Assembly (NCBI RefSeq): GCF_004212215.1
Contig: NZ_QVFV01000001.1
Location: 334,740-398,739, forward strand
Origin: Leptolyngbya iicbica LK
GTDB lineage: Bacteria > Cyanobacteriota > Cyanobacteriia > Phormidesmidales > Phormidesmidaceae
DNA: 64,000 nt
Direction of reading: 5' to 3'
Under the pieces are notes generated by a model that was given only the letters and a program-made list of their open reading frames with translations, was not told the origin of the DNA and ran no database searches. Positions 1 to 64,000 of this stretch are shown in pieces. Made by a program: the position numbers and the translations under genes. How positions within the stretch are numbered: position 1 is the first letter of the stretch; every line of letters starts with the position of its first letter.

Positions 1-1442
1 CGGGCCGTTTCACCGGGGGCGACATTCACAATATCCTTCCAAGCACGATAAGGTGCGGGCTCACCGTTGCGAGCCATGATTTGAAACTTATTGGTGTGGA
101 CATGGAAGGGATGAGCCATCATGCCGGTGTTGATGATTTCCCACTCTTCCACCGCGTTCAGAGCAACTTGGGTGTCGATGCGATCGTGGGCAAAGGGTTG
201 GCCGTTAATCAAAAACACCATGCCGCCGCCCATACCCATACCCATGCCGCCACCCATGCCGTGATTCAGCGTGAACTGTCGCACCTGCTGCGGTTCTGGC
301 AGGGGCTCTACCGCAATCAGTTGGTTGGGCAATGGCGTGTCCTGGCGATCGCCCTCATAAACCACCGTCGCAATGGCTTCCAGTCCTGCCTCGCGGCGAC
401 CTAGTTGGTCCGCGTTCCTCGGTGTTTCGGGGGCACCCATCATACCGGGGCCACGCCCCATGCCGCCCATCATGCCAGGGCCGCGTCCCAGGCCACCCAT
501 CATGCCCTGCGCCGGATTAAATGCGCGATTCAACAGGCGATAGGAGCCGGGCGTCTGATCACCCCGCACGAGCACCTCCGCCCGCTCGCCAGGAGCCAGT
601 ACCAGTTCATCCAGTTCCACTGGGGCCGCGATCGCCCCGCCATCCGTCGCAATCAGATGCAGTGGATGATTTGCTAACGACAGGGCAAAGAAGCGCGACG
701 ACGATGCATTTAACAAACGGAGGCGCAGCAAGCCGCCGGGTGCGATCGCCACCGATGGATTGAACTGCCCATTGACCGTCAGCAAGTCCCCCACCCGGCC
801 CGTCATTTGGGCCATGTGCCCCGGCTCCGGAATGGCACCGTTCGCGGTCAGGGCAAAATCCTTAAGCACCATAAAGGCTTCTTGCGCCGCCTGAATTTCG
901 GGAATCTCGTCCAGTTGCCCGCGCACGACAAATAACCCCGCCAGACCGCCAAACAACTGTTCTGCCACCAAGCCATGCAAATGCGGGTGATACCAAAAGG
1001 TGCCCGCCGGATGATCGGCAGGAATCTGAAACTCGTACTGGTAGCGCTCTCCGGGCGGAATTTCCAGAAACACATTGTCCGCAGTGCCCGTGGGGGGAAT
1101 GTGGAGGCCGTGATAGTGCAGATTAGTGGGTTGATCGAGTCGATTGTCAAACTGCAAACGCACGGTATCGCCGGGGCGAGCCTCAAGTCGGGGGCCAGGC
1201 ATTTGGCCGTTGTAGGTCAGCAGAGACGCGGGGCGATCGCCCAACTGCACCGTCTGTGGTCGCGCCTGCAACGTCGCTTCCAACAATCCGCCTTGGCTCT
1301 GATACACCTTGGGCGTGGCGTCCATGGCGTTGCCCGCGTTGCTCGTGCTGAGCTGACCCAGCCAAGGACTCCGAGCACACCGAGGCGCGATCGCCGCACT
1401 CGCTCCGACCAAACCCCACTGTAAAAATCGTCGGCGTTGCAT
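1..1442 (-). CDS. Multicopper oxidase (CopA/laccase-like), Tat-exported, 3' end outside window
   Basis: This gene runs off the left edge, so the C-terminus is missing; about 480 codons are visible. The product is a periplasmic copper enzyme that probably oxidises Cu(I) or phenolic substrates and helps copper tolerance. It starts MQRRRFLQWG, a twin-arginine signal, at an ATG ending at 1442. Copper-ligand motifs are visible in order: HYHGLHIP, then FWYHPHLHG, then AHPFHVHTNKF near the edge. The last cluster, expected to hold the type 1 Cys, lies outside. Between the cupredoxin domains is a Met/Gly-rich insert (positions about 430-500) made of repeated GPGMMGG units, with a second Met/Gly stretch near 230. 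Such inserts bind Cu(I) in CueO/CopA-type oxidases. It diverges from the copper-associated genes at 1.6-2.9 kb. Confidence 0.93.
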   Translation of the reverse strand, partial: MQRRRFLQWGLVGASAAIAPRCARSPWLGQLSTSNAGNAMDATPKVYQSQGGLLEATLQARPQTVQLGDRPASLLTYNGQMPGPRLEARPGDTVRLQFDNRLDQPTNLHYHGLHIPPTGTADNVFLEIPPGERYQYEFQIPADHPAGTFWYHPHLHGLVAEQLFGGLAGLFVVRGQLDEIPEIQAAQEAFMVLKDFALTANGAIPEPGHMAQMTGRVGDLLTVNGQFNPSVAIAPGGLLRLRLLNASSSRFFALSLANHPLHLIATDGGAIAAPVELDELVLAPGERAEVLVRGDQTPGSYRLLNRAFNPAQGMMGGLGRGPGMMGGMGRGPGMMGAPETPRNADQLGRREAGLEAIATVVYEGDRQDTPLPNQLIAVEPLPEPQQVRQFTLNHGMGGGMGMGMGGGMVFLINGQPFAHDRIDTQVALNAVEEWEIINTGMMAHPFHVHTNKFQIMARNGEPAPYRAWKDIVNVAPGETA

Positions 1443-1597
1443 ACCGTATCCGCTCAACTTACTTCTTTATTTAGGAAGTGGACAATCTAGGCTGATGCCC
1501 AACAGGCTTTTCAAGGCCATTACGCTCAGTCTAGACACTCCAGTAGACTGCAGGGTCTATAGTATGGGCGAAGTCAGGCAAATTGCTGGGAGCCATC

Positions 1598-2008
1598 TTG
1601 CGTTGGGTATCGCGATTAACACTCGGAGCCGCTGGACTGCTGACGGTATCAACCACGCAATTGGCCGTGGCCCATACCGGACACCCCCACGGCGAAGCCG
1701 CAGACACCCCCACGGCGGATACCCCGACAACAGACACCCCAGAGCCAGAATCCCACTCGTCACCGCTGCATGCGGATGCCCTGGTACAGGAAATTGCGCA
1801 TCCCTATGGGGCGGTGATGGTGCCAGCGGTGCAGTTGGCAGAACAGGTCGACTTCACCGCGATCGCGGCCCTCACCGATGACAGTCCGATAGCTCAGCTC
1901 GCCTCTCCAGAAGGGTTGGTGGGCTTGGGGGAAACACTGTTCTGCCTTATGCTTGGCACTCCGCTGTTGCTGTATCTGGCCCGCGATCGCGGCTCCACAT
2001 CCGCTTAA
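1598..2008 (+). CDS. Small exported/membrane protein with His-rich segment, unknown function
   Basis: I do not recognise the family. The product of about 136 residues begins with a signal-peptide-like stretch ending near AVAHTGHPHGE, followed by repeated Asp-Thr-Pro units. A hydrophobic helix (LGETLFCLMLGTPLLLYLA) lies near the C-terminus. Two in-frame TTG codons could start it, at 1583 and 1598. The second has GGGAG five bases upstream and is preferred. The His-containing mature N-terminus and its place between a copper oxidase and a DUF411 protein suggest a role in metal handling, but this is inference. Confidence 0.6.
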   Translation: MRWVSRLTLGAAGLLTVSTTQLAVAHTGHPHGEAADTPTADTPTTDTPEPESHSSPLHADALVQEIAHPYGAVMVPAVQLAEQVDFTAIAALTDDSPIAQLASPEGLVGLGETLFCLMLGTPLLLYLARDRGSTSA

Positions 2009-2045
2009 TTGATCCATCCATCCACGCCCTGTGAGGACTGCCCGC

Positions 2046-2333
2046 ATGAATCGCCTACAAGTGCGCCAACTGCACCGTTTTCTGGCCCCGATCATGATGG
2101 TGCCACTGCTCTTGACCCTGACGACCGGAATGCTCTTTCAGCTGGCGATCGCGCTGGGCAAAGGCAGCGACTTTGTCTGGCTGCTGGCCCTGCATCGCGG
2201 CAAATTTGGCAGCATTAATCTTGAACTGGTCTATCCCTTTCTGAATGGTTTAGGATTGCTGACACTCGTGGTCACCGGCATCCTCATGTGGTGGCGTGGA
2301 CCGCGATCGCGGCGACGGTCTCTGCGCCCATAG
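2046..2333 (+). CDS. PepSY-associated transmembrane protein, small
   Basis: A 95-residue membrane protein. It starts MNRLQVRQLHRFLAPIM, which resembles the first helix of PepSY-associated TM proteins (R-x-LH-R-x-L). A first hydrophobic helix covers about residues 14-34 and a second about 60-80, ending LMWWRGPRSRRR with a basic cytoplasmic tail. An upstream in-frame ATG at 2031 is possible, but GAGG lies at proper spacing before 2046. It is far shorter than full PepSY reductase-like proteins. It follows the preceding gene by about 37 bases and precedes the DUF411 gene by about 80, so co-transcription with the copper cluster is likely. Confidence 0.72.
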   Translation: MNRLQVRQLHRFLAPIMMVPLLLTLTTGMLFQLAIALGKGSDFVWLLALHRGKFGSINLELVYPFLNGLGLLTLVVTGILMWWRGPRSRRRSLRP

Positions 2334-2416
2334 CAATCCGCATGTCACCGTCGTTCGCGTCATGGCCCAACCCCAATTAGCAACGTACTCACAAAATTTG
2401 CCCCTGATCAAACCCG

Positions 2417-2899
2417 ATGAAAAATCCTTTAGCCTCTCTCCGTTTTTGGTTTTTAAGCGCGATCGCCGCTGGCCTCGTGGTGAGCGCTTGCAGCATGGCG
2501 AATCCTGGCGGACAGAGCGCGATCGCCGCTGAACTCACCGTTTTTCGCAGTCCGACCTGCGGCTGCTGCAGCCTGTGGATTGACCACATGAAGGAAGCCG
2601 GATTTACAGTGCGCGATGAAGTCACGGAAGACATGACCGCCATTAAGCAGGAATATGGCCTGCCGCAAAATCTGGCTTCTTGTCATACCACCATTGCCAA
2701 TGGCTACGTGATTGAGGGGCACATTCCCGCTGCCGATGTCCAGCGCTTGTTGACAGAGAAGCCTGACATTGCTGGCATTGCCGTGCCGGGCATGCCCATC
2801 GGCTCACCCGGTATGGAGTCGGGCAATTATGTCGAGCCTTACACTGTCTTTTCTTTCACCGACACGGGCGAGACAGCTGCCTTTGCCGAGCATTCCTAA
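2417..2899 (+). CDS. DUF411 metal-binding lipoprotein
   Basis: A 160-residue protein with an N-terminal lipoprotein signal (LVVSACSMANPG). A DUF411 domain follows: TVFRSPTCGCCSLWIDHMK near residue 45, then LASCHTTIANGYVIEGHIPA, then IAVPGMPIGSPGME. The CGCC cysteines, the C-H pair and the Met residues are the expected copper ligands of this family, which accompanies copper-resistance operons. It is probably anchored on the periplasmic side and may buffer or hand over copper. It is the last gene of the rightward copper group, with the multicopper oxidase divergent upstream. Confidence 0.88.
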   Translation: MKNPLASLRFWFLSAIAAGLVVSACSMANPGGQSAIAAELTVFRSPTCGCCSLWIDHMKEAGFTVRDEVTEDMTAIKQEYGLPQNLASCHTTIANGYVIEGHIPAADVQRLLTEKPDIAGIAVPGMPIGSPGMESGNYVEPYTVFSFTDTGETAAFAEHS

Positions 2900-2912
2900 T
2901 AATCTGTCAACT

Positions 2913-3080
2913 GATTGAATGTGAAGCGGTGTCGGCTAGGCAGAACGGCGATGACCTCAATCCCCCCTGCGACCGACCATACAGGGGTCTAGAAGCGCCC
3001 CGGGTCCTTGCGGAAGCCTCGCCTTGGACCGTAGTGAGCAACTGCCATACTGGTCAGGAGTTCCGGCTTCTACGATGAAT
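2913..3080 (+). ncRNA. ssrS: Probable 6S RNA
   Basis: This non-coding stretch resembles cyanobacterial 6S RNA, which mimics an open promoter and binds RNA polymerase holoenzyme. An outer stem is formed by GAAGC (near 2923) with GCTTC (3066-3070), extended by flanking ATT/AAT pairs. An inner stem pairs TGACC with GGTCA. There are internal hairpins from CCCCTG/CAGGGG and GGTCC/GGACC. The string GAAGCGGTGTC, followed by TAGGCAGAACGGCGATGACC, looks like the conserved 5' part as I remember it. The ends are estimates. The call rests on recognition and hand folding; a covariance-model search against Rfam RF00013 would settle it. Confidence 0.6.
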
Positions 3081-3297
3081 GCCTGTAATATAAACCCGGA
3101 TCGCCCCCGCAATCTGTGATTGGTCACGTTTGCCTGTCACCGCTTTGATGGGCACTCTGGGCTGGGCGCTGCTTCCTCGCCCTTGGATAGAGCAGTGATC
3201 GTCGTGCGCGATCGTACAATCTTTTTTGCTGGCAGGGGTTAATCACCAAACTGGGTTTAGCACGCTCTCGACTTCTTTCTTTTTGCCGTGTATTTTT

Positions 3298-5538
3298 ATG
3301 TCTCAACACAGCTCTGATTCGGGCCTGATGACAACCAAGTCTCAAACTGCGGACGAGGCCACGGGGCTGGGAACCTTTGGTGGGGTGTTTACCCCCTCAA
3401 TTCTCACCATTTTGGGGGTGATCATGTACCTCCGCTTTGGTTGGGTGTTGGGACATGTGGGCCTAGCCAATACGCTGCTGATTGTCACCATTTCCACCAG
3501 CATTACGTTTTTGACGGGGCTCTCGATTTCCGCGATCGCCACCGACCAAGTCGTGCGAGCAGGCGGCGCCTACTACATGATCAGTCGCTCCCTCGGCATC
3601 GAAACCGGGGGCGCGGTCGGTATTCCGCTCTTTTTCGCCCAGGCGCTATCAGTGGCCCTCTATACCCTGGGGTTTGCCGAGAGTGTGGTGCGCATTTTCC
3701 CCAACCTCAATTTGACGCTGGTGGCGCTGATCGTCACGGTGCTGGTGACGGTGCTGGCGTTGCAGTCCGCCGAAATCGCGATCAAAGCCCAGTACTTCAT
3801 TATGGCGGCGATCGCCCTCTCGCTGGTCTGCCTGGTCTTTGGACATTCGACCGAACCCACCGCCGCCGCCGACTCCGTAGAAGTCGGCTCCGTGGGCTTT
3901 TGGGAGGTGTTGGCGGTCTTTTTCCCAGCAGTGACGGGCATTATGTCCGGCGTCAACATGTCCGGCGATTTGAAGAATCCGTCGCGGGCAATTCCGGTGG
4001 GGACGCTCGCCGCCATTGGGGTAGGCTATCTCATCTACATGCTGATTCCGCTGACCCTCTATTTCCGGGCCGATCCGGCTTCCATGATTGCTGACCCGCT
4101 GATCATGCGCCGCATCGCCCTATGGGGTGACTCCATTTTGCTGGGGGTCTGGGGCGCGACCCTGTCGAGTGCGATCGGCAGCATTCTCGGGGCCCCCCGC
4201 GTATTGCAGGCCCTGGCCCGCGATGGCGTGATCCCCAAATCGATGCGCTGGCTCGGCAAAGGCGAAGGCCCCAACGACGAGCCCCGCTTGGGCACCTTGT
4301 TCACCCTGGGCATTGCCCTGGCGGCGGTCACCATTGGCGACCTGAATTTGATCGCTCCGGTGCTGACCATGTTTTTCCTCACGACTTACATGGTGCTCAA
4401 TGTGTCGGCAGGTATCGAGGGCTTTCTGCGCAGCCCCTCCTTTCGCCCCACGTTTAAGGTGCCGTGGATTCTTTCGCTGCTGGGGGCGGTGGGCTGCATC
4501 AGCATCATGTTTTTGATCAACGCCGTGGCGACGGTGGTGGCGGCGGCGATCGTCCTCGGCATTTATCTCTGGCTCGAACGGCGCGAAATTGAAGGCACCT
4601 GGGGCGATGTGCGTCAGGGTGCGTGGATGACCCTGATTCGCACGGGCCTGTTTCGCATCAAGGGGCCGCTGGATTCCAAAAACTGGCGACCGCATTTGCT
4701 CGTGTTCTCCGGCGCGCCGACCAAACGCTGGCACTTGCTGGATATGGCGGATGCCCTCACCCACAAGCGGGGTCTCTTCACCGTGGCGAGTGTGCTGCCC
4801 GAGGGCAGTCGCGACGTGGGTCGGCAAGAAAAACTGGAAGCCACCTTACAGGATTATTTGGAAAAGCGCGGGATTCAGGCGTTTGTGCGGCTGGTGACGG
4901 CTCCCGATCCCTTTCAGGGGATGAAGCAGTTGATCGAGGCTTACGGCATCGGGCCGTTATTGCCCAACACGATTTTGCTGGGGGATACGGAAAATCCTGA
5001 GGGGCGCGATCGCTTCAGCGATCTCGTCGCCCAATGTCACCAGGCCCGGCGCAACGTGGCGATTTTGCGTAGCAGTCCCGAACAGTTCACCTTGGTACAA
5101 CGCCGCCCGGCGCGCTTTCGCCGCATCGACGTGTGGTGGGGCGGTCTGCAATCCAACGGCGGGCTGATGCTGATTTTGGCCTACCTGTTGAGGACGAGTT
5201 GGGCCTGGCGCAATGCCGAGATTTGTCTCAAACTCGTCGTCCCCGATGCCGCTGCCGCCGAATCCGCCGAAAAAAACTTGGAGGGCTTGACGGAGAGCTT
5301 GCGAATTGGGGCAGTTTCTCAGGTGATTGTGTCGGAAGGGCGATCGTTCGACGAAATTTTACTGATTTCCTCGCAGACGGCGGATCTCGTGCTGCTGGGG
5401 CTCGCGACCCCCGATGCGGTGGATAGCTTTACTGACTACTACGCCCAGTTGCAGCAGCGCATTACCCCGTTGCCTAACACGTTATTGGTAATGGCCTCGG
5501 AAGAGCTCGACTTTTCGGATGTGTTGCAAAAGGAATAA
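3298..5538 (+). CDS. SLC12-type cation-chloride cotransporter-like APC permease
   Basis: A 746-residue inner-membrane transporter. The first helix carries GTFGGVFTPSILTILGVIMYLR, typical of the SLC12 branch of the APC superfamily. About 12 hydrophobic segments extend to near residue 430. A soluble C-terminal half of about 310 residues follows, with alternating beta/alpha pattern similar to the regulatory domain of eukaryotic Na-K-Cl cotransporters. Substrate cannot be read from the sequence; cation-chloride or amino-acid transport are both possible. A longer form starting at 3226 is in frame, but the ATG at 3298 directly precedes the conserved part and is preferred. It follows the probable 6S RNA by about 220 bases. 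Confidence 0.85.
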   Translation: MSQHSSDSGLMTTKSQTADEATGLGTFGGVFTPSILTILGVIMYLRFGWVLGHVGLANTLLIVTISTSITFLTGLSISAIATDQVVRAGGAYYMISRSLGIETGGAVGIPLFFAQALSVALYTLGFAESVVRIFPNLNLTLVALIVTVLVTVLALQSAEIAIKAQYFIMAAIALSLVCLVFGHSTEPTAAADSVEVGSVGFWEVLAVFFPAVTGIMSGVNMSGDLKNPSRAIPVGTLAAIGVGYLIYMLIPLTLYFRADPASMIADPLIMRRIALWGDSILLGVWGATLSSAIGSILGAPRVLQALARDGVIPKSMRWLGKGEGPNDEPRLGTLFTLGIALAAVTIGDLNLIAPVLTMFFLTTYMVLNVSAGIEGFLRSPSFRPTFKVPWILSLLGAVGCISIMFLINAVATVVAAAIVLGIYLWLERREIEGTWGDVRQGAWMTLIRTGLFRIKGPLDSKNWRPHLLVFSGAPTKRWHLLDMADALTHKRGLFTVASVLPEGSRDVGRQEKLEATLQDYLEKRGIQAFVRLVTAPDPFQGMKQLIEAYGIGPLLPNTILLGDTENPEGRDRFSDLVAQCHQARRNVAILRSSPEQFTLVQRRPARFRRIDVWWGGLQSNGGLMLILAYLLRTSWAWRNAEICLKLVVPDAAAAESAEKNLEGLTESLRIGAVSQVIVSEGRSFDEILLISSQTADLVLLGLATPDAVDSFTDYYAQLQQRITPLPNTLLVMASEELDFSDVLQKE

Positions 5539-5601
5539 GTTGAGGCGTTCCCCAGCGATGCAAACAAGCGCGGCGGCAATGCTTAGCGGCATAAAGGTGT
5601 G

Positions 5602-6369
5602 ATGGCAGAACAATCAACTGGGACACTCTGGGGCATCAGTGCCGGGCCCGGCGACCCCGAATTGCTTACCCTCAAAGCGGCGCGACTGTTGCAAACCTGT
5701 CCCGTGGTGGCGTTTCCGGCGGGACGACAGGGACAACCCGGCGTGGCGCAAAAGATTATTCAGCCCCTGCTGGCTCCTGAGCAAGTGCAACTGCCGCTGA
5801 CGTTTCCCTTTGTGCAAGATGCGGCAGTGCTCACCGCTGCGTGGTCACAAGCGGCCCAAGCCGTATGGTCATATCTAAAAACGGGTCAAGACGTGGTGTT
5901 CGCCACCGAGGGGGATGCCAGTTTTTACAGCACGTTTACGTATCTGGCGCAGACCTTGCAGCAACACCATCCTGAGGCCAAGGTAGCCACGGTGCCCGGA
6001 GTCTGTTCTCCTTTGGCAGCGGCGGCCCAGTTAGGTCTGCCGCTCACGATCTTGCAGCAGCGGCTGCTGGTGTTGCCCGCACTGTATGCGATCGCTGACC
6101 TCGAAACCGCCCTGGATCAAGCCGATGTCGTGGTCTTGATGAAGGTGGCGTCGGTGTATGCCGAGGCCTGGCAAATTTTGCAGCGTCGGGATTTGCTCGC
6201 CCATAGCCGCGTGATTGTGCGGGCGACCCAGATCGACGAGCAAATTTATACGGATTTGAGCGATCGCCCCCACCTGGATCTACCTTATTTTTCGCTCATG
6301 ATGATTAATTGCGATCGGTCATCTTCTGCGCTGCCCGCAACACAGCGTCCAGATTTCCGTCTAGGATAA
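5602..6369 (+). CDS. cobI: Precorrin-2 C20-methyltransferase
   Basis: A 255-residue SAM-dependent methylase of the corrin pathway, acting on (cobalt-)precorrin-2 at C20 in cobalamin synthesis. The start reads GTLWGISAGPGDPELLTLKAARLL, the conserved GxGPGDPELLTLKA motif of uroporphyrinogen/precorrin methylases. Further family blocks are EGDASFYSTFTYLAQ and VPGVCSPLAAAAQLGLPL. A GTG lies directly before the ATG at 5602; AAGG sits upstream. It starts 63 bases after the transporter gene and ends about 35 bases before the TonB-like gene. No other corrin genes are in the window. Confidence 0.9.
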   Translation: MAEQSTGTLWGISAGPGDPELLTLKAARLLQTCPVVAFPAGRQGQPGVAQKIIQPLLAPEQVQLPLTFPFVQDAAVLTAAWSQAAQAVWSYLKTGQDVVFATEGDASFYSTFTYLAQTLQQHHPEAKVATVPGVCSPLAAAAQLGLPLTILQQRLLVLPALYAIADLETALDQADVVVLMKVASVYAEAWQILQRRDLLAHSRVIVRATQIDEQIYTDLSDRPHLDLPYFSLMMINCDRSSSALPATQRPDFRLG

Positions 6370-6404
6370 TTATCGCGTCTGGGCTTAAGGGAGCGATCGC
6401 GTTC

Positions 6405-7748
6405 ATGACTGCCAACTCACCTTTATCGTCACGATTTAACTGGCGACAATTCCTCCAACCGACCTGGTTAGCCGGAGCTATCTCAGTGGGATTCCACGGC
6501 GTCTTGTTTGCCGCTGGCCCGACGTTTCCGAGTCTCGGGTTTGAGCAACTGACCGAAGCGGATTTGGAAGCGGAACGCCGTAACGTGCCCCTGGTTGAGC
6601 TGACAGCAGCGGAACAAGAGCGGCTGCCAGACTTTTCGAATTCTTTCTACAACTTCGACGAGTTCGGTAGTTTAGATCCCCTGTCGCCCCTCTTCGAAGG
6701 CGATAACTCGTCAGGCGGCGATCGCGTCATCAATTCCGAACCCTTATTATCTCCAGGGCGCAACAATTCCCCGCCGTCAGCCTACAATCTACCGTTTAAC
6801 ATCAGCGGCATTGGCCGACCCCGCTCGCCGTTCCCGCTGTCGGGCGGCAAGCCGCCGATCGGCAGCACCGGCACCGAGCCGGCCAATCCAGACGCCGTGA
6901 CACCCGGCGGAACGACGCCCAATCAGCCCCCTGGTGCAGCGGCTCTCCGTCCTGATGATGATGACTCAAGCCCCGTTTCACAAGCAGAGGCTGAGGCGAT
7001 CGCGGCGAATAGCAACCCCACCGATACCCTACCCCTCGAAGAACGTTTGCAGGCGTACACTTTTGACGCGGACAGGACGAATATTGATCAGGTCAATGAC
7101 AGCTATGGCGAGTGGTTAGACACAGGCGAAACCTTTGCCCGAGATTTAGAAATCGGCGACGCCGACGCCATTGGCAGCGCCTTTGAATCGGCGGCAACCG
7201 CCGGGATCTTGACGCCAGTCTCAGACGAGGATGAAACCACCGATCCGGAAGAGGCGCTAGTGGCAGGTATCATTCGTCGCCCCCTCACTTTAGAAATTGA
7301 ACATGATGCGGGGATCTGTTTGACCAAAGAACCGCAAAAGGGCTTGATCGGTGCCTGGGTGAGTCCGGCGGGCGAATTATTGGGAGAACCCACTGTGATT
7401 CGCAGTACGGGGTATCTGGGCCTCAATCAACAGGCCATTGCCTATATCGAAACTCTGGATTTTTCCACTGTGGAAAGCTTCACTGGCTACCAGTTTGAGG
7501 TGTTGGTGGCCTACGAGCCCGGCAACTGTGTTGAGGTCGGCAACCGCAGACCCAGAACACCGGGAGCAGATGCAGCCACCGAGCCGGAACGAGATACCGC
7601 TGAAGAAGATAAACCGACAAGTCTAGACAAGCTGCGATCGCCCGCCGCGACGGAGGAACGCGATCGCCCTTCCAATGCTGAGTCGGCAACGGCAGACGAA
7701 CCTAATAGCCCCGCAGCGCCCTCAGAAGACGCTTCATCTGAAGACTAA
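6405..7748 (+). CDS. TonB-like protein with N-terminal membrane anchor and long disordered middle
   Basis: About 447 residues. The ATG at 6405 starts MTANSPLSSRFNWRQFLQP, followed by one hydrophobic anchor (WLAGAISVGFHGVLFAAG). A Pro/Ser/Asp-rich, probably disordered region covers about residues 60-270. A C-terminal domain near residues 280-370 contains GAWVSPAGELLGEPTVI and STGYLGLNQQAIAYIE, which resemble the end of TonB energy transducers. The last 70 residues are again acidic and low complexity. The layout fits a cyanobacterial TonB-like protein spanning the periplasm. No ExbB/ExbD genes are nearby, so energy coupling is unproven. A start at 6309 would overlap cobI and is less likely. Confidence 0.65.
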   Translation: MTANSPLSSRFNWRQFLQPTWLAGAISVGFHGVLFAAGPTFPSLGFEQLTEADLEAERRNVPLVELTAAEQERLPDFSNSFYNFDEFGSLDPLSPLFEGDNSSGGDRVINSEPLLSPGRNNSPPSAYNLPFNISGIGRPRSPFPLSGGKPPIGSTGTEPANPDAVTPGGTTPNQPPGAAALRPDDDDSSPVSQAEAEAIAANSNPTDTLPLEERLQAYTFDADRTNIDQVNDSYGEWLDTGETFARDLEIGDADAIGSAFESAATAGILTPVSDEDETTDPEEALVAGIIRRPLTLEIEHDAGICLTKEPQKGLIGAWVSPAGELLGEPTVIRSTGYLGLNQQAIAYIETLDFSTVESFTGYQFEVLVAYEPGNCVEVGNRRPRTPGADAATEPERDTAEEDKPTSLDKLRSPAATEERDRPSNAESATADEPNSPAAPSEDASSED

Positions 7749-7769
7749 AAGTTCTGTAAGCGACTGATA

Positions 7770-7796
7770 GACGAGAGCGGTGCTCGTCTCGATTTT
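7770..7796 (+). terminator. Intrinsic terminator after the TonB-like gene
   Basis: A perfect 7-bp stem, AGACGAG (7770-7776) and CTCGTCT (7784-7790), with a 7-base loop and followed by CGATTTT. It sits 22 bases after the stop codon of the upstream gene. Confidence 0.7.
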
Positions 7797-7880
7797 CCCA
7801 AAGCCGCTGCCTACCCATAGAGCAATCCACAGTCAGGTGTCGAGAGCCCCAAAGTTTGAATGGGAATTTAATCTAAGTGT

Positions 7881-7901
7881 GGACAGCCGTCTCGGCTGTC
7901 C
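7881..7901. other. Perfect 8-bp hairpin in intergenic region
   Basis: GGACAGCC (7881-7888) and GGCTGTCC (7894-7901) with a 5-base loop. There is no T-run on either side, so it is not a clear terminator. It lies in the 328-base gap between the TonB-like gene and the convergent acyltransferase gene. Apart from this, the terminator and a tiny open frame at 7986, I see nothing else in the gap. Confidence 0.5.
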
Positions 7902-7985
7902 CGGGACAGGCAAGATGCAAAACTTGGATTTGTTAAAATCCTCCGTCCTCATCTAATCCCCTCGTTTTTCTGGCAAGGAGATGAG

Positions 7986-8096
7986 ATGAACGGAGCTATC
8001 TGCCAACAGCTATACGAGCAAATACACCTCACGTCTGACGACCGACGCCCCATCCGCATTGTGAACGCAGCACGAGTTACCAAAATAGATGGTTGA
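7986..8096 (+). CDS. Possible 36-residue small protein
   Basis: An ATG with GGAG nearby upstream opens a 36-codon frame (MNGAICQQLYEQIHL...) ending TGA at 8096. It overlaps the 3' end of the convergent acyltransferase gene by about 20 bases. No known family, no membrane segment. It may be chance. Confidence 0.2.
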   Translation: MNGAICQQLYEQIHLTSDDRRPIRIVNAARVTKIDG

Positions 8097-9021
8097 GCCA
8101 ATTTTGTAAGGGTTTCGCCCCAGCAGGCTCCTGATAGTCGCTGGCTAAGAGGTCGAGCATGGCCGTTTCGAGTTGACTCAGCGCATCGTCAATGTCGGCT
8201 CGTTTGGGACGGGTGTGTTGGCCCAAGGTCAGCGGGTCACCAAAGCGTAGGAGCAGTCGTTTGCGAAGAAAGAGGGTTTTAGTCCCCGCGATCGCCACGG
8301 GCACAATCGGCACCCCCGATCGCATGGCATAAATCACCGTGCCCCGTTTCAGCGGCAGATGCAGCTGACCTTCCTGCCCACCCAAGCGCCCCTCAGGAAA
8401 GAGCATCAGACCGTCCCCCCGCTGCAAAATCGCCTGCACCGCCTGGTCGATCTGGCGCATTTGTTTGATGGAGCTGCCGTTCGGCACATCAGCTTTAATC
8501 GCGTCCGCCAGTTCTTTCAGGTCGGGGCGATCGCTCTCTGCTTGATGCATCACGGCCACTTCTTCTTTCCACCAGCGTTCCAGGGGAATCACGCCCCCTG
8601 ACTGGCCGACCACCCAGCGTTTCCAACGCTTGTTATACAGCGTGCGAGCATCCCCCAAGATGTAGTAATACGGGTGAGGAGGCACCGCCGCCAAAATCAA
8701 AAACGGATCGAGGTGGCTGAGGTGATTCGCCACCAGCACCACTGGCCCCTGGGGAATCTTCTCGGGTGACTCCACCTCAACGCGAAATAGCAGCCGAATA
8801 AAGCGTTTTAGCAACCAATGGCGAAAGCGCCCGCTCACCCGAGGGTCGGCCTGCCCTTGAGCCACCGCCGCAATTTGAGTGAGGGCGGTTTGCGTGTGGT
8901 GCTGGACTTTGGGATTGCGAGCCGCTGCTAACCCCTCGCGCACTCGCTGCACGACGTCAGGGGTCAACTCCACAGACTCGATCTCGGCTGACGGCAATTC
9001 CGCCTCAGTTGGCTTCGTCAT
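8077..9021 (-). CDS. 1-acyl-glycerol-3-phosphate acyltransferase family protein (PlsC-like)
   Basis: A 314-residue membrane-associated acyltransferase. It carries the HX4D catalytic box as NHLSHLDPF near residue 125 and the FPEGRLGG glycerol-phosphate-binding block near residue 213. It probably moves an acyl chain to lysophosphatidate or a similar acceptor in glycerolipid synthesis. It is longer than minimal PlsC (about 240 residues), with an N-terminal extension of about 70 residues that holds no recognised motif. The gene starts 18 bases after the hemC stop on the same strand, so the two are likely co-transcribed. Confidence 0.85.
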   Translation of the reverse strand: MTKPTEAELPSAEIESVELTPDVVQRVREGLAAARNPKVQHHTQTALTQIAAVAQGQADPRVSGRFRHWLLKRFIRLLFRVEVESPEKIPQGPVVLVANHLSHLDPFLILAAVPPHPYYYILGDARTLYNKRWKRWVVGQSGGVIPLERWWKEEVAVMHQAESDRPDLKELADAIKADVPNGSSIKQMRQIDQAVQAILQRGDGLMLFPEGRLGGQEGQLHLPLKRGTVIYAMRSGVPIVPVAIAGTKTLFLRKRLLLRFGDPLTLGQHTRPKRADIDDALSQLETAMLDLLASDYQEPAGAKPLQNWLNHLFW

Positions 9022-9039
9022 GCTCGATTGGCCGATTTC

Positions 9040-10014
9040 CTATCGATTGGCTGCGTTGATTTCATCCAAAATAGCCTGAGCCCCTTGCCCTCGAACGCTT
9101 TTGGCAAGGGCAGTGCCCATCGCTTCCGCTTCGCTAGGAGCCCCTTGAATTTGTTCTTTAATCAAGGTTTGTCCGTCCAGGCTAGCAACCAAGCCCGTCA
9201 ACGTCAGAGTCTCGCCGTCCAACACGGTGTTGACGCCGATGGGGACCTGACAGCCCCCTTCCAATTCACGCAAAAAGGCTCGTTCGGCCAAGCAGCGATA
9301 GGCCGTCTCGCTGTGCTCTAAGGCCTTGATGACATTGAGAATGTCGGTGTCGCCCTCGCGGCACTCGATACCTAAAGCCCCTTGACCGACCGCATGGAGG
9401 GAAATGTCAGCGGGAATGTTTTGATGAATGCGATCGCCCATCCCCAGTCGTTCCAGACCCGCAACCGCGAGAATAATGGCGTCGTATTGACCTTCATCGA
9501 GCTTGCGCAGGCGCGTGTTGAGGTTGCCGCGAATGTCTTTGAAGGTGAGGTGAGGAAAATGGTGACGCAGTTGCGCCAGACGTCGTAGCGAAGAAGTCCC
9601 CACCACAGCACCTTCAGGTAGGGTGTCGAGCTGCTTGTCTTGATGCTTTTCGTGAACGACCAGGGCATCAGCGGGGTCTTCCCGCTCGGTAATGCAGCCC
9701 AGCATCAACCCTTCGGGCAAACGGGTCGGCAGGTCTTTGAGGGAATGCACGGCAAAGTCAATATTGCCCTGCAACATGCCATCTTCCAGTTCTTGGGTAA
9801 ACAGCCCCTTATCCCCAATTTTGGACAAGGAGACATCTAATACCTTGTCGCCCTGGGTATCCATAGTCGTGACTTCAAAGGTCAGGTCAGGGAACTGTTT
9901 TTGCAACTCATCCCGGACCCAGTAGGTTTGCACGAGGGCCAATTGACTCTTGCGAGAACCAATGCGGATGGTGCGGGTCGGAGTAGCGGTGGGCGTTGGA
10001 ACCGTGGAAGTCAT
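9040..10014 (-). CDS. hemC: Porphobilinogen deaminase (hydroxymethylbilane synthase)
   Basis: A 324-residue cytoplasmic enzyme that joins four porphobilinogens into hydroxymethylbilane, feeding heme, chlorophyll, bilins and corrins. The start after a short Thr/Pro tail is [17 protein letters not shown], a family hallmark. Substrate/cofactor blocks [22 protein letters not shown] and [14 protein letters not shown] follow. The dipyrromethane-binding Cys lies in [11 protein letters not shown]. It leads the probable hemC-plsC pair. It diverges from the TPR gene at 10,154. Confidence 0.97.
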
Positions 10015-10153
10015 GGAAACTTATGGGCTTGCTAAAGTCGTCTAGGGATTGATATTGCGCAGAAAAACTGCAAGATCTTAAGACTACCGCAATTGTTTCC
10101 TCTTTCTGGTTTGGTAAGGGGACTGTAAACGAACGTGAAGTTGCTTCGCAATC

Positions 10154-11470
10154 ATGGCAAACACCCATTCTCGATCTTGGCGTCGCTGGCTGGTGGCGAT
10201 CGCGCTCACTGCGACTAGTTGGGCGGGGCAACCACGTCTGGCTGAGGCCCAGCTAGCCCCCAGCCTCGTGGAGCAGTTTCTCTCTGATCCAGAGTTTTCG
10301 GAACCGCGCGATCCGCTCCTGCCTGAGTTTGCGGTGGAACGTCCCTTGAGTCCGCTCGAAAGGCGGGAGCTCGCGGCTGAACTTGATGAACTCGCACTGG
10401 AGACTGAAGCCCGTTATCTCGAAGAGGGAGCAACGGAAGAGGTAGTGATCGACTGGATGCGGGAGGTACGACTGCGGCGCATCTTAGGGATTGAAGCAGA
10501 ACTCGCAGCCATTCAACGGGTGGGACTGCGCCTGTGGGAAAATTCACAGGCCGATGAAGTGCAATTGCTGAGTCTGCGATTGCAAGAAATTCAGGCCGAA
10601 TTGCTGGCTCAACCAGTGCCCGATCTGGAACTGATTGGCGAATTAGTGGCGGCTTTTGAAGTGCTGCGAGATGTGGATGCGGCCGTAGCGGTTTATGAGA
10701 TTTTGCTGGAGCGAGCGGTGCAAGCGGGCGATCGCGAAGCCCAGCAGCAGATTCTCGAAAACCTCGCGAGTCTGCGAGAAAGTTGGTTTCGGTTTGCGCC
10801 CGCTGCGGCGACCTATGAGGCTCTGCTGGACTTTGCGGATGAAGACGATTTACTGGCAATCGAATATCTCAAAGGGGTGATTCGCAATTATCAAGATTTG
10901 GGCGAGCTCGCGACGACCATTGAGTATCAACGTCGCCTGGTGGGTAAGTATGAAGAGACGCTGCAACCACAGCCGATACCGGCGCTCACACTCGCGATCG
11001 CCCGCAATTTTCGCGATCTTGAGCAGCTCACCGAAGCGCAAAACTACTATTCCGCCACCTACTCTGGCGCGTTGGCGCAAGCGCAAACGGATGTGGCGAG
11101 CGACGCGCTGCAAGATTTGGCTGCCCTGTACCTAGCGGATGACCAACCCGAAGATGTGCAGTATCTGTATGAACAGCGCTTAGCCGTGGAACGGCTCTCG
11201 TATAACGGGTATGGCCTGATGCAGACCTTTGATCACTTAGGCCAACTTTACGAGGCGCAAGACTTGCCAGATAGCGCGATCGCGGCTTACAAAGAAGCCC
11301 TGATCATTGCCGAGCATTTGCACCATCGCGAACGCTACTTTAAGCTGCGGCTGCAAACGCTGCTGTTAGAGCAAGGTCGCCTCGAAGTCTTGCCATTGGT
11401 CAATCACCTGGCTAGTCCGGTGGAGCCACTGCGAGATCCGACCCTTTGGACGGGCAATCAGCGTTCATAG
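10154..11470 (+). CDS. Exported TPR-type helical repeat protein
   Basis: A 438-residue protein with a clear signal peptide (RRWLVAIALTATSWAG, cleavage near AEAQLAP). The rest is all-helical with degenerate tetratricopeptide-like repeats, for example AAAVYEILLERAV, AATYEALLDFA, AQNYYSATYSGALAQ and SAIAAYKEALIIAEHL. It is probably a periplasmic or thylakoid-lumen scaffold. Similar cyanobacterial conserved proteins have no assigned role. The stop is only 26 bases from the convergent gene at 11,497, and I see no strong terminator in that gap. Confidence 0.75.
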   Translation: MANTHSRSWRRWLVAIALTATSWAGQPRLAEAQLAPSLVEQFLSDPEFSEPRDPLLPEFAVERPLSPLERRELAAELDELALETEARYLEEGATEEVVIDWMREVRLRRILGIEAELAAIQRVGLRLWENSQADEVQLLSLRLQEIQAELLAQPVPDLELIGELVAAFEVLRDVDAAVAVYEILLERAVQAGDREAQQQILENLASLRESWFRFAPAAATYEALLDFADEDDLLAIEYLKGVIRNYQDLGELATTIEYQRRLVGKYEETLQPQPIPALTLAIARNFRDLEQLTEAQNYYSATYSGALAQAQTDVASDALQDLAALYLADDQPEDVQYLYEQRLAVERLSYNGYGLMQTFDHLGQLYEAQDLPDSAIAAYKEALIIAEHLHHRERYFKLRLQTLLLEQGRLEVLPLVNHLASPVEPLRDPTLWTGNQRS

Positions 11471-11496
11471 ACTACTGACCTGTCGCTGAGCCCCCA

Positions 11497-12087
11497 TCAG
11501 CCTTCGGCTTCGATTTCAGCTAAGGCATAGCGGGCGATCGCGAGACTCAGTTTTGCTTGTTCCATTTCCGACAGGTCGGCCCAATCAGCCGCCCGAACCG
11601 ACTGCACAATGGTGTCAACCGACTCGGTTTTGCCACTACGCATCGCCATCGCCATGGGGCGGGCTACCACTTGCAGGTCGTCTACGGCTAAATCTGTCAG
11701 CACTGCCTGAGTCGCAGTCACCAGTTGGTCCATCAGCGACTGACCATTGTGCGCCACAGCTTGCACCTGCGTCGCTAACTGCGCCAGCAATGCCTGCGGC
11801 ATACGAGTCCCGAACTTTTGAGCCAGGGTGGTCAGCAAGCTACTATCCGCCGACTCCCATAAGGCAGCCGCTAACGCTGAGACCTGCGACCATTGTGAAG
11901 CGATTTCGAGGTCGTCACCGAGTTCATCCGCCACCGCTTGCTCGAGTTGGTCAAAATATTGAGAGGCGGCAGGGCTATATGGATGCCAAGGCACAGTTGG
12001 GGTCGAGCCTAAAACGGAGTGCAGCAGATCGAGTTGGGCTTGCTGCTCAGCATTGCTGGGAATGGCAGGATTAGTGGACTCACTCAT
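11497..12087 (-). CDS. Conserved helical protein, unknown function
   Basis: About 196 residues beginning MSESTNPAIPSNAEQQAQL. No signal peptide, membrane span or recognised motif; it is mostly amphipathic helix and rich in Ala, Gln and Leu. The start at 12,087 has GAGAG at suitable distance. An upstream in-frame ATG at 12,114 lacks a ribosome-binding site. It faces the TPR gene tail to tail. I cannot assign a role. Confidence 0.65.
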   Translation of the reverse strand: MSESTNPAIPSNAEQQAQLDLLHSVLGSTPTVPWHPYSPAASQYFDQLEQAVADELGDDLEIASQWSQVSALAAALWESADSSLLTTLAQKFGTRMPQALLAQLATQVQAVAHNGQSLMDQLVTATQAVLTDLAVDDLQVVARPMAMAMRSGKTESVDTIVQSVRAADWADLSEMEQAKLSLAIARYALAEIEAEG

Positions 12088-12793
12088 GGGTATGCTCTCA
12101 ATAAATGGATGCACCGATATGAACTACATGGGCGCGATGATGGTCAAAATAGCCAGCAATTTCATTGGCTGAGATTAGCTACAAACGGGCTTCCAATGGT
12201 TCCGCATAAAACAAAATAAAGTTGCCGTTAAAGAAAACATGAGTCGGCACTACAGATTTATGGCTGATGTGACTGACCGGGAACTCAAAGCCACCTGCGA
12301 ATGGCGATCGCCTACTGACCAAGCACTATGCACCTGAGTTTTCATAACTGTGGAGCCACTTTACCAAATCCTGCTTTTTTGCACAGAGGGGTTAGCCCTA
12401 CCCCTAGAAACGCCCGTATTGCTGGGTTAAAGCAGGTGATCAATATGACAGAGTTAGGGGATGTTACGGAACTTTACTCTGGATACTGGTTGACTGCATC
12501 GTATGGCCTCAGAGGACAAAACCGCACAGTGTCCTTCATACAGATGATGGATTTGAGCACTCCCCCCAACCGACAGTAATCACCACCGCTTTCAACTTTC
12601 ATCACTGGCAACTCCCAAGAAACACTTAATTTGTGCCCGAAGCCTTTGCACGGCTACCACAGAGACTGGTCGAGACTTCGACGGCTCTGAGTTCCATGAG
12701 TTTGTTTGGGCTTTCCTTACCAGATGGGCTAACATCCCTCACAATAGATAAATAGTTGTCAAGTTTGCTTGCGCCAGAATTGCCCATCGTCCT
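12088..12793. other. 706-base gap upstream of alaS, no supported gene
   Basis: It contains an 83-codon open frame (12,328-12,579) with no ribosome-binding site and no family resemblance, which I do not accept. No tRNA, repeat or terminator is evident. The right end presumably holds the alaS promoter and leader. Confidence 0.5.
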
Positions 12794-15433
12794 ATGCCTA
12801 CATCTCAGTCTCAGTCCGTGGTGACCCGTGGAGCGGATATTCGCAAAACCTTCCTAGAGTTTTACGCGGAGCGGCAGCACAAGATCTTGCCGAGTGCGTC
12901 GCTGGTGCCTGAAGACCCGACCGTATTGCTGACGATCGCGGGCATGTTGCAGTTCAAGTCCATCTTTTTAGGACAGCGACAGGCGGAAGTTGATCGCGCC
13001 ACCACTTCGCAGAAATGTATCCGCACGAACGACATTGAAAATGTGGGACGCACCGCCCGGCACCATACGTTTTTTGAGATGCTGGGCAACTTTAGCTTTG
13101 GCGACTATTTCAAAGAGCAGGCGATCGCCTGGGCGTGGGAACTCTCCACCGAAGTCTTCCAACTACCGGCGGAACGGCTGGTAGTCAGCGTCTTTCGAGA
13201 AGACGACGAAGCCTTTGCCATCTGGCGCGACCAGATTGGAGTGCCGCCCCACCGCATCCTGCGCATGGATGAGGAAGACAACTTTTGGACCTCCGGCCCC
13301 ACCGGGCCTTGTGGCCCCTGCTCAGAAATTTATTACGACTTTCATCCCGAACTGGGGGACGACGAAATTGATCTGGAAGATGACTCGCGGTTTATCGAGT
13401 TCTACAACCTGGTCTTTATGCAATACAACCGGGATGCCGAGGGCAACCTGACGCCCCTGCAAAAGCAAAACATTGATACGGGGTTGGGCCTAGAGCGCAT
13501 GGCCCAGATTCTGCAAAAGAAGCCGAACAACTATGAAACCGACCTAATTTTCCCCATCATTGAGACGGCGGCGAAAATTGCAGGGCTGGACTACGCCCAG
13601 TGCGACGAGACCACCAAGGTTTCCCTCAAGGTGATTGGCGACCACGTGCGGGCCGTTGTGCACATGATTGCTGATGGCATCGCGGCGTCGAACGTCGGGC
13701 GCGGCTACATTTTGCGGCGACTGATTCGGCGGGTGGTGCGCCACGGGCGACTGATCGGCATTGACGGCGCGTTTGTAAATCAGGTGGCGGAGACCGCGAT
13801 CGCGATGTCGGAAGACGTCTACCCCAATGTGCGCGATCGCGAGACCGCCATTAAGGGGGAACTGGAGCGGGAAGAAGCCCGCTTTTTAGAAACGCTGGAG
13901 CGCGGCGAAAAGCTGCTGGCGGAGATTTTGGCCAAGCAGCCTCAACAAATCTCAGGGGCCGATGCGTTCGTCTTGTACGACACTTACGGGTTCCCGCTGG
14001 AACTGACCCAGGAAATCGCCGAAGAACAGGGGCTGACAGTGGATGTCACTGGGTTCGAAGCCGAGATGGAGCAGCAGCGCCAACGCTCGAAAGATGCCCA
14101 CGAAACCATTGACCTGACAGCGCAGGGCAGTTTGGATGCCTTAGCTCAAAGCGTTCACTCGACGGCGTTTTTGGGCTATACCGACCCGGTGAGCACCAGC
14201 AAGGTCGAGGCGATTTTGGTGGCAGGCATTGCCCAAAATGCGGCGGAAGCGGGAACCGAAGTGCAGATCGTCATGGATCAGACGCCGTTTTATGCGGAGT
14301 CCGGGGGCCAGATTGGCGATCGCGGCTACCTCTCCGGCGATAACGTCGTCATTCGCGTGGAGGATGTCCAGAAGGAAAGCGACTTTTTCCTCCACCTGGG
14401 TCGCGTGGAGCGGGGCACCGTGCAGGTGGGCGATCAAGTCACCGCTCAGATTGACCGAGCCTGTCGTCGTCGCGCCATGGCCAACCACACGGCCACGCAC
14501 CTGCTGCAGGCGGCGCTGAAAAAGATCGTGGACGACACCATTTCTCAGGCGGGGTCACTGGTGGCCTTTGACCGGATGCGATTTGACTTTAACTGTCCTC
14601 GCGCCTTGACGGCTGAAGAAGTTCAACAGGTCGAAGAACAGGTCAACACCTGGATTGCCGAGGGTCATGGGGCCACGGTGGAAGAGATGCCCATTGAGGA
14701 GGCCAAGCAGCGGGGCGCGATCGCCATGTTTGGCGAAAAGTACGGCGCAGAGGTGCGCGTGATCGATTTCCCCGGCGTGTCGATGGAGTTGTGTGGCGGC
14801 ACCCACGTCAGCAACACAGCAGAAATTGGCCTGTTCAAAATCATTTCAGAAACGGGCGTGGCGTCGGGCATTCGTCGCATTGAGGGCGTCGCCGGGCCAG
14901 CAGTATTGGATTACTTGAACGTGCGCGATACCGTCGTGCGTGACTTGTCCGAGCGCTTCAAAGTGAAGCCGGAAGAGGTGCCCGATCGCATTACCAGCTT
15001 GCAAACGGAACTCAAGTCTTCCCAAAAAGAACTGGAGGCGCTGAAGTCAGAATTGGCCGTAGTCAAGTCAGATCAGCTGGTCGATGACGCAGAAACGGTG
15101 GGCGGTCTGAAAGTGCTCGTGGCAGAAATGCCCGGAGTCGCCCCCGATGCGCTGAAGACCGCAGCGGAACGGCTGCAGCAAAAGCTCGGTGAAGGCGCAG
15201 TGGTACTCGGCTCGGTGCCAGAGGAAGGCAAAGTGAGTCTGGTCGCCGCATTCAGTCCCAAAGTGATTGAGCAAAAGTTGCAGGCGGGTAAGTTTATTGG
15301 CGCGATCGCGAAGCTCTGTGGCGGTGGCGGCGGCGGGCGACCCAATTTGGCCCAAGCCGGTGGCCGCGATGCGTCGAAACTACCGGAAGCGCTGACGACT
15401 GCCAAACAACAGCTGCTGGACGCCTTGGGTTAA
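12794..15433 (+). CDS. alaS: Alanyl-tRNA synthetase
   Basis: An 879-residue class II synthetase that charges tRNA-Ala. Order of parts: catalytic domain from [20 protein letters not shown]; motif 2-like region [20 protein letters not shown]; the tRNA-recognition helices; the editing domain with [13 protein letters not shown] (zinc and editing His residues) near 567 and [13 protein letters not shown] near 667. The C-Ala domain ends with [15 protein letters not shown]. All expected parts are intact and the length is normal. The gene is followed within 41 bases by the convergent antiporter gene. Confidence 0.98.
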
Positions 15434-15473
15434 TCCTGCCAGGGCTTCATCCTCATGATGGGAACCACCGCCG

Positions 15474-16841
15474 TTATGGTGGCGATGTCGTCGCGTCGAT
15501 TTTTGGGAGGGCCACCGAGGGGTGGGAGGGCGATCGCCCTTTTCGGCAACCCCAGAGCCAGTGCCACAGCGGCAGCAAATACAAGTACACCGCGTAGGGA
15601 ATAAAGCTGGCATCGGCGAGGATTACGGTTGCGGGCACCAACCCGGCAATATTCCAGGGGATGAGCGGGGCAATGACCACGGCGGAATTTTCAATATCCA
15701 CCGCGAGGGTATCGGCCTTGGCTTGGGTCGCGACGTAGTGTGGTTGCGTGATCTGTTGAGTCAGCAAAATGGCAATCGTCTGGGTGCAGCCAAACGCACT
15801 GGTGAGCACACTCGCTAAAACCGTACTGCCAAAGCGTCCCCGAGGGCTCGACCATCGCGATAACAGTCGCCCCACCCGGTCAAAGGTGCCTTGTCCCGAG
15901 AGCAAGCCCGCCAACGCCGTAGAAACGAGGACGACACTGCACACCCGGGCCATCGGCCAGAGCCCGCCCCCTTGAAAAATGAGACTGAGGTCATGATCCT
16001 CGGGGAGACGGCTCCCCCAGAGTAAGGTGGCAGCGACGTGACCGAGGGATTGCGATTGCAGGGTCAGGGCTAGGGCGATCGCACTACCCAAACTGATCCA
16101 CAAAGTCCGCAGTACGGGGCATTGCAGCAACGTCAACACAATCAGCAGCACCGCTGGCAGCAACGTCAATGGTTGTACGACAAATGCAGTTGGAATCGCT
16201 GTCACCAGCGCCTCATCCACCACAGTCAGCGGGTGCAGCCGAGAGGCCCCAGCATAAATGATCGCTGACACCAGCAGCGGCACCCAACTGGTCTGCACCA
16301 TGCGCCACAGATTTTGGGCAACAGCGGTATTGGTAATGGCCGCGACTAAATGAGCGCTGGATGACATGGGCGAGCAGCGATCGCCAACATAGGCCCCGGC
16401 AATAATGGCCCCCGCCGTCCACCCTTCCGAGACTCCGGCCCCCCGCGCCATAATCATCAACGCCAGACCAATCGTGCCCGCACTGCCAAACGACGTGCCC
16501 AAGAGGGTAGACACCAGAGCCGTGAGGCCAAACGCTGAGACCAAAAAATATTGCGGATGCAGCCACTGCAGGCCGTAATACACCAGCGTTGGCACGGTGC
16601 CTGCGGCTAGCCAACTTGCCACGACCGCACCAATTAACAGCAAAATGCTCAGCACGCCTGCCGATTGTCGAATCCCGGCAAACAGGTGCTGTCGCAAGAC
16701 CGATAGTGGGGTCCCCCGCCGCCAGTAGACCGTTGATAGCAGTCCCAAGGTAAACAGCAGCGGCCACACAATCAACACGCCACGATGCACTGCGATTAGC
16801 AGAGTCATAAAGGCCAGGGCTAGGGCGATCGCAATATCCAT
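15474..16841 (-). CDS. NhaC-type Na+/H+ antiporter family protein
   Basis: A 455-residue integral membrane protein with about 11-12 hydrophobic segments. Family features include FGSAGTIGLALMIMARGAGV, AGAYVGDRCSPMSSSAHLVA (the conserved GDxxSPxS region of NhaC), and ENSAVVIAPLIPWNIAG near the C-terminus. It most likely exchanges Na+ for H+, or an organic substrate pair as in NhaC-like malate/lactate antiporters. The ATG at 16,841 follows an in-frame TTG that is less likely to be the start. It is tail to tail with alaS. Confidence 0.82.
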   Translation of the reverse strand: MDIAIALALAFMTLLIAVHRGVLIVWPLLFTLGLLSTVYWRRGTPLSVLRQHLFAGIRQSAGVLSILLLIGAVVASWLAAGTVPTLVYYGLQWLHPQYFLVSAFGLTALVSTLLGTSFGSAGTIGLALMIMARGAGVSEGWTAGAIIAGAYVGDRCSPMSSSAHLVAAITNTAVAQNLWRMVQTSWVPLLVSAIIYAGASRLHPLTVVDEALVTAIPTAFVVQPLTLLPAVLLIVLTLLQCPVLRTLWISLGSAIALALTLQSQSLGHVAATLLWGSRLPEDHDLSLIFQGGGLWPMARVCSVVLVSTALAGLLSGQGTFDRVGRLLSRWSSPRGRFGSTVLASVLTSAFGCTQTIAILLTQQITQPHYVATQAKADTLAVDIENSAVVIAPLIPWNIAGLVPATVILADASFIPYAVYLYLLPLWHWLWGCRKGRSPSHPSVALPKIDATTSPP

Positions 16842-17097
16842 CAAAGGGCATCCTCAGGCCAAGACTACGCCCCACTATCCAGCGACCAATCAGGGACCAT
16901 AGCCAATCCGTTTTCCGGTAACAATCCTAGTCGATTGGCACGATTGCCCCTGGCCGCTGCACCCGCAAGCCTGGGTCGATCAGCAGGCGGCTGGCGACCG
17001 CGAGCAAACCTGAGTCAAGGATTGCAACCGGGCGTCAGTGGAGGCCCCAAATCCGCGTAAAATTGACAGTTAATGATTCGTTCGGTGGCGATCGCGC

Positions 17098-17910
17098 ATG
17101 AAGTCATACCTGGCAGCAGCGGTACAAATGACCAGCGTGCCCGATTTAGAGAAAAATCTGGCCCAAGCTGAAGACCTGATTGATCTCGCGGTGAAACGCG
17201 GGGCCGAGTTGGTCACCCTTCCAGAAAACTTTTCGTTTTTAGGCTCAGAGGAAGACAAGTCCGCACGAGCCCAGGAAATTTGCGATGCCAGCGAGCAGTT
17301 TCTCAAAAAAATGGCCCAGCGCTACCAAATCACCTTGCTGGGTGGCGGCTATCCGGTGCCGGGGGAGGGAGGCAAGTTCTACAACACGGCCTTGCTGGTC
17401 GATGCCGATGGCAGCGAGTTGACCCGCTACGAAAAAGTGCATCTCTTTGATGTCAACGTGCCCGACGGCAACACCTATCGAGAATCCAGTACAGTAATTT
17501 CGGGACAATCCCTGCCTGCCGTCCATCCGTCTAAGCATCTGGGCAATTTGGGCCTCTCCGTCTGTTATGACGTGCGCTTTCCCGAGCTATATCGTCATTT
17601 GTCCCAAATGGGAGCCGAAGTCATCATGATTCCGGCGGCCTTTACGGCCTTCACCGGCAAAGACCATTGGCAAGTACTCCTGCAAGCGCGGGCGATCGAA
17701 AACACGTCTTACATCATCGCCCCGGCTCAAACCGGCTTCCACAATAGCCGCCGACAATCTCACGGTCACGCCATGATTATTGACCCCTGGGGCATCGTGC
17801 TCGATGATGTGGGCACGGATGTGGGGGTTGCGATCGCCGAAATCAATCCCGCCCGGCTCGCTCAAGTCCGGCAGCAAATGCCATCGTTGCAACACCGTGT
17901 CTTCATCTAA
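17098..17910 (+). CDS. Carbon-nitrogen hydrolase (Nit1-type amidase)
   Basis: A 270-residue cytoplasmic nitrilase-superfamily enzyme. The Glu-Lys-Cys triad is visible: Glu in LPENFSFLG, Lys in RYEKVHLFDV, Cys in LSVCYDVRFPELYR. The last block and GRRQSHGHAMIIDPWG-like C-terminal region match the Nit1/deaminated-glutathione amidase branch, which repairs a side product of transaminases. Omega-amidase is an alternative. It stands alone, with 256 bases upstream and more than 660 downstream. Confidence 0.88.
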   Translation: MKSYLAAAVQMTSVPDLEKNLAQAEDLIDLAVKRGAELVTLPENFSFLGSEEDKSARAQEICDASEQFLKKMAQRYQITLLGGGYPVPGEGGKFYNTALLVDADGSELTRYEKVHLFDVNVPDGNTYRESSTVISGQSLPAVHPSKHLGNLGLSVCYDVRFPELYRHLSQMGAEVIMIPAAFTAFTGKDHWQVLLQARAIENTSYIIAPAQTGFHNSRRQSHGHAMIIDPWGIVLDDVGTDVGVAIAEINPARLAQVRQQMPSLQHRVFI

Positions 17911-18576
17911 ACCAGTGGCTCAGCAGAGTGGAGAAGAGTGAACCCGCCGCGACCTGACCGACATCACTGGTCGAAAAAACTTTTTTAGGTAGCCTTTGCG
18001 ATCGCGGTATTCGATCAATTTTGAGTGCCGTCTATTTTTTGCCAGACTTGAGGCGGATAGGGCACCGACTCCAAGCCATTAATAAGTTCGCATAAGTAGG
18101 CAGCATTCCTGAACTTTGTTGTCTATTTTTCTAGCATTCAAAGTCTTTTAATCATCCAGGAAAATTGGCACACCAGACAAACAAAAATCTTATGGGATCA
18201 ATTGATTGATATCAGCTTATTAATGCAATTAAAAATCGAAATTCATCTCGCAGAATATAAACATATTTGAATTTATATTCTTCCTTTGTGAACAAAACTT
18301 TCAAAGTGTAGGGTCTAGAAAAGATAATTTTTAGGCAAGCCACCTGTATGGAAAGCCTATCAAACGGGCTTTTTTGCAGAGGCCATAGCCCTCACCCAAG
18401 GGTAAATTAATCCAGCTGAGCAGCCTGGATTCAACAGTCATATCGGGCGATCGCTTGCTTGTGGAGCATATTCTTCGATGGATGAACATGGTCTGCTGGG
18501 AGGCATTTTGCCCAATGGCTTTAATCGTAACTATTGATGAAACGAGTTCCAAAACAGTTTTGATAAGGAGACGCTA
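17911..18576. other. 666-base A+T-rich gap upstream of cpcL
   Basis: No supported gene. It contains a short hairpin, AAAGCC (near 18,353) with GGCTTT (near 18,367) followed by more T, which could end a leader transcript or the nitrilase transcript. The rest, especially 18,060-18,330, is notably A+T-rich and probably holds the cpcL promoter and a long 5' leader. Confidence 0.4.
18352..18374 (+). terminator. Weak terminator-like hairpin
   Basis: AAAGCC pairs with GGCTTT across a loop of about nine bases, and the 3' arm runs into a T-tract. It lies about 200 bases upstream of cpcL, so it could be an attenuator or simply terminate upstream transcription. Confidence 0.35.
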
Positions 18577-19362
18577 GTGGTTCTGCAACAATTGACTTAT
18601 GCCCCCAGTAGCCAAAATCAGCGAGTTAAAAACTTTGAGGTGCCGGGGGATGAGTACCCCAGAATGTTTTCTGGCGACAATCTACTGGACGACAATGGCG
18701 AAGTCCAAGATCTGATCTCTGCGGCCTATCGCCAAATCTTTAATGAGCAGCAATTATTAGCAAGCAATCGCCTGCCCAAGTTAGAGTCACAACTCAAAAT
18801 GGGACAAATCACCGTCAAAGAGTTTGTCCGGGGACTGTTGCTTTCCTCGACGTTTCGAGAGCGTAATTTTGATGCGAATAATAACTATCGGTTTGCCCGC
18901 ATGTGCTTGCAGCGCGTGCTCGGGCGTGAACCCTATAGCGATCGCGAAATCCTGTCGTGGTCGATCGTCATTGGCACCAAAGGCTTAGTGGGCTTTGTTA
19001 ACGGGCTCTTAGAAAGTCAGGAATACCTGGATAACTTTGGTGAGCACATTGTGCCCTATCAGCGGCGGCGCATTTTGCCCCAACGGCCTCAGGGAGACGT
19101 GACCTTTGCCCATATGCCGCGCTATGCCGAAGATCACCTGGCCCAACTGAAAGCTCTGGGCTATGACTTCGATCGCGATCATGTACCGGGTGGTTATCGC
19201 TGGTCGTCGCAACCGTCTCCGGTGCGCTGGCAATGGCAAAAGCCGCCTTATTCACCTGTGGTGCGACGCATCGGGGCAGGCATCACGATCTTTGGGGCGA
19301 GCGCGATCGGCTTGATTTTGGCCGCCGTAATTCTGTCATGGTTTGGCTGGCTGCACATTTAA
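18577..19362 (+). CDS. cpcL: Membrane-anchored phycobilisome rod linker (CpcL/CpcG2 type)
   Basis: A 261-residue linker. Residues about 15-190 are a PBS linker domain: RMFSGDNLLDDNGEVQDLIS, VKEFVRGLLLSSTFRER, FARMCLQRVLGREPYSDREI and the QEYLDNFGEHIVPYQRRR block. Unlike CpcG1-type rod-core linkers, the C-terminus ends in one hydrophobic helix (GAGITIFGASAIGLILAAVILSWFGWL). In characterised cyanobacteria this layout defines CpcL, which anchors core-less phycocyanin rods to the thylakoid membrane next to PSI and NDH-1. The start is GTG with AAGGAG upstream. No other phycobilisome genes are in the window. Confidence 0.9.
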   Translation: MVLQQLTYAPSSQNQRVKNFEVPGDEYPRMFSGDNLLDDNGEVQDLISAAYRQIFNEQQLLASNRLPKLESQLKMGQITVKEFVRGLLLSSTFRERNFDANNNYRFARMCLQRVLGREPYSDREILSWSIVIGTKGLVGFVNGLLESQEYLDNFGEHIVPYQRRRILPQRPQGDVTFAHMPRYAEDHLAQLKALGYDFDRDHVPGGYRWSSQPSPVRWQWQKPPYSPVVRRIGAGITIFGASAIGLILAAVILSWFGWLHI

Positions 19363-19404
19363 GCTGACTGTTTGCCGCCTTGCAGGAGGCTAACTGTAGT
19401 GCAT

Positions 19405-19465
19405 TCCCTGGCGTTACCCCCTAGTCGATGATGCGCGGCTGTGGCGGTAACGTCAGGGATTTTTC
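19405..19465 (+). terminator. Strong terminator after cpcL
   Basis: A 14-bp stem, TCCCTGGCGTTACC (19,405-19,418) with GGTAACGTCAGGGA (19,446-19,459), fully paired with one G-U wobble and followed by TTTTT. The loop is long (27 bases). The remainder of the 387-base gap up to 19,749 shows nothing else I can name. Confidence 0.75.
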
Positions 19466-19749
19466 GTTTAAAACAAAAAGTTGGGTAGAAGCTTCTTTGC
19501 AGAAGACTTCCCCCAACTAGTGCTCAAGGAGCACACGCGAGTCTACAGGATGTTTTTATGATGGCGGGCGCTTGATGATGTGACCACGGGGAAAAACTCA
19601 GAAAAATTCAGGTGTTGTCCAAAAGTGATGAAATTTGCCGGCCTGCTCAACCGCAACGCTCGGTAAAGCGGCTTTATTCTTCTGGCCCGGGCCGGATAGG
19701 ATATGCCTGGTAGCAAAATCTTGGCCTGTTAGCATTCTGAGCGTCAGAA

Positions 19750-20484
19750 ATGAGTGATCAAAATCTTGTGAATAGTGGTGTCCGCTCGGTCATGGGCGTC
19801 AGAGAAGGGGCGACGGATAAAACCGTGCAGACCGATCTGGCCAATCCCAAGTGGGATCGGGCCGCCACGTTGAATTATGTCGGAGCCACGATCGCCCAAA
19901 TCAGCGTGATGACAGCTCTGCTGTGGTTCATGGACTTGGGGTTTGAGCGGCTGCCGTTGGCGACGCTGCCTAGCTGGAGTGCGACGGCGATCGCCGTTGC
20001 CTTTTTCGCATTTATCACGTTGCGATCGCGCCTCTTCTCTCTGCTGGACAATACGCGCAACAGTGGACGCTATAACGCTATTCAGCGACCGGGGTGGGCA
20101 CCGCCGCCGCTGGCTTTTCCCATTGTATGGATGAGCATTGCGGTATTGCGGGTGGTCTCGGCTTACCTGGTGTGGTCAACGTTGGGACAAACGTTCCTGT
20201 GCTGGCCCTTGGTGCTTTACATGATTCACCTGAGCTTAGGCGATACCTGGAACACGATTTTCACCGTGGAAGGGCGATTGGGCCATGCCGTGCCCGTGGT
20301 GATAGTCGGACCACTGCTCTCAGTCATTGTGGTCACGGTGAGCTATTACCTCACCCTGCCGCTCGCGGGGTGGATCATTGCGCCATCGGCGGCATGGCTG
20401 GCGATCGCCACGGTGCTCTGCATCAGTCTCTGGCGCTTAAATGGAGTAGAGCCGCTGTATCCGGTGGTAGCCAAGGCGAACTAA
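19750..20484 (+). CDS. TspO/MBR family protein
   Basis: A 244-residue integral membrane protein with five or more hydrophobic segments. The TspO-like block is NAIQRPGWAPPPLAFPIVW near residue 117, followed by LGDTWNTIF. An N-terminal extension of about 40 residues makes it longer than classical TspO (about 160), a form I associate with cyanobacteria. TspO proteins bind tetrapyrroles and affect their efflux or breakdown under stress or light; the ligand here cannot be read from sequence. It converges on the aldo/keto reductase gene, with inverted-repeat element A between. Confidence 0.75.
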   Translation: MSDQNLVNSGVRSVMGVREGATDKTVQTDLANPKWDRAATLNYVGATIAQISVMTALLWFMDLGFERLPLATLPSWSATAIAVAFFAFITLRSRLFSLLDNTRNSGRYNAIQRPGWAPPPLAFPIVWMSIAVLRVVSAYLVWSTLGQTFLCWPLVLYMIHLSLGDTWNTIFTVEGRLGHAVPVVIVGPLLSVIVVTVSYYLTLPLAGWIIAPSAAWLAIATVLCISLWRLNGVEPLYPVVAKAN

Positions 20485-20494
20485 CACGGGCTCT

Positions 20495-20557
20495 AGGGGA
20501 CGCTTCCCTGTCGGATAATCCAATGATCTAGGGCGTAGGTTAAGGGAAGCGTCCCCT
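20495..20557. repeat. Inverted-repeat element, copy A
   Basis: Perfect 15-base arms, AGGGGACGCTTCCCT (20,495-20,509) and AGGGAAGCGTCCCCT (20,543-20,557), enclose a 33-base centre that begins GTCGGATAATCC. It lies between two convergent genes. Copies B (43,667) and C (60,536) share the plan and parts of the centre while the arm sequence differs. Confidence 0.8.
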
Positions 20558-20573
20558 TGAAGCCTCATCAGTC

Positions 20574-21704
20574 TTAGCCCCAGAGGCGGCGGCGGTCTGG
20601 GCCATTTAGGCGTTGGTGGGCATCGCGGAGCAGCTCAGGAATTGGCAACTCACTGGGACAACGGGGCAGGCAGTCGCCACAGTCGGTGCAGCGGTTGCCC
20701 TTGCGACCCGAAAACCAATGTCCGGCATTCTCAAACATGCGATAGCGGTATTGGCCGTACTCGGCCATGTCGTAGGCCACGGCCAAATTTCGCAACCGCA
20801 GCACTTCGGGAATGTTGATGGATTCGGGACAGGGCAGGCAGGCGTAGCACTGCTGGCAGCGATCGCTCCCCAAGGTTTCCTGAGCTGCTGCTTCCAACCG
20901 TGCCAACGCCGCCACTTCTGCCGCATTGAGGGACTCGGTGCGATCGCACACCGCTAGCGGATACGCAAGCTCATCGGGTGCAGCAGGGCCAATGCTCAGG
21001 GTCGTCACGGCGGGTTGGCTCAGCAACCAACGATAGGTCAAATGCAGGGGCTCAAAGGGGGCGCAGAGTTCGCGCAGGCGAGCAGGCGGTGTGTAGAGCA
21101 GTCCGCCTTTGTCGGCTGGTGAAATGATAAACACACCCAAATCATGCTGCTGGGCCAACTTTACCGCTGGTTCATGGCGACGAAAAAAGGCGTAGTAGTG
21201 CAGATTGACAAACGCAAACAGCCCAGTGTTGATCGCGGCGGTGATGAGCTCTAAACTGCCATGGGTCGAAAAGCCGATGTGGCGGATCTTGCCCGCCTGC
21301 TGCGCCGCTTGCAGGGCCGCCATACACCCCTCGGGAGCCTGCACCCAGGCTAGATGCTCCGGCGTATTGATACCGTGAACCGCAAGGCAGTCGATCGCGT
21401 CAATCTGCAAGCGTTGCAACGACTCATCAATCTGGGCGGCCATACTGGCGGCGTCAGCAGTGGGCGGAATTTTGGTGGTGATGATGAGGCGATCGCGGGT
21501 TGCCGCCCCAAGTTGCTGCAATGTTTGCCCTAACAACAGTTCGCTCTGGCCGTAACCCCGAGCGGTCTCGATGTGGTTAATGCCCCGGTCAATCGCCGCA
21601 CTGACTGTCTTGGTGAAGATCTCGGCAGTCGAGAGCGATCGCATCGTGCCCACCGAAAACACCGACAACTGCAACCCCGTTTTGCCAAATCGGCGATATT
21701 GCAT
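20574..21704 (-). CDS. Aldo/keto reductase with C-terminal 4Fe-4S domain
   Basis: About 376 residues. The start MQYRRFGKTGLQLSVFSVG is typical of this subfamily; an in-frame GTG at 21,719 is possible. The AKR barrel includes RGINHIETARGYGQSE (catalytic Asp replaced by Glu-Thr-Ala context), a Lys in ITTKIPPT, and AVHGIN with His. The C-terminal 110 residues carry two cysteine clusters, CQQCYACLPCPESINIP and CTDCGDCLPRCPSELPIP, which should hold 4Fe-4S centres. This suggests ferredoxin-linked electron transfer rather than simple NADPH use. The gene follows the bifunctional nuclease gene by 45 bases on the same strand. Confidence 0.87.
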   Translation of the reverse strand: MQYRRFGKTGLQLSVFSVGTMRSLSTAEIFTKTVSAAIDRGINHIETARGYGQSELLLGQTLQQLGAATRDRLIITTKIPPTADAASMAAQIDESLQRLQIDAIDCLAVHGINTPEHLAWVQAPEGCMAALQAAQQAGKIRHIGFSTHGSLELITAAINTGLFAFVNLHYYAFFRRHEPAVKLAQQHDLGVFIISPADKGGLLYTPPARLRELCAPFEPLHLTYRWLLSQPAVTTLSIGPAAPDELAYPLAVCDRTESLNAAEVAALARLEAAAQETLGSDRCQQCYACLPCPESINIPEVLRLRNLAVAYDMAEYGQYRYRMFENAGHWFSGRKGNRCTDCGDCLPRCPSELPIPELLRDAHQRLNGPDRRRLWG

Positions 21705-21749
21705 CGTGTCGCATTTCACCCGTGCATCCTGCCCAGCCCTGCGTTACCC

Positions 21750-22259
21750 TTACTGCTCAAAGGTGTCGTTGCTAATGCCACCCTGCTGGGTAAAGTCGGA
21801 GGGGCTTAGATTAGAAATGAACTCTCGGAAGGCTTGTTTCTCGGCTTCGTCGGCGGCGCGATCCACCGGAATTGACGCATCAGCGATGACTTCTTCCATC
21901 ACCCAAATCGGGGCGTCTAACCGGAGGGCGATCGCGATCGCGTCACTGGGGCGCGCATCCAATTCTTTCCGGGTTTCCCCCGCGCTCAGCGTCAGCAGCG
22001 CATAAAAAGTATTGTCTTTGAGTGCGTGGATCACGATGCGTTCTAGCGTCATTTCCCAGTCATCGATGAGATTGACGAATAGGTCGTGGGTCAACGGCCG
22101 GGGAGCTGGCTGATTTTCCAGCGCACCAATGATGGATTTGGCCTGATCTTGCCCGATGTAAATGGGTAGGGCGCGGCGATCATCGGTATCTCGCAGGAGC
22201 ACCACGGGATTGCGTGAAATCGCGTCGAGTGCAATACCAGCGACTTTCATCTCAATCAT
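21750..22259 (-). CDS. Bifunctional nuclease family protein (DUF151)
   Basis: A 169-residue soluble protein. The DUF151/BFN domain fills the first 140 residues: LPIYIGQDQAKSIIGALE, PRPLTHDLFVNLIDDW, and DARPSDAIAIALRLDAPIWV, the most conserved block. Relatives in plants have RNase and DNase activity; the bacterial role is not settled. It is complete and of normal length, and probably co-transcribed with the downstream aldo/keto reductase gene. Confidence 0.9.
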   Translation of the reverse strand: MIEMKVAGIALDAISRNPVVLLRDTDDRRALPIYIGQDQAKSIIGALENQPAPRPLTHDLFVNLIDDWEMTLERIVIHALKDNTFYALLTLSAGETRKELDARPSDAIAIALRLDAPIWVMEEVIADASIPVDRAADEAEKQAFREFISNLSPSDFTQQGGISNDTFEQ

Positions 22260-22552
22260 TAGCTTGGCCTCTACAGCTCACTGGACGGGATAAAGGGTGG
22301 GGAAGCTCCACAAGTTAGTGTGATTCTAAGCGATAGCCACCGCTTTGAGGGCTCAGTCTTTCACTCCACGATTTGACTTGCAACGGCGGAAAAAGGTTCG
22401 GCTGAGGCCTGACCTGACTCCCCCCGATGTTAAAGACAACCCGACATCAGTATGGATGTGTTGGGAGAGAAAAATCGGTATCGTTTCTAAGTATGCCCTT
22501 ATATTTCAATGTGTGGGGCCAGATGTCGTGAATATTTTGGGATGAAAATTTT

Positions 22553-23218
22553 GTGTTTACAGGCTTAATACAAACGCTAGGAAAGTTAACACGAGTCGAC
22601 TCTAACCATCTCAAGATTGTCTGCGACGGGCCGGGTAGCGATCGCTTGCTGGCCGATATGGAATTAGGGGACAGCATTGCCGTCGACGGCGTGTGCCTCA
22701 CCGTCGAAACCGCCCTGAACAATGGTTTTATTGCCACAGCCTCGCCAGAAACATTGGCAAAATCCACCTTGGGTAACGTGGTAGAGAATGGCTGGGTGAA
22801 CTTGGAAAGCTCGCTGCGGGTGGGCAGCAAAATCGGCGGCCATTTTGTCACCGGCCATGTGGATGGCTTCGGGCGATTAGCATCGGCGGTTTCTGACGCC
22901 ACCTCTTGGGAACTGCGGTTTGCCGTGCCCTCGCCCCAAGTAGCCCGCTACATCGTGCCCAAGGGCAGCATTGCCGTGAATGGCATCAGCCTCACGGTGG
23001 CTGACTGTAGCGCCAGCGGCGACTGGTTCACTGTGGCCGTCATTCCTGTAACCTATCAGGAAACCAATTTGCAGTATCTGCAGCCCCAACAAGCCGTCAA
23101 TTTGGAAGGCGATGTACTGGGCAAATATGCCGAAAAATTTCTGAATTTGGGACCCACTCACAGGACCACGGAACCCGATATCGCCCTCGACTTTTTGGCT
23201 GAACACGGTTACGTCTAG
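22553..23218 (+). CDS. ribE: Riboflavin synthase, alpha subunit
   Basis: A 221-residue enzyme that dismutates two 6,7-dimethyl-8-ribityllumazine molecules to riboflavin. The start is GTG in the conserved MFTGLIQTLGKL. Two homologous lumazine-binding barrels follow: DSIAVDGVCLTVE and KIGGHFVTGHVDG in the first, GSIAVNGISLTV and NLEGDVLGKYAEK in the second. No FMN riboswitch consensus is visible in the 293-base upstream gap. It stands alone, with other flavin genes not in the window. Confidence 0.96.
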   Translation: MFTGLIQTLGKLTRVDSNHLKIVCDGPGSDRLLADMELGDSIAVDGVCLTVETALNNGFIATASPETLAKSTLGNVVENGWVNLESSLRVGSKIGGHFVTGHVDGFGRLASAVSDATSWELRFAVPSPQVARYIVPKGSIAVNGISLTVADCSASGDWFTVAVIPVTYQETNLQYLQPQQAVNLEGDVLGKYAEKFLNLGPTHRTTEPDIALDFLAEHGYV

Positions 23219-23353
23219 CTGTTGTAAGGCGACGCATCAGTTCGCCAGTGTTGAGAAATCATGTTCACCCAAGACAATAGAGACACCTTGGCTCAGTCTG
23301 GGGTTTAGCGTTGTGGACTGGTGGATTCTTAGAGAGACAGCGATCGCACTGGT

Positions 23354-25282
23354 TTACTGGGTGCGCACTCGATTCCATTCGGCTTGCAAGACCGCTTCTA
23401 TTTCCGCCGCGGGCAGGGGTTCGCCATGCTCAAAATAAAAGCCCTGACCAAACTGCACGCCTGACTGAGTGAGCGCCTGAGCTTGGTACTGAGTTTCAAT
23501 GCCTTCAGCAATGACTGTCATGCCAAAGTGATTGGCGATCGCGCAAAAGGCATCGCACAACAACAGTGAAGCTTTCGGACCCGAAATAAAGCTTCGGTCA
23601 ATCTTGAGCACATCAAAGAGACTGCCAATCTGATTAACCACACCCAAGCCGTTATAGCCAGTGCCCGCGTCATCAATGGCCCAGCCCGCCCCAGCCGCCT
23701 TCAAAGTCTTAATCGTATTCAGCAACGCCGCTTGCGATAGATCAGCGAAGGCTTCTTCTGTGAGTTCAAACACAAAATCATGATTTTTCAAAATGCCTTG
23801 CTGCAACACCTTTTGCGCGTGGTTGAGAAACTCAGAATTATTTAAGTCGTGAGCACTTAGATTAATGCTCATCTTTAGGGATTTATCAAAGCGGCTCCAG
23901 ACGCAAGCCTGCCGATAGGCCTCAGCCACTACATAGTTTGTGATCAGCCCAATGAGGCCAGACTTTTCCGCCATGGGAATAAAGTCATCCGGCATGATCA
24001 GCCCCTTTTGGGGATGCTGCCACCGCACCAACGCTTCAAAGCCAACAGTGGGGTAGCTCGGATCTTGGAGATCAACAATGCGCTGATAGAACAAGACAAT
24101 TTGCCCGTCAATGATGGCCTGTTTCAGCTCCCGGTCAAACTGATATTCTTGCTCGACCCGTTCTCCCATAGCCGGTTTATACAGCACCACAGGTTCATAT
24201 TTTTCTCGCTCCGCCTTGCGCGTGTTGAGCGCAATATCAGCCAGACGCATGGCACTCTCCAGTGAGTCGTCTTTGTGGGCCAAATAAACCCCGATCGAGA
24301 CCCCAATGTGCAAAATCAGGTCATTCACCGAATATGGTTTTTGGATGGCATCATGAATGCGCCAGGCCGTTTCTAACGCCACTTCTTGAGGGGCCGCATC
24401 GTCAATAGCCATCAACACCAAAAACTCATCTCCCCCCAGTCGAACAATTAGATCTTTGGGGCGGATACTGTGGCGAAGGCGATCCGCAACCTGCTGTAGC
24501 ACCTCATCACCGACGGCATGTCCCTGCAAATCATTCACCTGCTTGAAACGGTCTAAGTCCAGATAAAGCAGGGCATTAAACTTGGGGGTTTGGTCTAAGA
24601 TTTGACGACTATGCAGGCCCGTGAGACGGTCAAAAATAGCGGAATTTTTAAGCGCAGTGATATTCGCAAAAGTCACTCCAAATCCTTGCAGTAGGGGAAA
24701 TGAACGATTTTGAAACCAGCCCAGGTTGGGGTAGTTAAATTCTGCAGTAATGTTTTCGCCTGCGGTGCTGCGGCAATATTGTTCAAACAGGCCGCTTTCT
24801 AAATGCTGTGGCATGGCCTGCAACAAGAGACGTCCCACCATAGTTTCGCGCGCTCCCTGTTGTATGGCGTAGGGGTTTTCAAGGGTGCAGCGAAAATCGA
24901 CAATTTCATTAGTGTCACTATCTCGCACGGCATCAAAGGCCATCATGCCGATCTGAGCATTATCGAGAAAGCCTTTGAGCAGGCGCTGAGCTCGCAGTTG
25001 GCGGATAAAGTTGTCAGCCATCCCCCGTGCACTCAGGATGAGGGCGACGGCTTCGCCGCCGCTGATCAAAGCACACGGATAAATCGCCCAAGAATCGTGT
25101 CCCAAAAGATGGGTCGTGGCACAACTCAAAATAAACGCTGAGAATAAACCCAAATGGGCAAATAACTGCCACGGCAATTGATACTTACGCAGTCTCCAGA
25201 GCCAATAAATCAGACAAAAAGGAATGATTAGATACGCGATCGCAGTAGCGATATTGGCGATTTCAGAGGCAGTCAGTTCCAC
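23354..25282 (-). CDS. GGDEF/EAL protein with ETR1-like ethylene-binding N-terminus and PAS domain
   Basis: A 642-residue membrane sensor for c-di-GMP turnover. Residues 1-90 form three hydrophobic helices closely resembling the plant ethylene receptor: TAIAYLIIPFCLIYW then AFILSCATTHLLG. The Tyr17, Ile20, Pro21, Ile51, Cys54 and His58 pattern matches the copper/ethylene site (Y32, I35, P36, I62, C65, H69 in ETR1), but Asn10 stands where ETR1 has Asp25. Residues 100-210 look like PAS. A GGDEF domain follows with intact GGDEF (283-287), then an EAL domain with EAL (416-418), DDAGTG (537-542) and AEGIE, consistent with active phosphodiesterase. Whether both catalytic halves work cannot be told from sequence. 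Confidence 0.88.
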   Translation of the reverse strand: MELTASEIANIATAIAYLIIPFCLIYWLWRLRKYQLPWQLFAHLGLFSAFILSCATTHLLGHDSWAIYPCALISGGEAVALILSARGMADNFIRQLRAQRLLKGFLDNAQIGMMAFDAVRDSDTNEIVDFRCTLENPYAIQQGARETMVGRLLLQAMPQHLESGLFEQYCRSTAGENITAEFNYPNLGWFQNRSFPLLQGFGVTFANITALKNSAIFDRLTGLHSRQILDQTPKFNALLYLDLDRFKQVNDLQGHAVGDEVLQQVADRLRHSIRPKDLIVRLGGDEFLVLMAIDDAAPQEVALETAWRIHDAIQKPYSVNDLILHIGVSIGVYLAHKDDSLESAMRLADIALNTRKAEREKYEPVVLYKPAMGERVEQEYQFDRELKQAIIDGQIVLFYQRIVDLQDPSYPTVGFEALVRWQHPQKGLIMPDDFIPMAEKSGLIGLITNYVVAEAYRQACVWSRFDKSLKMSINLSAHDLNNSEFLNHAQKVLQQGILKNHDFVFELTEEAFADLSQAALLNTIKTLKAAGAGWAIDDAGTGYNGLGVVNQIGSLFDVLKIDRSFISGPKASLLLCDAFCAIANHFGMTVIAEGIETQYQAQALTQSGVQFGQGFYFEHGEPLPAAEIEAVLQAEWNRVRTQ

Positions 25283-26376
25283 ATCACTATGCTCCTCTGG
25301 TGAATTCTGTGACCATCTGAATCAGCGGGTTTCGTGAGCGACAGCTTGATCTCCGCCAATGGCCAACCGACAATCACCTGACATTTACTTTCGAATATAA
25401 GCCACATTTCTCACCAGGTTTCCAAAAACAGGGCAGCTCCTAGTCTCAGCAATATTCCTGTTACGGCCCGCAGTTACGCGAGTTCGATATGTTCAATCAA
25501 CCTTACCTGACTTATCTGCTGGCAAACTGGCAAGACCAAACACATTTTTTCCCCAGCGAGGAAAAAATTGGCACAGATGTCCCCCAAGGCTCAAACTTTC
25601 AATCAAGATGCCGCGCCTCAAATTTGCGTTTAACCCTTTGGCACTTTAGGCCTGGGGCAATGAGGGCCATCCGTTCTGAAGCGTCACTGCAACCTAGTGG
25701 CGGCGATCGCAGAGTCAAACTCACGCCATGAGCGTTAGAGCCAGATATCTCAAGACATAAGGTCATCAGAGTTATTTTTAAAAGAGCTTCTAAAAAAACA
25801 ATTAACGTTAGTAGATGTCTTAACCCAGCTATTCTATCGGCTGTTTTCTCTTTGAATATTTTGCCTGGGTTTAACAGAAGAAAAAATGCCGTTATTGACA
25901 CAATCACCACAACATTAGTTGGCAATTTACCTGTGGTTGAAGATCGGCATTTGATCCACAGGCAAAGGGTATTCAGCAACATCGGCATGCCCTTCTCTGT
26001 TAGCAGCACATGCGCTAAGTAGGTGGAGATAAATAAACGTAGGTATATGTAGGTTGTGGTTGAGGAACGAAACCCAACGCCCGCATGGGTTATGCTGCGC
26101 TAACCCATCCTACAAAAGCTTTAAATATTTAGGGCACTTTACTTACTTTGGGCAGAACGAGTTGCTGACCTGATCACGATCGCGTTACGCCGATACTGGG
26201 TTCTGCCCTAGTGCGGCTGGCGCAGTCCAGCCATGGTTGAGCAGCCTATCCCATTGCATCTCGTAGCCTAGAGCATTGGGCAATTTGCCCAAATTCGTCG
26301 TGCCGTTTCGCCCATTCCCGTTTAGACTTTCTAGCAACGATTTTGCTCACGCGAAGGTCTACACACCGAGTCTCTG
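25283..26376. other. 1.1-kb gap with a palindromic repeat and no supported gene
   Basis: The stretch is A+T-richer than its surroundings. The 136-codon minus-strand frame (25,599-26,009) has two hydrophobic runs but no ribosome-binding site or recognisable family; I regard it as doubtful. A small palindromic repeat sits at 26,048-26,114. It may be degraded sequence. Confidence 0.4.
26048..26114. repeat. Small palindromic repeat, TGTAGG/CCTACA type
   Basis: A 67-base element with TGTAGG and CCTACA ends. Internally it has a GGTT/AACC-type imperfect hairpin around GAGGAACGAAACCCAAC and a perfect 8-bp hairpin ATGGGTTA/TAACCCAT. It resembles dispersed repeats I know from cyanobacterial genomes. 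A diverged second copy is at 60,657. Confidence 0.65.
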
Positions 26377-26970
26377 ATGTCCCTACCTGTTCAGTCATCC
26401 TTGTCTAGCGATCGCCCCACCGAAAAAGCTGATTTGCGCCGTCGGTTACTCAAAGCTCGACAGGCCATTCCCCCCCAACAATGGCGTCAAAAGAGCGATC
26501 GCCTCTGCAAACATCTACAAACCTGGCCTACCTTTCAAAATGCTCATTGCATTCTCGCTTATTGCAGCTTTCGCAACGAGCCCGACCTCAGCCCACTGAT
26601 GAATCATCGGCGCTATTGGGGGCTACCGCGCTGCGTGGGCAAACAAATGGTGTGGCATCAGTGGCTCGGGCCGCAATCTTTGCAGACAGGCAAATACGGC
26701 ATCACCGAACCCGTCGAAATGGCGCCCGAGATTCATCCCGATATGGTGGATTTGATTTTGGTGCCAGCGGTAGCCTGCGATGTCACGGGCTATCGTCTGG
26801 GCTATGGCGGCGGCTATTACGATCGCATGTTGACCAAACCCCAGTGGCGACAAAAGCCGACGGTGGCGATCGTGTTCGAATATGCCCGCTTACCCAAGCT
26901 CCCCCGCGATGTGTGGGATCGCCCCATGCAGGGCATTTGCACCGAGTCGGGACTCTTTTTGCGAGGTTGA
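26377..26970 (+). CDS. 5-formyltetrahydrofolate cyclo-ligase
   Basis: A 197-residue ATP-dependent enzyme that turns 5-formyl-THF into 5,10-methenyl-THF. The N-terminal KADLRRRLLKARQAIPPQQW matches the family start. The C-terminal signature is VPAVACDVTGYRLGYGGGYYDRML, which binds ATP/Mg. It is of normal length and intact. It converges on kaiC with an 86-base gap. Confidence 0.93.
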   Translation: MSLPVQSSLSSDRPTEKADLRRRLLKARQAIPPQQWRQKSDRLCKHLQTWPTFQNAHCILAYCSFRNEPDLSPLMNHRRYWGLPRCVGKQMVWHQWLGPQSLQTGKYGITEPVEMAPEIHPDMVDLILVPAVACDVTGYRLGYGGGYYDRMLTKPQWRQKPTVAIVFEYARLPKLPRDVWDRPMQGICTESGLFLRG

Positions 26971-27056
26971 CAACAGGGGCTCAGAGAGCGATCGCTTCCA
27001 ACTATCTAGCGCGTTGATATCGGCCGATTGTTCAGTAAATGGATGATACAGACAGA

Positions 27057-28610
27057 CTAAATCTCCTCGTCCTGCACACCCTGGACAATGCGCGAGAGTT
27101 CGCTCTTTTCATCAACAGCGATGCGCGTGGGAGAACCGCTAATGACGCGCTCCAAGTTGCGGAAGGAATCCTTAATGTCGGGACCACCATCGGTAATCTG
27201 ATACTCGCGAATGCCCTTGTCGTGCCAGGAACCGCGCATTTTGAAGACGTTGAGGGCGCGCGACATTTCGCCCCGCACTTCCACATACTGAAGCATCAAA
27301 ATGGTGTCGGTAATGGTGGAAATATGTGACTCGGTAATGGAGTGCAGACCCATGAACTGCTCGGTGGTGTTGGTGAAAAAGCCAGTGATTTCTTCCTGCT
27401 TAGCGTAACCCGTCACCCCAATCACAAACTGTCGGAAAGAACTGTTGCTCACGCCGCGGTCTAAGGCCGAGAGGGAATCGATCGCAATTCGGGCTGGTTT
27501 AAATTGCGAAATCTGCGACTTGATAATTTGCAAGTGATCTTCTAAGCCCGCCGATTCGGGGTAAGCGCAGAGAATTTTTAACAGCCCTCGCTGTTCCAAA
27601 TCTTCAAAATCAATCCCCCAAGATGTGGCGTTGCGCAGTAATTGAGCGCGGGACTCTTCGTAAGCAAACAAAATCGCCTTTTCGCCATTAGCGCAGCCGT
27701 TTTCTAAGAACTTGCTGACTAGCAGTGTCTTGCCCGTGCCAGTGGCTCCAGTCGCCAGAATAATGGAATCGCGGAAAAAGCCACCGCCACACATTTCGTC
27801 CAAGGTCTGGACCCCAGACGACACCCGCACGTTGGACGATCGCTGCGTGAGCCGCATCGCCCCGAGAGGAAAGATGTTGATGCCGTTATCAATAATCGTG
27901 AAGGGATATTCTCCCTTCATGTGGGTGGTGCCCCGCAGTTTCAAAATCTCAATGGTGCGGCGGCGGCGCTCACCTTCCAGCACATTACGAACGATCACCA
28001 CATTGTCAGAGACAAACTCTTCCACGCCATAACGCGCAACGGGGCCGTACTCGTCAACCCGCTCGGTGGTCATGATGCTGGTGACGCCCATTTGTTTGAG
28101 TCGCGCCGATAGGCGAAAAATTTCTCGCCGGACCACTGAGGCCGCATCATATTGCTGAAAAATCGCGGTCACCGAGTCGATAGATACGCGCTGCGCTTTG
28201 TATTTGCGAATGGCATATTGAATGCGCTCGATCAGCGCCGACAAGTCAAAGTTACCGACAACATCTTGACCTTCGGGATCGGGTGACGCATCAAGGATAA
28301 AGAGCTTGCCGTCATCAATCAGTTTTTGCAAATCCCAGCCAAAACTGAGGGCGTTTTTGACAATATCGGCGGGCGATTCTTCAAAGGTGACGAATACCCC
28401 AGGTTCGTCAAAATGGACGATGCCCAAATACAAAAATTGCACCGCCATCAGGGTTTTACCAGTCCCTGAAGTGCCGCTCACCAGGGTCGTGCGCCCAACT
28501 GGCAAACCGCCATGAGTAATATCGTCAAACCCTTCGATTAGGGTGCGAATTTTAGCAATGCTGTTAGAGCGCGTAATTGAATAAATATCAATGTCAGAAG
28601 ATTGACTCAT
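27057..28610 (-). CDS. kaiC: Circadian clock ATPase/kinase KaiC
   Basis: A 517-residue double-RecA protein that forms the hexameric clock core. The CI P-loop is GTSGTGKTLMAVQF with catalytic Glu pair in VTFEESP. The CII P-loop is GATGTGKTLLVSKF with FAYEES. The phosphorylated Ser-Thr pair is in SHISTITDTILML, followed by FKMRGSWHDKGIREY. The KaiA-binding A-loop and tail (PTRIAVDEKSELSRIVQGV) are intact. It lies 184 bases after kaiB on the same strand. The full set of motifs argues for a functional oscillator protein of the KaiC1 type. Confidence 0.98.
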   Translation of the reverse strand: MSQSSDIDIYSITRSNSIAKIRTLIEGFDDITHGGLPVGRTTLVSGTSGTGKTLMAVQFLYLGIVHFDEPGVFVTFEESPADIVKNALSFGWDLQKLIDDGKLFILDASPDPEGQDVVGNFDLSALIERIQYAIRKYKAQRVSIDSVTAIFQQYDAASVVRREIFRLSARLKQMGVTSIMTTERVDEYGPVARYGVEEFVSDNVVIVRNVLEGERRRRTIEILKLRGTTHMKGEYPFTIIDNGINIFPLGAMRLTQRSSNVRVSSGVQTLDEMCGGGFFRDSIILATGATGTGKTLLVSKFLENGCANGEKAILFAYEESRAQLLRNATSWGIDFEDLEQRGLLKILCAYPESAGLEDHLQIIKSQISQFKPARIAIDSLSALDRGVSNSSFRQFVIGVTGYAKQEEITGFFTNTTEQFMGLHSITESHISTITDTILMLQYVEVRGEMSRALNVFKMRGSWHDKGIREYQITDGGPDIKDSFRNLERVISGSPTRIAVDEKSELSRIVQGVQDEEI

Positions 28611-28794
28611 GGAGTTTATAAAACAGCCTTAGTTATTAACTAGCAAAGAGTTATTGAAAGTCACACTCAAGCCATAAGCCTATCGCGATCGCGGCACATT
28701 GAAAACTGTCGTTAATGACCTGTCGGCCTTTGGTGCCGTTGATCTAGACCGCTACTCAGGGCCGATGTCAGAGACGCCATCCCGCGAGTCTTCT

Positions 28795-29109
28795 CTAGTT
28801 GTAGAGATCGTCCTCACGTAGTTCTTCGTAGAGCAAATCGAGCCCAATCAATACCCGCTCGCGATCGGACAAATCACCAATAATTTTGCGTACTGGCGGC
28901 GGCAGAATTTTGGCCAGGGTGGGCGTCGCCAAAATCTTATCTTCTTCGGCTAGCTGGGGATTTTTCAGTACGTCAATCACCTTGAGCGCATAAACGCCTT
29001 GGAATTCTTGTTCTAGGATTTGATTGAGCGTTTTCAGCGCACGCACCGAGTTGGGCGTGTTGCCAGCTACATAAAGCTTGAGGACGTAGGTTTTCTTAGC
29101 GGGAGTCAT
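28795..29109 (-). CDS. kaiB: Circadian clock protein KaiB
   Basis: A 104-residue thioredoxin-like, fold-switching protein that binds phosphorylated KaiC and captures KaiA. The start [29 protein letters not shown] is the family hallmark; a TTG five codons upstream is in frame but unlikely. It ends with the acidic tail [10 protein letters not shown]. It precedes kaiC in the usual kaiB-kaiC order. kaiA, normally just upstream, is not found here: the next gene upstream is a lysozyme. Confidence 0.97.
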
Positions 29110-29519
29110 TGATTCATCAACCAAAGTTAAGGGAACGGGTTTAAGCGCGGATGGCGAATTACAGGAGACGACCAGCCTCAGCAGCTCAGAGAGATGCTAA
29201 TGGAGCTCGGGACATACTGACCCGGAAAGCGCGGCAAGCTTACGGAGAAGCTACAGCAAAAACCTAGCGATTCAACCTAACTCTAGGTCAAACGCCTTAA
29301 TTTTGGGACTGAGCACATTTACTTTTGTCTTGATCCTTAACCTATCAAGGCACCTTAAAAGGTAACTGATCAAAGCCGATTTTTTTTAAGATTTTCGGGG
29401 CGAATTGAGACGTCTGCAGCGATCGCTGACGCTGTGACGGAGCGGTGTCTCCCAGTTGCGCTTGCCGCAGGGTGGACCGATTGGCGAGTGAGGGATGCTG
29501 GCGCGATCGCCCTCAAATC
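29110..29519. other. 410-base region upstream of kaiB, no kaiA
   Basis: No open frame of useful length on either strand and no KaiA-like motif. It probably holds the kaiBC promoter. A short palindrome ACCTTTTAAGGT (on the minus strand, near 29,351-29,364) and a run of T near 29,380 are the only visible structures. Confidence 0.45.
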
Positions 29520-30287
29520 CTAGTGAATGAATTGTTGGTAATCTTGGCTCAAAAATAGTGCCCTCTCAGCATCGCGCCGCCGCACCAAACCGGGCAACGT
29601 TGCCCCACCGGCCTTGACCCAACGGGTAAACTCATCGGCGGCCCCAGCGTAATCGCCCGCGTTGAGTTTGCGGAGCAACGTCGAGTTGCCAAACGCCCCC
29701 AAACCGACGTTAAAGCTAAAGGAAACCAGGGCCGAAAATTGGTCGCTGTTGAGAGGCACTTGCACGCGATCGCGCACCCCGGTTTCAAACAGCTCTAAAT
29801 CGGTTTTGAGAATGTCTTCCGCCTCTTGTTCCGAGATGGTCATCCCGGCCCGCACCTGGGGATCGCCCGCCGCCGAAGTATGGCCATAGCCAATCGTCCA
29901 AATGCCGACCGAGTCTTGATAGGCTTGCAGCTCTCGCCCTTCAAAATGTTTGATGATTGCGAGGCCCGCGTCATTGATGTGGTCGGTGCCTGAGCTGGGG
30001 GGCGGGGCGGGCGGAGTCGGTTTCGGATTGGGCTCTTCCGTCGCTTTCAGGGCAACCGTCATTGCTTGGGGATAATCTTCGCGCATAAACCAAGAGCGCA
30101 CGGCTTGAATATTCAAGACTTGCTCGTCTGGATTAGTCTTCGAGGGATACTTAGTCAGCCGGGAAATCCAGTAACCGCCCTCCATTAAATAGATCGCTTT
30201 GCTCGTTTCTTTGATCCAGGTGCCCATGGGGATTTGTCCGGAAATACACAGCCCAACTTTAGAGTCGGCATCAAGGCTCGCATTCAA
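29520..30287 (-). CDS. Lysozyme (glycoside hydrolase family 24) with N-terminal extra domain
   Basis: A 255-residue protein. Residues about 100-255 are a phage-T4-type lysozyme: IKHFEGRELQAYQDSVGIWTIGYGHT contains the catalytic Glu, Asp and Thr in order, and NVGLGAFGNSTLLRKLN follows. A Pro-rich linker (about residues 85-100) joins it to an N-terminal segment of about 80 residues, perhaps SH3-like. No signal peptide is evident. The proposed start is TTG at 30,287; an ATG at 30,227 is possible. No other phage genes are nearby, so this is more likely a host cell-wall enzyme of phage ancestry. Confidence 0.85.
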   Translation of the reverse strand: MNASLDADSKVGLCISGQIPMGTWIKETSKAIYLMEGGYWISRLTKYPSKTNPDEQVLNIQAVRSWFMREDYPQAMTVALKATEEPNPKPTPPAPPPSSGTDHINDAGLAIIKHFEGRELQAYQDSVGIWTIGYGHTSAAGDPQVRAGMTISEQEAEDILKTDLELFETGVRDRVQVPLNSDQFSALVSFSFNVGLGAFGNSTLLRKLNAGDYAGAADEFTRWVKAGGATLPGLVRRRDAERALFLSQDYQQFIH

Positions 30288-30321
30288 AGCCGTCCCGACT
30301 CATCATGGGGGCTCATTGGTT

Positions 30322-30354
30322 GCTGCCTCAGTCTAGTTTAGAAACTCAGGCAGC
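30322..30354. other. Hairpin between divergent lysozyme and M16 genes
   Basis: GCTGCCTCAGT (30,322-30,332) and ACTCAGGCAGC (30,344-30,354) pair at 10 of 11 positions with an 11-base loop. It lies just upstream of the lysozyme start in the divergent gap and could be an operator. No T-run follows. Confidence 0.4.
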
Positions 30355-30586
30355 GGCGCATGAAACCCAGCAATTGCAACGATCTGCAAACTCTCGGGTC
30401 AGCTAATCAAGCCACCTTGCCATGCCCCAAATCGAGGTCGACTGATACAAACTTTTGTTGCGCCTAGCGGCCTGATCGTCAGGGTAGACGGACATTATGG
30501 CGAAGAACTCAGGTGACGGTAGAACTTCCCGATCGCAGCCGTTAAGATAGGTGAAGTTAGTTATCCGCTCGGAGTACCCGAATTTA

Positions 30587-31915
30587 ATGACAGCCGCGAT
30601 CGCCGATCATTCGTTTCAATCTGCTTTGGCAGTCCCCACCGTGCGGCGATTGGATAACGGACTCACCATCATTGCGCAACAAACCCCGACGGATGCAGTC
30701 AACCTGAATCTCTGGTTTCGGGTGGGGTCGGCGGTCGAGTCAGACAGCATCAATGGCATGGCCCACTTTTTGGAGCACATGCTGTTTAAGGGCACCGACC
30801 ACCTGCCCCAAGGGGAATTTGAGCGCCGCATTGAGGCCCGGGGCGGGGTCGCCAATGCCGCCACCAGCCAAGACTATACGCACTTCTATTTCACCAGTGC
30901 ACCGCAGGATTTTGCGGCCCTTGCGCCCTTGCAAATCGAACTGGTGCTGAATCCACGCCTCGCGATATCAGACTTTGAACGGGAGCGATCGGTGATTTTG
31001 GAAGAGATCGCCCGCGCCCACGACAACCCCCGACGGCGCATCTTTGCGCGATCGATGGCGATGACCTTTGACCGGCTGCCCTATCGGCGATCGGTGTTGG
31101 GCACCGCTGCGGTGGTCAAATCGCTAACCGCCCAGCAAATGCGGGACTTTCATCACTATTGGTATCAGCCCGAAAGAATCACCGCCGTCGCCGTCGGCAA
31201 CCTCCCAGAAGAGGAACTCATTCAAACGGTAGCGGCTGGCTTTGAGCAGGCACTGGCCCGCCGTCAGCGAGTCGACGAGAGCCGCAACCCTGCCACTCAA
31301 GTGTGTCGCTCGGCCCCAGAAGCGCCGTTCGCGACAATCCAGCGTCACTCCTTTACGGATGCGGCGTTGCAGCAAGCCCGACTGGTGTTGAGCTGGCGGG
31401 TGCCGGGCCTCACGGATGTGGAACAGACGAATGCGCTAGATGTGTTGACGTCTATTTTGGCGCGGGGGCGACTGTCTCGCCTCGTGCGCGACCTGCGAGA
31501 GCAGCAGCAGCTCGTCACCAGCATCGCCGCCAGCAATATGTCGTACTGGCAGCAGGGTGTCTTTACTATTGCCGCCAGCCTACCCACGGAAAATATTGAG
31601 ACGGTGGAAGCAGCGATCGTCGATCATGTGCAGCGGGTGCAGACTGACCCCGTCGCGCTAGCAGAGTTGCAGCGGGTGCAGACCCAAGTCGCTAACCGTT
31701 ATGTCTTTGACAGCGAAAGCCCCAGCGACCTGGCCGGGCTCTATGGGTATTACCAAACCCTCACCGGGCAGTTGCAGCCAGCTTTGCATTACCCCAATGA
31801 GATTCAGCGACTGACGCCCGCCGATATTCAAATGGCAGCGCAAATCTACCTCTCGACGCAAGCCTACGGTGCCTTGCACATTTTGCCCACCGCTGCCCCG
31901 TCCACAATCTCGTGA
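30587..31915 (+). CDS. M16 family zinc metallopeptidase
   Basis: About 442 residues. The inverted zinc motif HXXEH is present as MAHFLEHMLFKGT near residue 64, with the downstream Glu in the ERSVILEEIARAHDNPR region. The second, inactive M16 half occupies the C-terminal 200 residues, ending TPADIQMAAQIYLS. It resembles processing-peptidase-like proteins, often encoded as pairs in cyanobacteria; no partner is in the window. An in-frame GTG at 30,551 is an alternative start. It is followed by the TIR island about 100 bases downstream. Confidence 0.92.
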   Translation: MTAAIADHSFQSALAVPTVRRLDNGLTIIAQQTPTDAVNLNLWFRVGSAVESDSINGMAHFLEHMLFKGTDHLPQGEFERRIEARGGVANAATSQDYTHFYFTSAPQDFAALAPLQIELVLNPRLAISDFERERSVILEEIARAHDNPRRRIFARSMAMTFDRLPYRRSVLGTAAVVKSLTAQQMRDFHHYWYQPERITAVAVGNLPEEELIQTVAAGFEQALARRQRVDESRNPATQVCRSAPEAPFATIQRHSFTDAALQQARLVLSWRVPGLTDVEQTNALDVLTSILARGRLSRLVRDLREQQQLVTSIAASNMSYWQQGVFTIAASLPTENIETVEAAIVDHVQRVQTDPVALAELQRVQTQVANRYVFDSESPSDLAGLYGYYQTLTGQLQPALHYPNEIQRLTPADIQMAAQIYLSTQAYGALHILPTAAPSTIS

Positions 31916-32012
31916 CCCATCCACGCAAGATTTAGATGCAATTAGCAAACTGAGGAGAGCCACTTCCCCTTGGTTCCTGCTCCTGTCCCTTATTGAGGCG
32001 ACCTTCATAGCA

Positions 32013-32834
32013 TTAGTGATTTTGACCCAATAGTGTAGCAATCTCCGTTGCAGTATTTCTTACATCAGGTGCAATATCTTTGACAGCATCCGCGGCCTCA
32101 ATCAAACCCTCTGCACCCAAATTTAAGAAAGATGTATTAGGTGATTTTCGGGAACTTTCAGAAACCAAAACATCAGTCATTTCTGAAATACGTTGGGCAT
32201 CTTCCAAACGGTCAGAAGGCATCTTTTGTAATGCTGCTTCCAGATTGGTCAGCAAGATTTTCAGCCTTTGGTGTTGGGTAAGATCACCCCAGGTTATATC
32301 GTTAATTGTAGGAAAACATCCAGTATTGTGAACATTTCCCCTCATGCCGGCAGTGCCGCCAAAAGCAACCGGGCCAATGATTTCCCCAATTTCAATATCG
32401 CTGAAGGATTTAGCGGCAGAGCGCTCACTCGATTTCATCTCGACGCGAGTGATGGCTCGTCTCAGTTGTAAGGCCAGCTCGTCAAAATCTGTAGTCTTGT
32501 CCACTTTGATAGCCTGACGATCAGAAACCAGAGGCCAGATCCAGTTGTGGGTTGCTTCATCATCCAGCAACAGTGGAACAACAAGTTTGTCTCCTTCAAG
32601 AGCGGAGACTAGTTCTTGCTTGACCCAATGACTACGTTGTGCGTGACGTGATAACACCAAAACAACGGCCCGAGCCTCCGCGATTTCACGAGCCACCTGG
32701 ACTGAAAACTCTTCCCCCGCAACTAGGGTTTCTACGTCCAGGCAGGTAGATAGGTGGTACGGTTGGAGAGCATTTGCTAGTCGTAAAGCTACACCACTAT
32801 CTTGTCTAGTGTACGAAATAAAAACGTCATGCAT
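32013..32834 (-). CDS. TIR-domain protein with C-terminal helical region
   Basis: A 273-residue protein. Residues 1-130 are a TIR domain: MHDVFISYTRQDSGVALRLA, DVETLVAGEEF, and SHWVKQELVSALEGDKLVVPLLL with Trp70 and the putative NADase Glu74. Residues 140-273 are a separate region: a Gly-rich stretch GGTAGMRGNVHNTG, then predicted helices (LLTNLEAALQKMPSD, AADAVKDIAPDVRNTATEIA). I do not recognise it. The start ATG overlaps the stop of the upstream TIR gene by 8 bases (ATGCATGA), implying coupled translation. G+C is low and no HIP1 octamer is seen across this gene. Confidence 0.85.
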   Translation of the reverse strand: MHDVFISYTRQDSGVALRLANALQPYHLSTCLDVETLVAGEEFSVQVAREIAEARAVVLVLSRHAQRSHWVKQELVSALEGDKLVVPLLLDDEATHNWIWPLVSDRQAIKVDKTTDFDELALQLRRAITRVEMKSSERSAAKSFSDIEIGEIIGPVAFGGTAGMRGNVHNTGCFPTINDITWGDLTQHQRLKILLTNLEAALQKMPSDRLEDAQRISEMTDVLVSESSRKSPNTSFLNLGAEGLIEAADAVKDIAPDVRNTATEIATLLGQNH

Positions 32835-33243
32835 TGTGATTCTCCACTCGGTCGCTCAACTGTGAGAGATATTTGTCAACATCTTCGTCTGTCAGGTTCA
32901 AAAGATTGTTCGTTCCCAGCAGAGAGAGTATGCCAAGTTCTTGCAACTCTGACTCCGAAGGACCGTAGCGAATCGCGACGATGCGCTTATTGCGGACAAG
33001 AATAGCGCCGACCTCGGCCAGAACCCAAGGTCGGCGCAAGGAGGACCTAGTGAAAAGTACGAGCAACTCGTCGCAGATCGCTAGCTCGTCTAGAATCTTC
33101 CTTCGGAAATCATCTCCGTACTCAATTTCACCTGCATCTAAGAAAACTTTAGCGCCTGTGGCCTCTACTTTGGGTTTTAGCAAGTTGGCGACGACATACT
33201 TGTCATCGCTGCCATGAGAGAAAAAGACTCGATATGGTTGCAT
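32827..33243 (-). CDS. Stand-alone TIR-domain protein
   Basis: A 138-residue protein that is nearly all TIR domain: YRVFFSHGSDDKYVVANLL, KVFLDAGEIEYGDDFRRKI, LLVLFTRSSLRRPWVLAEV with Trp73 and Glu77. The Glu lies at the position needed for NAD+ cleavage in SARM1-type TIRs. It is the first gene of a two-gene minus-strand unit with the 273-residue TIR protein. It diverges from the pentapeptide/TIR gene across a 181-base gap. A role in defence signalling or self-sensing is inferred only from domain content. Confidence 0.85.
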   Translation of the reverse strand: MQPYRVFFSHGSDDKYVVANLLKPKVEATGAKVFLDAGEIEYGDDFRRKILDELAICDELLVLFTRSSLRRPWVLAEVGAILVRNKRIVAIRYGPSESELQELGILSLLGTNNLLNLTDEDVDKYLSQLSDRVENHNA

Positions 33244-33267
33244 ATGAGTGCACTCTGTTGCCTAGAT

Positions 33268-33302
33268 GCCCTCAACCTCACAAGACTAGTAACTTGAAGG
33301 GC
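33268..33302. promoter_or_regulatory. Candidate operator: inverted repeat between divergent TIR genes
   Basis: GCCCTCAA (33,268-33,275) and TTGAAGGGC (33,294-33,302) form an inverted repeat with one unpaired base, centred in the gap between the two divergent TIR transcription units. No T-run follows, so a protein-binding site is more likely than a terminator. Confidence 0.35.
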
Positions 33303-33424
33303 ATACCGCTTAACTCATGATAAGTCAGTGATAGATCGAGATGCTGACATCGCAACGCTTTTGTTCAAGCTGGCTGGCTCGGATTAACGTTGCTAAATTG
33401 GTGACATCGCTAGGACACGCAACA

Positions 33425-34549
33425 ATGGCGAGCACAGAACAATTAGCTTTACTCAAACAAGGGGTGGACGTTTGGAATCAGCAAAGGTTAGTGCTGTGGA
33501 ATAAGTTCAATAAACAGCAGCTTTGGGAAGAGCCAAATTGGTTAGCTTCAGAAGAAGGCAAGCTGCTGTTCCCGGATCTTCGGGGTGTCAATCTTAGCGA
33601 AACCAGTCTCGAAAACGTTGACTTGCGAGAGATCAACCTTTTCAAGGCATCATTCCGGAACTCAAATCTTTTTCAGTCTAGGCTCGCTGGAGCCACGTTA
33701 GATGAATCAGATTTTAGTGGGGCTAGCCTAGAACAAGCCGATCTCAGTTTCGCTGATTTGTGTGGTGCAAATCTGAGTGGGGTGAATCTAGTTGCAGCAG
33801 ACCTGACTGGAGCAGACTTGACTGGAGCAGACCTAACCGGGGCAGACTTAGACAGCGCTACTTTCAATATCACTAAACTTTCCGGCACTAAGTTCAACAG
33901 CGCGAACCTAAGCGGCACGATTTTTGCAGGTGTTGATTTAAGTAGTTCCCAAGGGTTGGAAGATTGCAGGCATTCATCCTACAGCCACGTTGACCACCAA
34001 ACTCTCCTGAATAACAGTCAACTACCGCTGTCTTTTCTTCGAGGTGTCGGCTTACCAGATACCCTTATCGATTACATGCCATCTCTGTTGAATAAGCCAA
34101 TTCAATTCTACTCTTGCTTCATCAGCTACTCTCATAAGGATGAGGAATTTGCTAAGCGCCTCCATGCAGACTTACAAGATAAGGGTGTGCGCTGCTGGTA
34201 CGCACCAGAGGATTTGCCGATTGGAGCCAAAATTCGAGCAGGTATTGATCAAGCAATTCGCAGGCATGACAAATTGTTGCTGATTTTGTCGGAGCAGTCC
34301 GTTAACAGTCCGTGGGTGGAAAGCGAAGTGGAGTCAGCGCTGGAGAAAGAGCAAGAGAGCGGGTGTCTAGTGCTATTTCCGGTGAGGATTGATGATGCAG
34401 TGATGGACTCCAGCGATGGATGGGCGGGATTGATTAAGCGATCACGCAACATTGGTAATTTCTGCAACTGGAAAAACTACGATGTCTATCAATCTGTCTT
34501 CGATCGTCTCGTGAAAGACTTGAAACGTTCTCTGTCAGAGACAAGTTGA
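33425..34549 (+). CDS. Pentapeptide-repeat/TIR fusion protein
   Basis: A 374-residue protein starting MASTEQLALLKQGVDVWNQQ, the leader often seen before cyanobacterial pentapeptide repeats. Residues 49-172 form a pentapeptide right-handed helix, A(D/N)LxG type. A linker (173-226) follows, then a TIR domain from FYSCFISYSHKDEEFAKRL (228) to the end, with CWYAPEDLPIGAKI and SPWVESEVESALE carrying Trp297 and Glu301. The arrangement is a known widespread cyanobacterial fusion as I recall it. An upstream ATG at 33,341 is in frame but less likely. It diverges from the two-gene TIR unit. Confidence 0.88.
   Translation: MASTEQLALLKQGVDVWNQQRLVLWNKFNKQQLWEEPNWLASEEGKLLFPDLRGVNLSETSLENVDLREINLFKASFRNSNLFQSRLAGATLDESDFSGASLEQADLSFADLCGANLSGVNLVAADLTGADLTGADLTGADLDSATFNITKLSGTKFNSANLSGTIFAGVDLSSSQGLEDCRHSSYSHVDHQTLLNNSQLPLSFLRGVGLPDTLIDYMPSLLNKPIQFYSCFISYSHKDEEFAKRLHADLQDKGVRCWYAPEDLPIGAKIRAGIDQAIRRHDKLLLILSEQSVNSPWVESEVESALEKEQESGCLVLFPVRIDDAVMDSSDGWAGLIKRSRNIGNFCNWKNYDVYQSVFDRLVKDLKRSLSETS
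33797..33850 (+). repeat. 15-base tandem repeat inside the pentapeptide region
   Basis: Three 15-base units starting GCAGACCTGACTGGA, plus a partial fourth, encode consecutive ADLTG pentapeptides. Units differ at only a few positions, suggesting recent duplication or slippage within the gene. Confidence 0.8.
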
Positions 34550-34710
34550 CCCAGCTGGAATGATTCTATTTTGGGGTGGCCTTAATGAACTGTCAGGGAT
34601 TATTGCTCAACATTTTGTCATCATCATTGACTACCCTTAAATTGCTACTCGTGTCGAGGATATTATTCGTAATAACTGACAACGTTGCCCAGTGACTATC
34701 AGGACTGCGG

Positions 34711-36009
34711 GTGCAACCATCGGGGCTGTTGACCACATTTATGCGCGGGGCGGGGGCGGCGCTGAGCGTGCAACTCCTGAGCGCCTGCATCCTTTACGCG
34801 GCGCAGGTGTGGCTGGCCCGCTGGCTGGGCACTACCGATTACGGCGTGTATGAATACGCCACTGCCATCAGCGTCATTGGCGCGTTTATTGCCAGCTTTG
34901 GGCTGCCGGGGGTAGCGCTGCGACTGGTATCGGCCTATCGCGCCCAAAGCGATTGGGCGCGACTGGGGGGGCTCATTGGCGGCAGTTGGCGACAGCTGTT
35001 GCTCGTCAGCATCGGCGTTGCCGGGTGCGCCACTGCCGGGTGGGTCTGGCTGCAATCAACTCGCGACTTGGGGGTCTATACCTGGCCCCTGCTCCTCGGC
35101 ATTTGGAACATTCCGGGCTTGACGCTGCTCAGCCTCCAAAAAGAAATCATTCGGGGCTTTCAGCAAATTGTCTTGGCGTTTGCTCCGTCACTGATTGGGC
35201 AGCCCGTGATGCTGCTAGTGTTGGCGGTTAGTTGGCGATCGCACCGCTCCTTGAGCAGTACCGTCGCGATGGGGCTGAGTCTCATCGCCCTGCTCCTGGT
35301 GCTGCTGTTGCAGTGGGGCTGGTTTCAGACCCGACTCGCGCCCCCCATTCGCCGCCCCCCGCACATTTATGAAACCGCGCAGTGGTGGCGCATCGCCCTG
35401 CCGCTGATGCTGATGGGCGGTTCCTACATGATTTTGAGCCACACCGACACCCTGATGATTGGGCTATTGTTGAACGCCCAAGATGTGGGGATTTACACTG
35501 CCGCGTTAAAAACTGCCGCCTGGGTGCCCTTCATCTTGATGGCGGTTAATGCCATGGCCGCGCCCCTGATCGCCACCCTCTATGCCCAGAATGACCAAGC
35601 CGGGTTGCAGCAACTCGTTTCCACGATCGCCCGCTGGATGTTTTATCCCGCCCTCGCCATGGCGATCGCGATCGTGTACTTTTCGCACCCCATCCTGCAA
35701 TTATTTGGAGCCGAGTTTGTCGCCGCCCAGGGAGCGCTAATTGTTTTGATGCTGGGACAACTCGTGAACGTCGGGGCCGGGTCAGTGGGCTATCTGATGA
35801 CCATGACCACCTACCAAAACCAAGCCGCCGGAGTCATGGCCGCCAGCGCCCTCGTCAACGTGATTTTGAACCTCGTCGGCATTCACTGGTTCGGCATCTT
35901 AGGAGCCGCGATCGCCACCGCCCTCTCCATGGCCATGTGGAATATTTGGCTCTATCGCCTAGTGGTGCAAAAGCTCGGCGTCCGCCCCTCCATCCTCGAT
36001 ACCTTTTGA
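34711..36009 (+). CDS. Oligosaccharide flippase family protein (Wzx/MOP type)
   Basis: A 432-residue membrane protein with about 12 hydrophobic helices. The first reads AALSVQLLSACILYAAQVWLARWLG followed by GTTDYGVYEYATAIS, typical of the polysaccharide branch of the MOP/MATE superfamily that moves lipid-linked sugars across the inner membrane. The start is GTG at 34,711; an ATG eleven codons on (34,741) is also possible. It lies just right of the A+T-rich TIR island; no glycosyltransferases are nearby. Confidence 0.87.
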   Translation: MQPSGLLTTFMRGAGAALSVQLLSACILYAAQVWLARWLGTTDYGVYEYATAISVIGAFIASFGLPGVALRLVSAYRAQSDWARLGGLIGGSWRQLLLVSIGVAGCATAGWVWLQSTRDLGVYTWPLLLGIWNIPGLTLLSLQKEIIRGFQQIVLAFAPSLIGQPVMLLVLAVSWRSHRSLSSTVAMGLSLIALLLVLLLQWGWFQTRLAPPIRRPPHIYETAQWWRIALPLMLMGGSYMILSHTDTLMIGLLLNAQDVGIYTAALKTAAWVPFILMAVNAMAAPLIATLYAQNDQAGLQQLVSTIARWMFYPALAMAIAIVYFSHPILQLFGAEFVAAQGALIVLMLGQLVNVGAGSVGYLMTMTTYQNQAAGVMAASALVNVILNLVGIHWFGILGAAIATALSMAMWNIWLYRLVVQKLGVRPSILDTF

Positions 36010-36151
36010 GGTGCAATCCTGATTGACTGACCAGCTGCCAGCGCCCACTCTCCCCCAAAATGTCGCCTTGAGGACACCCCCACGATCGCTCTTTTCAGCC
36101 CTCAATCACCATCAGTTTGCGGAGGCACCCCACCCGGCTTTCGCCGCTTGG

Positions 36152-36250
36152 CCGAACCTTTCGAGGGGCGTGGGGAAGTTAGGTCCCCACATCGGGGGTT
36201 TGGGGGCCTGCCCCCAAGGGTTCGGCAACGCAGCCCATTAGCTTCCCCAC
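36152..36250. repeat. Nested GC-rich palindromes
   Basis: An outer stem, CCGAACC (36,152-36,158) with GGTTCGG (36,219-36,225), encloses two hairpins: GTGGGGA/TCCCCAC (36,170-36,190) and GGGGGC/GCCCCC (36,202-36,215). The downstream CTTCCCCAC (36,242-36,250) can instead pair with GTGGGGAAG (36,170-36,178), an alternative fold. It fills the middle of the 365-base gap between the flippase and the HAD phosphatase gene, where I see no gene. Confidence 0.65.
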
Positions 36251-36374
36251 ACACTCTCTCACCGCAATCCCATGCACCAATTCTCGTCGTCAGCAAATTT
36301 GTGCTCCCTCGCCCTTGTGATTTGCCCCACCTCTGCGTCACGCTGAAGGGCGATCACTTAAAGGATGCGGCGGC

Positions 36375-37205
36375 ATGACAGACATTCGACTATTGGTGCT
36401 CGACATTGACGGCACAATCGCAGGCAAATCAAACGACGTCACCGAAGGCGTGAAGCAGGCGATCGCCGCCGCTCAGCAACAGGGCGTGCAAGTGGCGATC
36501 GCCACCGGGCGCATGTACCGTTCCGCCGTGCGCTTTCACCAGGCCGTGCAATCGCCCCTGCCGCTGATGTCCTACCAGGGCGCGCTGATCAAAGATCCCG
36601 TTTCCGGCAAACTGTACCGCCACACCCCCCTCTCCCGCGAACACACCCTGGCATTACTCGCCGCCCTCGCCGAGTTAGAAGCCGCCGAACGCCTCTCCAT
36701 TCACCTTTACATCGACGACCAACTGCACGTCCGCGAGATTTTGACCGATACTCGCGAATATGCCGAACGCTCCGGCATTGAGCCGATTCCCGTCGGAGAC
36801 TTAGCCGCTTATTTGAATGGGCAACGCGCGATCAAAACCACCAAGCTGCTCGCCCTCAGTCCCGATCCCACCGTCATCTCCGAATTGCTCAGTCGCTTTA
36901 AGCAGCAGTATCCCCCCGCTGAGCTCTATCTCACCCAGTCCGTGTCCACCTTCTTTGAGGCCACCCACCCCCTCTCCAACAAAGGCGCTGCCGTGAAATA
37001 CCTGGCCGAAGAGCTGCTGGGTCTCACGCCTGATCAGGTCATGACCGTGGGTGACAACTTTAATGACTACGAAATGATTGGCTATGCCGGCGTCGGGGTG
37101 GCGATGGGCGATGCACCCGAAGGCGTTAAAGCGATCGCTGACTGGGTGGCCCCCAGTGTGGAAGATGACGGTGTGGTGAGCGCCATTGAGCAATTTATTT
37201 TGTAG
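36375..37205 (+). CDS. Cof-type HAD-IIB phosphatase
   Basis: A 276-residue cytoplasmic hydrolase. HAD motif I is LLVLDIDGTIAG (nucleophile Asp and acid/base Asp), motif II is VAIATGRMY, the Lys of motif III lies in the SNKGAAVKYL block, and motif IV is MTVGDNFNDYEMI. The C2B cap spans about residues 85-195. Substrates of this family are sugar phosphates or nucleotides such as FMN; specificity cannot be read here. The start ATG is clear. Confidence 0.92.
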   Translation: MTDIRLLVLDIDGTIAGKSNDVTEGVKQAIAAAQQQGVQVAIATGRMYRSAVRFHQAVQSPLPLMSYQGALIKDPVSGKLYRHTPLSREHTLALLAALAELEAAERLSIHLYIDDQLHVREILTDTREYAERSGIEPIPVGDLAAYLNGQRAIKTTKLLALSPDPTVISELLSRFKQQYPPAELYLTQSVSTFFEATHPLSNKGAAVKYLAEELLGLTPDQVMTVGDNFNDYEMIGYAGVGVAMGDAPEGVKAIADWVAPSVEDDGVVSAIEQFIL

Positions 37206-37248
37206 CGATCGCTCGGCTCAGACAGCCCTAAAAAATATTTAAAACAGA

Positions 37249-37330
37249 AAGGACACCGACGACTGGCCGTGTTTCGTCTCGGTGCCCTTACTGGTTCGCT
37301 CCTCACACAGTAGTAACTGTATCGGAGAAA
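37249..37330 (+). ncRNA. Yfr1-like motif candidate
   Basis: A strong hairpin (AAGGACACCGACGAC at 37,249-37,263 with GTCTCGGTGCCCTT at 37,276-37,289, one mismatch and one bulge) is followed nine bases later by CTCCTCACAC (37,299-37,308). That is 10 of the 11 bases of the ACUCCUCACAC core of the cyanobacterial sRNA Yfr1. The 3' hairpin and T-run expected of Yfr1 are not clear, so this is a weak candidate. The remainder of the 37,206-37,728 gap shows nothing else. Confidence 0.22.
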
Positions 37331-37728
37331 CGAGAGTCTGTCACTAGGAATCAACCACTTTCTACTTTAGATTTTCTTATCAGTGGCGCGATTGCCCTCC
37401 TCAGAAGTAGGCCAAAGTGGCCCAGCAAGGAGATTTCAGGCTACCGCGATCGCCCTTCCCAGAGGGCATTAAACTGTCGCGACTTATACCAAACTTAATT
37501 TTGGCTGGCGACGAATATCCTTCCGAATGGGCGATCGATGCCAGCCCTACCGCCGCCACCTAAAACCGTGAGCGTTATAAACCTATAGAGCATCATGGCT
37601 TTATGCCGCTTTATGACAGATTGCCGCGCCGCCGGGATGGATTGCTAAGATCGACCCATACGAGCCGCATCCATGCCACTCCTCTGCAATTCTCAGGCAC
37701 CTTGCGGCACTGCTGCCTGGCTAAACCC

Positions 37729-37890
37729 ATGAAAACGACACTCGCCACCGAGGACGCGATCGCCACCCGCACCTCACTGCAACAGGAAAACCAAGCTCTG
37801 CGATCAGAAAATCGCCGCCTCAAAGCGGAAGTTCAACGGCTGAAGCAGCTTGTGCGGCAATTGGAGTTGCTGGTCAGACGACACTGGTAA
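37729..37890 (+). CDS. Small coiled-coil protein
   Basis: A 53-residue peptide, MKTTLATEDAIATRTSLQQE at the start, then a regular heptad pattern (ENQALRSENRRLKAEVQRL) predicted as a coiled coil. A longer in-frame start at 37,603 adds residues with no such pattern and is less likely. Function unknown; it may mediate dimerisation. It converges on the BciB-like gene with a 15-base gap. Confidence 0.4.
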   Translation: MKTTLATEDAIATRTSLQQENQALRSENRRLKAEVQRLKQLVRQLELLVRRHW

Positions 37891-37905
37891 GGCCCAAAAT
37901 CGGAC

Positions 37906-39102
37906 TTACTCAGGCAGCTTGTATTGACCCACAATGCGCTTCGCAAACTCAGGCACATGCTCCTCCAGCTTTTCGGGATGGTTGCGCTTCACATAGAGAT
38001 AGTTGCGGGTAAAGTGCGAGTCAATGGAAAAGCGGGCGTATTCCAACCCTTTGGGGCCAACCCGCTCAATCACGACGCCCATCAGTTGCGCCGCCCACAT
38101 GGGCAGGGTCACGCCTTTGTCATAAGCGGGAATGCTCTGCTGCACAGCGGCGTGGCGATCGCCCTTGGAATCCACTGGCTGCGTCTCTAACTGATCCATC
38201 ACGATGTCGAGCATTTCTTGCCCGCGCTCATTGCGCACCGTGATCCACTGCCAGCCAAAGGGCGCACCCATGTAGCCCACCACAATGTCCGCCAGTCCAT
38301 TCACATAGTCAAAACAGCTCATACAAGACGGCGCAAACACATCCTTGAGCTGATTGGTTTTGAGCCCAAAGAACGGCACTTTTTCAATGGAGCCGTCTTC
38401 GTGTTTGAAATGCACCCGAAAGTCTTGCATGAACTCGTAATGCACCACGGTTTCCGGCGAGCGGCTGGTGGTTTCCAAAAACTTTTGCAGCCCGGTACGG
38501 GTAACGTTATCCACACAGGGCGTCCCGAGGACGTAAAGCTTTTCCAGCCCTAACTCTTTTTCGACCGCGCGTAGGGCTTGAATCTGGCAGCCGACGCCAA
38601 TTACCAGCAGCCGCTTCATGCCCGACTGTTCGACCTGCTCCAGTACGGAAAGGTTCGGTGAGAGGGTGGGCTTGTTGACCCGCGCCGCCAAAATTTCCTC
38701 TGGCGTGGTGGCGATCACCGGCTTGGGTTGAAAGCGGTCTTCCTCAGTGTTTTGGACGCACACAACCCCTTCGACATGGCCTTGAGTCAGCATGGCGATC
38801 GCAATGGAACTGACGATCCCCGTCCACTGAGCGCCTTCAATGGGCTCGAGCTTGCGGGCCGCCATCATATCGTGGTGCACGCCAAAGTATTGCTCTAGGG
38901 GCTCATCTAAGTCGCGATCGCGGCCATGGGTCTGAGTTTCCAACTCCGGAAACTGCTGATTCAAAAAAGCGCAGGCTTCTTTTACGTAGTGGATGTAATA
39001 GGTGTCGCACAAGCCGCATTCACTACAGAGTTCCTTAGCCGGACGGCGGGCTCCGGGGCGGAGGGCTTTCGCTTTTTTGTGGGCAGACTGAGCCAACGTC
39101 AT
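37906..39102 (-). CDS. bciB: Ferredoxin-dependent 3,8-divinyl chlorophyllide reductase, BciB/Slr1923 type
   Basis: A 398-residue FrhB-family iron-sulfur flavoprotein. It starts MTLAQSAHKKAKALRPG; a 77-codon upstream extension lacks family similarity and is rejected. Cysteine clusters are ELCSECGLCDTYYIH near residue 31 and APSCMSCFDYVNGLADIVVGYMG near residue 260, as in F420-hydrogenase beta subunits, plus VGCQIQALR and LGTPCVDNVTR. In Synechocystis the Slr1923 homologue reduces the 8-vinyl group of divinyl chlorophyllide; family members also include 7-hydroxymethyl chlorophyll a reductase. The assignment to DVR rests on recognised overall similarity. Confidence 0.82.
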   Translation of the reverse strand: MTLAQSAHKKAKALRPGARRPAKELCSECGLCDTYYIHYVKEACAFLNQQFPELETQTHGRDRDLDEPLEQYFGVHHDMMAARKLEPIEGAQWTGIVSSIAIAMLTQGHVEGVVCVQNTEEDRFQPKPVIATTPEEILAARVNKPTLSPNLSVLEQVEQSGMKRLLVIGVGCQIQALRAVEKELGLEKLYVLGTPCVDNVTRTGLQKFLETTSRSPETVVHYEFMQDFRVHFKHEDGSIEKVPFFGLKTNQLKDVFAPSCMSCFDYVNGLADIVVGYMGAPFGWQWITVRNERGQEMLDIVMDQLETQPVDSKGDRHAAVQQSIPAYDKGVTLPMWAAQLMGVVIERVGPKGLEYARFSIDSHFTRNYLYVKRNHPEKLEEHVPEFAKRIVGQYKLPE

Positions 39103-39598
39103 GGGTTCAAAAACAGTTTGTAATAGGAGTCTGACAACCACCTTACCGCAGGGCTTTGACGGTTTCTCGTTGGCGGCAGAAATGTAAAGAATTGCTGCGA
39201 TCGCCCGGCTGTTCGTCGCTGCGCCAGCCCCACCCCCTGTCACTACAACGGTTCCCTCTTTCATGCTCAGGGCTGCCACATGACAGCGACCCTGGCCTGT
39301 TTGCGAAACTTTTGATAAACGGTGGCGAATCAAAAAACTACACTATGCTTAGGTGTGAGTTTCCCGGTCTGGTGAGCCGATTTTGGCCAGACGGTGGGCA
39401 ACCTAGAGACAGCAAGGGAGTTGATCGCCGCGTCGTTATTGCGGCCCGCTGTCAGTCACGGTGTGACTAGCGGCAGGTCTCTCTGCTTGCCTGTTGACGA
39501 GCCTCCTGGGCTAATGGTGGGTCTTAGGTCACCGCTTGGCCGGGTAGTTAGCGAGGTTCACATGTTTGCCGGCAACGTGACCGGACAGGGTCTGTTGA
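39103..39598. other. 496-base divergent gap between bciB and the kinase gene
   Basis: No supported gene. Two open frames here run out of the kinase start or lack ribosome-binding sites. It presumably contains both promoters. No repeat stands out. Confidence 0.4.
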
Positions 39599-41662
39599 AT
39601 GATTTGTTGTTTGAATCCTCAGTGTGCTCATCCTTTAAACCGTGACACGGCGCAAACCTGCCGAAGTTGCGGTACGCCCCTGGTCAAGATGCTAAGGGGG
39701 CGCTATCAGCCTCAAAAATTAATTGGCCGAGGCGGCTTTGGCCGCACTTATCTCGCGTTAGACAGCGATCGCCTCAATGCGCCCTGTGTGATCAAGCAAT
39801 TTGCGCCGCAAACCAAGGGCACCAAAGCCTTTAACAAAGCGGTCGAGCTCTTTAATCAAGAAGCCGTGCGCCTCCACGACTTGGGCGAGCATGTGCAGAT
39901 TCCGGCCCTCCTGGCTTACTTTGAACACGACCATTTTCTCTATCTCGTCCAGCAGTTTATTGACGGTAAAACCCTCATTCAAGAGGTGCTGGAAAGCGGC
40001 CCCATGGATGAGCACAGCATTCGCGATTTATTGCTCGATATTCTCCCTGTGCTGGATTTTATCCATCGGCACAACGTTATCCATCGCGACATTACGCCGA
40101 CCAATTTGATCCGGCGAGATACCGATCGCCGCCTCTTCTTAATTGACTTTGGTGTGGCTAAGCATTTTGGCGAAGCCTTATCCGAAGCCGCACCAGGCAC
40201 TCGCATCGGCACCGAGGGCTATGCTCCGATTGAACAGTTGCGCGGCGGCCAAGCCTATCCCTGTAGTGACCTGTATAGCCTGGGGGCGACCTGCCTGCAT
40301 CTGCTGACGGGCTGCAAACCCGAAAAGCTTTATGACCACATGGCCGGCAATTGGCGATGGCAAGACGTTTTGGCGCAACAAAGTCGCTCCGTTAGCCCCG
40401 AACTCACGGCCGTGCTCGATCGCCTGGTGATGGATGCCGTGGGAGAGCGGTTTGTGGATGCCCCAGCGGTCTTAGCGGCGCTAGATTCATCACCGACCTT
40501 TCGCGGCAACGTGCCGGGCTGGGTACGCCAGCATCCTGAGAGTCAGGCCGCCACTCCGACAGCGCCTCAACCAGACTCCGTGGCCGTACCAACCCAGAAC
40601 TCAGTGGCGGTGCCAACGATCGATGCGCAGATTCCCCAAACGAGTCCGCCACCGGCCACTGCGACCGCCCCGGCGCCCACACCACTCCCGACGCCAGCGA
40701 CGCCAGCTCTGGCCATGCCGGTGACGGCACCCGACCCCGTAAAAGCCCCTGACAGACCTGCGGAAAGCGACAACTGGCAATGTGTCCGCGTGCTCTCAGG
40801 ACATCAGTCTTGGGTGACGGCAGTAGCCTTTAATCCGCGATCGGCAACGTTAGTTAGCGGCAGCTTAGACGACACCATTAAGGTGTGGGATTTACAAACT
40901 GGGGCGCAAATGGTGACCCTGCAAGGGCATCCCCGTGGGGTCAATGACCTGCGCATTAGCACCAAGGGTCAAGTGCTGGTCAGTTGCGGTGATGACGGCA
41001 CCGTCAAAGTTTGGAACCTATCGGCTGGGCGCTTAATCCACACGCTGGAAGGACACGCTCGTGACGTCACCAGCGTCACCATCGGCCACAAAGGCTGGAT
41101 TCTGGCGAGCGGTAGCAAAGATAAAACGATCAAACTCTGGAAGCTAGACAAGGGAACTGCCATTCGGACGTTGCTGGGGTCGCCAGCAGCGGTGCGCGCC
41201 GTGGCTATGATGCCGGATGAATCAACGCTATTTAGCGGCGGTCTGGATAATAAGGTACGACAGTGGGATCTCAAAACCGGCGAAATGATTCGCTTCTTTT
41301 CAGGCCATGTCAGCCCAATTAACGATGTGGCCGTGAGTACCGATGGTTTGTTTGTAGTCAGCGCCAGCAAAGATAAAACGTTGGTGGTTTGGAGTGTCGG
41401 CACCGGGTCGATCATCCATGTGCTCAAGGGGCACAACCAAGAGGTGAACTCGGTGGAAATCGCCCCCGATAACCGCACCATTGTCAGTGGCAGCAACGAT
41501 CGCACCGTAAAAGTATGGGATGCCCGAACAGGCACGCTGTTGCACACGCTGTTAGGACATAGCCATGTGGTGAGCGCGATCGCCATTCACCGCACGGGCC
41601 GACTCATTGCCAGCGCCAGTGCCGACAAGACCATTCGGGTTTGGCGGTTGGGGGGCAACTGA
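39599..41662 (+). CDS. Serine/threonine protein kinase with zinc ribbon and WD40 repeats
   Basis: A 687-residue cytoplasmic protein. A Cys-rich start (MICCLNPQCAHPLN...CRSCG) resembles a zinc ribbon. A Hanks-type kinase domain follows (about 32-300) with IGRGGFGRTYLA, VIKQF, HRDITPTNLI and LIDFGVAKHFG. The catalytic loop has Thr where most kinases have Lys (HRDxKPxN). A Pro/Ala/Thr-rich linker covers about 310-390. Seven WD40 repeats make a C-terminal propeller, with GHxxxVxxVA and DxTIKVWD-type units. It probably phosphorylates proteins recruited by the propeller; no substrate is suggested by context. Confidence 0.92.
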   Translation: MICCLNPQCAHPLNRDTAQTCRSCGTPLVKMLRGRYQPQKLIGRGGFGRTYLALDSDRLNAPCVIKQFAPQTKGTKAFNKAVELFNQEAVRLHDLGEHVQIPALLAYFEHDHFLYLVQQFIDGKTLIQEVLESGPMDEHSIRDLLLDILPVLDFIHRHNVIHRDITPTNLIRRDTDRRLFLIDFGVAKHFGEALSEAAPGTRIGTEGYAPIEQLRGGQAYPCSDLYSLGATCLHLLTGCKPEKLYDHMAGNWRWQDVLAQQSRSVSPELTAVLDRLVMDAVGERFVDAPAVLAALDSSPTFRGNVPGWVRQHPESQAATPTAPQPDSVAVPTQNSVAVPTIDAQIPQTSPPPATATAPAPTPLPTPATPALAMPVTAPDPVKAPDRPAESDNWQCVRVLSGHQSWVTAVAFNPRSATLVSGSLDDTIKVWDLQTGAQMVTLQGHPRGVNDLRISTKGQVLVSCGDDGTVKVWNLSAGRLIHTLEGHARDVTSVTIGHKGWILASGSKDKTIKLWKLDKGTAIRTLLGSPAAVRAVAMMPDESTLFSGGLDNKVRQWDLKTGEMIRFFSGHVSPINDVAVSTDGLFVVSASKDKTLVVWSVGTGSIIHVLKGHNQEVNSVEIAPDNRTIVSGSNDRTVKVWDARTGTLLHTLLGHSHVVSAIAIHRTGRLIASASADKTIRVWRLGGN

Positions 41663-41818
41663 CCCCGTGATCGCGTCGCCTCGCAGAGAAACCCTTTACA
41701 ATCACCATCAGAAGTACCCAATGGGAGCGGCCCCGGCTCGTCTCCAGACAGGCTTTCCGGCAACCGCGACTGGGTTGTACCTCCATTTCACGATTTACCG
41801 TCATTGCTCCCCCCATCT

Positions 41819-42736
41819 ATGGATTTTGCCCCTGCTCTCCCGACCTTTTTTGTCACCCTGCGCGAAGGGGTCGAAGCGGCTCTCGTGGTTGGTATCGTCC
41901 TAGCCTGTCTCAATAAAGCCCAGCAGAGTCAGCTCAATCGCTGGGTTTATCTCGGCATTGGAGCCGGATTACTGGGCAGCTTGCTGACGGGCATCTTGAT
42001 TTTTAACAGCGTGGCTCAGGCGCAGCAAGCGTTACCCACCCTGGAACCGATTATCGAACCATTGTTCGACAGTTTGTTTTGCGCGATCGCGATCGTCATG
42101 CTGAGCTGGATGCTGCTCTGGATGACGCGACAGGCGCGATCGCTCAAGGGCGATATCGAAGGTGACGTGATTGCGGCGCTGCAAGAGGATGACGCCGCAG
42201 GTATCACCATTTTCAGCCTGGTCTGCATTGCCGTCCTGCGAGAGGGGATTGAAACGGTGCTGTTTATTTTCACCAGCGTGGAGCAAAGCGTCACCGCCGC
42301 GATTGGGGCGGCTGGCGGGCTACTGGGAGCAACCCTAATTGGGCTGGCATTGTTCAAATGGGGCGTCCGCATCAACTTAAGGGCCTTCTTTCAAGTAATG
42401 GGCGTTTTGCTGATTTTGATTGTGGGGGGCCTCGTGATTTCGTTTTTCCGCAATTTGGATGCCGCCTTTCTCGCCATCAGCAATTTTGATCCGGTCAACG
42501 TCGACCTTTGCATTTCCCAGACCTCATGCATTCTCGGACCACAACTGTGGGATGCCCGCGACGTCTTGCCCGATAAAGCGTTTCCCGGCGTGCTGCTGAA
42601 AACCCTGCTGGGCTATCGCGAGCAACTTTTTGCCGGTCAACTCTTGGCCTACCTGGCGTTTATCATCACCGTCGGCGGCACTTATTTCCGCAGTCTTGGG
42701 GCAGGGCCTACCGCCCAAAAGTCGCCCTCTAGTTAA
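41819..42736 (+). CDS. FTR1 family iron permease
   Basis: A 305-residue membrane protein. The two REGxE iron-translocation motifs are visible: TLREGVEAALVVG in the first helix and LREGIETVLFIF in the fourth. Seven hydrophobic helices match FTR1/EfeU, which import iron, in EfeU as Fe2+ coupled to oxidation by partners. No EfeO/EfeB partner lies in the window. The ATG at 41,819 is preferred over a TTG five codons upstream. It is followed 21 bases later by the AEC carrier gene, suggesting one transcript. Confidence 0.9.
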   Translation: MDFAPALPTFFVTLREGVEAALVVGIVLACLNKAQQSQLNRWVYLGIGAGLLGSLLTGILIFNSVAQAQQALPTLEPIIEPLFDSLFCAIAIVMLSWMLLWMTRQARSLKGDIEGDVIAALQEDDAAGITIFSLVCIAVLREGIETVLFIFTSVEQSVTAAIGAAGGLLGATLIGLALFKWGVRINLRAFFQVMGVLLILIVGGLVISFFRNLDAAFLAISNFDPVNVDLCISQTSCILGPQLWDARDVLPDKAFPGVLLKTLLGYREQLFAGQLLAYLAFIITVGGTYFRSLGAGPTAQKSPSS

Positions 42737-42757
42737 ACGTCACTCAGCGCCTGCGTT

Positions 42758-43654
42758 ATGGCTGTTTTACTGCCCGCGATCGCGCCCGTAGCCCTGATTA
42801 TTTTGGTGGGATTCATTGCAGGTCGTACCCTCGGCCTGGATCGCCGTACCTTGTCGCGGCTCAGTCTCTACGTTCTACTGCCCGCCCTGATCGCCAGCAG
42901 CCTATACGGCATTACGCTGACCGCCGAGCGGGCCTTGCTGATTGTGGTGGGCTTCTTTGTCGTATCGGCCCTGCTGTATGGCTTAGTGTATGGTTTATGT
43001 CGCCTCATCAAAGCGCACCCGCTGCAACAAAAAACGCTCCTCGCCACCACCCTCTTTGCCAATACGGGCAATTTGGGATTGCCGTTTATCACCTTTGCCC
43101 TGGGGCAAACGGGGTTAGAACGGGCGATCGTTTACTTGATCAGCAGCAGCATTTTGCTCACCACCGTCGGGCCGACTCTCCTTAAAGGGCAGGGCTTAGC
43201 CACTGGACTCAGAACAACCCTGAGGCTGCCTGTCTTTTGGGCGATGCTGGCCGGTCTGGCCTTACAAGCGTTGACGATTACTTTGCCGCTGCGGCTCGAT
43301 GAAGGGTTGGACCTGCTGGGTGGGGCGGCGATTCCCGTGGCGCTGATCACCCTGGGTATGCAACTCGCCAAAACGCAGTTTTACCTGGATCGCCCGGTGT
43401 TAGTCGCCGCCGGATTGCGCCTGGTCCTCGGCCCCGCGATCGCCCTAATCATTGGCGGCGCGATCGGCCTTCAGGGCCAAGACTTGCAAGTGCTGGTGCT
43501 GCAAGGTGCCATGCCCACAGCGGTGAATACGTTTATTTGGGTGACGGAATTTGGTGGCGATGCTGACTTAGTAGCTAGAGCGATCGTGCTTTCCACCCTG
43601 CTAAGCTTCATTACCCTGCCCAGCATTTTGTGGGCACTGCTAACGTTTACCTGA
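42758..43654 (+). CDS. AEC family transporter (auxin efflux carrier-like)
   Basis: A 298-residue membrane protein with about 9-10 hydrophobic helices. The AEC family features are an N-terminal IILVGFIAGRTLGLDRRTLSRLSLYVLLPAL-like region, TLFANTGNLGLPFI (a conserved Asn-Gly block of helix 4), and GAMPTAVNTFIWVTEFGGD near the C-terminus. Bacterial members carry malate, malonate or unknown solutes. It follows the FTR1 gene closely. Inverted-repeat element B lies just downstream, between it and the convergent dehydrogenase gene. Confidence 0.85.
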   Translation: MAVLLPAIAPVALIILVGFIAGRTLGLDRRTLSRLSLYVLLPALIASSLYGITLTAERALLIVVGFFVVSALLYGLVYGLCRLIKAHPLQQKTLLATTLFANTGNLGLPFITFALGQTGLERAIVYLISSSILLTTVGPTLLKGQGLATGLRTTLRLPVFWAMLAGLALQALTITLPLRLDEGLDLLGGAAIPVALITLGMQLAKTQFYLDRPVLVAAGLRLVLGPAIALIIGGAIGLQGQDLQVLVLQGAMPTAVNTFIWVTEFGGDADLVARAIVLSTLLSFITLPSILWALLTFT

Positions 43655-43666
43655 GTCCCTTTAACG

Positions 43667-43729
43667 AGGCACCCGGTCCCTGCCGGATAACCCGATACCC
43701 TGAGGTCAAGACCAAGGGACCGGGTGCCT
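43667..43729. repeat. Inverted-repeat element, copy B
   Basis: Perfect 15-base arms, AGGCACCCGGTCCCT (43,667-43,681) and AGGGACCGGGTGCCT (43,715-43,729), enclose a 33-base centre beginning GCCGGATAACCC. Length and centre match copy A; six arm positions differ from A and every change is compensated in the opposite arm. It lies between convergent genes. Confidence 0.8.
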
Positions 43730-43799
43730 GGAGCGATCTATCCCATCACGCATGCCCCTGCTCATCCATCTCCCGGCCCCCCGGCCACCCATTTCTCCC

Positions 43800-44732
43800 T
43801 CAATAGCCGCGCGATCGCGAGACTTGATTGAGCAATGGTTCTCCCGCCTGCGATCGCCGATAATTTTCGACAATCTGGGGAGCCACCGACTCCGGATTAG
43901 TAATGCTGGAGCAGTGGGGCGTCACTCGAATCTGAGGATGTGCCCAAAAGGGATGGCTCGGCGGCAGGGGCTCTTGGCGAAAGACATCCAAGCAAGCCCC
44001 ACGCAAATATCCGGCATGAATCGCCTCCACCAGATCCGCCTCGACCAAGTGCGCACCGCGAGCCACGTTAATGAGGTAAGCCGCACGCGGTAGTTGGGCA
44101 AAGAGGTGAAGATTCAAAATATCGCGCGTCTGTGGCGTCAGCGGGAGTAAACAGACCAGGATCTGGGTCTGCTGCAAGAACTCCGGTAGTTGCGCATCCC
44201 CAACATACGCGGTGACACCTGCAATCTGTTTGGGCGATCGCGCCCAACCGACCACGTTGAAGCCCAAGTCCACAAGTTTTTGAGCTGTATACGTACCGAG
44301 TTGCCCCAACCCCATAATGCCGATGGTGCAGTGCTGGCTTAAGGTGAGCGCGTGGGGCTGCCAAATTCCCGCCACCTGCTGCGCTTCGTACACATCGAAG
44401 TCTCGCAAAACCCCCATAACCCCCGCCGCAATGTATTCGAACATGGACTGAGCCAATAACGGATCGACCAGTCGCACAATCGGGAGGGCGATCGGCAGGT
44501 CGGGATCTTGCAGCAAATGGTCAACCCCCGCCCCAAACGACGATACGCAGCGCAAATTCGGCAATTGCGGCCAGATGCCAGCAGGCTGCTGCCATGCCAA
44601 CGCAAAGGTGACATCTTCCGGGGTGGGGACTTGAGGCCAGATCGCCATCTCTAAATCGGGGGCGATCGCTTGCAGGGCCTGTTGCCAACGGTTGAGATCG
44701 GGACGATTTGGCGAAACAATGAGCAAGGTCAT
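43800..44732 (-). CDS. D-2-hydroxyacid dehydrogenase (glyoxylate/hydroxypyruvate reductase-like)
   Basis: A 310-residue NAD(P)-dependent dehydrogenase. The Rossmann fold motif is GIMGLGQLGTYTAQKL. Downstream are VCLLPLTPQTRDILN, INVARGAHLVEADLVEA (substrate-binding Arg) and PHCSSITNPES, where the catalytic His is expected. It is closest in layout to GhrA. It probably reduces glyoxylate, hydroxypyruvate or a related 2-ketoacid. It follows the epimerase gene by 14 bases on the same strand, so the two probably share a transcript. Confidence 0.88.
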   Translation of the reverse strand: MTLLIVSPNRPDLNRWQQALQAIAPDLEMAIWPQVPTPEDVTFALAWQQPAGIWPQLPNLRCVSSFGAGVDHLLQDPDLPIALPIVRLVDPLLAQSMFEYIAAGVMGVLRDFDVYEAQQVAGIWQPHALTLSQHCTIGIMGLGQLGTYTAQKLVDLGFNVVGWARSPKQIAGVTAYVGDAQLPEFLQQTQILVCLLPLTPQTRDILNLHLFAQLPRAAYLINVARGAHLVEADLVEAIHAGYLRGACLDVFRQEPLPPSHPFWAHPQIRVTPHCSSITNPESVAPQIVENYRRSQAGEPLLNQVSRSRGY

Positions 44733-44746
44733 CAGGAACGAGTGGC

Positions 44747-45676
44747 TTAAAGCGCGTTAACTACCGCCTGCATGGCCTGTCCCACGGTGGGGTATTGGTA
44801 CTCAAACCCCTCTGCATATAAATGTTTGGGCAAAACCTGCTGTCCTTCTAACACGACCACCGCCCCATCGCCGAGCAGTGCCTCAATCACAAAATCAGGC
44901 ACGGGCAGCCAAGAGGGACGATTGAGGGCTTGCCCCAGCGCTTCGCAGGCTTGCGCCATGCGCACAGGGTTCGGAGCCGTAGCATTGTAGACGCCGCTCA
45001 TCGACTCATCCGTGAGGGCGCGCATCAACACAGCGACCAAATCATCACGGTGAATCCAAGAAAACCACTGTTTGCCGCTGCCAATGGGGCCACCGGCGAA
45101 CAGACGAAAAGGGGTTAGCATCCGCTCCAACGCGCCGCCATCCCCCAGCACAATGCCAATGCGGGGAATGACCAATCGAACGCCCTCAATGTCTTGCACC
45201 TGCAGGGCAGCGGCTTCCCATGCTTGACAGATTTGTGAGAGAAAATCGCTCTTAACTGGGTCACTGCTTTCGTCAAAGGTCGCCGTTTCACTGGTGCCGT
45301 AGTAACCGATCGCCGACGCACTCACCAAGACCTTCGGCTTTACCTCAGCTTGGGCGATCGCCTCCACCAACTTCTCCGTGCCGACTTTGCGGCTATCCAT
45401 CATGGCTCGCTTATGCGCCGCCGTCCACCGTTCCGAGATGGGCGCTCCGGCTAAGTTCACCACCCCATCACAGCCCGAAATGGCCGCCTGCCAATCACCG
45501 GAAGTTTGGGGCGTGTAAGTGACCGTCGTTACCTGAGGAAAGGTCGCTGCAGGAAAGATCCGTCGGGCTTTGGCAGCATCACGAGAGAAAACCAGCACTT
45601 CGTGGCCGGCAGCTTGCAGAGCTTTGACCAGCCCACTGCCCACAAATCCAGTGCCCCCGGTGACTGCCACTTTCAT
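44747..45676 (-). CDS. TIGR01777 family NAD(P)-binding epimerase
   Basis: A 309-residue short-chain dehydrogenase-like protein. The N-terminal nucleotide-binding motif is VTGGTGFVGSGLVKAL, followed by GVVNLAGAPISERWT, VSASAIGYYGTSET (Tyr of the catalytic site), WFSWIHRDDLVAVL and NATAPNPVRMAQACEALG, all typical of TIGR01777 (YfcH-like, DUF1731 at the C-terminus). The cyanobacterial/plastid relative has been linked to cell division placement (SulA/GC1), but the exact role here is not shown. A terminator for the SBP gene lies just upstream. Confidence 0.9.
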   Translation of the reverse strand: MKVAVTGGTGFVGSGLVKALQAAGHEVLVFSRDAAKARRIFPAATFPQVTTVTYTPQTSGDWQAAISGCDGVVNLAGAPISERWTAAHKRAMMDSRKVGTEKLVEAIAQAEVKPKVLVSASAIGYYGTSETATFDESSDPVKSDFLSQICQAWEAAALQVQDIEGVRLVIPRIGIVLGDGGALERMLTPFRLFAGGPIGSGKQWFSWIHRDDLVAVLMRALTDESMSGVYNATAPNPVRMAQACEALGQALNRPSWLPVPDFVIEALLGDGAVVVLEGQQVLPKHLYAEGFEYQYPTVGQAMQAVVNAL

Positions 45677-45780
45677 GTAACCCCGACTCCTTCACAATTC
45701 ACTGCCTTAAACCTACCAAATTGCCTTGCGCTGTGCGGCAGCGAAATTAGGCGCAAGATTCCGACCCGCCGGTTTGCAGC

Positions 45781-45829
45781 AAAAACGGCTGATTCGGACA
45801 ACCTGTTAGGAAAAAGTCCAAACCAGCCG
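45781..45829 (-). terminator. Terminator after the amino-acid binding protein gene
   Basis: On the minus strand, CGGCTGGTTTGGAC (45,829-45,816) pairs fully, with two G-U wobbles, with GTCCGAATCAGCCG (45,799-45,786), followed by TTTTT. It sits 23 bases after the SBP stop codon. Confidence 0.8.
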
Positions 45830-45851
45830 CTTCACAACTGTTCAAATGAGC

Positions 45852-46694
45852 TTAAAAAGCGGACTCTGGCAATTCGGGCGGCTCTTCACCAAACCATTTT
45901 TGGTAGATTTCAGCGTAGGTGCCATCTTCCATCATGGTCATGAGGGCGTTGTTAATCACCTCTACATTGGGCGAGCCCTTGGGCAAGGCGATACCGTAAA
46001 ACTCAGTGGTCAGCAGTTCGCCGACAACCTTGAGGCCATCGATGTTACCGGAGGCGATCGCATCCAGCGTTACCGGAGCGTCGTTAATGACCGCATCCAC
46101 GTTGCCATTCGCCAACTCTTGCAAGGCAAGGGGGGCCGAGTCAAAGGTACTGAGTTCAGCCCCAGGAATTTCTGCCGCTGTTTCCGCCCCGGTGGTCCCA
46201 ATCTGCACGGCAATCCGCTTGTCTTGCAAATCATCCAGCGTCGCGACTTCGGTATTGTCGGCTTGCACCGCGATCGCCAGACCCGCTTTCACATATGGTC
46301 GGGAAAAATCGACAGTTTGCAGACGTTCTTCGGTGATCGTCATGCCACTAATTGCTGCATCCACTGTACCTGCCTGCAAGGCGGGAATGATGCCGTCAAA
46401 GGGCAATGATTCAAACTGCACTTCCAAACCAGCGGTTTCGCCAATGGCGTTCATTAAATCAATGTCAAAACCGGCCAGTTCGCCATTTTCGTCCTGAAAT
46501 TCAAACGGCGGAAAGGCCGGCTCAGTGGCGACGGTCAGCGTACCTGTGGCTTCCTCGGTGTTGGCTGAGTCCGTTGCTGAGTCGGTGCCATCGGCCGTGT
46601 CAGTCGGCGCAGAACCGCCACAGGCAGCCAATACCAGCGATGCGCTGAGGCCAAACGCGACATTCCGTAAAAAGGCTGAACGCTTAATCGTCAT
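45852..46694 (-). CDS. Amino-acid ABC transporter substrate-binding lipoprotein
   Basis: A 280-residue periplasmic binding protein. The lipoprotein signal is [13 protein letters not shown] with Cys as the acylation site, followed by a Thr/Asp/Ser-rich linker. The mature fold is a family 3 binding protein: [40 protein letters not shown], and [11 protein letters not shown]. It probably binds polar or basic amino acids such as glutamine, arginine or histidine. It is divergent from the ATPase gene, with an inverted repeat between them. No permease gene is adjacent. Confidence 0.92.
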
Positions 46695-46714
46695 ATAAAA
46701 TCTTTCCTTTCACC

Positions 46715-46752
46715 ACAAACTGGCTTTCCACGATACGATACTGCCAGTTTGT
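46715..46752. promoter_or_regulatory. Candidate operator between divergent ABC transporter genes
   Basis: A perfect 10-base inverted repeat, ACAAACTGGC (46,715-46,724) and GCCAGTTTGT (46,743-46,752), with an 18-base spacer. It lies in the 120-base gap between the binding-protein and ATPase genes, so one regulator could control both. No T-run follows. Confidence 0.5.
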
Positions 46753-46814
46753 CGATGATAATCTTCACAGTATTTCTCGAATGCCATCCCCATTACAGAA
46801 TTCGCCCATTTGCT

Positions 46815-47579
46815 ATGCCTGACTCTCAGATTGCGATCGCCTTTAACCAACTCCGCAAAAGCTATGGTCCCTTAGAAGTGCTGAAAGGGCTCAGTGGCGA
46901 AATTTATTCTGGGCAAGTGGTGGCCATTATTGGGCCGTCAGGCTGTGGCAAAAGCACGTTGCTGCGATGCTTCAACCGCTTAGAAACCATTAACGGTGGC
47001 ACTCTGACGGTAAATGGCATGGACCTATCCAACCCTAATTTGTCCCGCAAACAGCTGCAACGGCTGCGGGCACAGGTGGGCATGGTGTTCCAGCAGTTCA
47101 ACTTGTTTCCGCACCTGACCGTACTGGAAAACTTGACCCTGGCACCGCAAAAGGTCCTGGGCAAACCCAAAAACGACAGTCGAGAACTGGCCAGCCACTT
47201 TCTGAGCAAAGTCGGCTTGGTGGCTAAGGGCAACTCCTATCCTGACCAACTCTCAGGCGGACAAAAACAACGGGTCGCGATCGCCCGTGCCCTCTGCATG
47301 TCGCCTGACATCATTTTGTTTGATGAGCCGACGAGCGCCCTTGACCCTGAGCTCGTGGGCGAGGTGCTAGATGTCATGAAGCAACTCGCCGAAGAAGGCA
47401 TGACCATGGCCATCGTTACCCATGAGATGCAGTTTGCTCGGGACGTCGCCGATCGGGTTATCTTCCTCAATCAGGGCTTAATTGAAGAAGATGGCAAAGC
47501 CTACGACGTGATCACCAATCCCCAGAGCGATCGCCTCAAATCGTTCCTGAGCCGCATGCAGCTCGCTGGTGTCGTTTAG
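46815..47579 (+). CDS. Polar amino-acid ABC transporter ATP-binding protein
   Basis: A 254-residue ATPase. Walker A is GPSGCGKST, the Q-loop region is [18 protein letters not shown], the signature is [15 protein letters not shown], and Walker B is [14 protein letters not shown] followed by the switch His in VTHEM. It matches the GlnQ/HisP type. The ATG at 46,815 is preferred over an in-frame upstream start at 46,749, which would run into the inverted repeat. It is paired divergently with the SBP gene. The permease must be encoded elsewhere. Confidence 0.95.
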
Positions 47580-47601
47580 CCTCTCCACTCCCTTGCCCCA
47601 A

Positions 47602-47645
47602 ATCAAAAACGGCGTCACTTAGAATCCAGTGACGCCGTTTTTGAT
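47602..47645. terminator. Bidirectional terminator
   Basis: A perfect 18-base stem, ATCAAAAACGGCGTCACT (47,602-47,619) and AGTGACGCCGTTTTTGAT (47,628-47,645), with an 8-base loop and A/T runs on both outer sides. It separates the convergent ATPase and Ycf66 genes and can serve both. Confidence 0.9.
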
Positions 47646-47713
47646 TCAATACACCGAGGGGCTGAGTTACATCAGAGTTTCAAAGTAGCTGCCTGCCTCA
47701 AAAACTCGGTGAG

Positions 47714-48637
47714 TTAATATTGTCGGCTGCCGTAATCGGCAGGGGGCTGACCAGCTTCATCGTTGGGATAATTATTCACCGGGCGATAGTCAACATAACT
47801 GTCGTCCCCGCCATTCCCAGCAGCGGCATCGCTAGACTCTGGTGATGAATGACTGCTGTACCCCCCAGACCCCACATAATTATCTTCGCTGGCGGCTGAA
47901 TAACCAGACCCAGCAGCATTCCTGCCATAGCTATCAGCGCCGTAATTACCGCCGTTAGCCGAGTAGCCCCCCGAATTTGCAGCATAACCGCTAGCTGACT
48001 CATCCCATCCGCGCGCAGGTGGCATGTCATACCGACCCGCGCCCGGTTTAGACCGACGGCGAAGGCGATCGCTACTCGGGTTCAAACGCTCCACCGGGCG
48101 ATCGTTCGGCGGCATGGAGCGATCGCCATACCCACCAGGACTAGCCCCGTAGCGATCGTCATATCCCTCGTCATAATATCCTGACCTGCGCGGCGGCTCA
48201 TCCCGACCGCCAATCATCCGGCGGTCTTCCGGAAAGCGTGGGCGATATGGCCCTTCATTATCCAACTCAGCCCGCACGTTCATGCGGGGGCTGCTGCCCC
48301 GATAATCTTGCGGGGGGCGACTGGGCCGGTAGTAGTCATCGCGACCACCACCCGCTGGCTGCGGAGCATAGCGATCTTCCCTGGGGGTCCGGGCGTTCAC
48401 ACTTTGAATCGTGACGGTAATCAACATACCCGCCATAATCAACTGCTGAAACGAAGCCAGCAGCTCCATGTTGAGGTGCCCTAACAAAAACACCCCGGAA
48501 ATCAACCAGAGAACTGCATAGACCTTGTCCGAGTCTCGCCCGTAGCCAGGTTTGAGCCTGTCTACAAAAAACAGGGCAACCCCGCCAAGAATCAGAACAA
48601 TGCCGATGAGAAGGGGAACTGGTGTACCGAAATTCAC
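47714..48637 (-). CDS. ycf66: Ycf66 family protein
   Basis: A 307-residue protein. The first 80 residues carry three hydrophobic helices (MNFGTPVPLLIGIVLILGG, VYAVLWLISGVFLLGHL, QLIMAGMLITVTIQSV), matching the Ycf66 domain conserved in cyanobacteria and some plastids. The remaining 220 residues are low complexity, rich in Gly, Tyr, Arg, Pro, Ser and Asp, and probably disordered. Function of Ycf66 is not established. The gene ends near the bidirectional terminator shared with the ABC ATPase gene. Confidence 0.82.
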   Translation of the reverse strand: MNFGTPVPLLIGIVLILGGVALFFVDRLKPGYGRDSDKVYAVLWLISGVFLLGHLNMELLASFQQLIMAGMLITVTIQSVNARTPREDRYAPQPAGGGRDDYYRPSRPPQDYRGSSPRMNVRAELDNEGPYRPRFPEDRRMIGGRDEPPRRSGYYDEGYDDRYGASPGGYGDRSMPPNDRPVERLNPSSDRLRRRSKPGAGRYDMPPARGWDESASGYAANSGGYSANGGNYGADSYGRNAAGSGYSAASEDNYVGSGGYSSHSSPESSDAAAGNGGDDSYVDYRPVNNYPNDEAGQPPADYGSRQY

Positions 48638-49035
48638 AGGGGATTCCTCTCAGGATGAAGACGCAACATTGATAGACTTGGCCAATTCTTTCAAAGGTAC
48701 CCATCTCAAGGCAGCCTGTCGCTGTCCCCAAGCGGTTAACCTACTGTGGCAAAGCTATTCTAGCGGTTGCCACTATGACCTGTTGCTTGTCACATGCTAA
48801 CGGACTTTAAAGAGCTTTCAAAAAATCTTTTGACTCGTTTTATCCGTTTCAGTTGCGGCAATTGGCTGAGCGTGTCGGCACGGCTAACGACAGGTTGATG
48901 AGTCAAAACAGAGCCACTGTCTTTCATAGGTCTGGTGCCCCATGGCAGTAATGTGCGAGGCGTAATCGGCAAGTATCGAAAAACCTCAACAGCCCATTCA
49001 GTCAGGCGACCACGCCGCAAGAACACAACTTAGCC

Positions 49036-49077
49036 AAACAAAAAGAGCATGCCGGTATCAGGATGCCCTTTTTGTTT
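49036..49077. terminator. Terminator after psbX
   Basis: AAACAAAAAG plus GCAT (49,036-49,050) pairs with ATGC plus CTTTTTGTTT (49,063-49,077), with one mismatch. The A/T arms suit termination in both directions. It lies 49 bases downstream of the psbX stop on the minus strand. Confidence 0.75.
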
Positions 49078-49125
49078 AATCAATTGCTTAACCAGTGTCT
49101 AACCAGGCTGATGCTGGAAACTTAG

Positions 49126-49245
49126 CTACTGGCGCTGAATTTTATCCTTCTGGCTAACAAAGACCAAAAAGGCGGTAGCTGGGATGACCACGATGAGGGT
49201 ACCAGCCAAGAGGCTCAACAAAAAATTAGCAAGAGAGGGTGTCAT
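49126..49245 (-). CDS. psbX: Photosystem II subunit PsbX
   Basis: A 39-residue single-helix subunit of photosystem II, too short to be easily noticed among longer frames. The translation begins [20 protein letters not shown] and ends VSQKDKIQR plus one residue, closely matching cyanobacterial PsbX throughout its length. PsbX sits near cytochrome b559 and affects the QB site. It is flanked by its own terminator and a TACAAT promoter-like box upstream, so it appears to be a single-gene unit between Ycf66 and the cyclase gene. Confidence 0.95.
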
Positions 49246-49282
49246 GATTTGCAGAGTATTTTAATAAACCAACTTCCAGAAT

Positions 49283-49288
49283 TGTAAC
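49283..49288 (-). promoter_or_regulatory. Possible psbX promoter -10 box
   Basis: On the minus strand TACAAT lies 38 bases upstream of the psbX start codon, close to the sigma-70 consensus TATAAT. No convincing -35 was found. The rest of the gap to 49,842 shows no gene or repeat. Confidence 0.3.
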
Positions 49289-49842
49289 CTACCCCCTGAC
49301 AGCACAGGCCCAAATCATCGGTGGCAATCCTCAAATCTTAAGACCTGTAGCGGCTTGGCCTTGGCCCCCATGCACAGCCAAAGTGGGCTCAAGGCATTTC
49401 TAGGCGTTCATCAATTTAGATTAGCGATCGCCCTATCCTGAGCAGCCCATTAACTCTCTGTAAAGAAAACATAGGTTGACCTTGGGCTAGTTCACAAATC
49501 CCTTATATGCTGATGCTTTCAGCTATGTTAAAGATTGGTGCGCTTGCGTTCAATGCATTTGCGCTGGTTCAGGGCATCATATGACTACTGTCCACGGTTA
49601 GCCATTGTTCACCGTCACAGAACCAGTCCTTGATGTTCAACCTTATTCAGAAAGTTAGGGCAAAGATAATCAGTCGATTTTAGGTATGGTGCAGCTGGCA
49701 TCGGTTGAGTGGCATGTCATAAATCCAACCATGGAGATTGGTAGTGGGGTTTTGCCAAGGTCTCACCCAGTCGATCAATTTAACAGGCGACACTGCACTA
49801 GGCCACAGAATAAATCAATAGATTGGCAGGGATAGAGCAGTT

Positions 49843-51369
49843 TTGAATCAGCAGGCGGAGTTTTCTGACACCAGAGACGACTTTCTTCCGGTAGGCCAAG
49901 ATTGCCTGCTACTAATGTATCGTGACCAGCTTACCAAAACCGCTCTACAACAAGTATTGGATGCTCACTATCGCTTGGAGTTTAGCCAAGACACGGCGAT
50001 CTCCCTGGATTTATTGAAGTCCTATGAAGTGGCCCTAATTCTGATTGAGAGTAGTCTCTTTGTCGAGATGGGCCAGGACTTTTGTCAACAAATCAGAGCT
50101 CAGCGCTGGAGCCGTGATCTCCCCATTATTGTGGTAGGCGATCGCGACCCGCAGCTAGTGGCGACCGCCTTTGCGGCCGGAGCGCAAGATTATCTCAGTC
50201 TGCCACTACTGGCGGCAGAAGCGATCGCCCGCTTGCAGGCGCGACTAAGTGACTACCATCGCAGACAGCAGTTGAGCCAGCAAAACCGCCTGCTGCTAGC
50301 CGAAGTACGCGAACGCAAACAAGCCGAAGAAGCGCTGCAACAAGCCGAAATCAAATACCGCCGCATTTTTGAAAATGCAACCGAGGGAATTTTTCAAACC
50401 AGTCGCGAGGGCCGCTACATCAGCGTCAATCCGGCCCTGGCCGAAATTTATGGCTATGCCTCACCTGAAGAATTGATGCAAACCATCACCGATGTCGGCA
50501 AGGAGTTATACGTCGAACCACAACGGCGGGCTGAACTCGTGGTCTATCTTGAACAGTTCGACCAAATTGAAGGCTCAGAATCAGAGGTTTATCGCCAAGA
50601 CGGCAGCAAGATTTGGATTAGCGAAACAATTCGCAAGGTTTATGACGAGGCGGGCAACTTTCAGTACTACGAGGGCATCGTTCACGACATTACTGAACAG
50701 CGGCAGATGGAAATGGAACTGCGGCAGCAGCGACAACAAGCTGATCGCCTCCTGGGCAACATCTTGCCTTATCAAATTGCCAATCGGCTAAAGATGGGGC
50801 CAAAGTCGATTGCCGAAAATTACGATTCAGTCACCGTTTTGTTTGCCGATTTGGTGCAGTTCACCGCGGCTTCCGGTGAGATGGAAGCCCACAAATTAGT
50901 CAAACTGCTGAACGAAATCTTCTCGGCGTTTGATCGCTTAGCAGAGAAATACGGATTGGAGAAGATTAAAACGATTGGGGATGCCTACATGGCTGCAGCG
51001 GGCTTACCCACTCCCCGCGCCGATCATGTAGATGCCGTGGCCTCCATGGCCCTAGAGATGCAAGCAGCAATTCAGCACTTTCATCGTCCCGATGGTCAGC
51101 CGTTTCAACTCCGCATTGGCATCAGCACGGGTCCTGTCATTGCGGGCGTGATTGGGGTGCGCAAGTTTGCCTATGACCTCTGGGGCGATACGGTCAACCT
51201 GGCGAGCCGCATGGAAAGCACTGGCATTCCGGGCAAAATTCAAGTCACGGCGGAAGTCTACGAACGGCTTCATCACCTTTACAACTTAGAACCTCGGGGA
51301 GCCGTCTTTGTCAAAGGGCGCGGCAATATGGAAAGTTACTGGTTGCTCAGTCGCAAACGGGCGCTGTAG
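49843..51369 (+). CDS. Adenylate cyclase with degenerate receiver and PAS domains
   Basis: A 508-residue soluble signalling protein. Residues about 20-135 are a receiver fold, but the phosphoacceptor region reads LILIESSLF instead of the usual Asp, and the conserved Lys is lost in AQDYLSLPL. A coiled linker precedes a PAS/PAC domain (about 170-290). The C-terminal class III cyclase has VLFADLVQF and IKTIGDAYMAA (metal Asp residues), and pairs EKIKTIG Lys with YDLWGDTVNLA Asp, which specify ATP rather than GTP. The start is TTG at 49,843. The product should make cAMP in response to a PAS signal. Confidence 0.88.
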   Translation: MNQQAEFSDTRDDFLPVGQDCLLLMYRDQLTKTALQQVLDAHYRLEFSQDTAISLDLLKSYEVALILIESSLFVEMGQDFCQQIRAQRWSRDLPIIVVGDRDPQLVATAFAAGAQDYLSLPLLAAEAIARLQARLSDYHRRQQLSQQNRLLLAEVRERKQAEEALQQAEIKYRRIFENATEGIFQTSREGRYISVNPALAEIYGYASPEELMQTITDVGKELYVEPQRRAELVVYLEQFDQIEGSESEVYRQDGSKIWISETIRKVYDEAGNFQYYEGIVHDITEQRQMEMELRQQRQQADRLLGNILPYQIANRLKMGPKSIAENYDSVTVLFADLVQFTAASGEMEAHKLVKLLNEIFSAFDRLAEKYGLEKIKTIGDAYMAAAGLPTPRADHVDAVASMALEMQAAIQHFHRPDGQPFQLRIGISTGPVIAGVIGVRKFAYDLWGDTVNLASRMESTGIPGKIQVTAEVYERLHHLYNLEPRGAVFVKGRGNMESYWLLSRKRAL

Positions 51370-51416
51370 CGATCGCCCCTGGCATACTGAGAAAGCACTG
51401 TATTGCTGCCTGGCCC

Positions 51417-52511
51417 ATGACCGCGCTCTCTCCTACGCTTCAGCAAAAGCTGGCCACCCCGTTGCACATTGGGGCGATCGCCGTCCACAGCCGCGTTTTG
51501 CAGTCGCCCCTCTCAGGCGTTACCGACAAAGTATTTCGGCAACTCGTCCGGCGGTATGCGCCGAGCTCGATGATGTATACCGAAATGGTGCACGCGCCCA
51601 GCGTTTGCCACGTAGACACGCTGCCCAAAATCATGGAAGTCGATCCCGACGAGCATCCCATCAGCATTCAACTGTTTGACTGTCGTCCCGATTTTCTCGC
51701 GGATGCGGCCCGCAAAGCCGTCGCCGAAGGGGCCGACACCATCGACATCAACATGGGCTGCCCGGTGAACAAAATCACCCGCAAAGGCGGGGGGTCATCC
51801 CTCCTGAAAGATCCCGACATGGCGGTCAAAATTACTCGCACGGTGGTGGAGGCAGTGAATGTGCCCGTAACCGTCAAGACGCGCATTGGCTGGGACGACG
51901 ACCACATCAACGCGATCGAGTTTGCTCGTCGCTTAGAGGATGTCGGCATCGATATGCTGACCCTGCATGGCCGCACCCGCGCCCAGGGCTACACAGGCAC
52001 CGCCCGCTGGGAATGGATTGGTCGCGTCAAAGAGGCGCTCGCGATTCCCGTGATTGCCAATGGCGACATCGACTCGGTGGAAGCAGCCGTGCGGTGTTTA
52101 GAAATGACCCACGCGGATGGCGTCATGTGCTCGCGCGGCACTTTGGGCTATCCGTTTTTGGTCGGCGATATTGACTACTTTTTGAAAACCGGCGATCGCC
52201 TCCCGTCGCCCACGGTGATTGATCGCTTGCTTTGCGCGCAAGAACATTTGCGACTGATTGCTGCCTACAAAGGCTATCGCGGCATTTGTCAGGCCCGTAA
52301 ACACATGACCTGGTATGTCAAGGGCTTTGCGGGAGCGGCCGACCTGCGGGAAGCTCTGTGTCGCATTGAGTCAGTCGCCGATGGTGAAACCTTGCTACAG
52401 GGGGCGATCGCGGGGTTGCAGGCCCAGGGCGAAACCGCCTGTCGTTGGATGTCGCCGCTGCCGTCCACAACCCCAGCCGTGAGACATACCCCATTACCGA
52501 TCACTAGATAG
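51417..52511 (+). CDS. dus: tRNA-dihydrouridine synthase
   Basis: A 364-residue FMN enzyme that reduces uridine to dihydrouridine in tRNA. Family blocks: SPLSGVTDKVFRQL, IDINMGCPVNKITRKGGGSSL with catalytic Cys, TVKTRIGWDDDHINA, LTLHGRTRAQGYTG and VIANGDIDS. It is of the DusB/NifR3 type by layout. It begins 47 bases after the cyclase gene and has a terminator 3 bases after its stop, so it may be co-transcribed with the cyclase. Confidence 0.94.
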   Translation: MTALSPTLQQKLATPLHIGAIAVHSRVLQSPLSGVTDKVFRQLVRRYAPSSMMYTEMVHAPSVCHVDTLPKIMEVDPDEHPISIQLFDCRPDFLADAARKAVAEGADTIDINMGCPVNKITRKGGGSSLLKDPDMAVKITRTVVEAVNVPVTVKTRIGWDDDHINAIEFARRLEDVGIDMLTLHGRTRAQGYTGTARWEWIGRVKEALAIPVIANGDIDSVEAAVRCLEMTHADGVMCSRGTLGYPFLVGDIDYFLKTGDRLPSPTVIDRLLCAQEHLRLIAAYKGYRGICQARKHMTWYVKGFAGAADLREALCRIESVADGETLLQGAIAGLQAQGETACRWMSPLPSTTPAVRHTPLPITR

Positions 52512-52513
52512 TA

Positions 52514-52545
52514 CGGAAATATACCCATGAAATTTCCGATTTTTG
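52514..52545 (+). terminator. Terminator after dus
   Basis: CGGAAAT (52,514-52,520) and ATTTCCG (52,532-52,538) form a perfect 7-bp stem with an 11-base loop, followed by ATTTTT. It starts three bases after the dus stop. Confidence 0.75.
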
Positions 52546-52632
52546 GCTAGGATAGTAAGCACTACTGCCTCGCACAGATGATCTATCGGGTCAGGCGAAC
52601 GCTGAGGTGATCATTTTATTCATCAAGTTTTC

Positions 52633-53289
52633 ATGACTTCCTACGCAACATCCACCGCTAGAGCCGATATGGGAGAGTTACGCCGCCTACGCAGTCTATT
52701 ACCACCAGAGCTTCAAAGTTGGGTGACAGTCGAAGCGGCGACCGATGTGACGCCTCCGCTGATCACCAGTGAGGAGTTGGGCAAAGACCAGGTTGAAATT
52801 CAAATTGATCTGGCCAAGTGGGAAAACTTTGCCCTCGACCAGCGCAATCTCCTGTTCTGGCATCAAGTCGGTCATGTCCAAAATGACACCATTCCTCGGG
52901 ATGGCTGGGAAATGGCAGCCCTGGCAATTGGTCTCGGTGGTGCCATCGGTGAGCTGTGGGTACAAGATGGTTTGTTATTGATGCTGGCCTTGGCGCTCTG
53001 TAGTTTTTCCGGTTGGCGGTTGTATAAGCGCAACAATCCGATCAAGGCGGTCGAAGAGGCCATTGATGCCGACGAACGAGCGATCGCGATCGCCACGCGG
53101 TTTGGCTATACCCTACCCAACGCTTACAAAAGTCTTGGCAGTGCGCTCAAAACCTTGATCGAGCAAACGCCGAAAAAGCGCAAGCGAGATCAATACATCA
53201 AGCGATTAGATGCGCTGAAGAAAAGTGCCGCCAAAGCGAAAGAGCGTGCTCGTGGAGGTGCAACACCGGACACTCGCCCTGCTTATTAA
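52633..53289 (+). CDS. DUF3318 family membrane protein
   Basis: A 218-residue protein of a conserved cyanobacterial family. The first 80 residues are soluble (LRRLRSLLPPELQSWVTVEA), two hydrophobic helices lie at about 95-135, followed by NPIKAVEEAIDADERAIAIATR and a basic tail (KKRKRDQYIKRLDALKKSAAKAK). No catalytic motif is visible and no function is known to me. It is bounded by a terminator on each side and seems to be transcribed alone. Confidence 0.75.
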   Translation: MTSYATSTARADMGELRRLRSLLPPELQSWVTVEAATDVTPPLITSEELGKDQVEIQIDLAKWENFALDQRNLLFWHQVGHVQNDTIPRDGWEMAALAIGLGGAIGELWVQDGLLLMLALALCSFSGWRLYKRNNPIKAVEEAIDADERAIAIATRFGYTLPNAYKSLGSALKTLIEQTPKKRKRDQYIKRLDALKKSAAKAKERARGGATPDTRPAY

Positions 53290-53320
53290 GATCAATCTTG
53301 AAAGAACACCATTCATGGGA

Positions 53321-53351
53321 AAGGAAGCTGCAGTTGGGGCTTCCTTTTTTA
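53321..53351 (+). terminator. Terminator after the DUF3318 gene
   Basis: AAGGAAGC (53,321-53,328) and GCTTCCTT (53,339-53,346) form a perfect 8-bp stem followed by TTTTT. Confidence 0.85.
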
Positions 53352-53562
53352 TTAAGCCGGTTTTTATTGAGTGGTTTTAGCCTGTACAGTGCCTTACTTT
53401 AGTCAGTAGCCACTTCAAAATCTGTCTGTTTCTAAGGTTTCGAGCCCCTCTATTCCGGCAACATTGCTATCTGAGCACCACCGATAAAGCGATCGATTAG
53501 CTTGCTAAGCGCTAGTCTTACAGGGACAAGAGCTCCGATCAGCCCCTTTCTGAGGATTTAAC

Positions 53563-53745
53563 ATGCCCCCCCATGAGGTTCGCCCCTGGCGCCTTGCTGC
53601 TTTATTCATCGGCGTTTTTATGCTGACTGCTTACATGCCTCATCCCAACCTGGGTGCATCGCTGCCAGATGCCATCGGGGCATGGCTTAAAGGGGGTGCG
53701 GCGACGGCAGACACTCCCACCGAGGTGGCTTATCCAGACTCTTGA
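53563..53745 (+). CDS. Small single-span membrane or exported protein
   Basis: A 60-residue product (MPPHEVRPWRLAALFIGVF...) with one hydrophobic stretch at residues 11-25 that could be an anchor or signal peptide, then a short polar tail. GAGG lies about 8 bases before the ATG. No family recognised. It is tail to tail with the amidase gene. Confidence 0.5.
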   Translation: MPPHEVRPWRLAALFIGVFMLTAYMPHPNLGASLPDAIGAWLKGGAATADTPTEVAYPDS

Positions 53746-53856
53746 TCAGGGGCGCTTGTCGCGCCCCGTAGCTGCTAGACACAGATATCCACGGCTAGCA
53801 GTTTTTTGAGGACTGGGAGTAAGTTTTCATCTGCTCACAATCCTATTCTCAGACCC

Positions 53857-54672
53857 CTAGCCTGGGCGATTGGGATACCGTCGTAGCAAGGTAAAAAAGC
53901 GATTGTAATCAAACGAGCGGGGATCTTGGCGACTACCCGACTGATCCACAGCCTTGTGGGTAGTGATGCGATTATCTGGAATACTGCTCTGCGCCAATAG
54001 CCAGGCCAAAGATTCATACTGGGCTGAGGTGTAGCCGCTGTGAGTGGGGCCATTGCCGCGACCATCGCCTGGCGTTTCGAGAGAGACGTGGTAAGCGAAA
54101 TTATTGACCGAAGACGGAAAGGCCGGGTTAGTGGTCACCGATTCTGGGCCGTTGGGGCCGTTAAAAACGGAATTCCCAGCACCATAAGCGCGTTTTTCGG
54201 GCGGCACGATGTAGTAAATAGTGCCGTCGCGTCCAATCAGGGTGTGATAGCTGACCTGATCGTTGTCATTGGGGTGATAAGTCTGAAACAGGTTGATGGC
54301 GCTTTGGGCTGATCCTACCGTTTCATGCATCACGGCAATGAATTGATTACGAATCGGACGGCCATAGGCATCAGTGCTGTAGCGATCGCCATAGTTGGAA
54401 GGATCGGCAAGCTGAATCACCTGACGCGGCTGATAGTTGGGGGCGGTTTGGGCCACCACGTTTTCGGCGGGGACAAAATCAAGAGGACTGTCGACGTTGC
54501 CCAGAGTCGTGGGCACCATGGCAACGACCGCTGACTCAGCTAGTTCTGGCAAGCCGGAGACAGACTCGATCGCTTGAGGATGGGGCGATCGCGGCCACAA
54601 CAGTAACAGCATCAAGCTCATCAAAATTGCACTCAAGCCCTGCCACCAAAATTTGCGGCTGCGTCTCAGCAT
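53857..54672 (-). CDS. N-acetylmuramoyl-L-alanine amidase (Ami_2 type)
   Basis: A 271-residue envelope enzyme. The N-terminus has a membrane anchor or signal (GLSAILMSLMLLLLWPRS). The AmpD-like amidase domain covers about 95-255: FIAVMHETVGSAQSAI (first zinc His), VSYHTLIGRDGTIYYIV, FAYHVSLETPGDGRG and ITTHKAVDQSGSRQDPR (second His, final Asp region). It probably cleaves the bond between MurNAc and the peptide stem in the periplasm. It stands between the small membrane protein and the YbjN-like gene. Confidence 0.88.
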   Translation of the reverse strand: MLRRSRKFWWQGLSAILMSLMLLLLWPRSPHPQAIESVSGLPELAESAVVAMVPTTLGNVDSPLDFVPAENVVAQTAPNYQPRQVIQLADPSNYGDRYSTDAYGRPIRNQFIAVMHETVGSAQSAINLFQTYHPNDNDQVSYHTLIGRDGTIYYIVPPEKRAYGAGNSVFNGPNGPESVTTNPAFPSSVNNFAYHVSLETPGDGRGNGPTHSGYTSAQYESLAWLLAQSSIPDNRITTHKAVDQSGSRQDPRSFDYNRFFTLLRRYPNRPG

Positions 54673-54794
54673 GACAATTCACTCCCCAGTTGTGTTGCGC
54701 TTGTGGATGGTTATGGTTATAAACCAGCTTGCTGTCAATTTTGCCGAAGACTTTGATAGCGATCGCAGGTTTTACAATTATTTTTCTGCAAAGT

Positions 54795-55244
54795 TTACCA
54801 AGAAGACCAGCGATCGAGCGCCCGTTTGCCGCCCCAACGCGCCACAATTTCATCGTCATAGCTGTCGGCCTTGCTGACGACCGTCGTCACTGAGTACTGC
54901 AGCTCAATTTGATCACAGGTCGAACCCACCAAACTGTGTTCAAAGACGATGTCATTTTCCGAATCGAGAGCAAAACGACCAAAGCGAATATCGTTGTTTT
55001 CTCGGAGCAAATAATAGGAAAGTTCTGGAGTGACCTGGATATCCGTCACCACATAGGAACGGGTTGTAATCAGCGCATCATTATGTTCCCAGGGAATGAC
55101 ACGAGTCGATGCCACGGCTGAGCCAAAATTCACCACAAAAAGGGGTTCGTCATCAAAGAGGACAACGCTGCCGCCAAACAAATGGTGCATCCAGGGGCCA
55201 ATACGCTTGTAGCAGGCTTCTTGAGCGGTTGTCTGAAATTCCAT
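54795..55244 (-). CDS. YbjN/type III chaperone-like fold protein
   Basis: About 149 residues, starting MEFQTTAQEACYKRIGPWMH. An upstream in-frame extension to 55,403 overlaps the divergent GTPase gene and is rejected. Conserved cyanobacterial blocks are FGSAVASTRVIPWE, YYLLRENNDIRFGRFALD, FEHSLVGSTCD and SYDDEIVARWGGKRA. The family resembles YbjN and class I type III secretion chaperones in fold; the role in cyanobacteria is unknown. It diverges from the GTPase gene. Confidence 0.72.
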   Translation of the reverse strand: MEFQTTAQEACYKRIGPWMHHLFGGSVVLFDDEPLFVVNFGSAVASTRVIPWEHNDALITTRSYVVTDIQVTPELSYYLLRENNDIRFGRFALDSENDIVFEHSLVGSTCDQIELQYSVTTVVSKADSYDDEIVARWGGKRALDRWSSW

Positions 55245-55366
55245 TACTACAGATAAATCGATCCTGACCTTTATTTTCGCATCGATAGGTCGCCCTGATC
55301 GGCGGTAAACCGCCGTTAATGTGATTTTTGTATCACAGTATCTTAGAGAAAAATGTCGCGATTTGT

Positions 55367-56824
55367 ATGCGCTCTCCTGATATGCCTGATGTGCCCGACA
55401 CAAACTCTTTGGCTGATGAGCTCGATGCGGTCATTGTTGAGTTTGAAGATTTGCAATCTGAACTCACCTACGACCAAGCTAAAGGCGCGTTGCAGTCCAT
55501 CTTAGAGCGGCTGCAACTTACCCCCCGCGAGGCAGCCGGCCTAGAGCAAGAAGTGCAAGCGCTCACGGGACTCATGCAAAAGCTGGACCAAGCTGTGGTG
55601 CAAATTGCCGTCTTCGGCCTGGTGGGTCGGGGCAAATCTTCGTTATTGAATGCGCTCGCGGGGGAGACGGTATTTGCCACTGGCCCGACCCATGGCGTGA
55701 CTCAAACCATTCAGGCAACCGAATGGCAGGTGAGTCAGGAGCATCTGGGCGATCGCACCACCATCAACAAAGCGACTCTGCAGGGGGTGGGCCAGTCGCG
55801 TATTGAGCTCATCGACACCCCCGGGCTGGATGAAGTCGCCGGGGACGAACGCGAGCGTCTGGCCCGCCAACTGGCGAACACCGCCGACCTGATTTTGTTT
55901 GTCATTGCGGGAGACATTACCCGCGTCGAGTTTGAGGCCCTGGCCCAACTGCGCGAAGCCAGCAAACCCATCCTGCTGGTCTTTAACAAAATTGATCAAT
56001 ATCCGGCTGTTGACCGTCAGGCGATCTATACGGCCCTGGTAGATGAGCGATTGCGGGAACTCATTTCTCCCAATGAAATTGTCATGACTTCGGCGGCACC
56101 GTTAGTGGCGGTGGCAAAGCCTCAGGCAGACGGCCGCTTGCGTCCGACCTTACAGCGGGGCACCCCTGATGTGGCAGCCCTCAAGTTCAAGATTTTAGAG
56201 ATTTTGCAACAAGAAGGGCTAGCGTTAATTGCCCTAAACACGCTGCTGTATGCCGATGAGCTGAATGAAGCCATTGTGCAAAAGAAGCTAGCCATTCGCG
56301 AACAAATGGCGAATGAAATCATTTGGCGCAGTGTCATGACGAAGGCGATCGCGGTCGCCCTGAATCCCGTTACCTTACTAGATATTCTGACGGGGGCGAT
56401 CGTCGATGTCGCCATGATTGTCAGCCTCTCGCGCCTCTATGGGCTACCGATGACCCAAGCCGGCGCCATTAAACTATTGCGCAACATTGCCTTAGAACTG
56501 GGGGGACTCTCTGCGAGCGAGCTCATGGTGACCCTTGGCTTGAGCTCTTTAAAGGGGCTGCTCGGGGCGAGCGCCCCTGCCACTGGGGGACTGTCCCTAG
56601 CGCCTTATACCTCTGTTGCCATGACCCAAGCGGCGGTTGTCGGGGTGGCGACCTACGGCATCGGCCTCGTGACGAAACAATACCTCGTCAACGGCGCGAC
56701 CTGGGGTCCCGAAGGCCCTAAGCCTGTCGTTACTCGCATTCTCGACAACCTAGACGAAACATCCATTTTGAATCGCATCAAAGCTGAGTTGGCACAAAAG
56801 CTGGCAACCCCGCCGAAAACATGA
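55367..56824 (+). CDS. Dynamin/Era-like GTPase with DUF697 C-terminal domain
   Basis: About 485 residues. The GTPase domain has G1 FGLVGRGKSSLLNAL, G3 LIDTPGLDEV and G4 LVFNKIDQYPA. The C-terminal half (about 290-450) is hydrophobic (VALNPVTLLDILTGAIVDVAMIVSLSRLYG) and matches DUF697, which associates with membranes. Such proteins are common in cyanobacteria and of unknown function; membrane dynamics or envelope stress have been suggested. ATGs at 55,367 and 55,382 are both possible starts. Confidence 0.87.
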   Translation: MRSPDMPDVPDTNSLADELDAVIVEFEDLQSELTYDQAKGALQSILERLQLTPREAAGLEQEVQALTGLMQKLDQAVVQIAVFGLVGRGKSSLLNALAGETVFATGPTHGVTQTIQATEWQVSQEHLGDRTTINKATLQGVGQSRIELIDTPGLDEVAGDERERLARQLANTADLILFVIAGDITRVEFEALAQLREASKPILLVFNKIDQYPAVDRQAIYTALVDERLRELISPNEIVMTSAAPLVAVAKPQADGRLRPTLQRGTPDVAALKFKILEILQQEGLALIALNTLLYADELNEAIVQKKLAIREQMANEIIWRSVMTKAIAVALNPVTLLDILTGAIVDVAMIVSLSRLYGLPMTQAGAIKLLRNIALELGGLSASELMVTLGLSSLKGLLGASAPATGGLSLAPYTSVAMTQAAVVGVATYGIGLVTKQYLVNGATWGPEGPKPVVTRILDNLDETSILNRIKAELAQKLATPPKT

Positions 56825-56825
56825 A

Positions 56826-56854
56826 GCGACTGCCCAGGCTTGCTAAGCAGTCGC
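56826..56854. terminator. Hairpin between convergent GTPase and sigma genes
   Basis: GCGACTGC (56,826-56,833) and GCAGTCGC (56,847-56,854) form a perfect 8-bp stem with a 13-base loop. There is no strong T-run on either side, so terminator function is only likely from position. Confidence 0.45.
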
Positions 56855-56888
56855 GACTGATCAGGTTTTACATCCAGCTTTAAGTGGC

Positions 56889-57842
56889 TTAGCTGGCCAG
56901 ATATTCGCGGACATCTCCCCGCCGCTTGCGCAAAGAAGACAGCGCCTCACGCTCAATCTGCCGCACCCGCTCACGAGACACGCTCAAAATTTCGCCAATC
57001 TTAGCCAGCGTCATCGTTTTGCCATCGGTGAGACCAAAGCGCAGGGTTAGGACTTGGCGCTGTTGCGGTGTCAAATCCACCATCAGACGATCCAGATCGC
57101 TCTTCAAAGAAGACTGAGTCGCGAATTCTTCAGGCGAAATACCGTCATCCTCTAGCAATTCGCTCAGTTCAGTATCCTGGTTATCACCGACCCGCAAATC
57201 CAACGACAGCGGCTGCCGGGATTTTTCTAAATAATCGCGCACTTGCTGCGGGGACAGTTCCAAAGCGTCGGCAATCTCGGAGACGGTGGCAGCGCGTCCA
57301 TGTTGCTGCGAGAGCTGACGTTGCACCTTTTTAATCTTATTGAGCTTCTCAGTAATGTGAATGGGGAGGCGAATGGTGCGACTTTTTTCCGCGATCGCCC
57401 GCGTGATAGCCTGCCGGATCCACCAGTAGGCATAAGTAGAGAAGCGGTAGCCCTTCGTGGGGTCAAACTTTTCCACCCCTCGCTGCATCCCGATGGTGCC
57501 CTCTTGGATCAAATCCAGCAGATCAACGTTGCGCTTGATGTACTTTTTAGCCACAGAGACAACCAACCGCAGATTGGCCTCAACCATTTTCCGCTTAGCT
57601 TGACTGCCAATCCGCACTAATGTTTGCAGCTCATCAACTGCCACTTCCGCCGCTGCAGCCCATTCCTGTTCCGTCGGTTCGCGCTCTAATTCATCGATCA
57701 AAGTCTCTTTAATCTTCTCTAGCGCCGTCAACTGCTGCACCTGCTTTCCCAGCACAATCTCCTCTTCGTGAGTGAGGAGGGGCACTCGACCAATCTCTTT
57801 CAAGTAAGTCCGCACCAGATCAGTACTTTGGGTTGTTTTCAT
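56889..57842 (-). CDS. Group 2 sigma-70 factor (SigD/SigB type)
   Basis: A 317-residue RNA polymerase sigma factor. It begins [22 protein letters not shown] (region 1.2), then [12 protein letters not shown] and [20 protein letters not shown] (2.1-2.3), [17 protein letters not shown] (2.4), [16 protein letters not shown] (3) and [21 protein letters not shown] (4.2). It lacks the long acidic N-terminal region 1.1 of SigA. Length and start resemble SigD of Synechocystis; SigB or SigC are possible. Group 2 factors govern light, stress and clock outputs. It is convergent with the GTPase gene. Confidence 0.92.
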
Positions 57843-58267
57843 GAGAACAGCGCGAATAAGTGACTACAGACGTAAAAACTACGGTTACTTGGTCGCAACA
57901 GCTCAGCAGGCTATAGCCAAAATGAGAAACGCTACGTCGCAACCGCCTTCATGTAAATCAATGTAACATTTATGAGAGGCTTTGAGGAGTTTCTCAGGAA
58001 GGATTCTTAAGGAAGTTTTTATCTAAGCGAATCCTTGTAAAGTTACTGAAATCATAGCCTTTTCAAACTTCGGCAAACTGCATCCGAAGTAACAAAACCA
58101 CGATCGCTCGCCCCCGAAGCTGAGAGCTGCTCCTATTCTTTGTTGAGAGATTGTAAAGGAATGTTGAGCAGGGATGCTGCGATCGCGGGTGACGACTGAC
58201 GCGGTTCTCAACCTCGCGATCACAGTATCCCCCCGCCATTCAAGCTTTCGCAAAGCTCGACTAATCG
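57843..58267. other. 425-base gap, short hairpins only
   Basis: No supported gene. ACTTCGG/CCGAAGT (58,067-58,090) can extend with GTTACT/AGTAAC into a larger stem. AGCTTT/AAAGCT (58,243-58,257) is a tight hairpin just after the pRiA4b-type gene on the minus strand and might act as a weak terminator. The left end holds the sigma gene leader. Confidence 0.4.
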
Positions 58268-58816
58268 TTACGCTGCCTGCAACCGAGCATTGACTGCGGC
58301 AACATCAAAACGCTCGGAGTCAAAGTCAACCCCAATCCAGTCCAGCAGCTCTTCATATTCAGGATCTTCAGGATCGGCTAAGCGCTCTAGTAAGCCCTCG
58401 TAGCCCCAAACGCCCCCACAATTCTCTGGTGGGCAGGCGCGATCGCCCTCTAGGCAACGGGGCAACTGCACATTATCGTGCCACGGCAAAATGTCAGCCA
58501 CCGTAATCTGGTGTCGCCAGCCATCGCCGAAGTCATAGGTGTAAGTAAACTGTGCGTCTTTTGAGAATTCAAAACTCGCCAATACAGGAACGGTGGCATC
58601 CAGTGTCCCTTCAAGGGGTGCGGGAAGTGGGGCCGCATAGCGATCGCTGGCAATCTTGAAGTCGTACAGGTGACTCAATTCCCAACCCATCACCTGCTGC
58701 AAAACGCCATGTAGCGCGTCCAGCGTGATTTGGTCACTAACTTCAAAGGTGCGCCAGATCGGCGGCTCGCTATCCACCAGCCACACATGACACTGCAAAA
58801 TCTGAGACGTCGCCAT
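58268..58816 (-). CDS. Plasmid pRiA4b ORF-3 family protein
   Basis: A 182-residue soluble protein. Features: VDSEPPIWRTFEVSDQITLDALH, LQQVMGWELSHLYDF, TYTYDFGDGWRHQITV and CLEGDRACPPENCGGVWGYEGLLE, the last a likely metal-binding Cys block. The family is named after a plasmid ORF and related to IS1096 TnpR; its function is unknown. It follows the LCP protein gene by 8 bases on the same strand and may be co-transcribed. No transposon ends are visible around it. Confidence 0.9.
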   Translation of the reverse strand: MATSQILQCHVWLVDSEPPIWRTFEVSDQITLDALHGVLQQVMGWELSHLYDFKIASDRYAAPLPAPLEGTLDATVPVLASFEFSKDAQFTYTYDFGDGWRHQITVADILPWHDNVQLPRCLEGDRACPPENCGGVWGYEGLLERLADPEDPEYEELLDWIGVDFDSERFDVAAVNARLQAA

Positions 58817-58824
58817 ATCAATGC

Positions 58825-60228
58825 CTACAAGCGAGAACTCGTGCCGTACTCATCAAGCCAATCACGCCCCACTTGAATGGTGATATCCGAGTCGAGAACG
58901 CCGGTGCTCTCAACCCGCACATCCCCGACGCCCAAAAAGCGTTGGAGGGTCTCAGCACTCGCCAAATCGCCATTCTGGGCCACGACTCGCGTAAAGGGCA
59001 GTTCCGAGTTCCAGGGTTGCTCGATGTAAACGTTGTAATAGCCGCTGTCGTAAAGCGTCTGAACCAGATTATCGACAGCGATCGCATCTCCCGTACTGTC
59101 TTGAATCGCAATCCGCAGCGATTGTGGATCGGCAGAGGCCGCTACCTGACGGGTGCCGTACCCAAAATATTCCGACACCATCGTGTCAATTTCGCCGAGA
59201 TTCGGCAGCCAATAGCTCAACTCAAACTCACTACTGCTGCTGAAATCCCCAGGCAGCATCAACATCTGCGTGTTGTAAGCATCAGTATTCGACGCATATC
59301 CAGCTAAGGCCAACAGTTCTTCAATGCTGAGGTTGGTGTCAACATGGGACTGCACCACCGAGAGAATTTTCGGCAAACGCGCCACGGTTTTGGGACTCAA
59401 TGCCTGCTCGACCAAAGCCCGCATTAACATTTGCTGCCGCTGAATGCGGCCAATGTCACCGTAGTCGTCATAGCGGAAGCGCAGGAATTGCAGCGCTTTG
59501 TCGCCATCTAACTGCTGCTCGCCCGCTTTTAGATTGATGTAGAGATGTTGGCTATCGTCCTGATAGGACAAATCTTTAGGCACATTAACAGTGACCCCCC
59601 CGAGGGCATCGATGAGCTTTTCGACCCCTTGGACATTAATGCGGACGTAGCGATCGATCTCAACGCCACCCAGCAAATCACTGACTGACCGCGCCGCCAA
59701 AGCCGGGCCACCATAGTGGTTGGCTTCGTTCAGCTTGGTCATTTGGCCTTGCACCATCGTGCGCGTATCTCGTGGCAGCGATAACACGATGAGCTGATCT
59801 GTATGCGGGTTAAAGCGCACCAACAGCATCGTGTCAGATAGCCCATCAAACGAGTTAACCAGCGCGTGATAGCCCAAATTACGGGCCTCCGGGGGCAGGT
59901 CATTGACGTCAGTCGTCAGCACCTTCATGCCGAGCACCAAAATATTGACCGGACGGGTCAACTTCGGCACCTGCAAGCTGTTGCCCTCGGTTATCGGCTC
60001 ATTATGGTTAAATGCCGCCGACTCTTCTTCAGTAAGGCTATCGTGCAGTAGCGGGGTGCTATTCAGCGAGACTGCCATCAATGCGCCCCCCACGGCAGAG
60101 ATCGTACCAACGCTCAACAATGCCACGCTGACCCCTAACCATTTTGGAATGCGAAACCGCCGAGTTTTTTGGGCGGAAGGGTGGGGCTGATAGTGGCGAA
60201 TCGGGCGATAGGATTTTCGACTAGACAC
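58825..60228 (-). CDS. LytR-CpsA-Psr (LCP) family protein with LytR_C domain
   Basis: About 467 residues. A basic N-terminus and one membrane anchor (WLGVSVALLSVGTISAVGG) precede the LCP domain: VNILVLGMKV, SDTMLLVRFNPHTDQLIVLSLPRDTR (catalytic Arg region), KLNEANHYGGP, and LDGDKALQFLRFRYDDYGDIGRIQRQQ. A C-terminal LytR_C domain (about 360-467) follows. LCP enzymes attach polymers such as teichoic acids or polysaccharides to peptidoglycan from lipid carriers. The GTG at 60,228 with GAGG upstream is preferred to a TTG four codons earlier. Confidence 0.92.
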   Translation of the reverse strand: MSSRKSYRPIRHYQPHPSAQKTRRFRIPKWLGVSVALLSVGTISAVGGALMAVSLNSTPLLHDSLTEEESAAFNHNEPITEGNSLQVPKLTRPVNILVLGMKVLTTDVNDLPPEARNLGYHALVNSFDGLSDTMLLVRFNPHTDQLIVLSLPRDTRTMVQGQMTKLNEANHYGGPALAARSVSDLLGGVEIDRYVRINVQGVEKLIDALGGVTVNVPKDLSYQDDSQHLYINLKAGEQQLDGDKALQFLRFRYDDYGDIGRIQRQQMLMRALVEQALSPKTVARLPKILSVVQSHVDTNLSIEELLALAGYASNTDAYNTQMLMLPGDFSSSSEFELSYWLPNLGEIDTMVSEYFGYGTRQVAASADPQSLRIAIQDSTGDAIAVDNLVQTLYDSGYYNVYIEQPWNSELPFTRVVAQNGDLASAETLQRFLGVGDVRVESTGVLDSDITIQVGRDWLDEYGTSSRL

Positions 60229-60535
60229 AAGAAACCTCAAACCACGGGGGTTGGTCAGAATAGAGAACGTTGGCAGAGCGTCACTGGTGGCCGGGCCAAG
60301 GCCAACTTTAGGAATGGCGATCGCCCATTTTGTGGTACACCTGTTTTAATCTTGTCTGAGATTCTAACAGGCTGCCTCAAGGCGAGACAATGGGCCGACC
60401 AGTCCCTCAAAGAATTTCAAATGGCTGAAATAGTAGCAGCTTTTTGTGGCGATGACACCGATTTTTCTAAGGCTTTGTTAAAAGTCACCCGTATTTTAGT
60501 GATGAATCACAAAATTGCCAGTTTTTGCCTTTCCC

Positions 60536-60599
60536 AGAGGGCCGTTCCCGATCGGCTCAACCGGATCCGATAAGGCACGGTTTAAGGGAACGGTTGCCT
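60536..60599. repeat. Inverted-repeat element, copy C (diverged)
   Basis: Arms CCGTTCCC (ending 60,549) and GGGAACGG (from 60,586) pair perfectly, extend by two G-U pairs, and end with AG/CT after two mismatches. The centre is about 36 bases and ends TTTA before AGGG, as in copies A and B. The arm sequence differs from both. It lies between two minus-strand genes rather than convergent ones. Confidence 0.6.
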
Positions 60600-60656
60600 G
60601 GACAGCAGCGTTTAAGGAGATCTCTGAAAAAGAAATTCCCCAAAAGACGGTGCGCC

Positions 60657-60736
60657 GTAGATTGCGGTTGACGTCAGGAAACCCAACACATCGAGGATTC
60701 AAGCATGTTGGTTCTCGTGCCTCGACCCCAACCTAC
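60657..60736. repeat. Diverged palindromic repeat, GTAG...CTAC type
   Basis: An 80-base imperfect inverted repeat. The left arm runs from GTAGATTGCGGTTGA to AAACCCAACA; the right arm from TGTTGGTTCTCGTGC to ACCCCAACCTAC, with several mismatches. It shares the GGTTG/AAACCCAAC core and GTAGG/CCTAC ends with the element at 26,048, so I place both in one family. Confidence 0.5.
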
Positions 60737-60763
60737 GATGGGAAATTTATTTTTAGAGAACAC

Positions 60764-61132
60764 CTAAGGCAGGCGATCGCCCAACTTACTGACGCCGGGC
60801 AGTCGCGCCGAACCGCCTTGCAGGAGCCGCACCATGAGCCACAAATTCGTCACAAAATAGCCCGTCGTGGTTAAGAGACTGGTCACTAGCAAGCGCGTCG
60901 AGACCAAGTCAGAGGCTTGACTACCAGCGGCAGTCAGGACGTACACCATCACCCAGGCCAACGCCAGAGTTACCGCTGTTTTGCTCACCGTCTGCTCACG
61001 TTGCGACCCCTGGCGCAGATACAGGCTCCACAATGACGGAAAGAAGCCAAAAATCGGCACCAAATAGATGATCAACTTCAGGGTTTCTAATCGAGTCTCA
61101 GGGTCAGAATTGCGAGAGCGCATAGTAGCCAT
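60764..61132 (-). CDS. Small conserved membrane protein, unknown function
   Basis: About 122 residues with three or four hydrophobic helices: TLKLIIYLVPIFGFFPSLWS, AVTLALAWVMVYVLTAAG and LVTSLLTTTGYFVTNLWLMV. It ends in a basic tail. ATGs at 61,132 and 61,123 are both possible starts. I know of no function. It lies upstream of the LCP gene on the same strand, separated by more than 500 bases containing two repeats. Confidence 0.65.
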   Translation of the reverse strand: MATMRSRNSDPETRLETLKLIIYLVPIFGFFPSLWSLYLRQGSQREQTVSKTAVTLALAWVMVYVLTAAGSQASDLVSTRLLVTSLLTTTGYFVTNLWLMVRLLQGGSARLPGVSKLGDRLP

Positions 61133-61341
61133 CAAAACAAAACTGGCGGAGTGGCAAACGGTTCACATTGCCAGTCATTTGCAGTAGTTGCAAGGTAGCT
61201 TATTCTGCACAACATTGCGGTCCAGTCAGCGACAACTCTTAATCTGGCGCTCAATTAACTGAAAAATCCAATGATTGACCGGCAACCAGAGGTTCGCCCG
61301 CTACCCCCATCAACTAACCGAGGCATGGCCAGCGACAACGC

Positions 61342-62700
61342 CTAGTTCTGCGGCACTGCAATCTGTTGCTGAATCAGCTCAAAAATTGTGCGCATCCCCA
61401 TCACTTCGCCCCCTTCGGGCCGTCCAGGAAGATTGCGCAGGTTCCAAGCCATCACGTCAATGTGAATCCAGGGAATTTGGGCTTGAATGAACTCTTGCAA
61501 GAAGAGGGCAGCCGTAATCGCCCCCCCGTAGGAACCACTGGAGACATTCGACAGGTCGGCCACTTTGCTATTGAGCAACTCTCGATAGGGCTCATGGAGC
61601 GGCAAATTCCAGAGGGGGTCAGTGGTCGCTTGCATTGCCTTCTCAAGCGGTTCTAAAAAGGCCGGATCATTGCAGAAAAAGGCGGGCAGTTCAGTCCCCA
61701 GAGCGACTCGGGCAGCCCCGGTCAGTGTCGCAAAATCCACAATCAGCTCAGGTTGCTCGCTGCTGGCTTCCCACAGGGCATCAGCCAACACCAGTCGGCC
61801 CTCAGCATCCGTATTGCCGACTTCGACGGTGATACCTTTGCGGGTCGGAATCACATCCAGCGGACGCATGGCATTGCCCGCGACGCTATTTTCCACCGCA
61901 GGGATGAGAACCCGCAAACAAACGGGCAGATTGAGCTTCATGATCATGGTGGCCAGCCCCAGCACGTGAGCGGCACCCCCCATGTCTTTCTTCATCATCA
62001 ACATGCCTTTGGCAGGCTTAAGGTCGAGGCCGCCAGAGTCAAAACAGACGCCTTTGCCCACTAGAGTCACTTTAGGCGCATCGACATCGCCCCAGCGCAG
62101 GTCAATTAAGCGGGGGGCTGACACGCTCGCTTGACCGACGGCATAAATCATCGGGTAGTTTTCGGCTTCGAGCTGTTTACCTTTGGTGACGTTGAGGTCA
62201 GCGTCGTAGGTCACAGCCAGAATGCGAGCCGCTTCTTCCAGATCATCTGGCCCCATGTTGTTGGCGGGAGTGTTGATCAGGTCGCGGGCGAGAAAGGTCG
62301 CCTCAACGACCGCGTCGATATAAGCCAGGTCAGCATTGTCGGGGGGCAAGAGCTCAGCGATCGCCCCCGGTTTGGTTTGCTTGTAGCGGTTAAAGGCGTA
62401 TTGCCCCAGTCGCCATCCCAGGGTCAGCGCGGTCGCCTCATCTGGCGTCAAGTCACTGGTCAACTCATAACGATTGGCGGGCAAGGATTGCGACAACAAC
62501 CCGAGCAGCCACATATCTAGGGTCTCTGGGCGACCCACTAAGACTTTTGAGAGACTTTGCTGCGCGCCGGGAAGCAAGCAAAAGGTGCCGGGCTCGGCCT
62601 TAAATCCCATCGCGTCGATCCAGTTTTTTTCGGCTTTGAAGTGGGTCTGCAACTGGTCGGCAGTGACTAACAGAATGGGAATCGGCGTAGTGGATGACAT
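61342..62700 (-). CDS. Leucyl aminopeptidase family protein (M17)
   Basis: A 452-residue cytoplasmic metallo-exopeptidase. The active-site Lys and metal ligands are in VTLVGKGVCFDSGGLDLKP, followed by the family signature NTDAEGRLVLADAL with metal-binding Asp and Glu and catalytic Arg. The N-terminal domain (residues 1-150) is the usual non-catalytic part, and DMLGSAHVLGL-like region contains the second metal Asp (MKKDMGGAAHVLGL). It removes N-terminal residues during peptide turnover. It looks like a PepA/PepB-type enzyme of slightly short length. Confidence 0.93.
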   Translation of the reverse strand: MSSTTPIPILLVTADQLQTHFKAEKNWIDAMGFKAEPGTFCLLPGAQQSLSKVLVGRPETLDMWLLGLLSQSLPANRYELTSDLTPDEATALTLGWRLGQYAFNRYKQTKPGAIAELLPPDNADLAYIDAVVEATFLARDLINTPANNMGPDDLEEAARILAVTYDADLNVTKGKQLEAENYPMIYAVGQASVSAPRLIDLRWGDVDAPKVTLVGKGVCFDSGGLDLKPAKGMLMMKKDMGGAAHVLGLATMIMKLNLPVCLRVLIPAVENSVAGNAMRPLDVIPTRKGITVEVGNTDAEGRLVLADALWEASSEQPELIVDFATLTGAARVALGTELPAFFCNDPAFLEPLEKAMQATTDPLWNLPLHEPYRELLNSKVADLSNVSSGSYGGAITAALFLQEFIQAQIPWIHIDVMAWNLRNLPGRPEGGEVMGMRTIFELIQQQIAVPQN

Positions 62701-62944
62701 GCGCTTGGAGACTGGAACAATTTAACCTGACAGGTTCAGCATCGGCGGCGGGGCGCCATCGCTCAGGATTGTGAGCCGCGATCGCAGGCTCGACGGCAAC
62801 CGCCTTACTTGACGGTGACGAGCGGTCAGTCAGCAGACCTGTCGAGGTCAGTGTATCGCTTTTGCTTAACCTCTAGGCGATTTTATCGTCACCCACCGCG
62901 ATCGCCGACCCAGGTCACGGTCGTCCACGACGGCCCCAAGGCCA

Positions 62945-62975
62945 CAAAAAACCCCCGACCGTCAGGCCGAGGGTT
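62945..62975 (-). terminator. Terminator after the PPC/TPR gene
   Basis: On the minus strand AACCCTCGGCC pairs with GGTCGGGGGTT across a four-base loop, with one or two mismatches, and is followed by TTTTTT. It lies about 120 bases downstream of the stop at 63,097. The rest of the 396-base gap shows nothing else. Confidence 0.75.
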
Positions 62976-63096
62976 AGAAATCAGGGTGCATCTACCATTC
63001 CTTTCTACTGAGGGGAGGCGTCGCATCCGGACAGAATTCTGAAAATTTTCGAGCGGCGATCGCGCCTCCCCTCCTTGAGCCTTCATTCAGCCCAGG

Positions 63097-63876
63097 CTAT
63101 TCAGTGCGCGGCCCGCCCCCCGTTGGTCCGGGAGCTTCGCCCGTTTCGATGTAGAGAATTTGCTCCCTCAACCGTTGCGCTGTGAACGGATCGCCATCGG
63201 CTTCGTAGAGCTCAGCCGCCGTTTCAAAATCCGTCACAATCAGATCACGCACCAGAGGGGGTAAATCTTCCAAAAACTGCTCTTCAAAAGAAGCATCGGC
63301 GTTTTCGTCAAAGTTGCCCTGACTTTCCCATTCATCTAAGGCTTGACCAAAGGTGGCATCGGCTCGGCCTAAAAACGCTTCAGGGTTGCTGTCATCGAGT
63401 TCGATCGCGGTAGTAAACGCGTCAATCGCACCGGCCAAGTCTTGCGCTTCCAAACTCATCTGCGCCTCGTTAAAGGCCACTTCATAAGGCGAAGCGGGAC
63501 GCACCTCTAACATAAAGTCGCCGCCCTGCTGGCCGTCATAGGTCATGGCGCGGATGATGTAGTCGCCGCTCGACGTGGCCGAGTAGACGATGCGAGAGTT
63601 CAACGTGCCGCCGTAATCGTCGTTAAAGGCCACCTCTTCGCCATCGGGACCAATTAACGACACCATCGTGTCAAAGTCTTCGCTGGTCACCACAATCGCG
63701 ATGATGTCTCCGGCCTCAATCGCCAACGGATAATCTTTGAGGGCTGGGGTAATCGTCCCTTCTTCTTCAAGAATGGTTTGAGCGTTGGCGATCGTGGCGG
63801 GGCCGAAGCAAATCCCTCCCGAAAGAACAGTCATCGTCGCCAACAGCCCAACAGTCCTTGAAAATACATGCTTCAT
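63097..63876 (-). CDS. Exported protein with PPC-like domain and TPR segment
   Basis: A 259-residue protein. A signal peptide (GLLATMTVLSGGICFGPATIANA) is followed by a beta-rich region of about 80 residues, AGDIIAIVVTSEDFDTMVSL and SGDYIIRAMTYD, resembling the bacterial pre-peptidase C-terminal domain. A short TPR segment follows: AQMSLEAQDLAGAIDAFTTAIELDDSNPEAFLGRADA. The tail is acidic, then Gly/Pro-rich. It probably acts in the periplasm; no enzymatic motif is visible. Confidence 0.78.
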   Translation of the reverse strand: MKHVFSRTVGLLATMTVLSGGICFGPATIANAQTILEEEGTITPALKDYPLAIEAGDIIAIVVTSEDFDTMVSLIGPDGEEVAFNDDYGGTLNSRIVYSATSSGDYIIRAMTYDGQQGGDFMLEVRPASPYEVAFNEAQMSLEAQDLAGAIDAFTTAIELDDSNPEAFLGRADATFGQALDEWESQGNFDENADASFEEQFLEDLPPLVRDLIVTDFETAAELYEADGDPFTAQRLREQILYIETGEAPGPTGGGPRTE

Positions 63877-63891
63877 ATCGCAAATCCTTGT

Positions 63892-64000
63892 CTAATCGTC
63901 CTTAGGGTATCGAGTCTTGGCCTGACTGCCCCCATCATTATGCCGCTTGTTGCTGGCGACCCCTTCAGAAAGCGATCGCCGCGCTTCGGCTGCTTGTTCA
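63892..64000 (-). CDS. Possible 3' end of a gene entering from the right
   Basis: On the minus strand an open frame runs from the window edge for 35 codons to a TAG at 63,892, reading EQAAEARRSLSEGVASNK and ending in a polar tail. It stops 15 bases before the start of the PPC/TPR gene, which would fit an operon. The frame is short, so chance is possible. Confidence 0.3.
   Translation of the reverse strand, partial: EQAAEARRSLSEGVASNKRHNDGGSQAKTRYPKDD

Follow-up and report, generated by a model that had tools for sequence, protein, structure and literature searches.

A variable insert carrying an orphan TIR gene pair and a divergent pentapeptide-TIR gene, a probable site of defence cargo in Leptolyngbya iicbica LK

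Do three TIR-domain genes that lie together in the genome of Leptolyngbya iicbica LK make up one transferred system, and what might their products do? We addressed these questions in a stretch of 64,000 nucleotides (hereafter the window), near the middle of which two of the genes overlap on the minus strand and the third diverges from them. The island appears to be a new instance of a well-known type of bacterial defence gene. Our leading reading, to which we give an even chance, is that the overlapping genes, TIR-A and TIR-B, encode a sensor/enzyme pair of TIR proteins, probably acting in defence, and that the pentapeptide-TIR gene beside them is a separate entity.

Gene layout and edges of the insert

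The upstream gene of the pair, TIR-A (32,827-33,243, minus strand), encodes a stand-alone TIR domain of 138 residues, and TIR-B (32,013-32,834, minus strand), recognised as an open reading frame with a Pfam TIR_2 match, encodes a protein of 273 residues. The preliminary description of this DNA had reported an overlap of 8 bases between the two genes, which the reading frames and the sequence ATGCATGA bear out, and a GGAG-like ribosome site, noted by eye, precedes TIR-B. We infer that TIR-A and TIR-B, which encode different TIR proteins, belong to a single operon and that their translation is coupled. Promoter-like sites occurred at chance frequency and terminator-like sites close to it (4 against 3.1 expected in each case). 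The pentapeptide-TIR gene (33,425-34,549, plus strand, 374 residues) diverges from the pair, and its Pfam Pentapeptide (99 bits) and TIR_2 matches agree with the earlier account of a third TIR gene fused to pentapeptide repeats; the repeats are N-terminal and are followed by the TIR domain. Its frame is open from 33,341 and the first ATG would give 402 residues, but the ATG at 33,425 is the probable start, since two homologues (at loci L204 and L183) favour the 374-residue product; the residue numbering used previously agrees with this start.

The island is flanked on the left by a gene for an M16 peptidase (30,551-31,915, plus strand), of which there are close copies elsewhere in the family, with genes for a phage-type lysozyme, KaiB and KaiC beyond it. 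On the right lie genes for a flippase-type polysaccharide protein (34,711-36,009, plus strand), a HAD hydrolase and an FrhB-type protein. Between these flanks the DNA is poor in G+C (47.0% at 31,916-34,710 compared with 55.1% for the remainder of the window), a value as low being found in about 0.08% of equal-length windows taken at 50-base steps, namely just the one at 31,900; the M16 gene, over its whole length, has 59.0%. The window contains 124 HIP1 sites against 2.4 expected, and the longest gap between them extends from 30,604 to 35,234 (4,639 bases, the next longest being 1,811; P = 0.012 under uniform placement). The earlier picture of an A+T-rich island free of HIP1 therefore holds, with the qualification that the gap exceeds the island and takes in the last 1.3 kb of the M16 gene and the start of the flippase gene. 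The HIP1 sites, the KaiB/KaiC-type genes and a RuBisCO gene recognised by eye point to a cyanobacterial origin of the DNA.

To place the edges of the island, the locus was aligned at the DNA level with loci from four genus relatives (G387, G388, G389 and G391, with G390 left out). On the left, the alignment stops near the end of the M16 gene, at 31,887 (G388) or 31,888 (G387), with earlier stops in G391 and in G389; on the right, similarity restarts at 34,669 (G391) or 34,701 (G388). Because the edges of the island match the points at which DNA similarity within the genus ends and resumes, we regard the A+T-rich, HIP1-free segment at 31,889-34,668, which lacks DNA similarity to the compared loci, as a variable insert between the M16 and flippase genes. 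Composition, the HIP1 gap and the alignment together support an acquired or variable insert.

A match to the M16 protein is present in all 63 family genomes, and 59 of the 62 genomes other than the source contain a close copy (57-87% identity); in the remaining three (G393, G432 and G434) the match has only about 40% identity, which is what the second M16 gene of the genome gives. In G388, the nearest relative by this measure (87% identity), the slot behind the M16 gene carries an AbiEii-like protein and an NNH3-NACHT-pentapeptide protein instead. The flippase is matched in three of six genus genomes including the source, and in the other two, G388 and G391, it adjoins genes other than M16, which implies that the site is a gene-order breakpoint rather than a clean insertion and that no empty site can be demonstrated. 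Nor is there support for an integrative element with visible ends, as the 64-kb window contains no tRNA gene, the flanks have no inverted repeats and just short direct repeats, none of them convincing, and no integrase was found among eight flanking proteins scanned with Pfam. The island is probably accessory cargo at a variable site, with defence as its probable role.

TIR domains and their relatives

All three proteins pass the Pfam TIR_2 cut-off of 28 bits (TIR-B 74.6, TIR-A 52.2 and pentapeptide-TIR, scored in its 402-residue frame as for the Pentapeptide match, 86.0). They also have the Trp and Glu residues of the W-V-x-x-E segment at the positions listed in the preliminary description (W70/E74, W73/E77 and W297/E301). 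A W...E pair occurs in 19 of 23 TIR segments of the genome, counting any such pair within a segment and leaving out 3 of the 26 TIR matches, and the motif therefore does not single out the three island genes. TIR-B is closest to the SARM1 TIR domain both by sequence and by fold: E74 aligns with the Glu of the SARM1 WVHKE segment, which we take to be Glu642, the AlphaFold model has a mean pLDDT of 76 (72-97 per ten-residue block across residues 1-120), and the top PDB matches found by Foldseek are SARM1 TIR structures (E 1.8e-6). The sequence matches of TIR-A in the PDB are TcpB/BtpA-type and AbTir TIRs, and pentapeptide-TIR aligns to AbTir. Sequence alignments of all three, joined in the case of TIR-B alone by the model and the fold search, thus place a Glu at the SARM1/AbTir catalytic position of each TIR domain, as had been proposed. 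Cleavage of NAD+ is an established capacity of TIR domains that have this Glu, and the island proteins are candidate NADases; they share the TIR assignment and the Glu position with SARM1-type and AbTir-type enzymes, from which they differ in the parts attached to the domain, and their activity is predicted from sequence.

At an E-value of 0.001, TIR-A is matched in 28 genomes of the phylum set (386) and in 29 of the family set (63), and TIR-B in 22 and 45, respectively, the source genome being included in each count. Among the matches listed, self excluded, identity to TIR-A or TIR-B is 22-44% and confined to the TIR part, none of the TIR-B alignments listed going beyond residue 161, and a scan of the genome collection with TIR-B gave 15 loci, all within residues 1-99. 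Plasmid sequences contained 25 matching records for TIR-A, all with less than 80% of the protein covered (the best 20 of the 25 at no more than 42.7% identity), and no match for TIR-B, which also had no match in phage records. No relative of any of the three proteins was found in viral contigs by a method that detects close relatives only. Since searches of the phylum (386 genomes), the family (63 genomes), plasmids and viral contigs revealed no second pair homologous to TIR-A and TIR-B, the pair is, by sequence, an orphan; we recognised no published description of it in the open-access literature. The two genes do not appear to be a split multi-TIR protein, as neither matched a consistent position when compared by BLAST with the individual TIR domains of 19 multi-TIR reading frames. 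This lack of close relatives, at a site that is a synteny breakpoint, is what would be expected of accessory genes that now do little and have persisted by chance where gene order has broken. We consider that explanation unlikely, as all three genes are open reading frames that retain the Glu position and a start site precedes TIR-B.

Relatives of pentapeptide-TIR were sought in the 386 phylum genomes and, through the TIR_2 search, in six genus genomes. At an E-value of 1e-15 its TIR part is matched in a single phylum genome, the source itself, at two places, the island and contig C4; the C4 copy has 78% identity to this TIR part, and a third copy came from the genus search, in G391. Over the aligned parts the C4 and G391 proteins have 57-58% identity to the island protein and the same part order, and the island copy differs from them in having a TIR pair nearby. 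No second TIR reading frame lies within 16 kb of the C4 gene or within 10 kb of the G391 gene. The sole plasmid match, a 43% relative of the TIR part on a Skermanella plasmid, is encoded by a TIR gene that IS256 transposases adjoin, the pentapeptide genes being separate and on the far side; phage records gave no match.

These results bear on the original proposal that the three genes were transferred as one unit and work as a single system. Composition and insert boundaries are common to all three, and the part of the proposal that stands is the acquired or variable insert, to which the HIP1 gap and the alignment edges also point. The three-gene unit is not supported, because two pentapeptide-TIR relatives have no TIR neighbour: the neighbourhood conservation suggested as a check is absent around both of the close relatives examined. 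Pentapeptide-TIR is also on the opposite strand, and the matches to TIR-A and TIR-B in G391 are just weak TIR-domain matches. The three genes were not found together in relatives, pentapeptide-TIR occurring alone in two of them and the phylum and family searches giving no close relatives of the pair, and a single system of all three is in our estimate very improbable. Pentapeptide-TIR is probably an independent, separately inherited TIR protein that adjoins the pair.

The helical tail of TIR-B

Beyond its TIR domain (approximately residues 2-118), TIR-B has a low-confidence linker (residues 147-185, pLDDT below 50) followed by C-terminal helices (residues 183-271), which AlphaFold models as runs of 21, 18, 4, 17 and 16 residues; this tail has no Pfam match. 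A search of 386 genomes with the tail found an 802-residue protein encoded on contig C16 of the same genome (28% identity over 88 residues, single-genome E 0.0014), whose Pfam matches are pentapeptide and decapeptide repeats only. As the E-values refer to single genomes and 386 were searched, this score could be due to chance, and a nearly equal match to part of an AAA ATPase (recognised by eye) in a distant genome (E 0.0028), itself probably due to chance, is a warning against it. In pairwise alignment the two tails are 30% identical, and the C16 module is modelled with a similar run of helices (13, 14, 18, 19 and 16 residues), the aligned core being about 50 residues long. The C16 module has no significant fold match in the PDB (best E 0.88).

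Of the 63 family genomes, 32, the source included, were matched at an E-value of 0.01 by a two-row model built from the tails of TIR-B and the C16 protein. The matches fell at 53 places, and one of the 32 genomes (G435, E 0.009) is a false match. Examination of 44 of the 53 places gave 42 reading frames after deduplication, including TIR-B and one false match. Long proteins of 584-856 residues, some cut at the end of the locus, account for 29 of the 42, and crude counts indicate several hydrophobic segments and pentapeptide motifs in them; according to a local model, TIR-B alone among the 42 carries a TIR domain. Because the two-row model contains TIR-B itself, a second model was built without it. 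This model, with 40 module rows, one of them a false trypsin/PDZ-like match (L248, by eye), had TIR-B as its only match among 3,224 sequences that included 1,000 shuffled tails (E 0.0057). With L248 removed, the model cut to 115 residues and no filters applied, TIR-B ranked first of 7,221 sequences (E 0.062, against 0.29 for the best shuffled tail). Alignment of the TIR-B tail with the module by hhalign gave probabilities of 57% (local), 31% (global) and, in another run, 49%. The resemblance of the TIR-B tail to the C-terminal module of membrane pentapeptide proteins is thus borderline, and with the AAA ATPase match in mind we lean, somewhat beyond an even balance, towards homology of the TIR-B and C16 tails.

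The resemblance raises the alternative that TIR-B is an effector that docks by its C-terminal helical module onto the membrane-embedded C16 pentapeptide protein, with TIR-A just aiding TIR assembly. The principle has a precedent in effector-associated domains (EADs): according to the accessible parts of the relevant papers, bacteria, cyanobacteria included, combine TIR, GUN4 and pentapeptide parts with small adaptor domains of helical structure (Kaur et al., PMC7159879, PMC8195603). The genome studied here likewise has all three kinds of part, together with the small helical tail of TIR-B, although those parts of the papers name no domain found in the island. In EAD systems the same domain sits on a core component, often encoded by the next gene, whereas here the possible copy is on contig C16, is borderline and has no adjacent counterpart, no module having been found in the genes neighbouring the pair. 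The search, pairwise and model results are what docking would predict, as is the place of TIR-B as top scorer against models from which it was left out. Against it stand the near-equal ATPase match, the short core, the inclusion of TIR-B in the model that matched 32 genomes, the modest hhalign values, the small distance to the best shuffled tail and the lack of a fold match for the C16 module, and we hold docking only as a tentative second reading. A bolder form of it, in which a membrane pentapeptide protein is the sensor and the TIR effector docks on it by a shared, unnamed C-terminal helical module widespread in this cyanobacterial family, seems to us doubtful.

If docking were true, the module would be an adaptor domain by which membrane pentapeptide proteins are connected to defence through NAD+ cleavage. 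Binding of the tail to the module would suggest a trigger for orphan TIR pairs and a role for a common cyanobacterial protein family, the C-terminal module of which has no Pfam name and, in the open-access literature, no published description that we recognised. If the tail does not bind the module, the island is one more variable TIR cargo site.

Comparison with known TIR systems and two-TIR operons in the genus

We propose a sensor/enzyme pair because the nearest worked-out analogue is ThsB1/ThsB2 of staphylococcal Thoeris. ThsB1 and ThsB2 of S. aureus are reported to come together only on the capsid protein of the phage, and the active site of ThsB2 alone is required (PMC12578639). Type I Thoeris resembles TIR-A/TIR-B in having two different adjacent TIR genes, one small and one larger, and a sensor/enzyme split is also plausible for the island pair. 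In streptococcal Thoeris the roles are reversed, ThsB1 being the catalytic TIR (PMC12578639), and on this evidence the split cannot be assigned from anatomy. In an infected cell, TIR-A and TIR-B might meet, perhaps with a component of the phage as their platform, or with a scaffold to which the helical tail of TIR-B binds. One TIR would sense or assemble and at least one would cleave NAD+, TIR-B being the better candidate, with depletion of NAD+ or an ADP-ribose signal as the outcome. TIR-B, with its SARM1-like domain and extra tail, could be the enzyme or a docked partner, and in pentapeptide-TIR the solenoid of pentapeptide repeats probably serves for recognition or oligomerisation. We infer that TIR-A and TIR-B work as a pair and that the island has a defence role; hetero-assembly, by analogy with ThsB1/ThsB2, is possible.

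The island does not appear to belong to Thoeris itself, which has ThsA. Neither a ThsA-like protein nor another known partner was found among eight flanking proteins (27,057-39,333) scanned with Pfam or among six of these scanned with PADLOC, and the PADLOC ThsB profiles match the island proteins weakly (best 34 bits). The three TIRs score 39.2, 41.3 and 18.5 bits with ThcB4, short of its cut-off of 220. Pfam ThsB_TIR (cut-off 21.2) is passed weakly by TIR-B (21.8) and pentapeptide-TIR (28.4) and missed by TIR-A (18.3), each score being far below that with TIR_2. PF18185, which represents STALD-type ThsA, had no match in the genome, although its controls matched nowhere either. A retron/RT-TIR assignment was also rejected, as NF042941 is matched in the TIR part alone (26-50 bits against 600).

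Where a bacterial operon has two unlike TIR genes and no evident gene for an effector, its products may signal through partners whose genes lie elsewhere, and two-TIR operons recur. At least two separate TIR reading frames are present in 4 of 13 stretches from other genomes (L184, L185, L186 and L191), a count that is no frequency, several of the stretches having been picked since the match list hinted at multiple TIRs. A TIR_2 search of the six genus genomes gave 85 places, which correspond to 72 TIR genes when places in one frame are merged, 19 of them in the 5.7-Mb source genome. Five pairs of TIR neighbours lie within 3 kb of each other, three in the source genome (with gaps of 62, 890 and 579 bases between the TIR matches), one in G388 and one in G390. 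When 19 points were placed at random 20,000 times, at least three pairs within 2 kb arose in 3 of the trials, a comparison made after the cluster had been seen. On contig C14 of the source genome, a gene for a TIR protein with an unnamed tail is followed, with a 4-base overlap, by a TIR-GUN4 gene, and this operon is kept in G388, where the two proteins have 90% and 43% identity to their counterparts.

Additional TIR and pentapeptide genes in the L. iicbica LK genome

Another contig of this genome, C14, carries an operon of two TIR genes (L134, 59-2010) that is also kept in the genus relative G388, where its counterpart lies at L202, 3776-5688. Its first gene encodes a TIR protein whose C-terminal part is unnamed; the second, which overlaps it by 4 bases, encodes a TIR-GUN4 protein. 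The two proteins are 90% and 43% identical, respectively, to those of G388. A second pentapeptide-TIR gene (471 aa) is present on contig C4 (L183, 7823-9238), without a TIR neighbour in the 16 kb scanned around it.

Contig C16 encodes an 802-aa pentapeptide protein (L207, 2840-5248) with numerous hydrophobic segments. It ends in a helical module to which a Pfam scan assigned no family. A profile model of this type of module, which includes the helical tail of TIR-B, has matches in 32 of the 63 family genomes, with our own genome counted and one match (G435) false.

Gene neighbourhoods in other genomes

In G388, the slot behind the M16 gene, the one that holds the TIR island in L. iicbica LK, is occupied by AbiEii-like and NNH3-NACHT-pentapeptide genes (L126, 1961-5596). 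A further genome, G439, contains several separate TIR genes in a run (L184, 5909-13061), immediately upstream of which a recombinase-type and a caspase-type gene were identified by eye. On a Skermanella plasmid (L197, 694-6606), a TIR gene related to pentapeptide-TIR adjoins two IS256 transposases, and pentapeptide genes are located on the far side.

Other features of the window

The TIR-A gene contains a G+C-rich inverted repeat of 13 pairs (33005-33037, on its coding strand), followed by a T-rich stretch. At 27057-30287, a phage-type lysozyme gene adjoins KaiC-type and KaiB-type genes.
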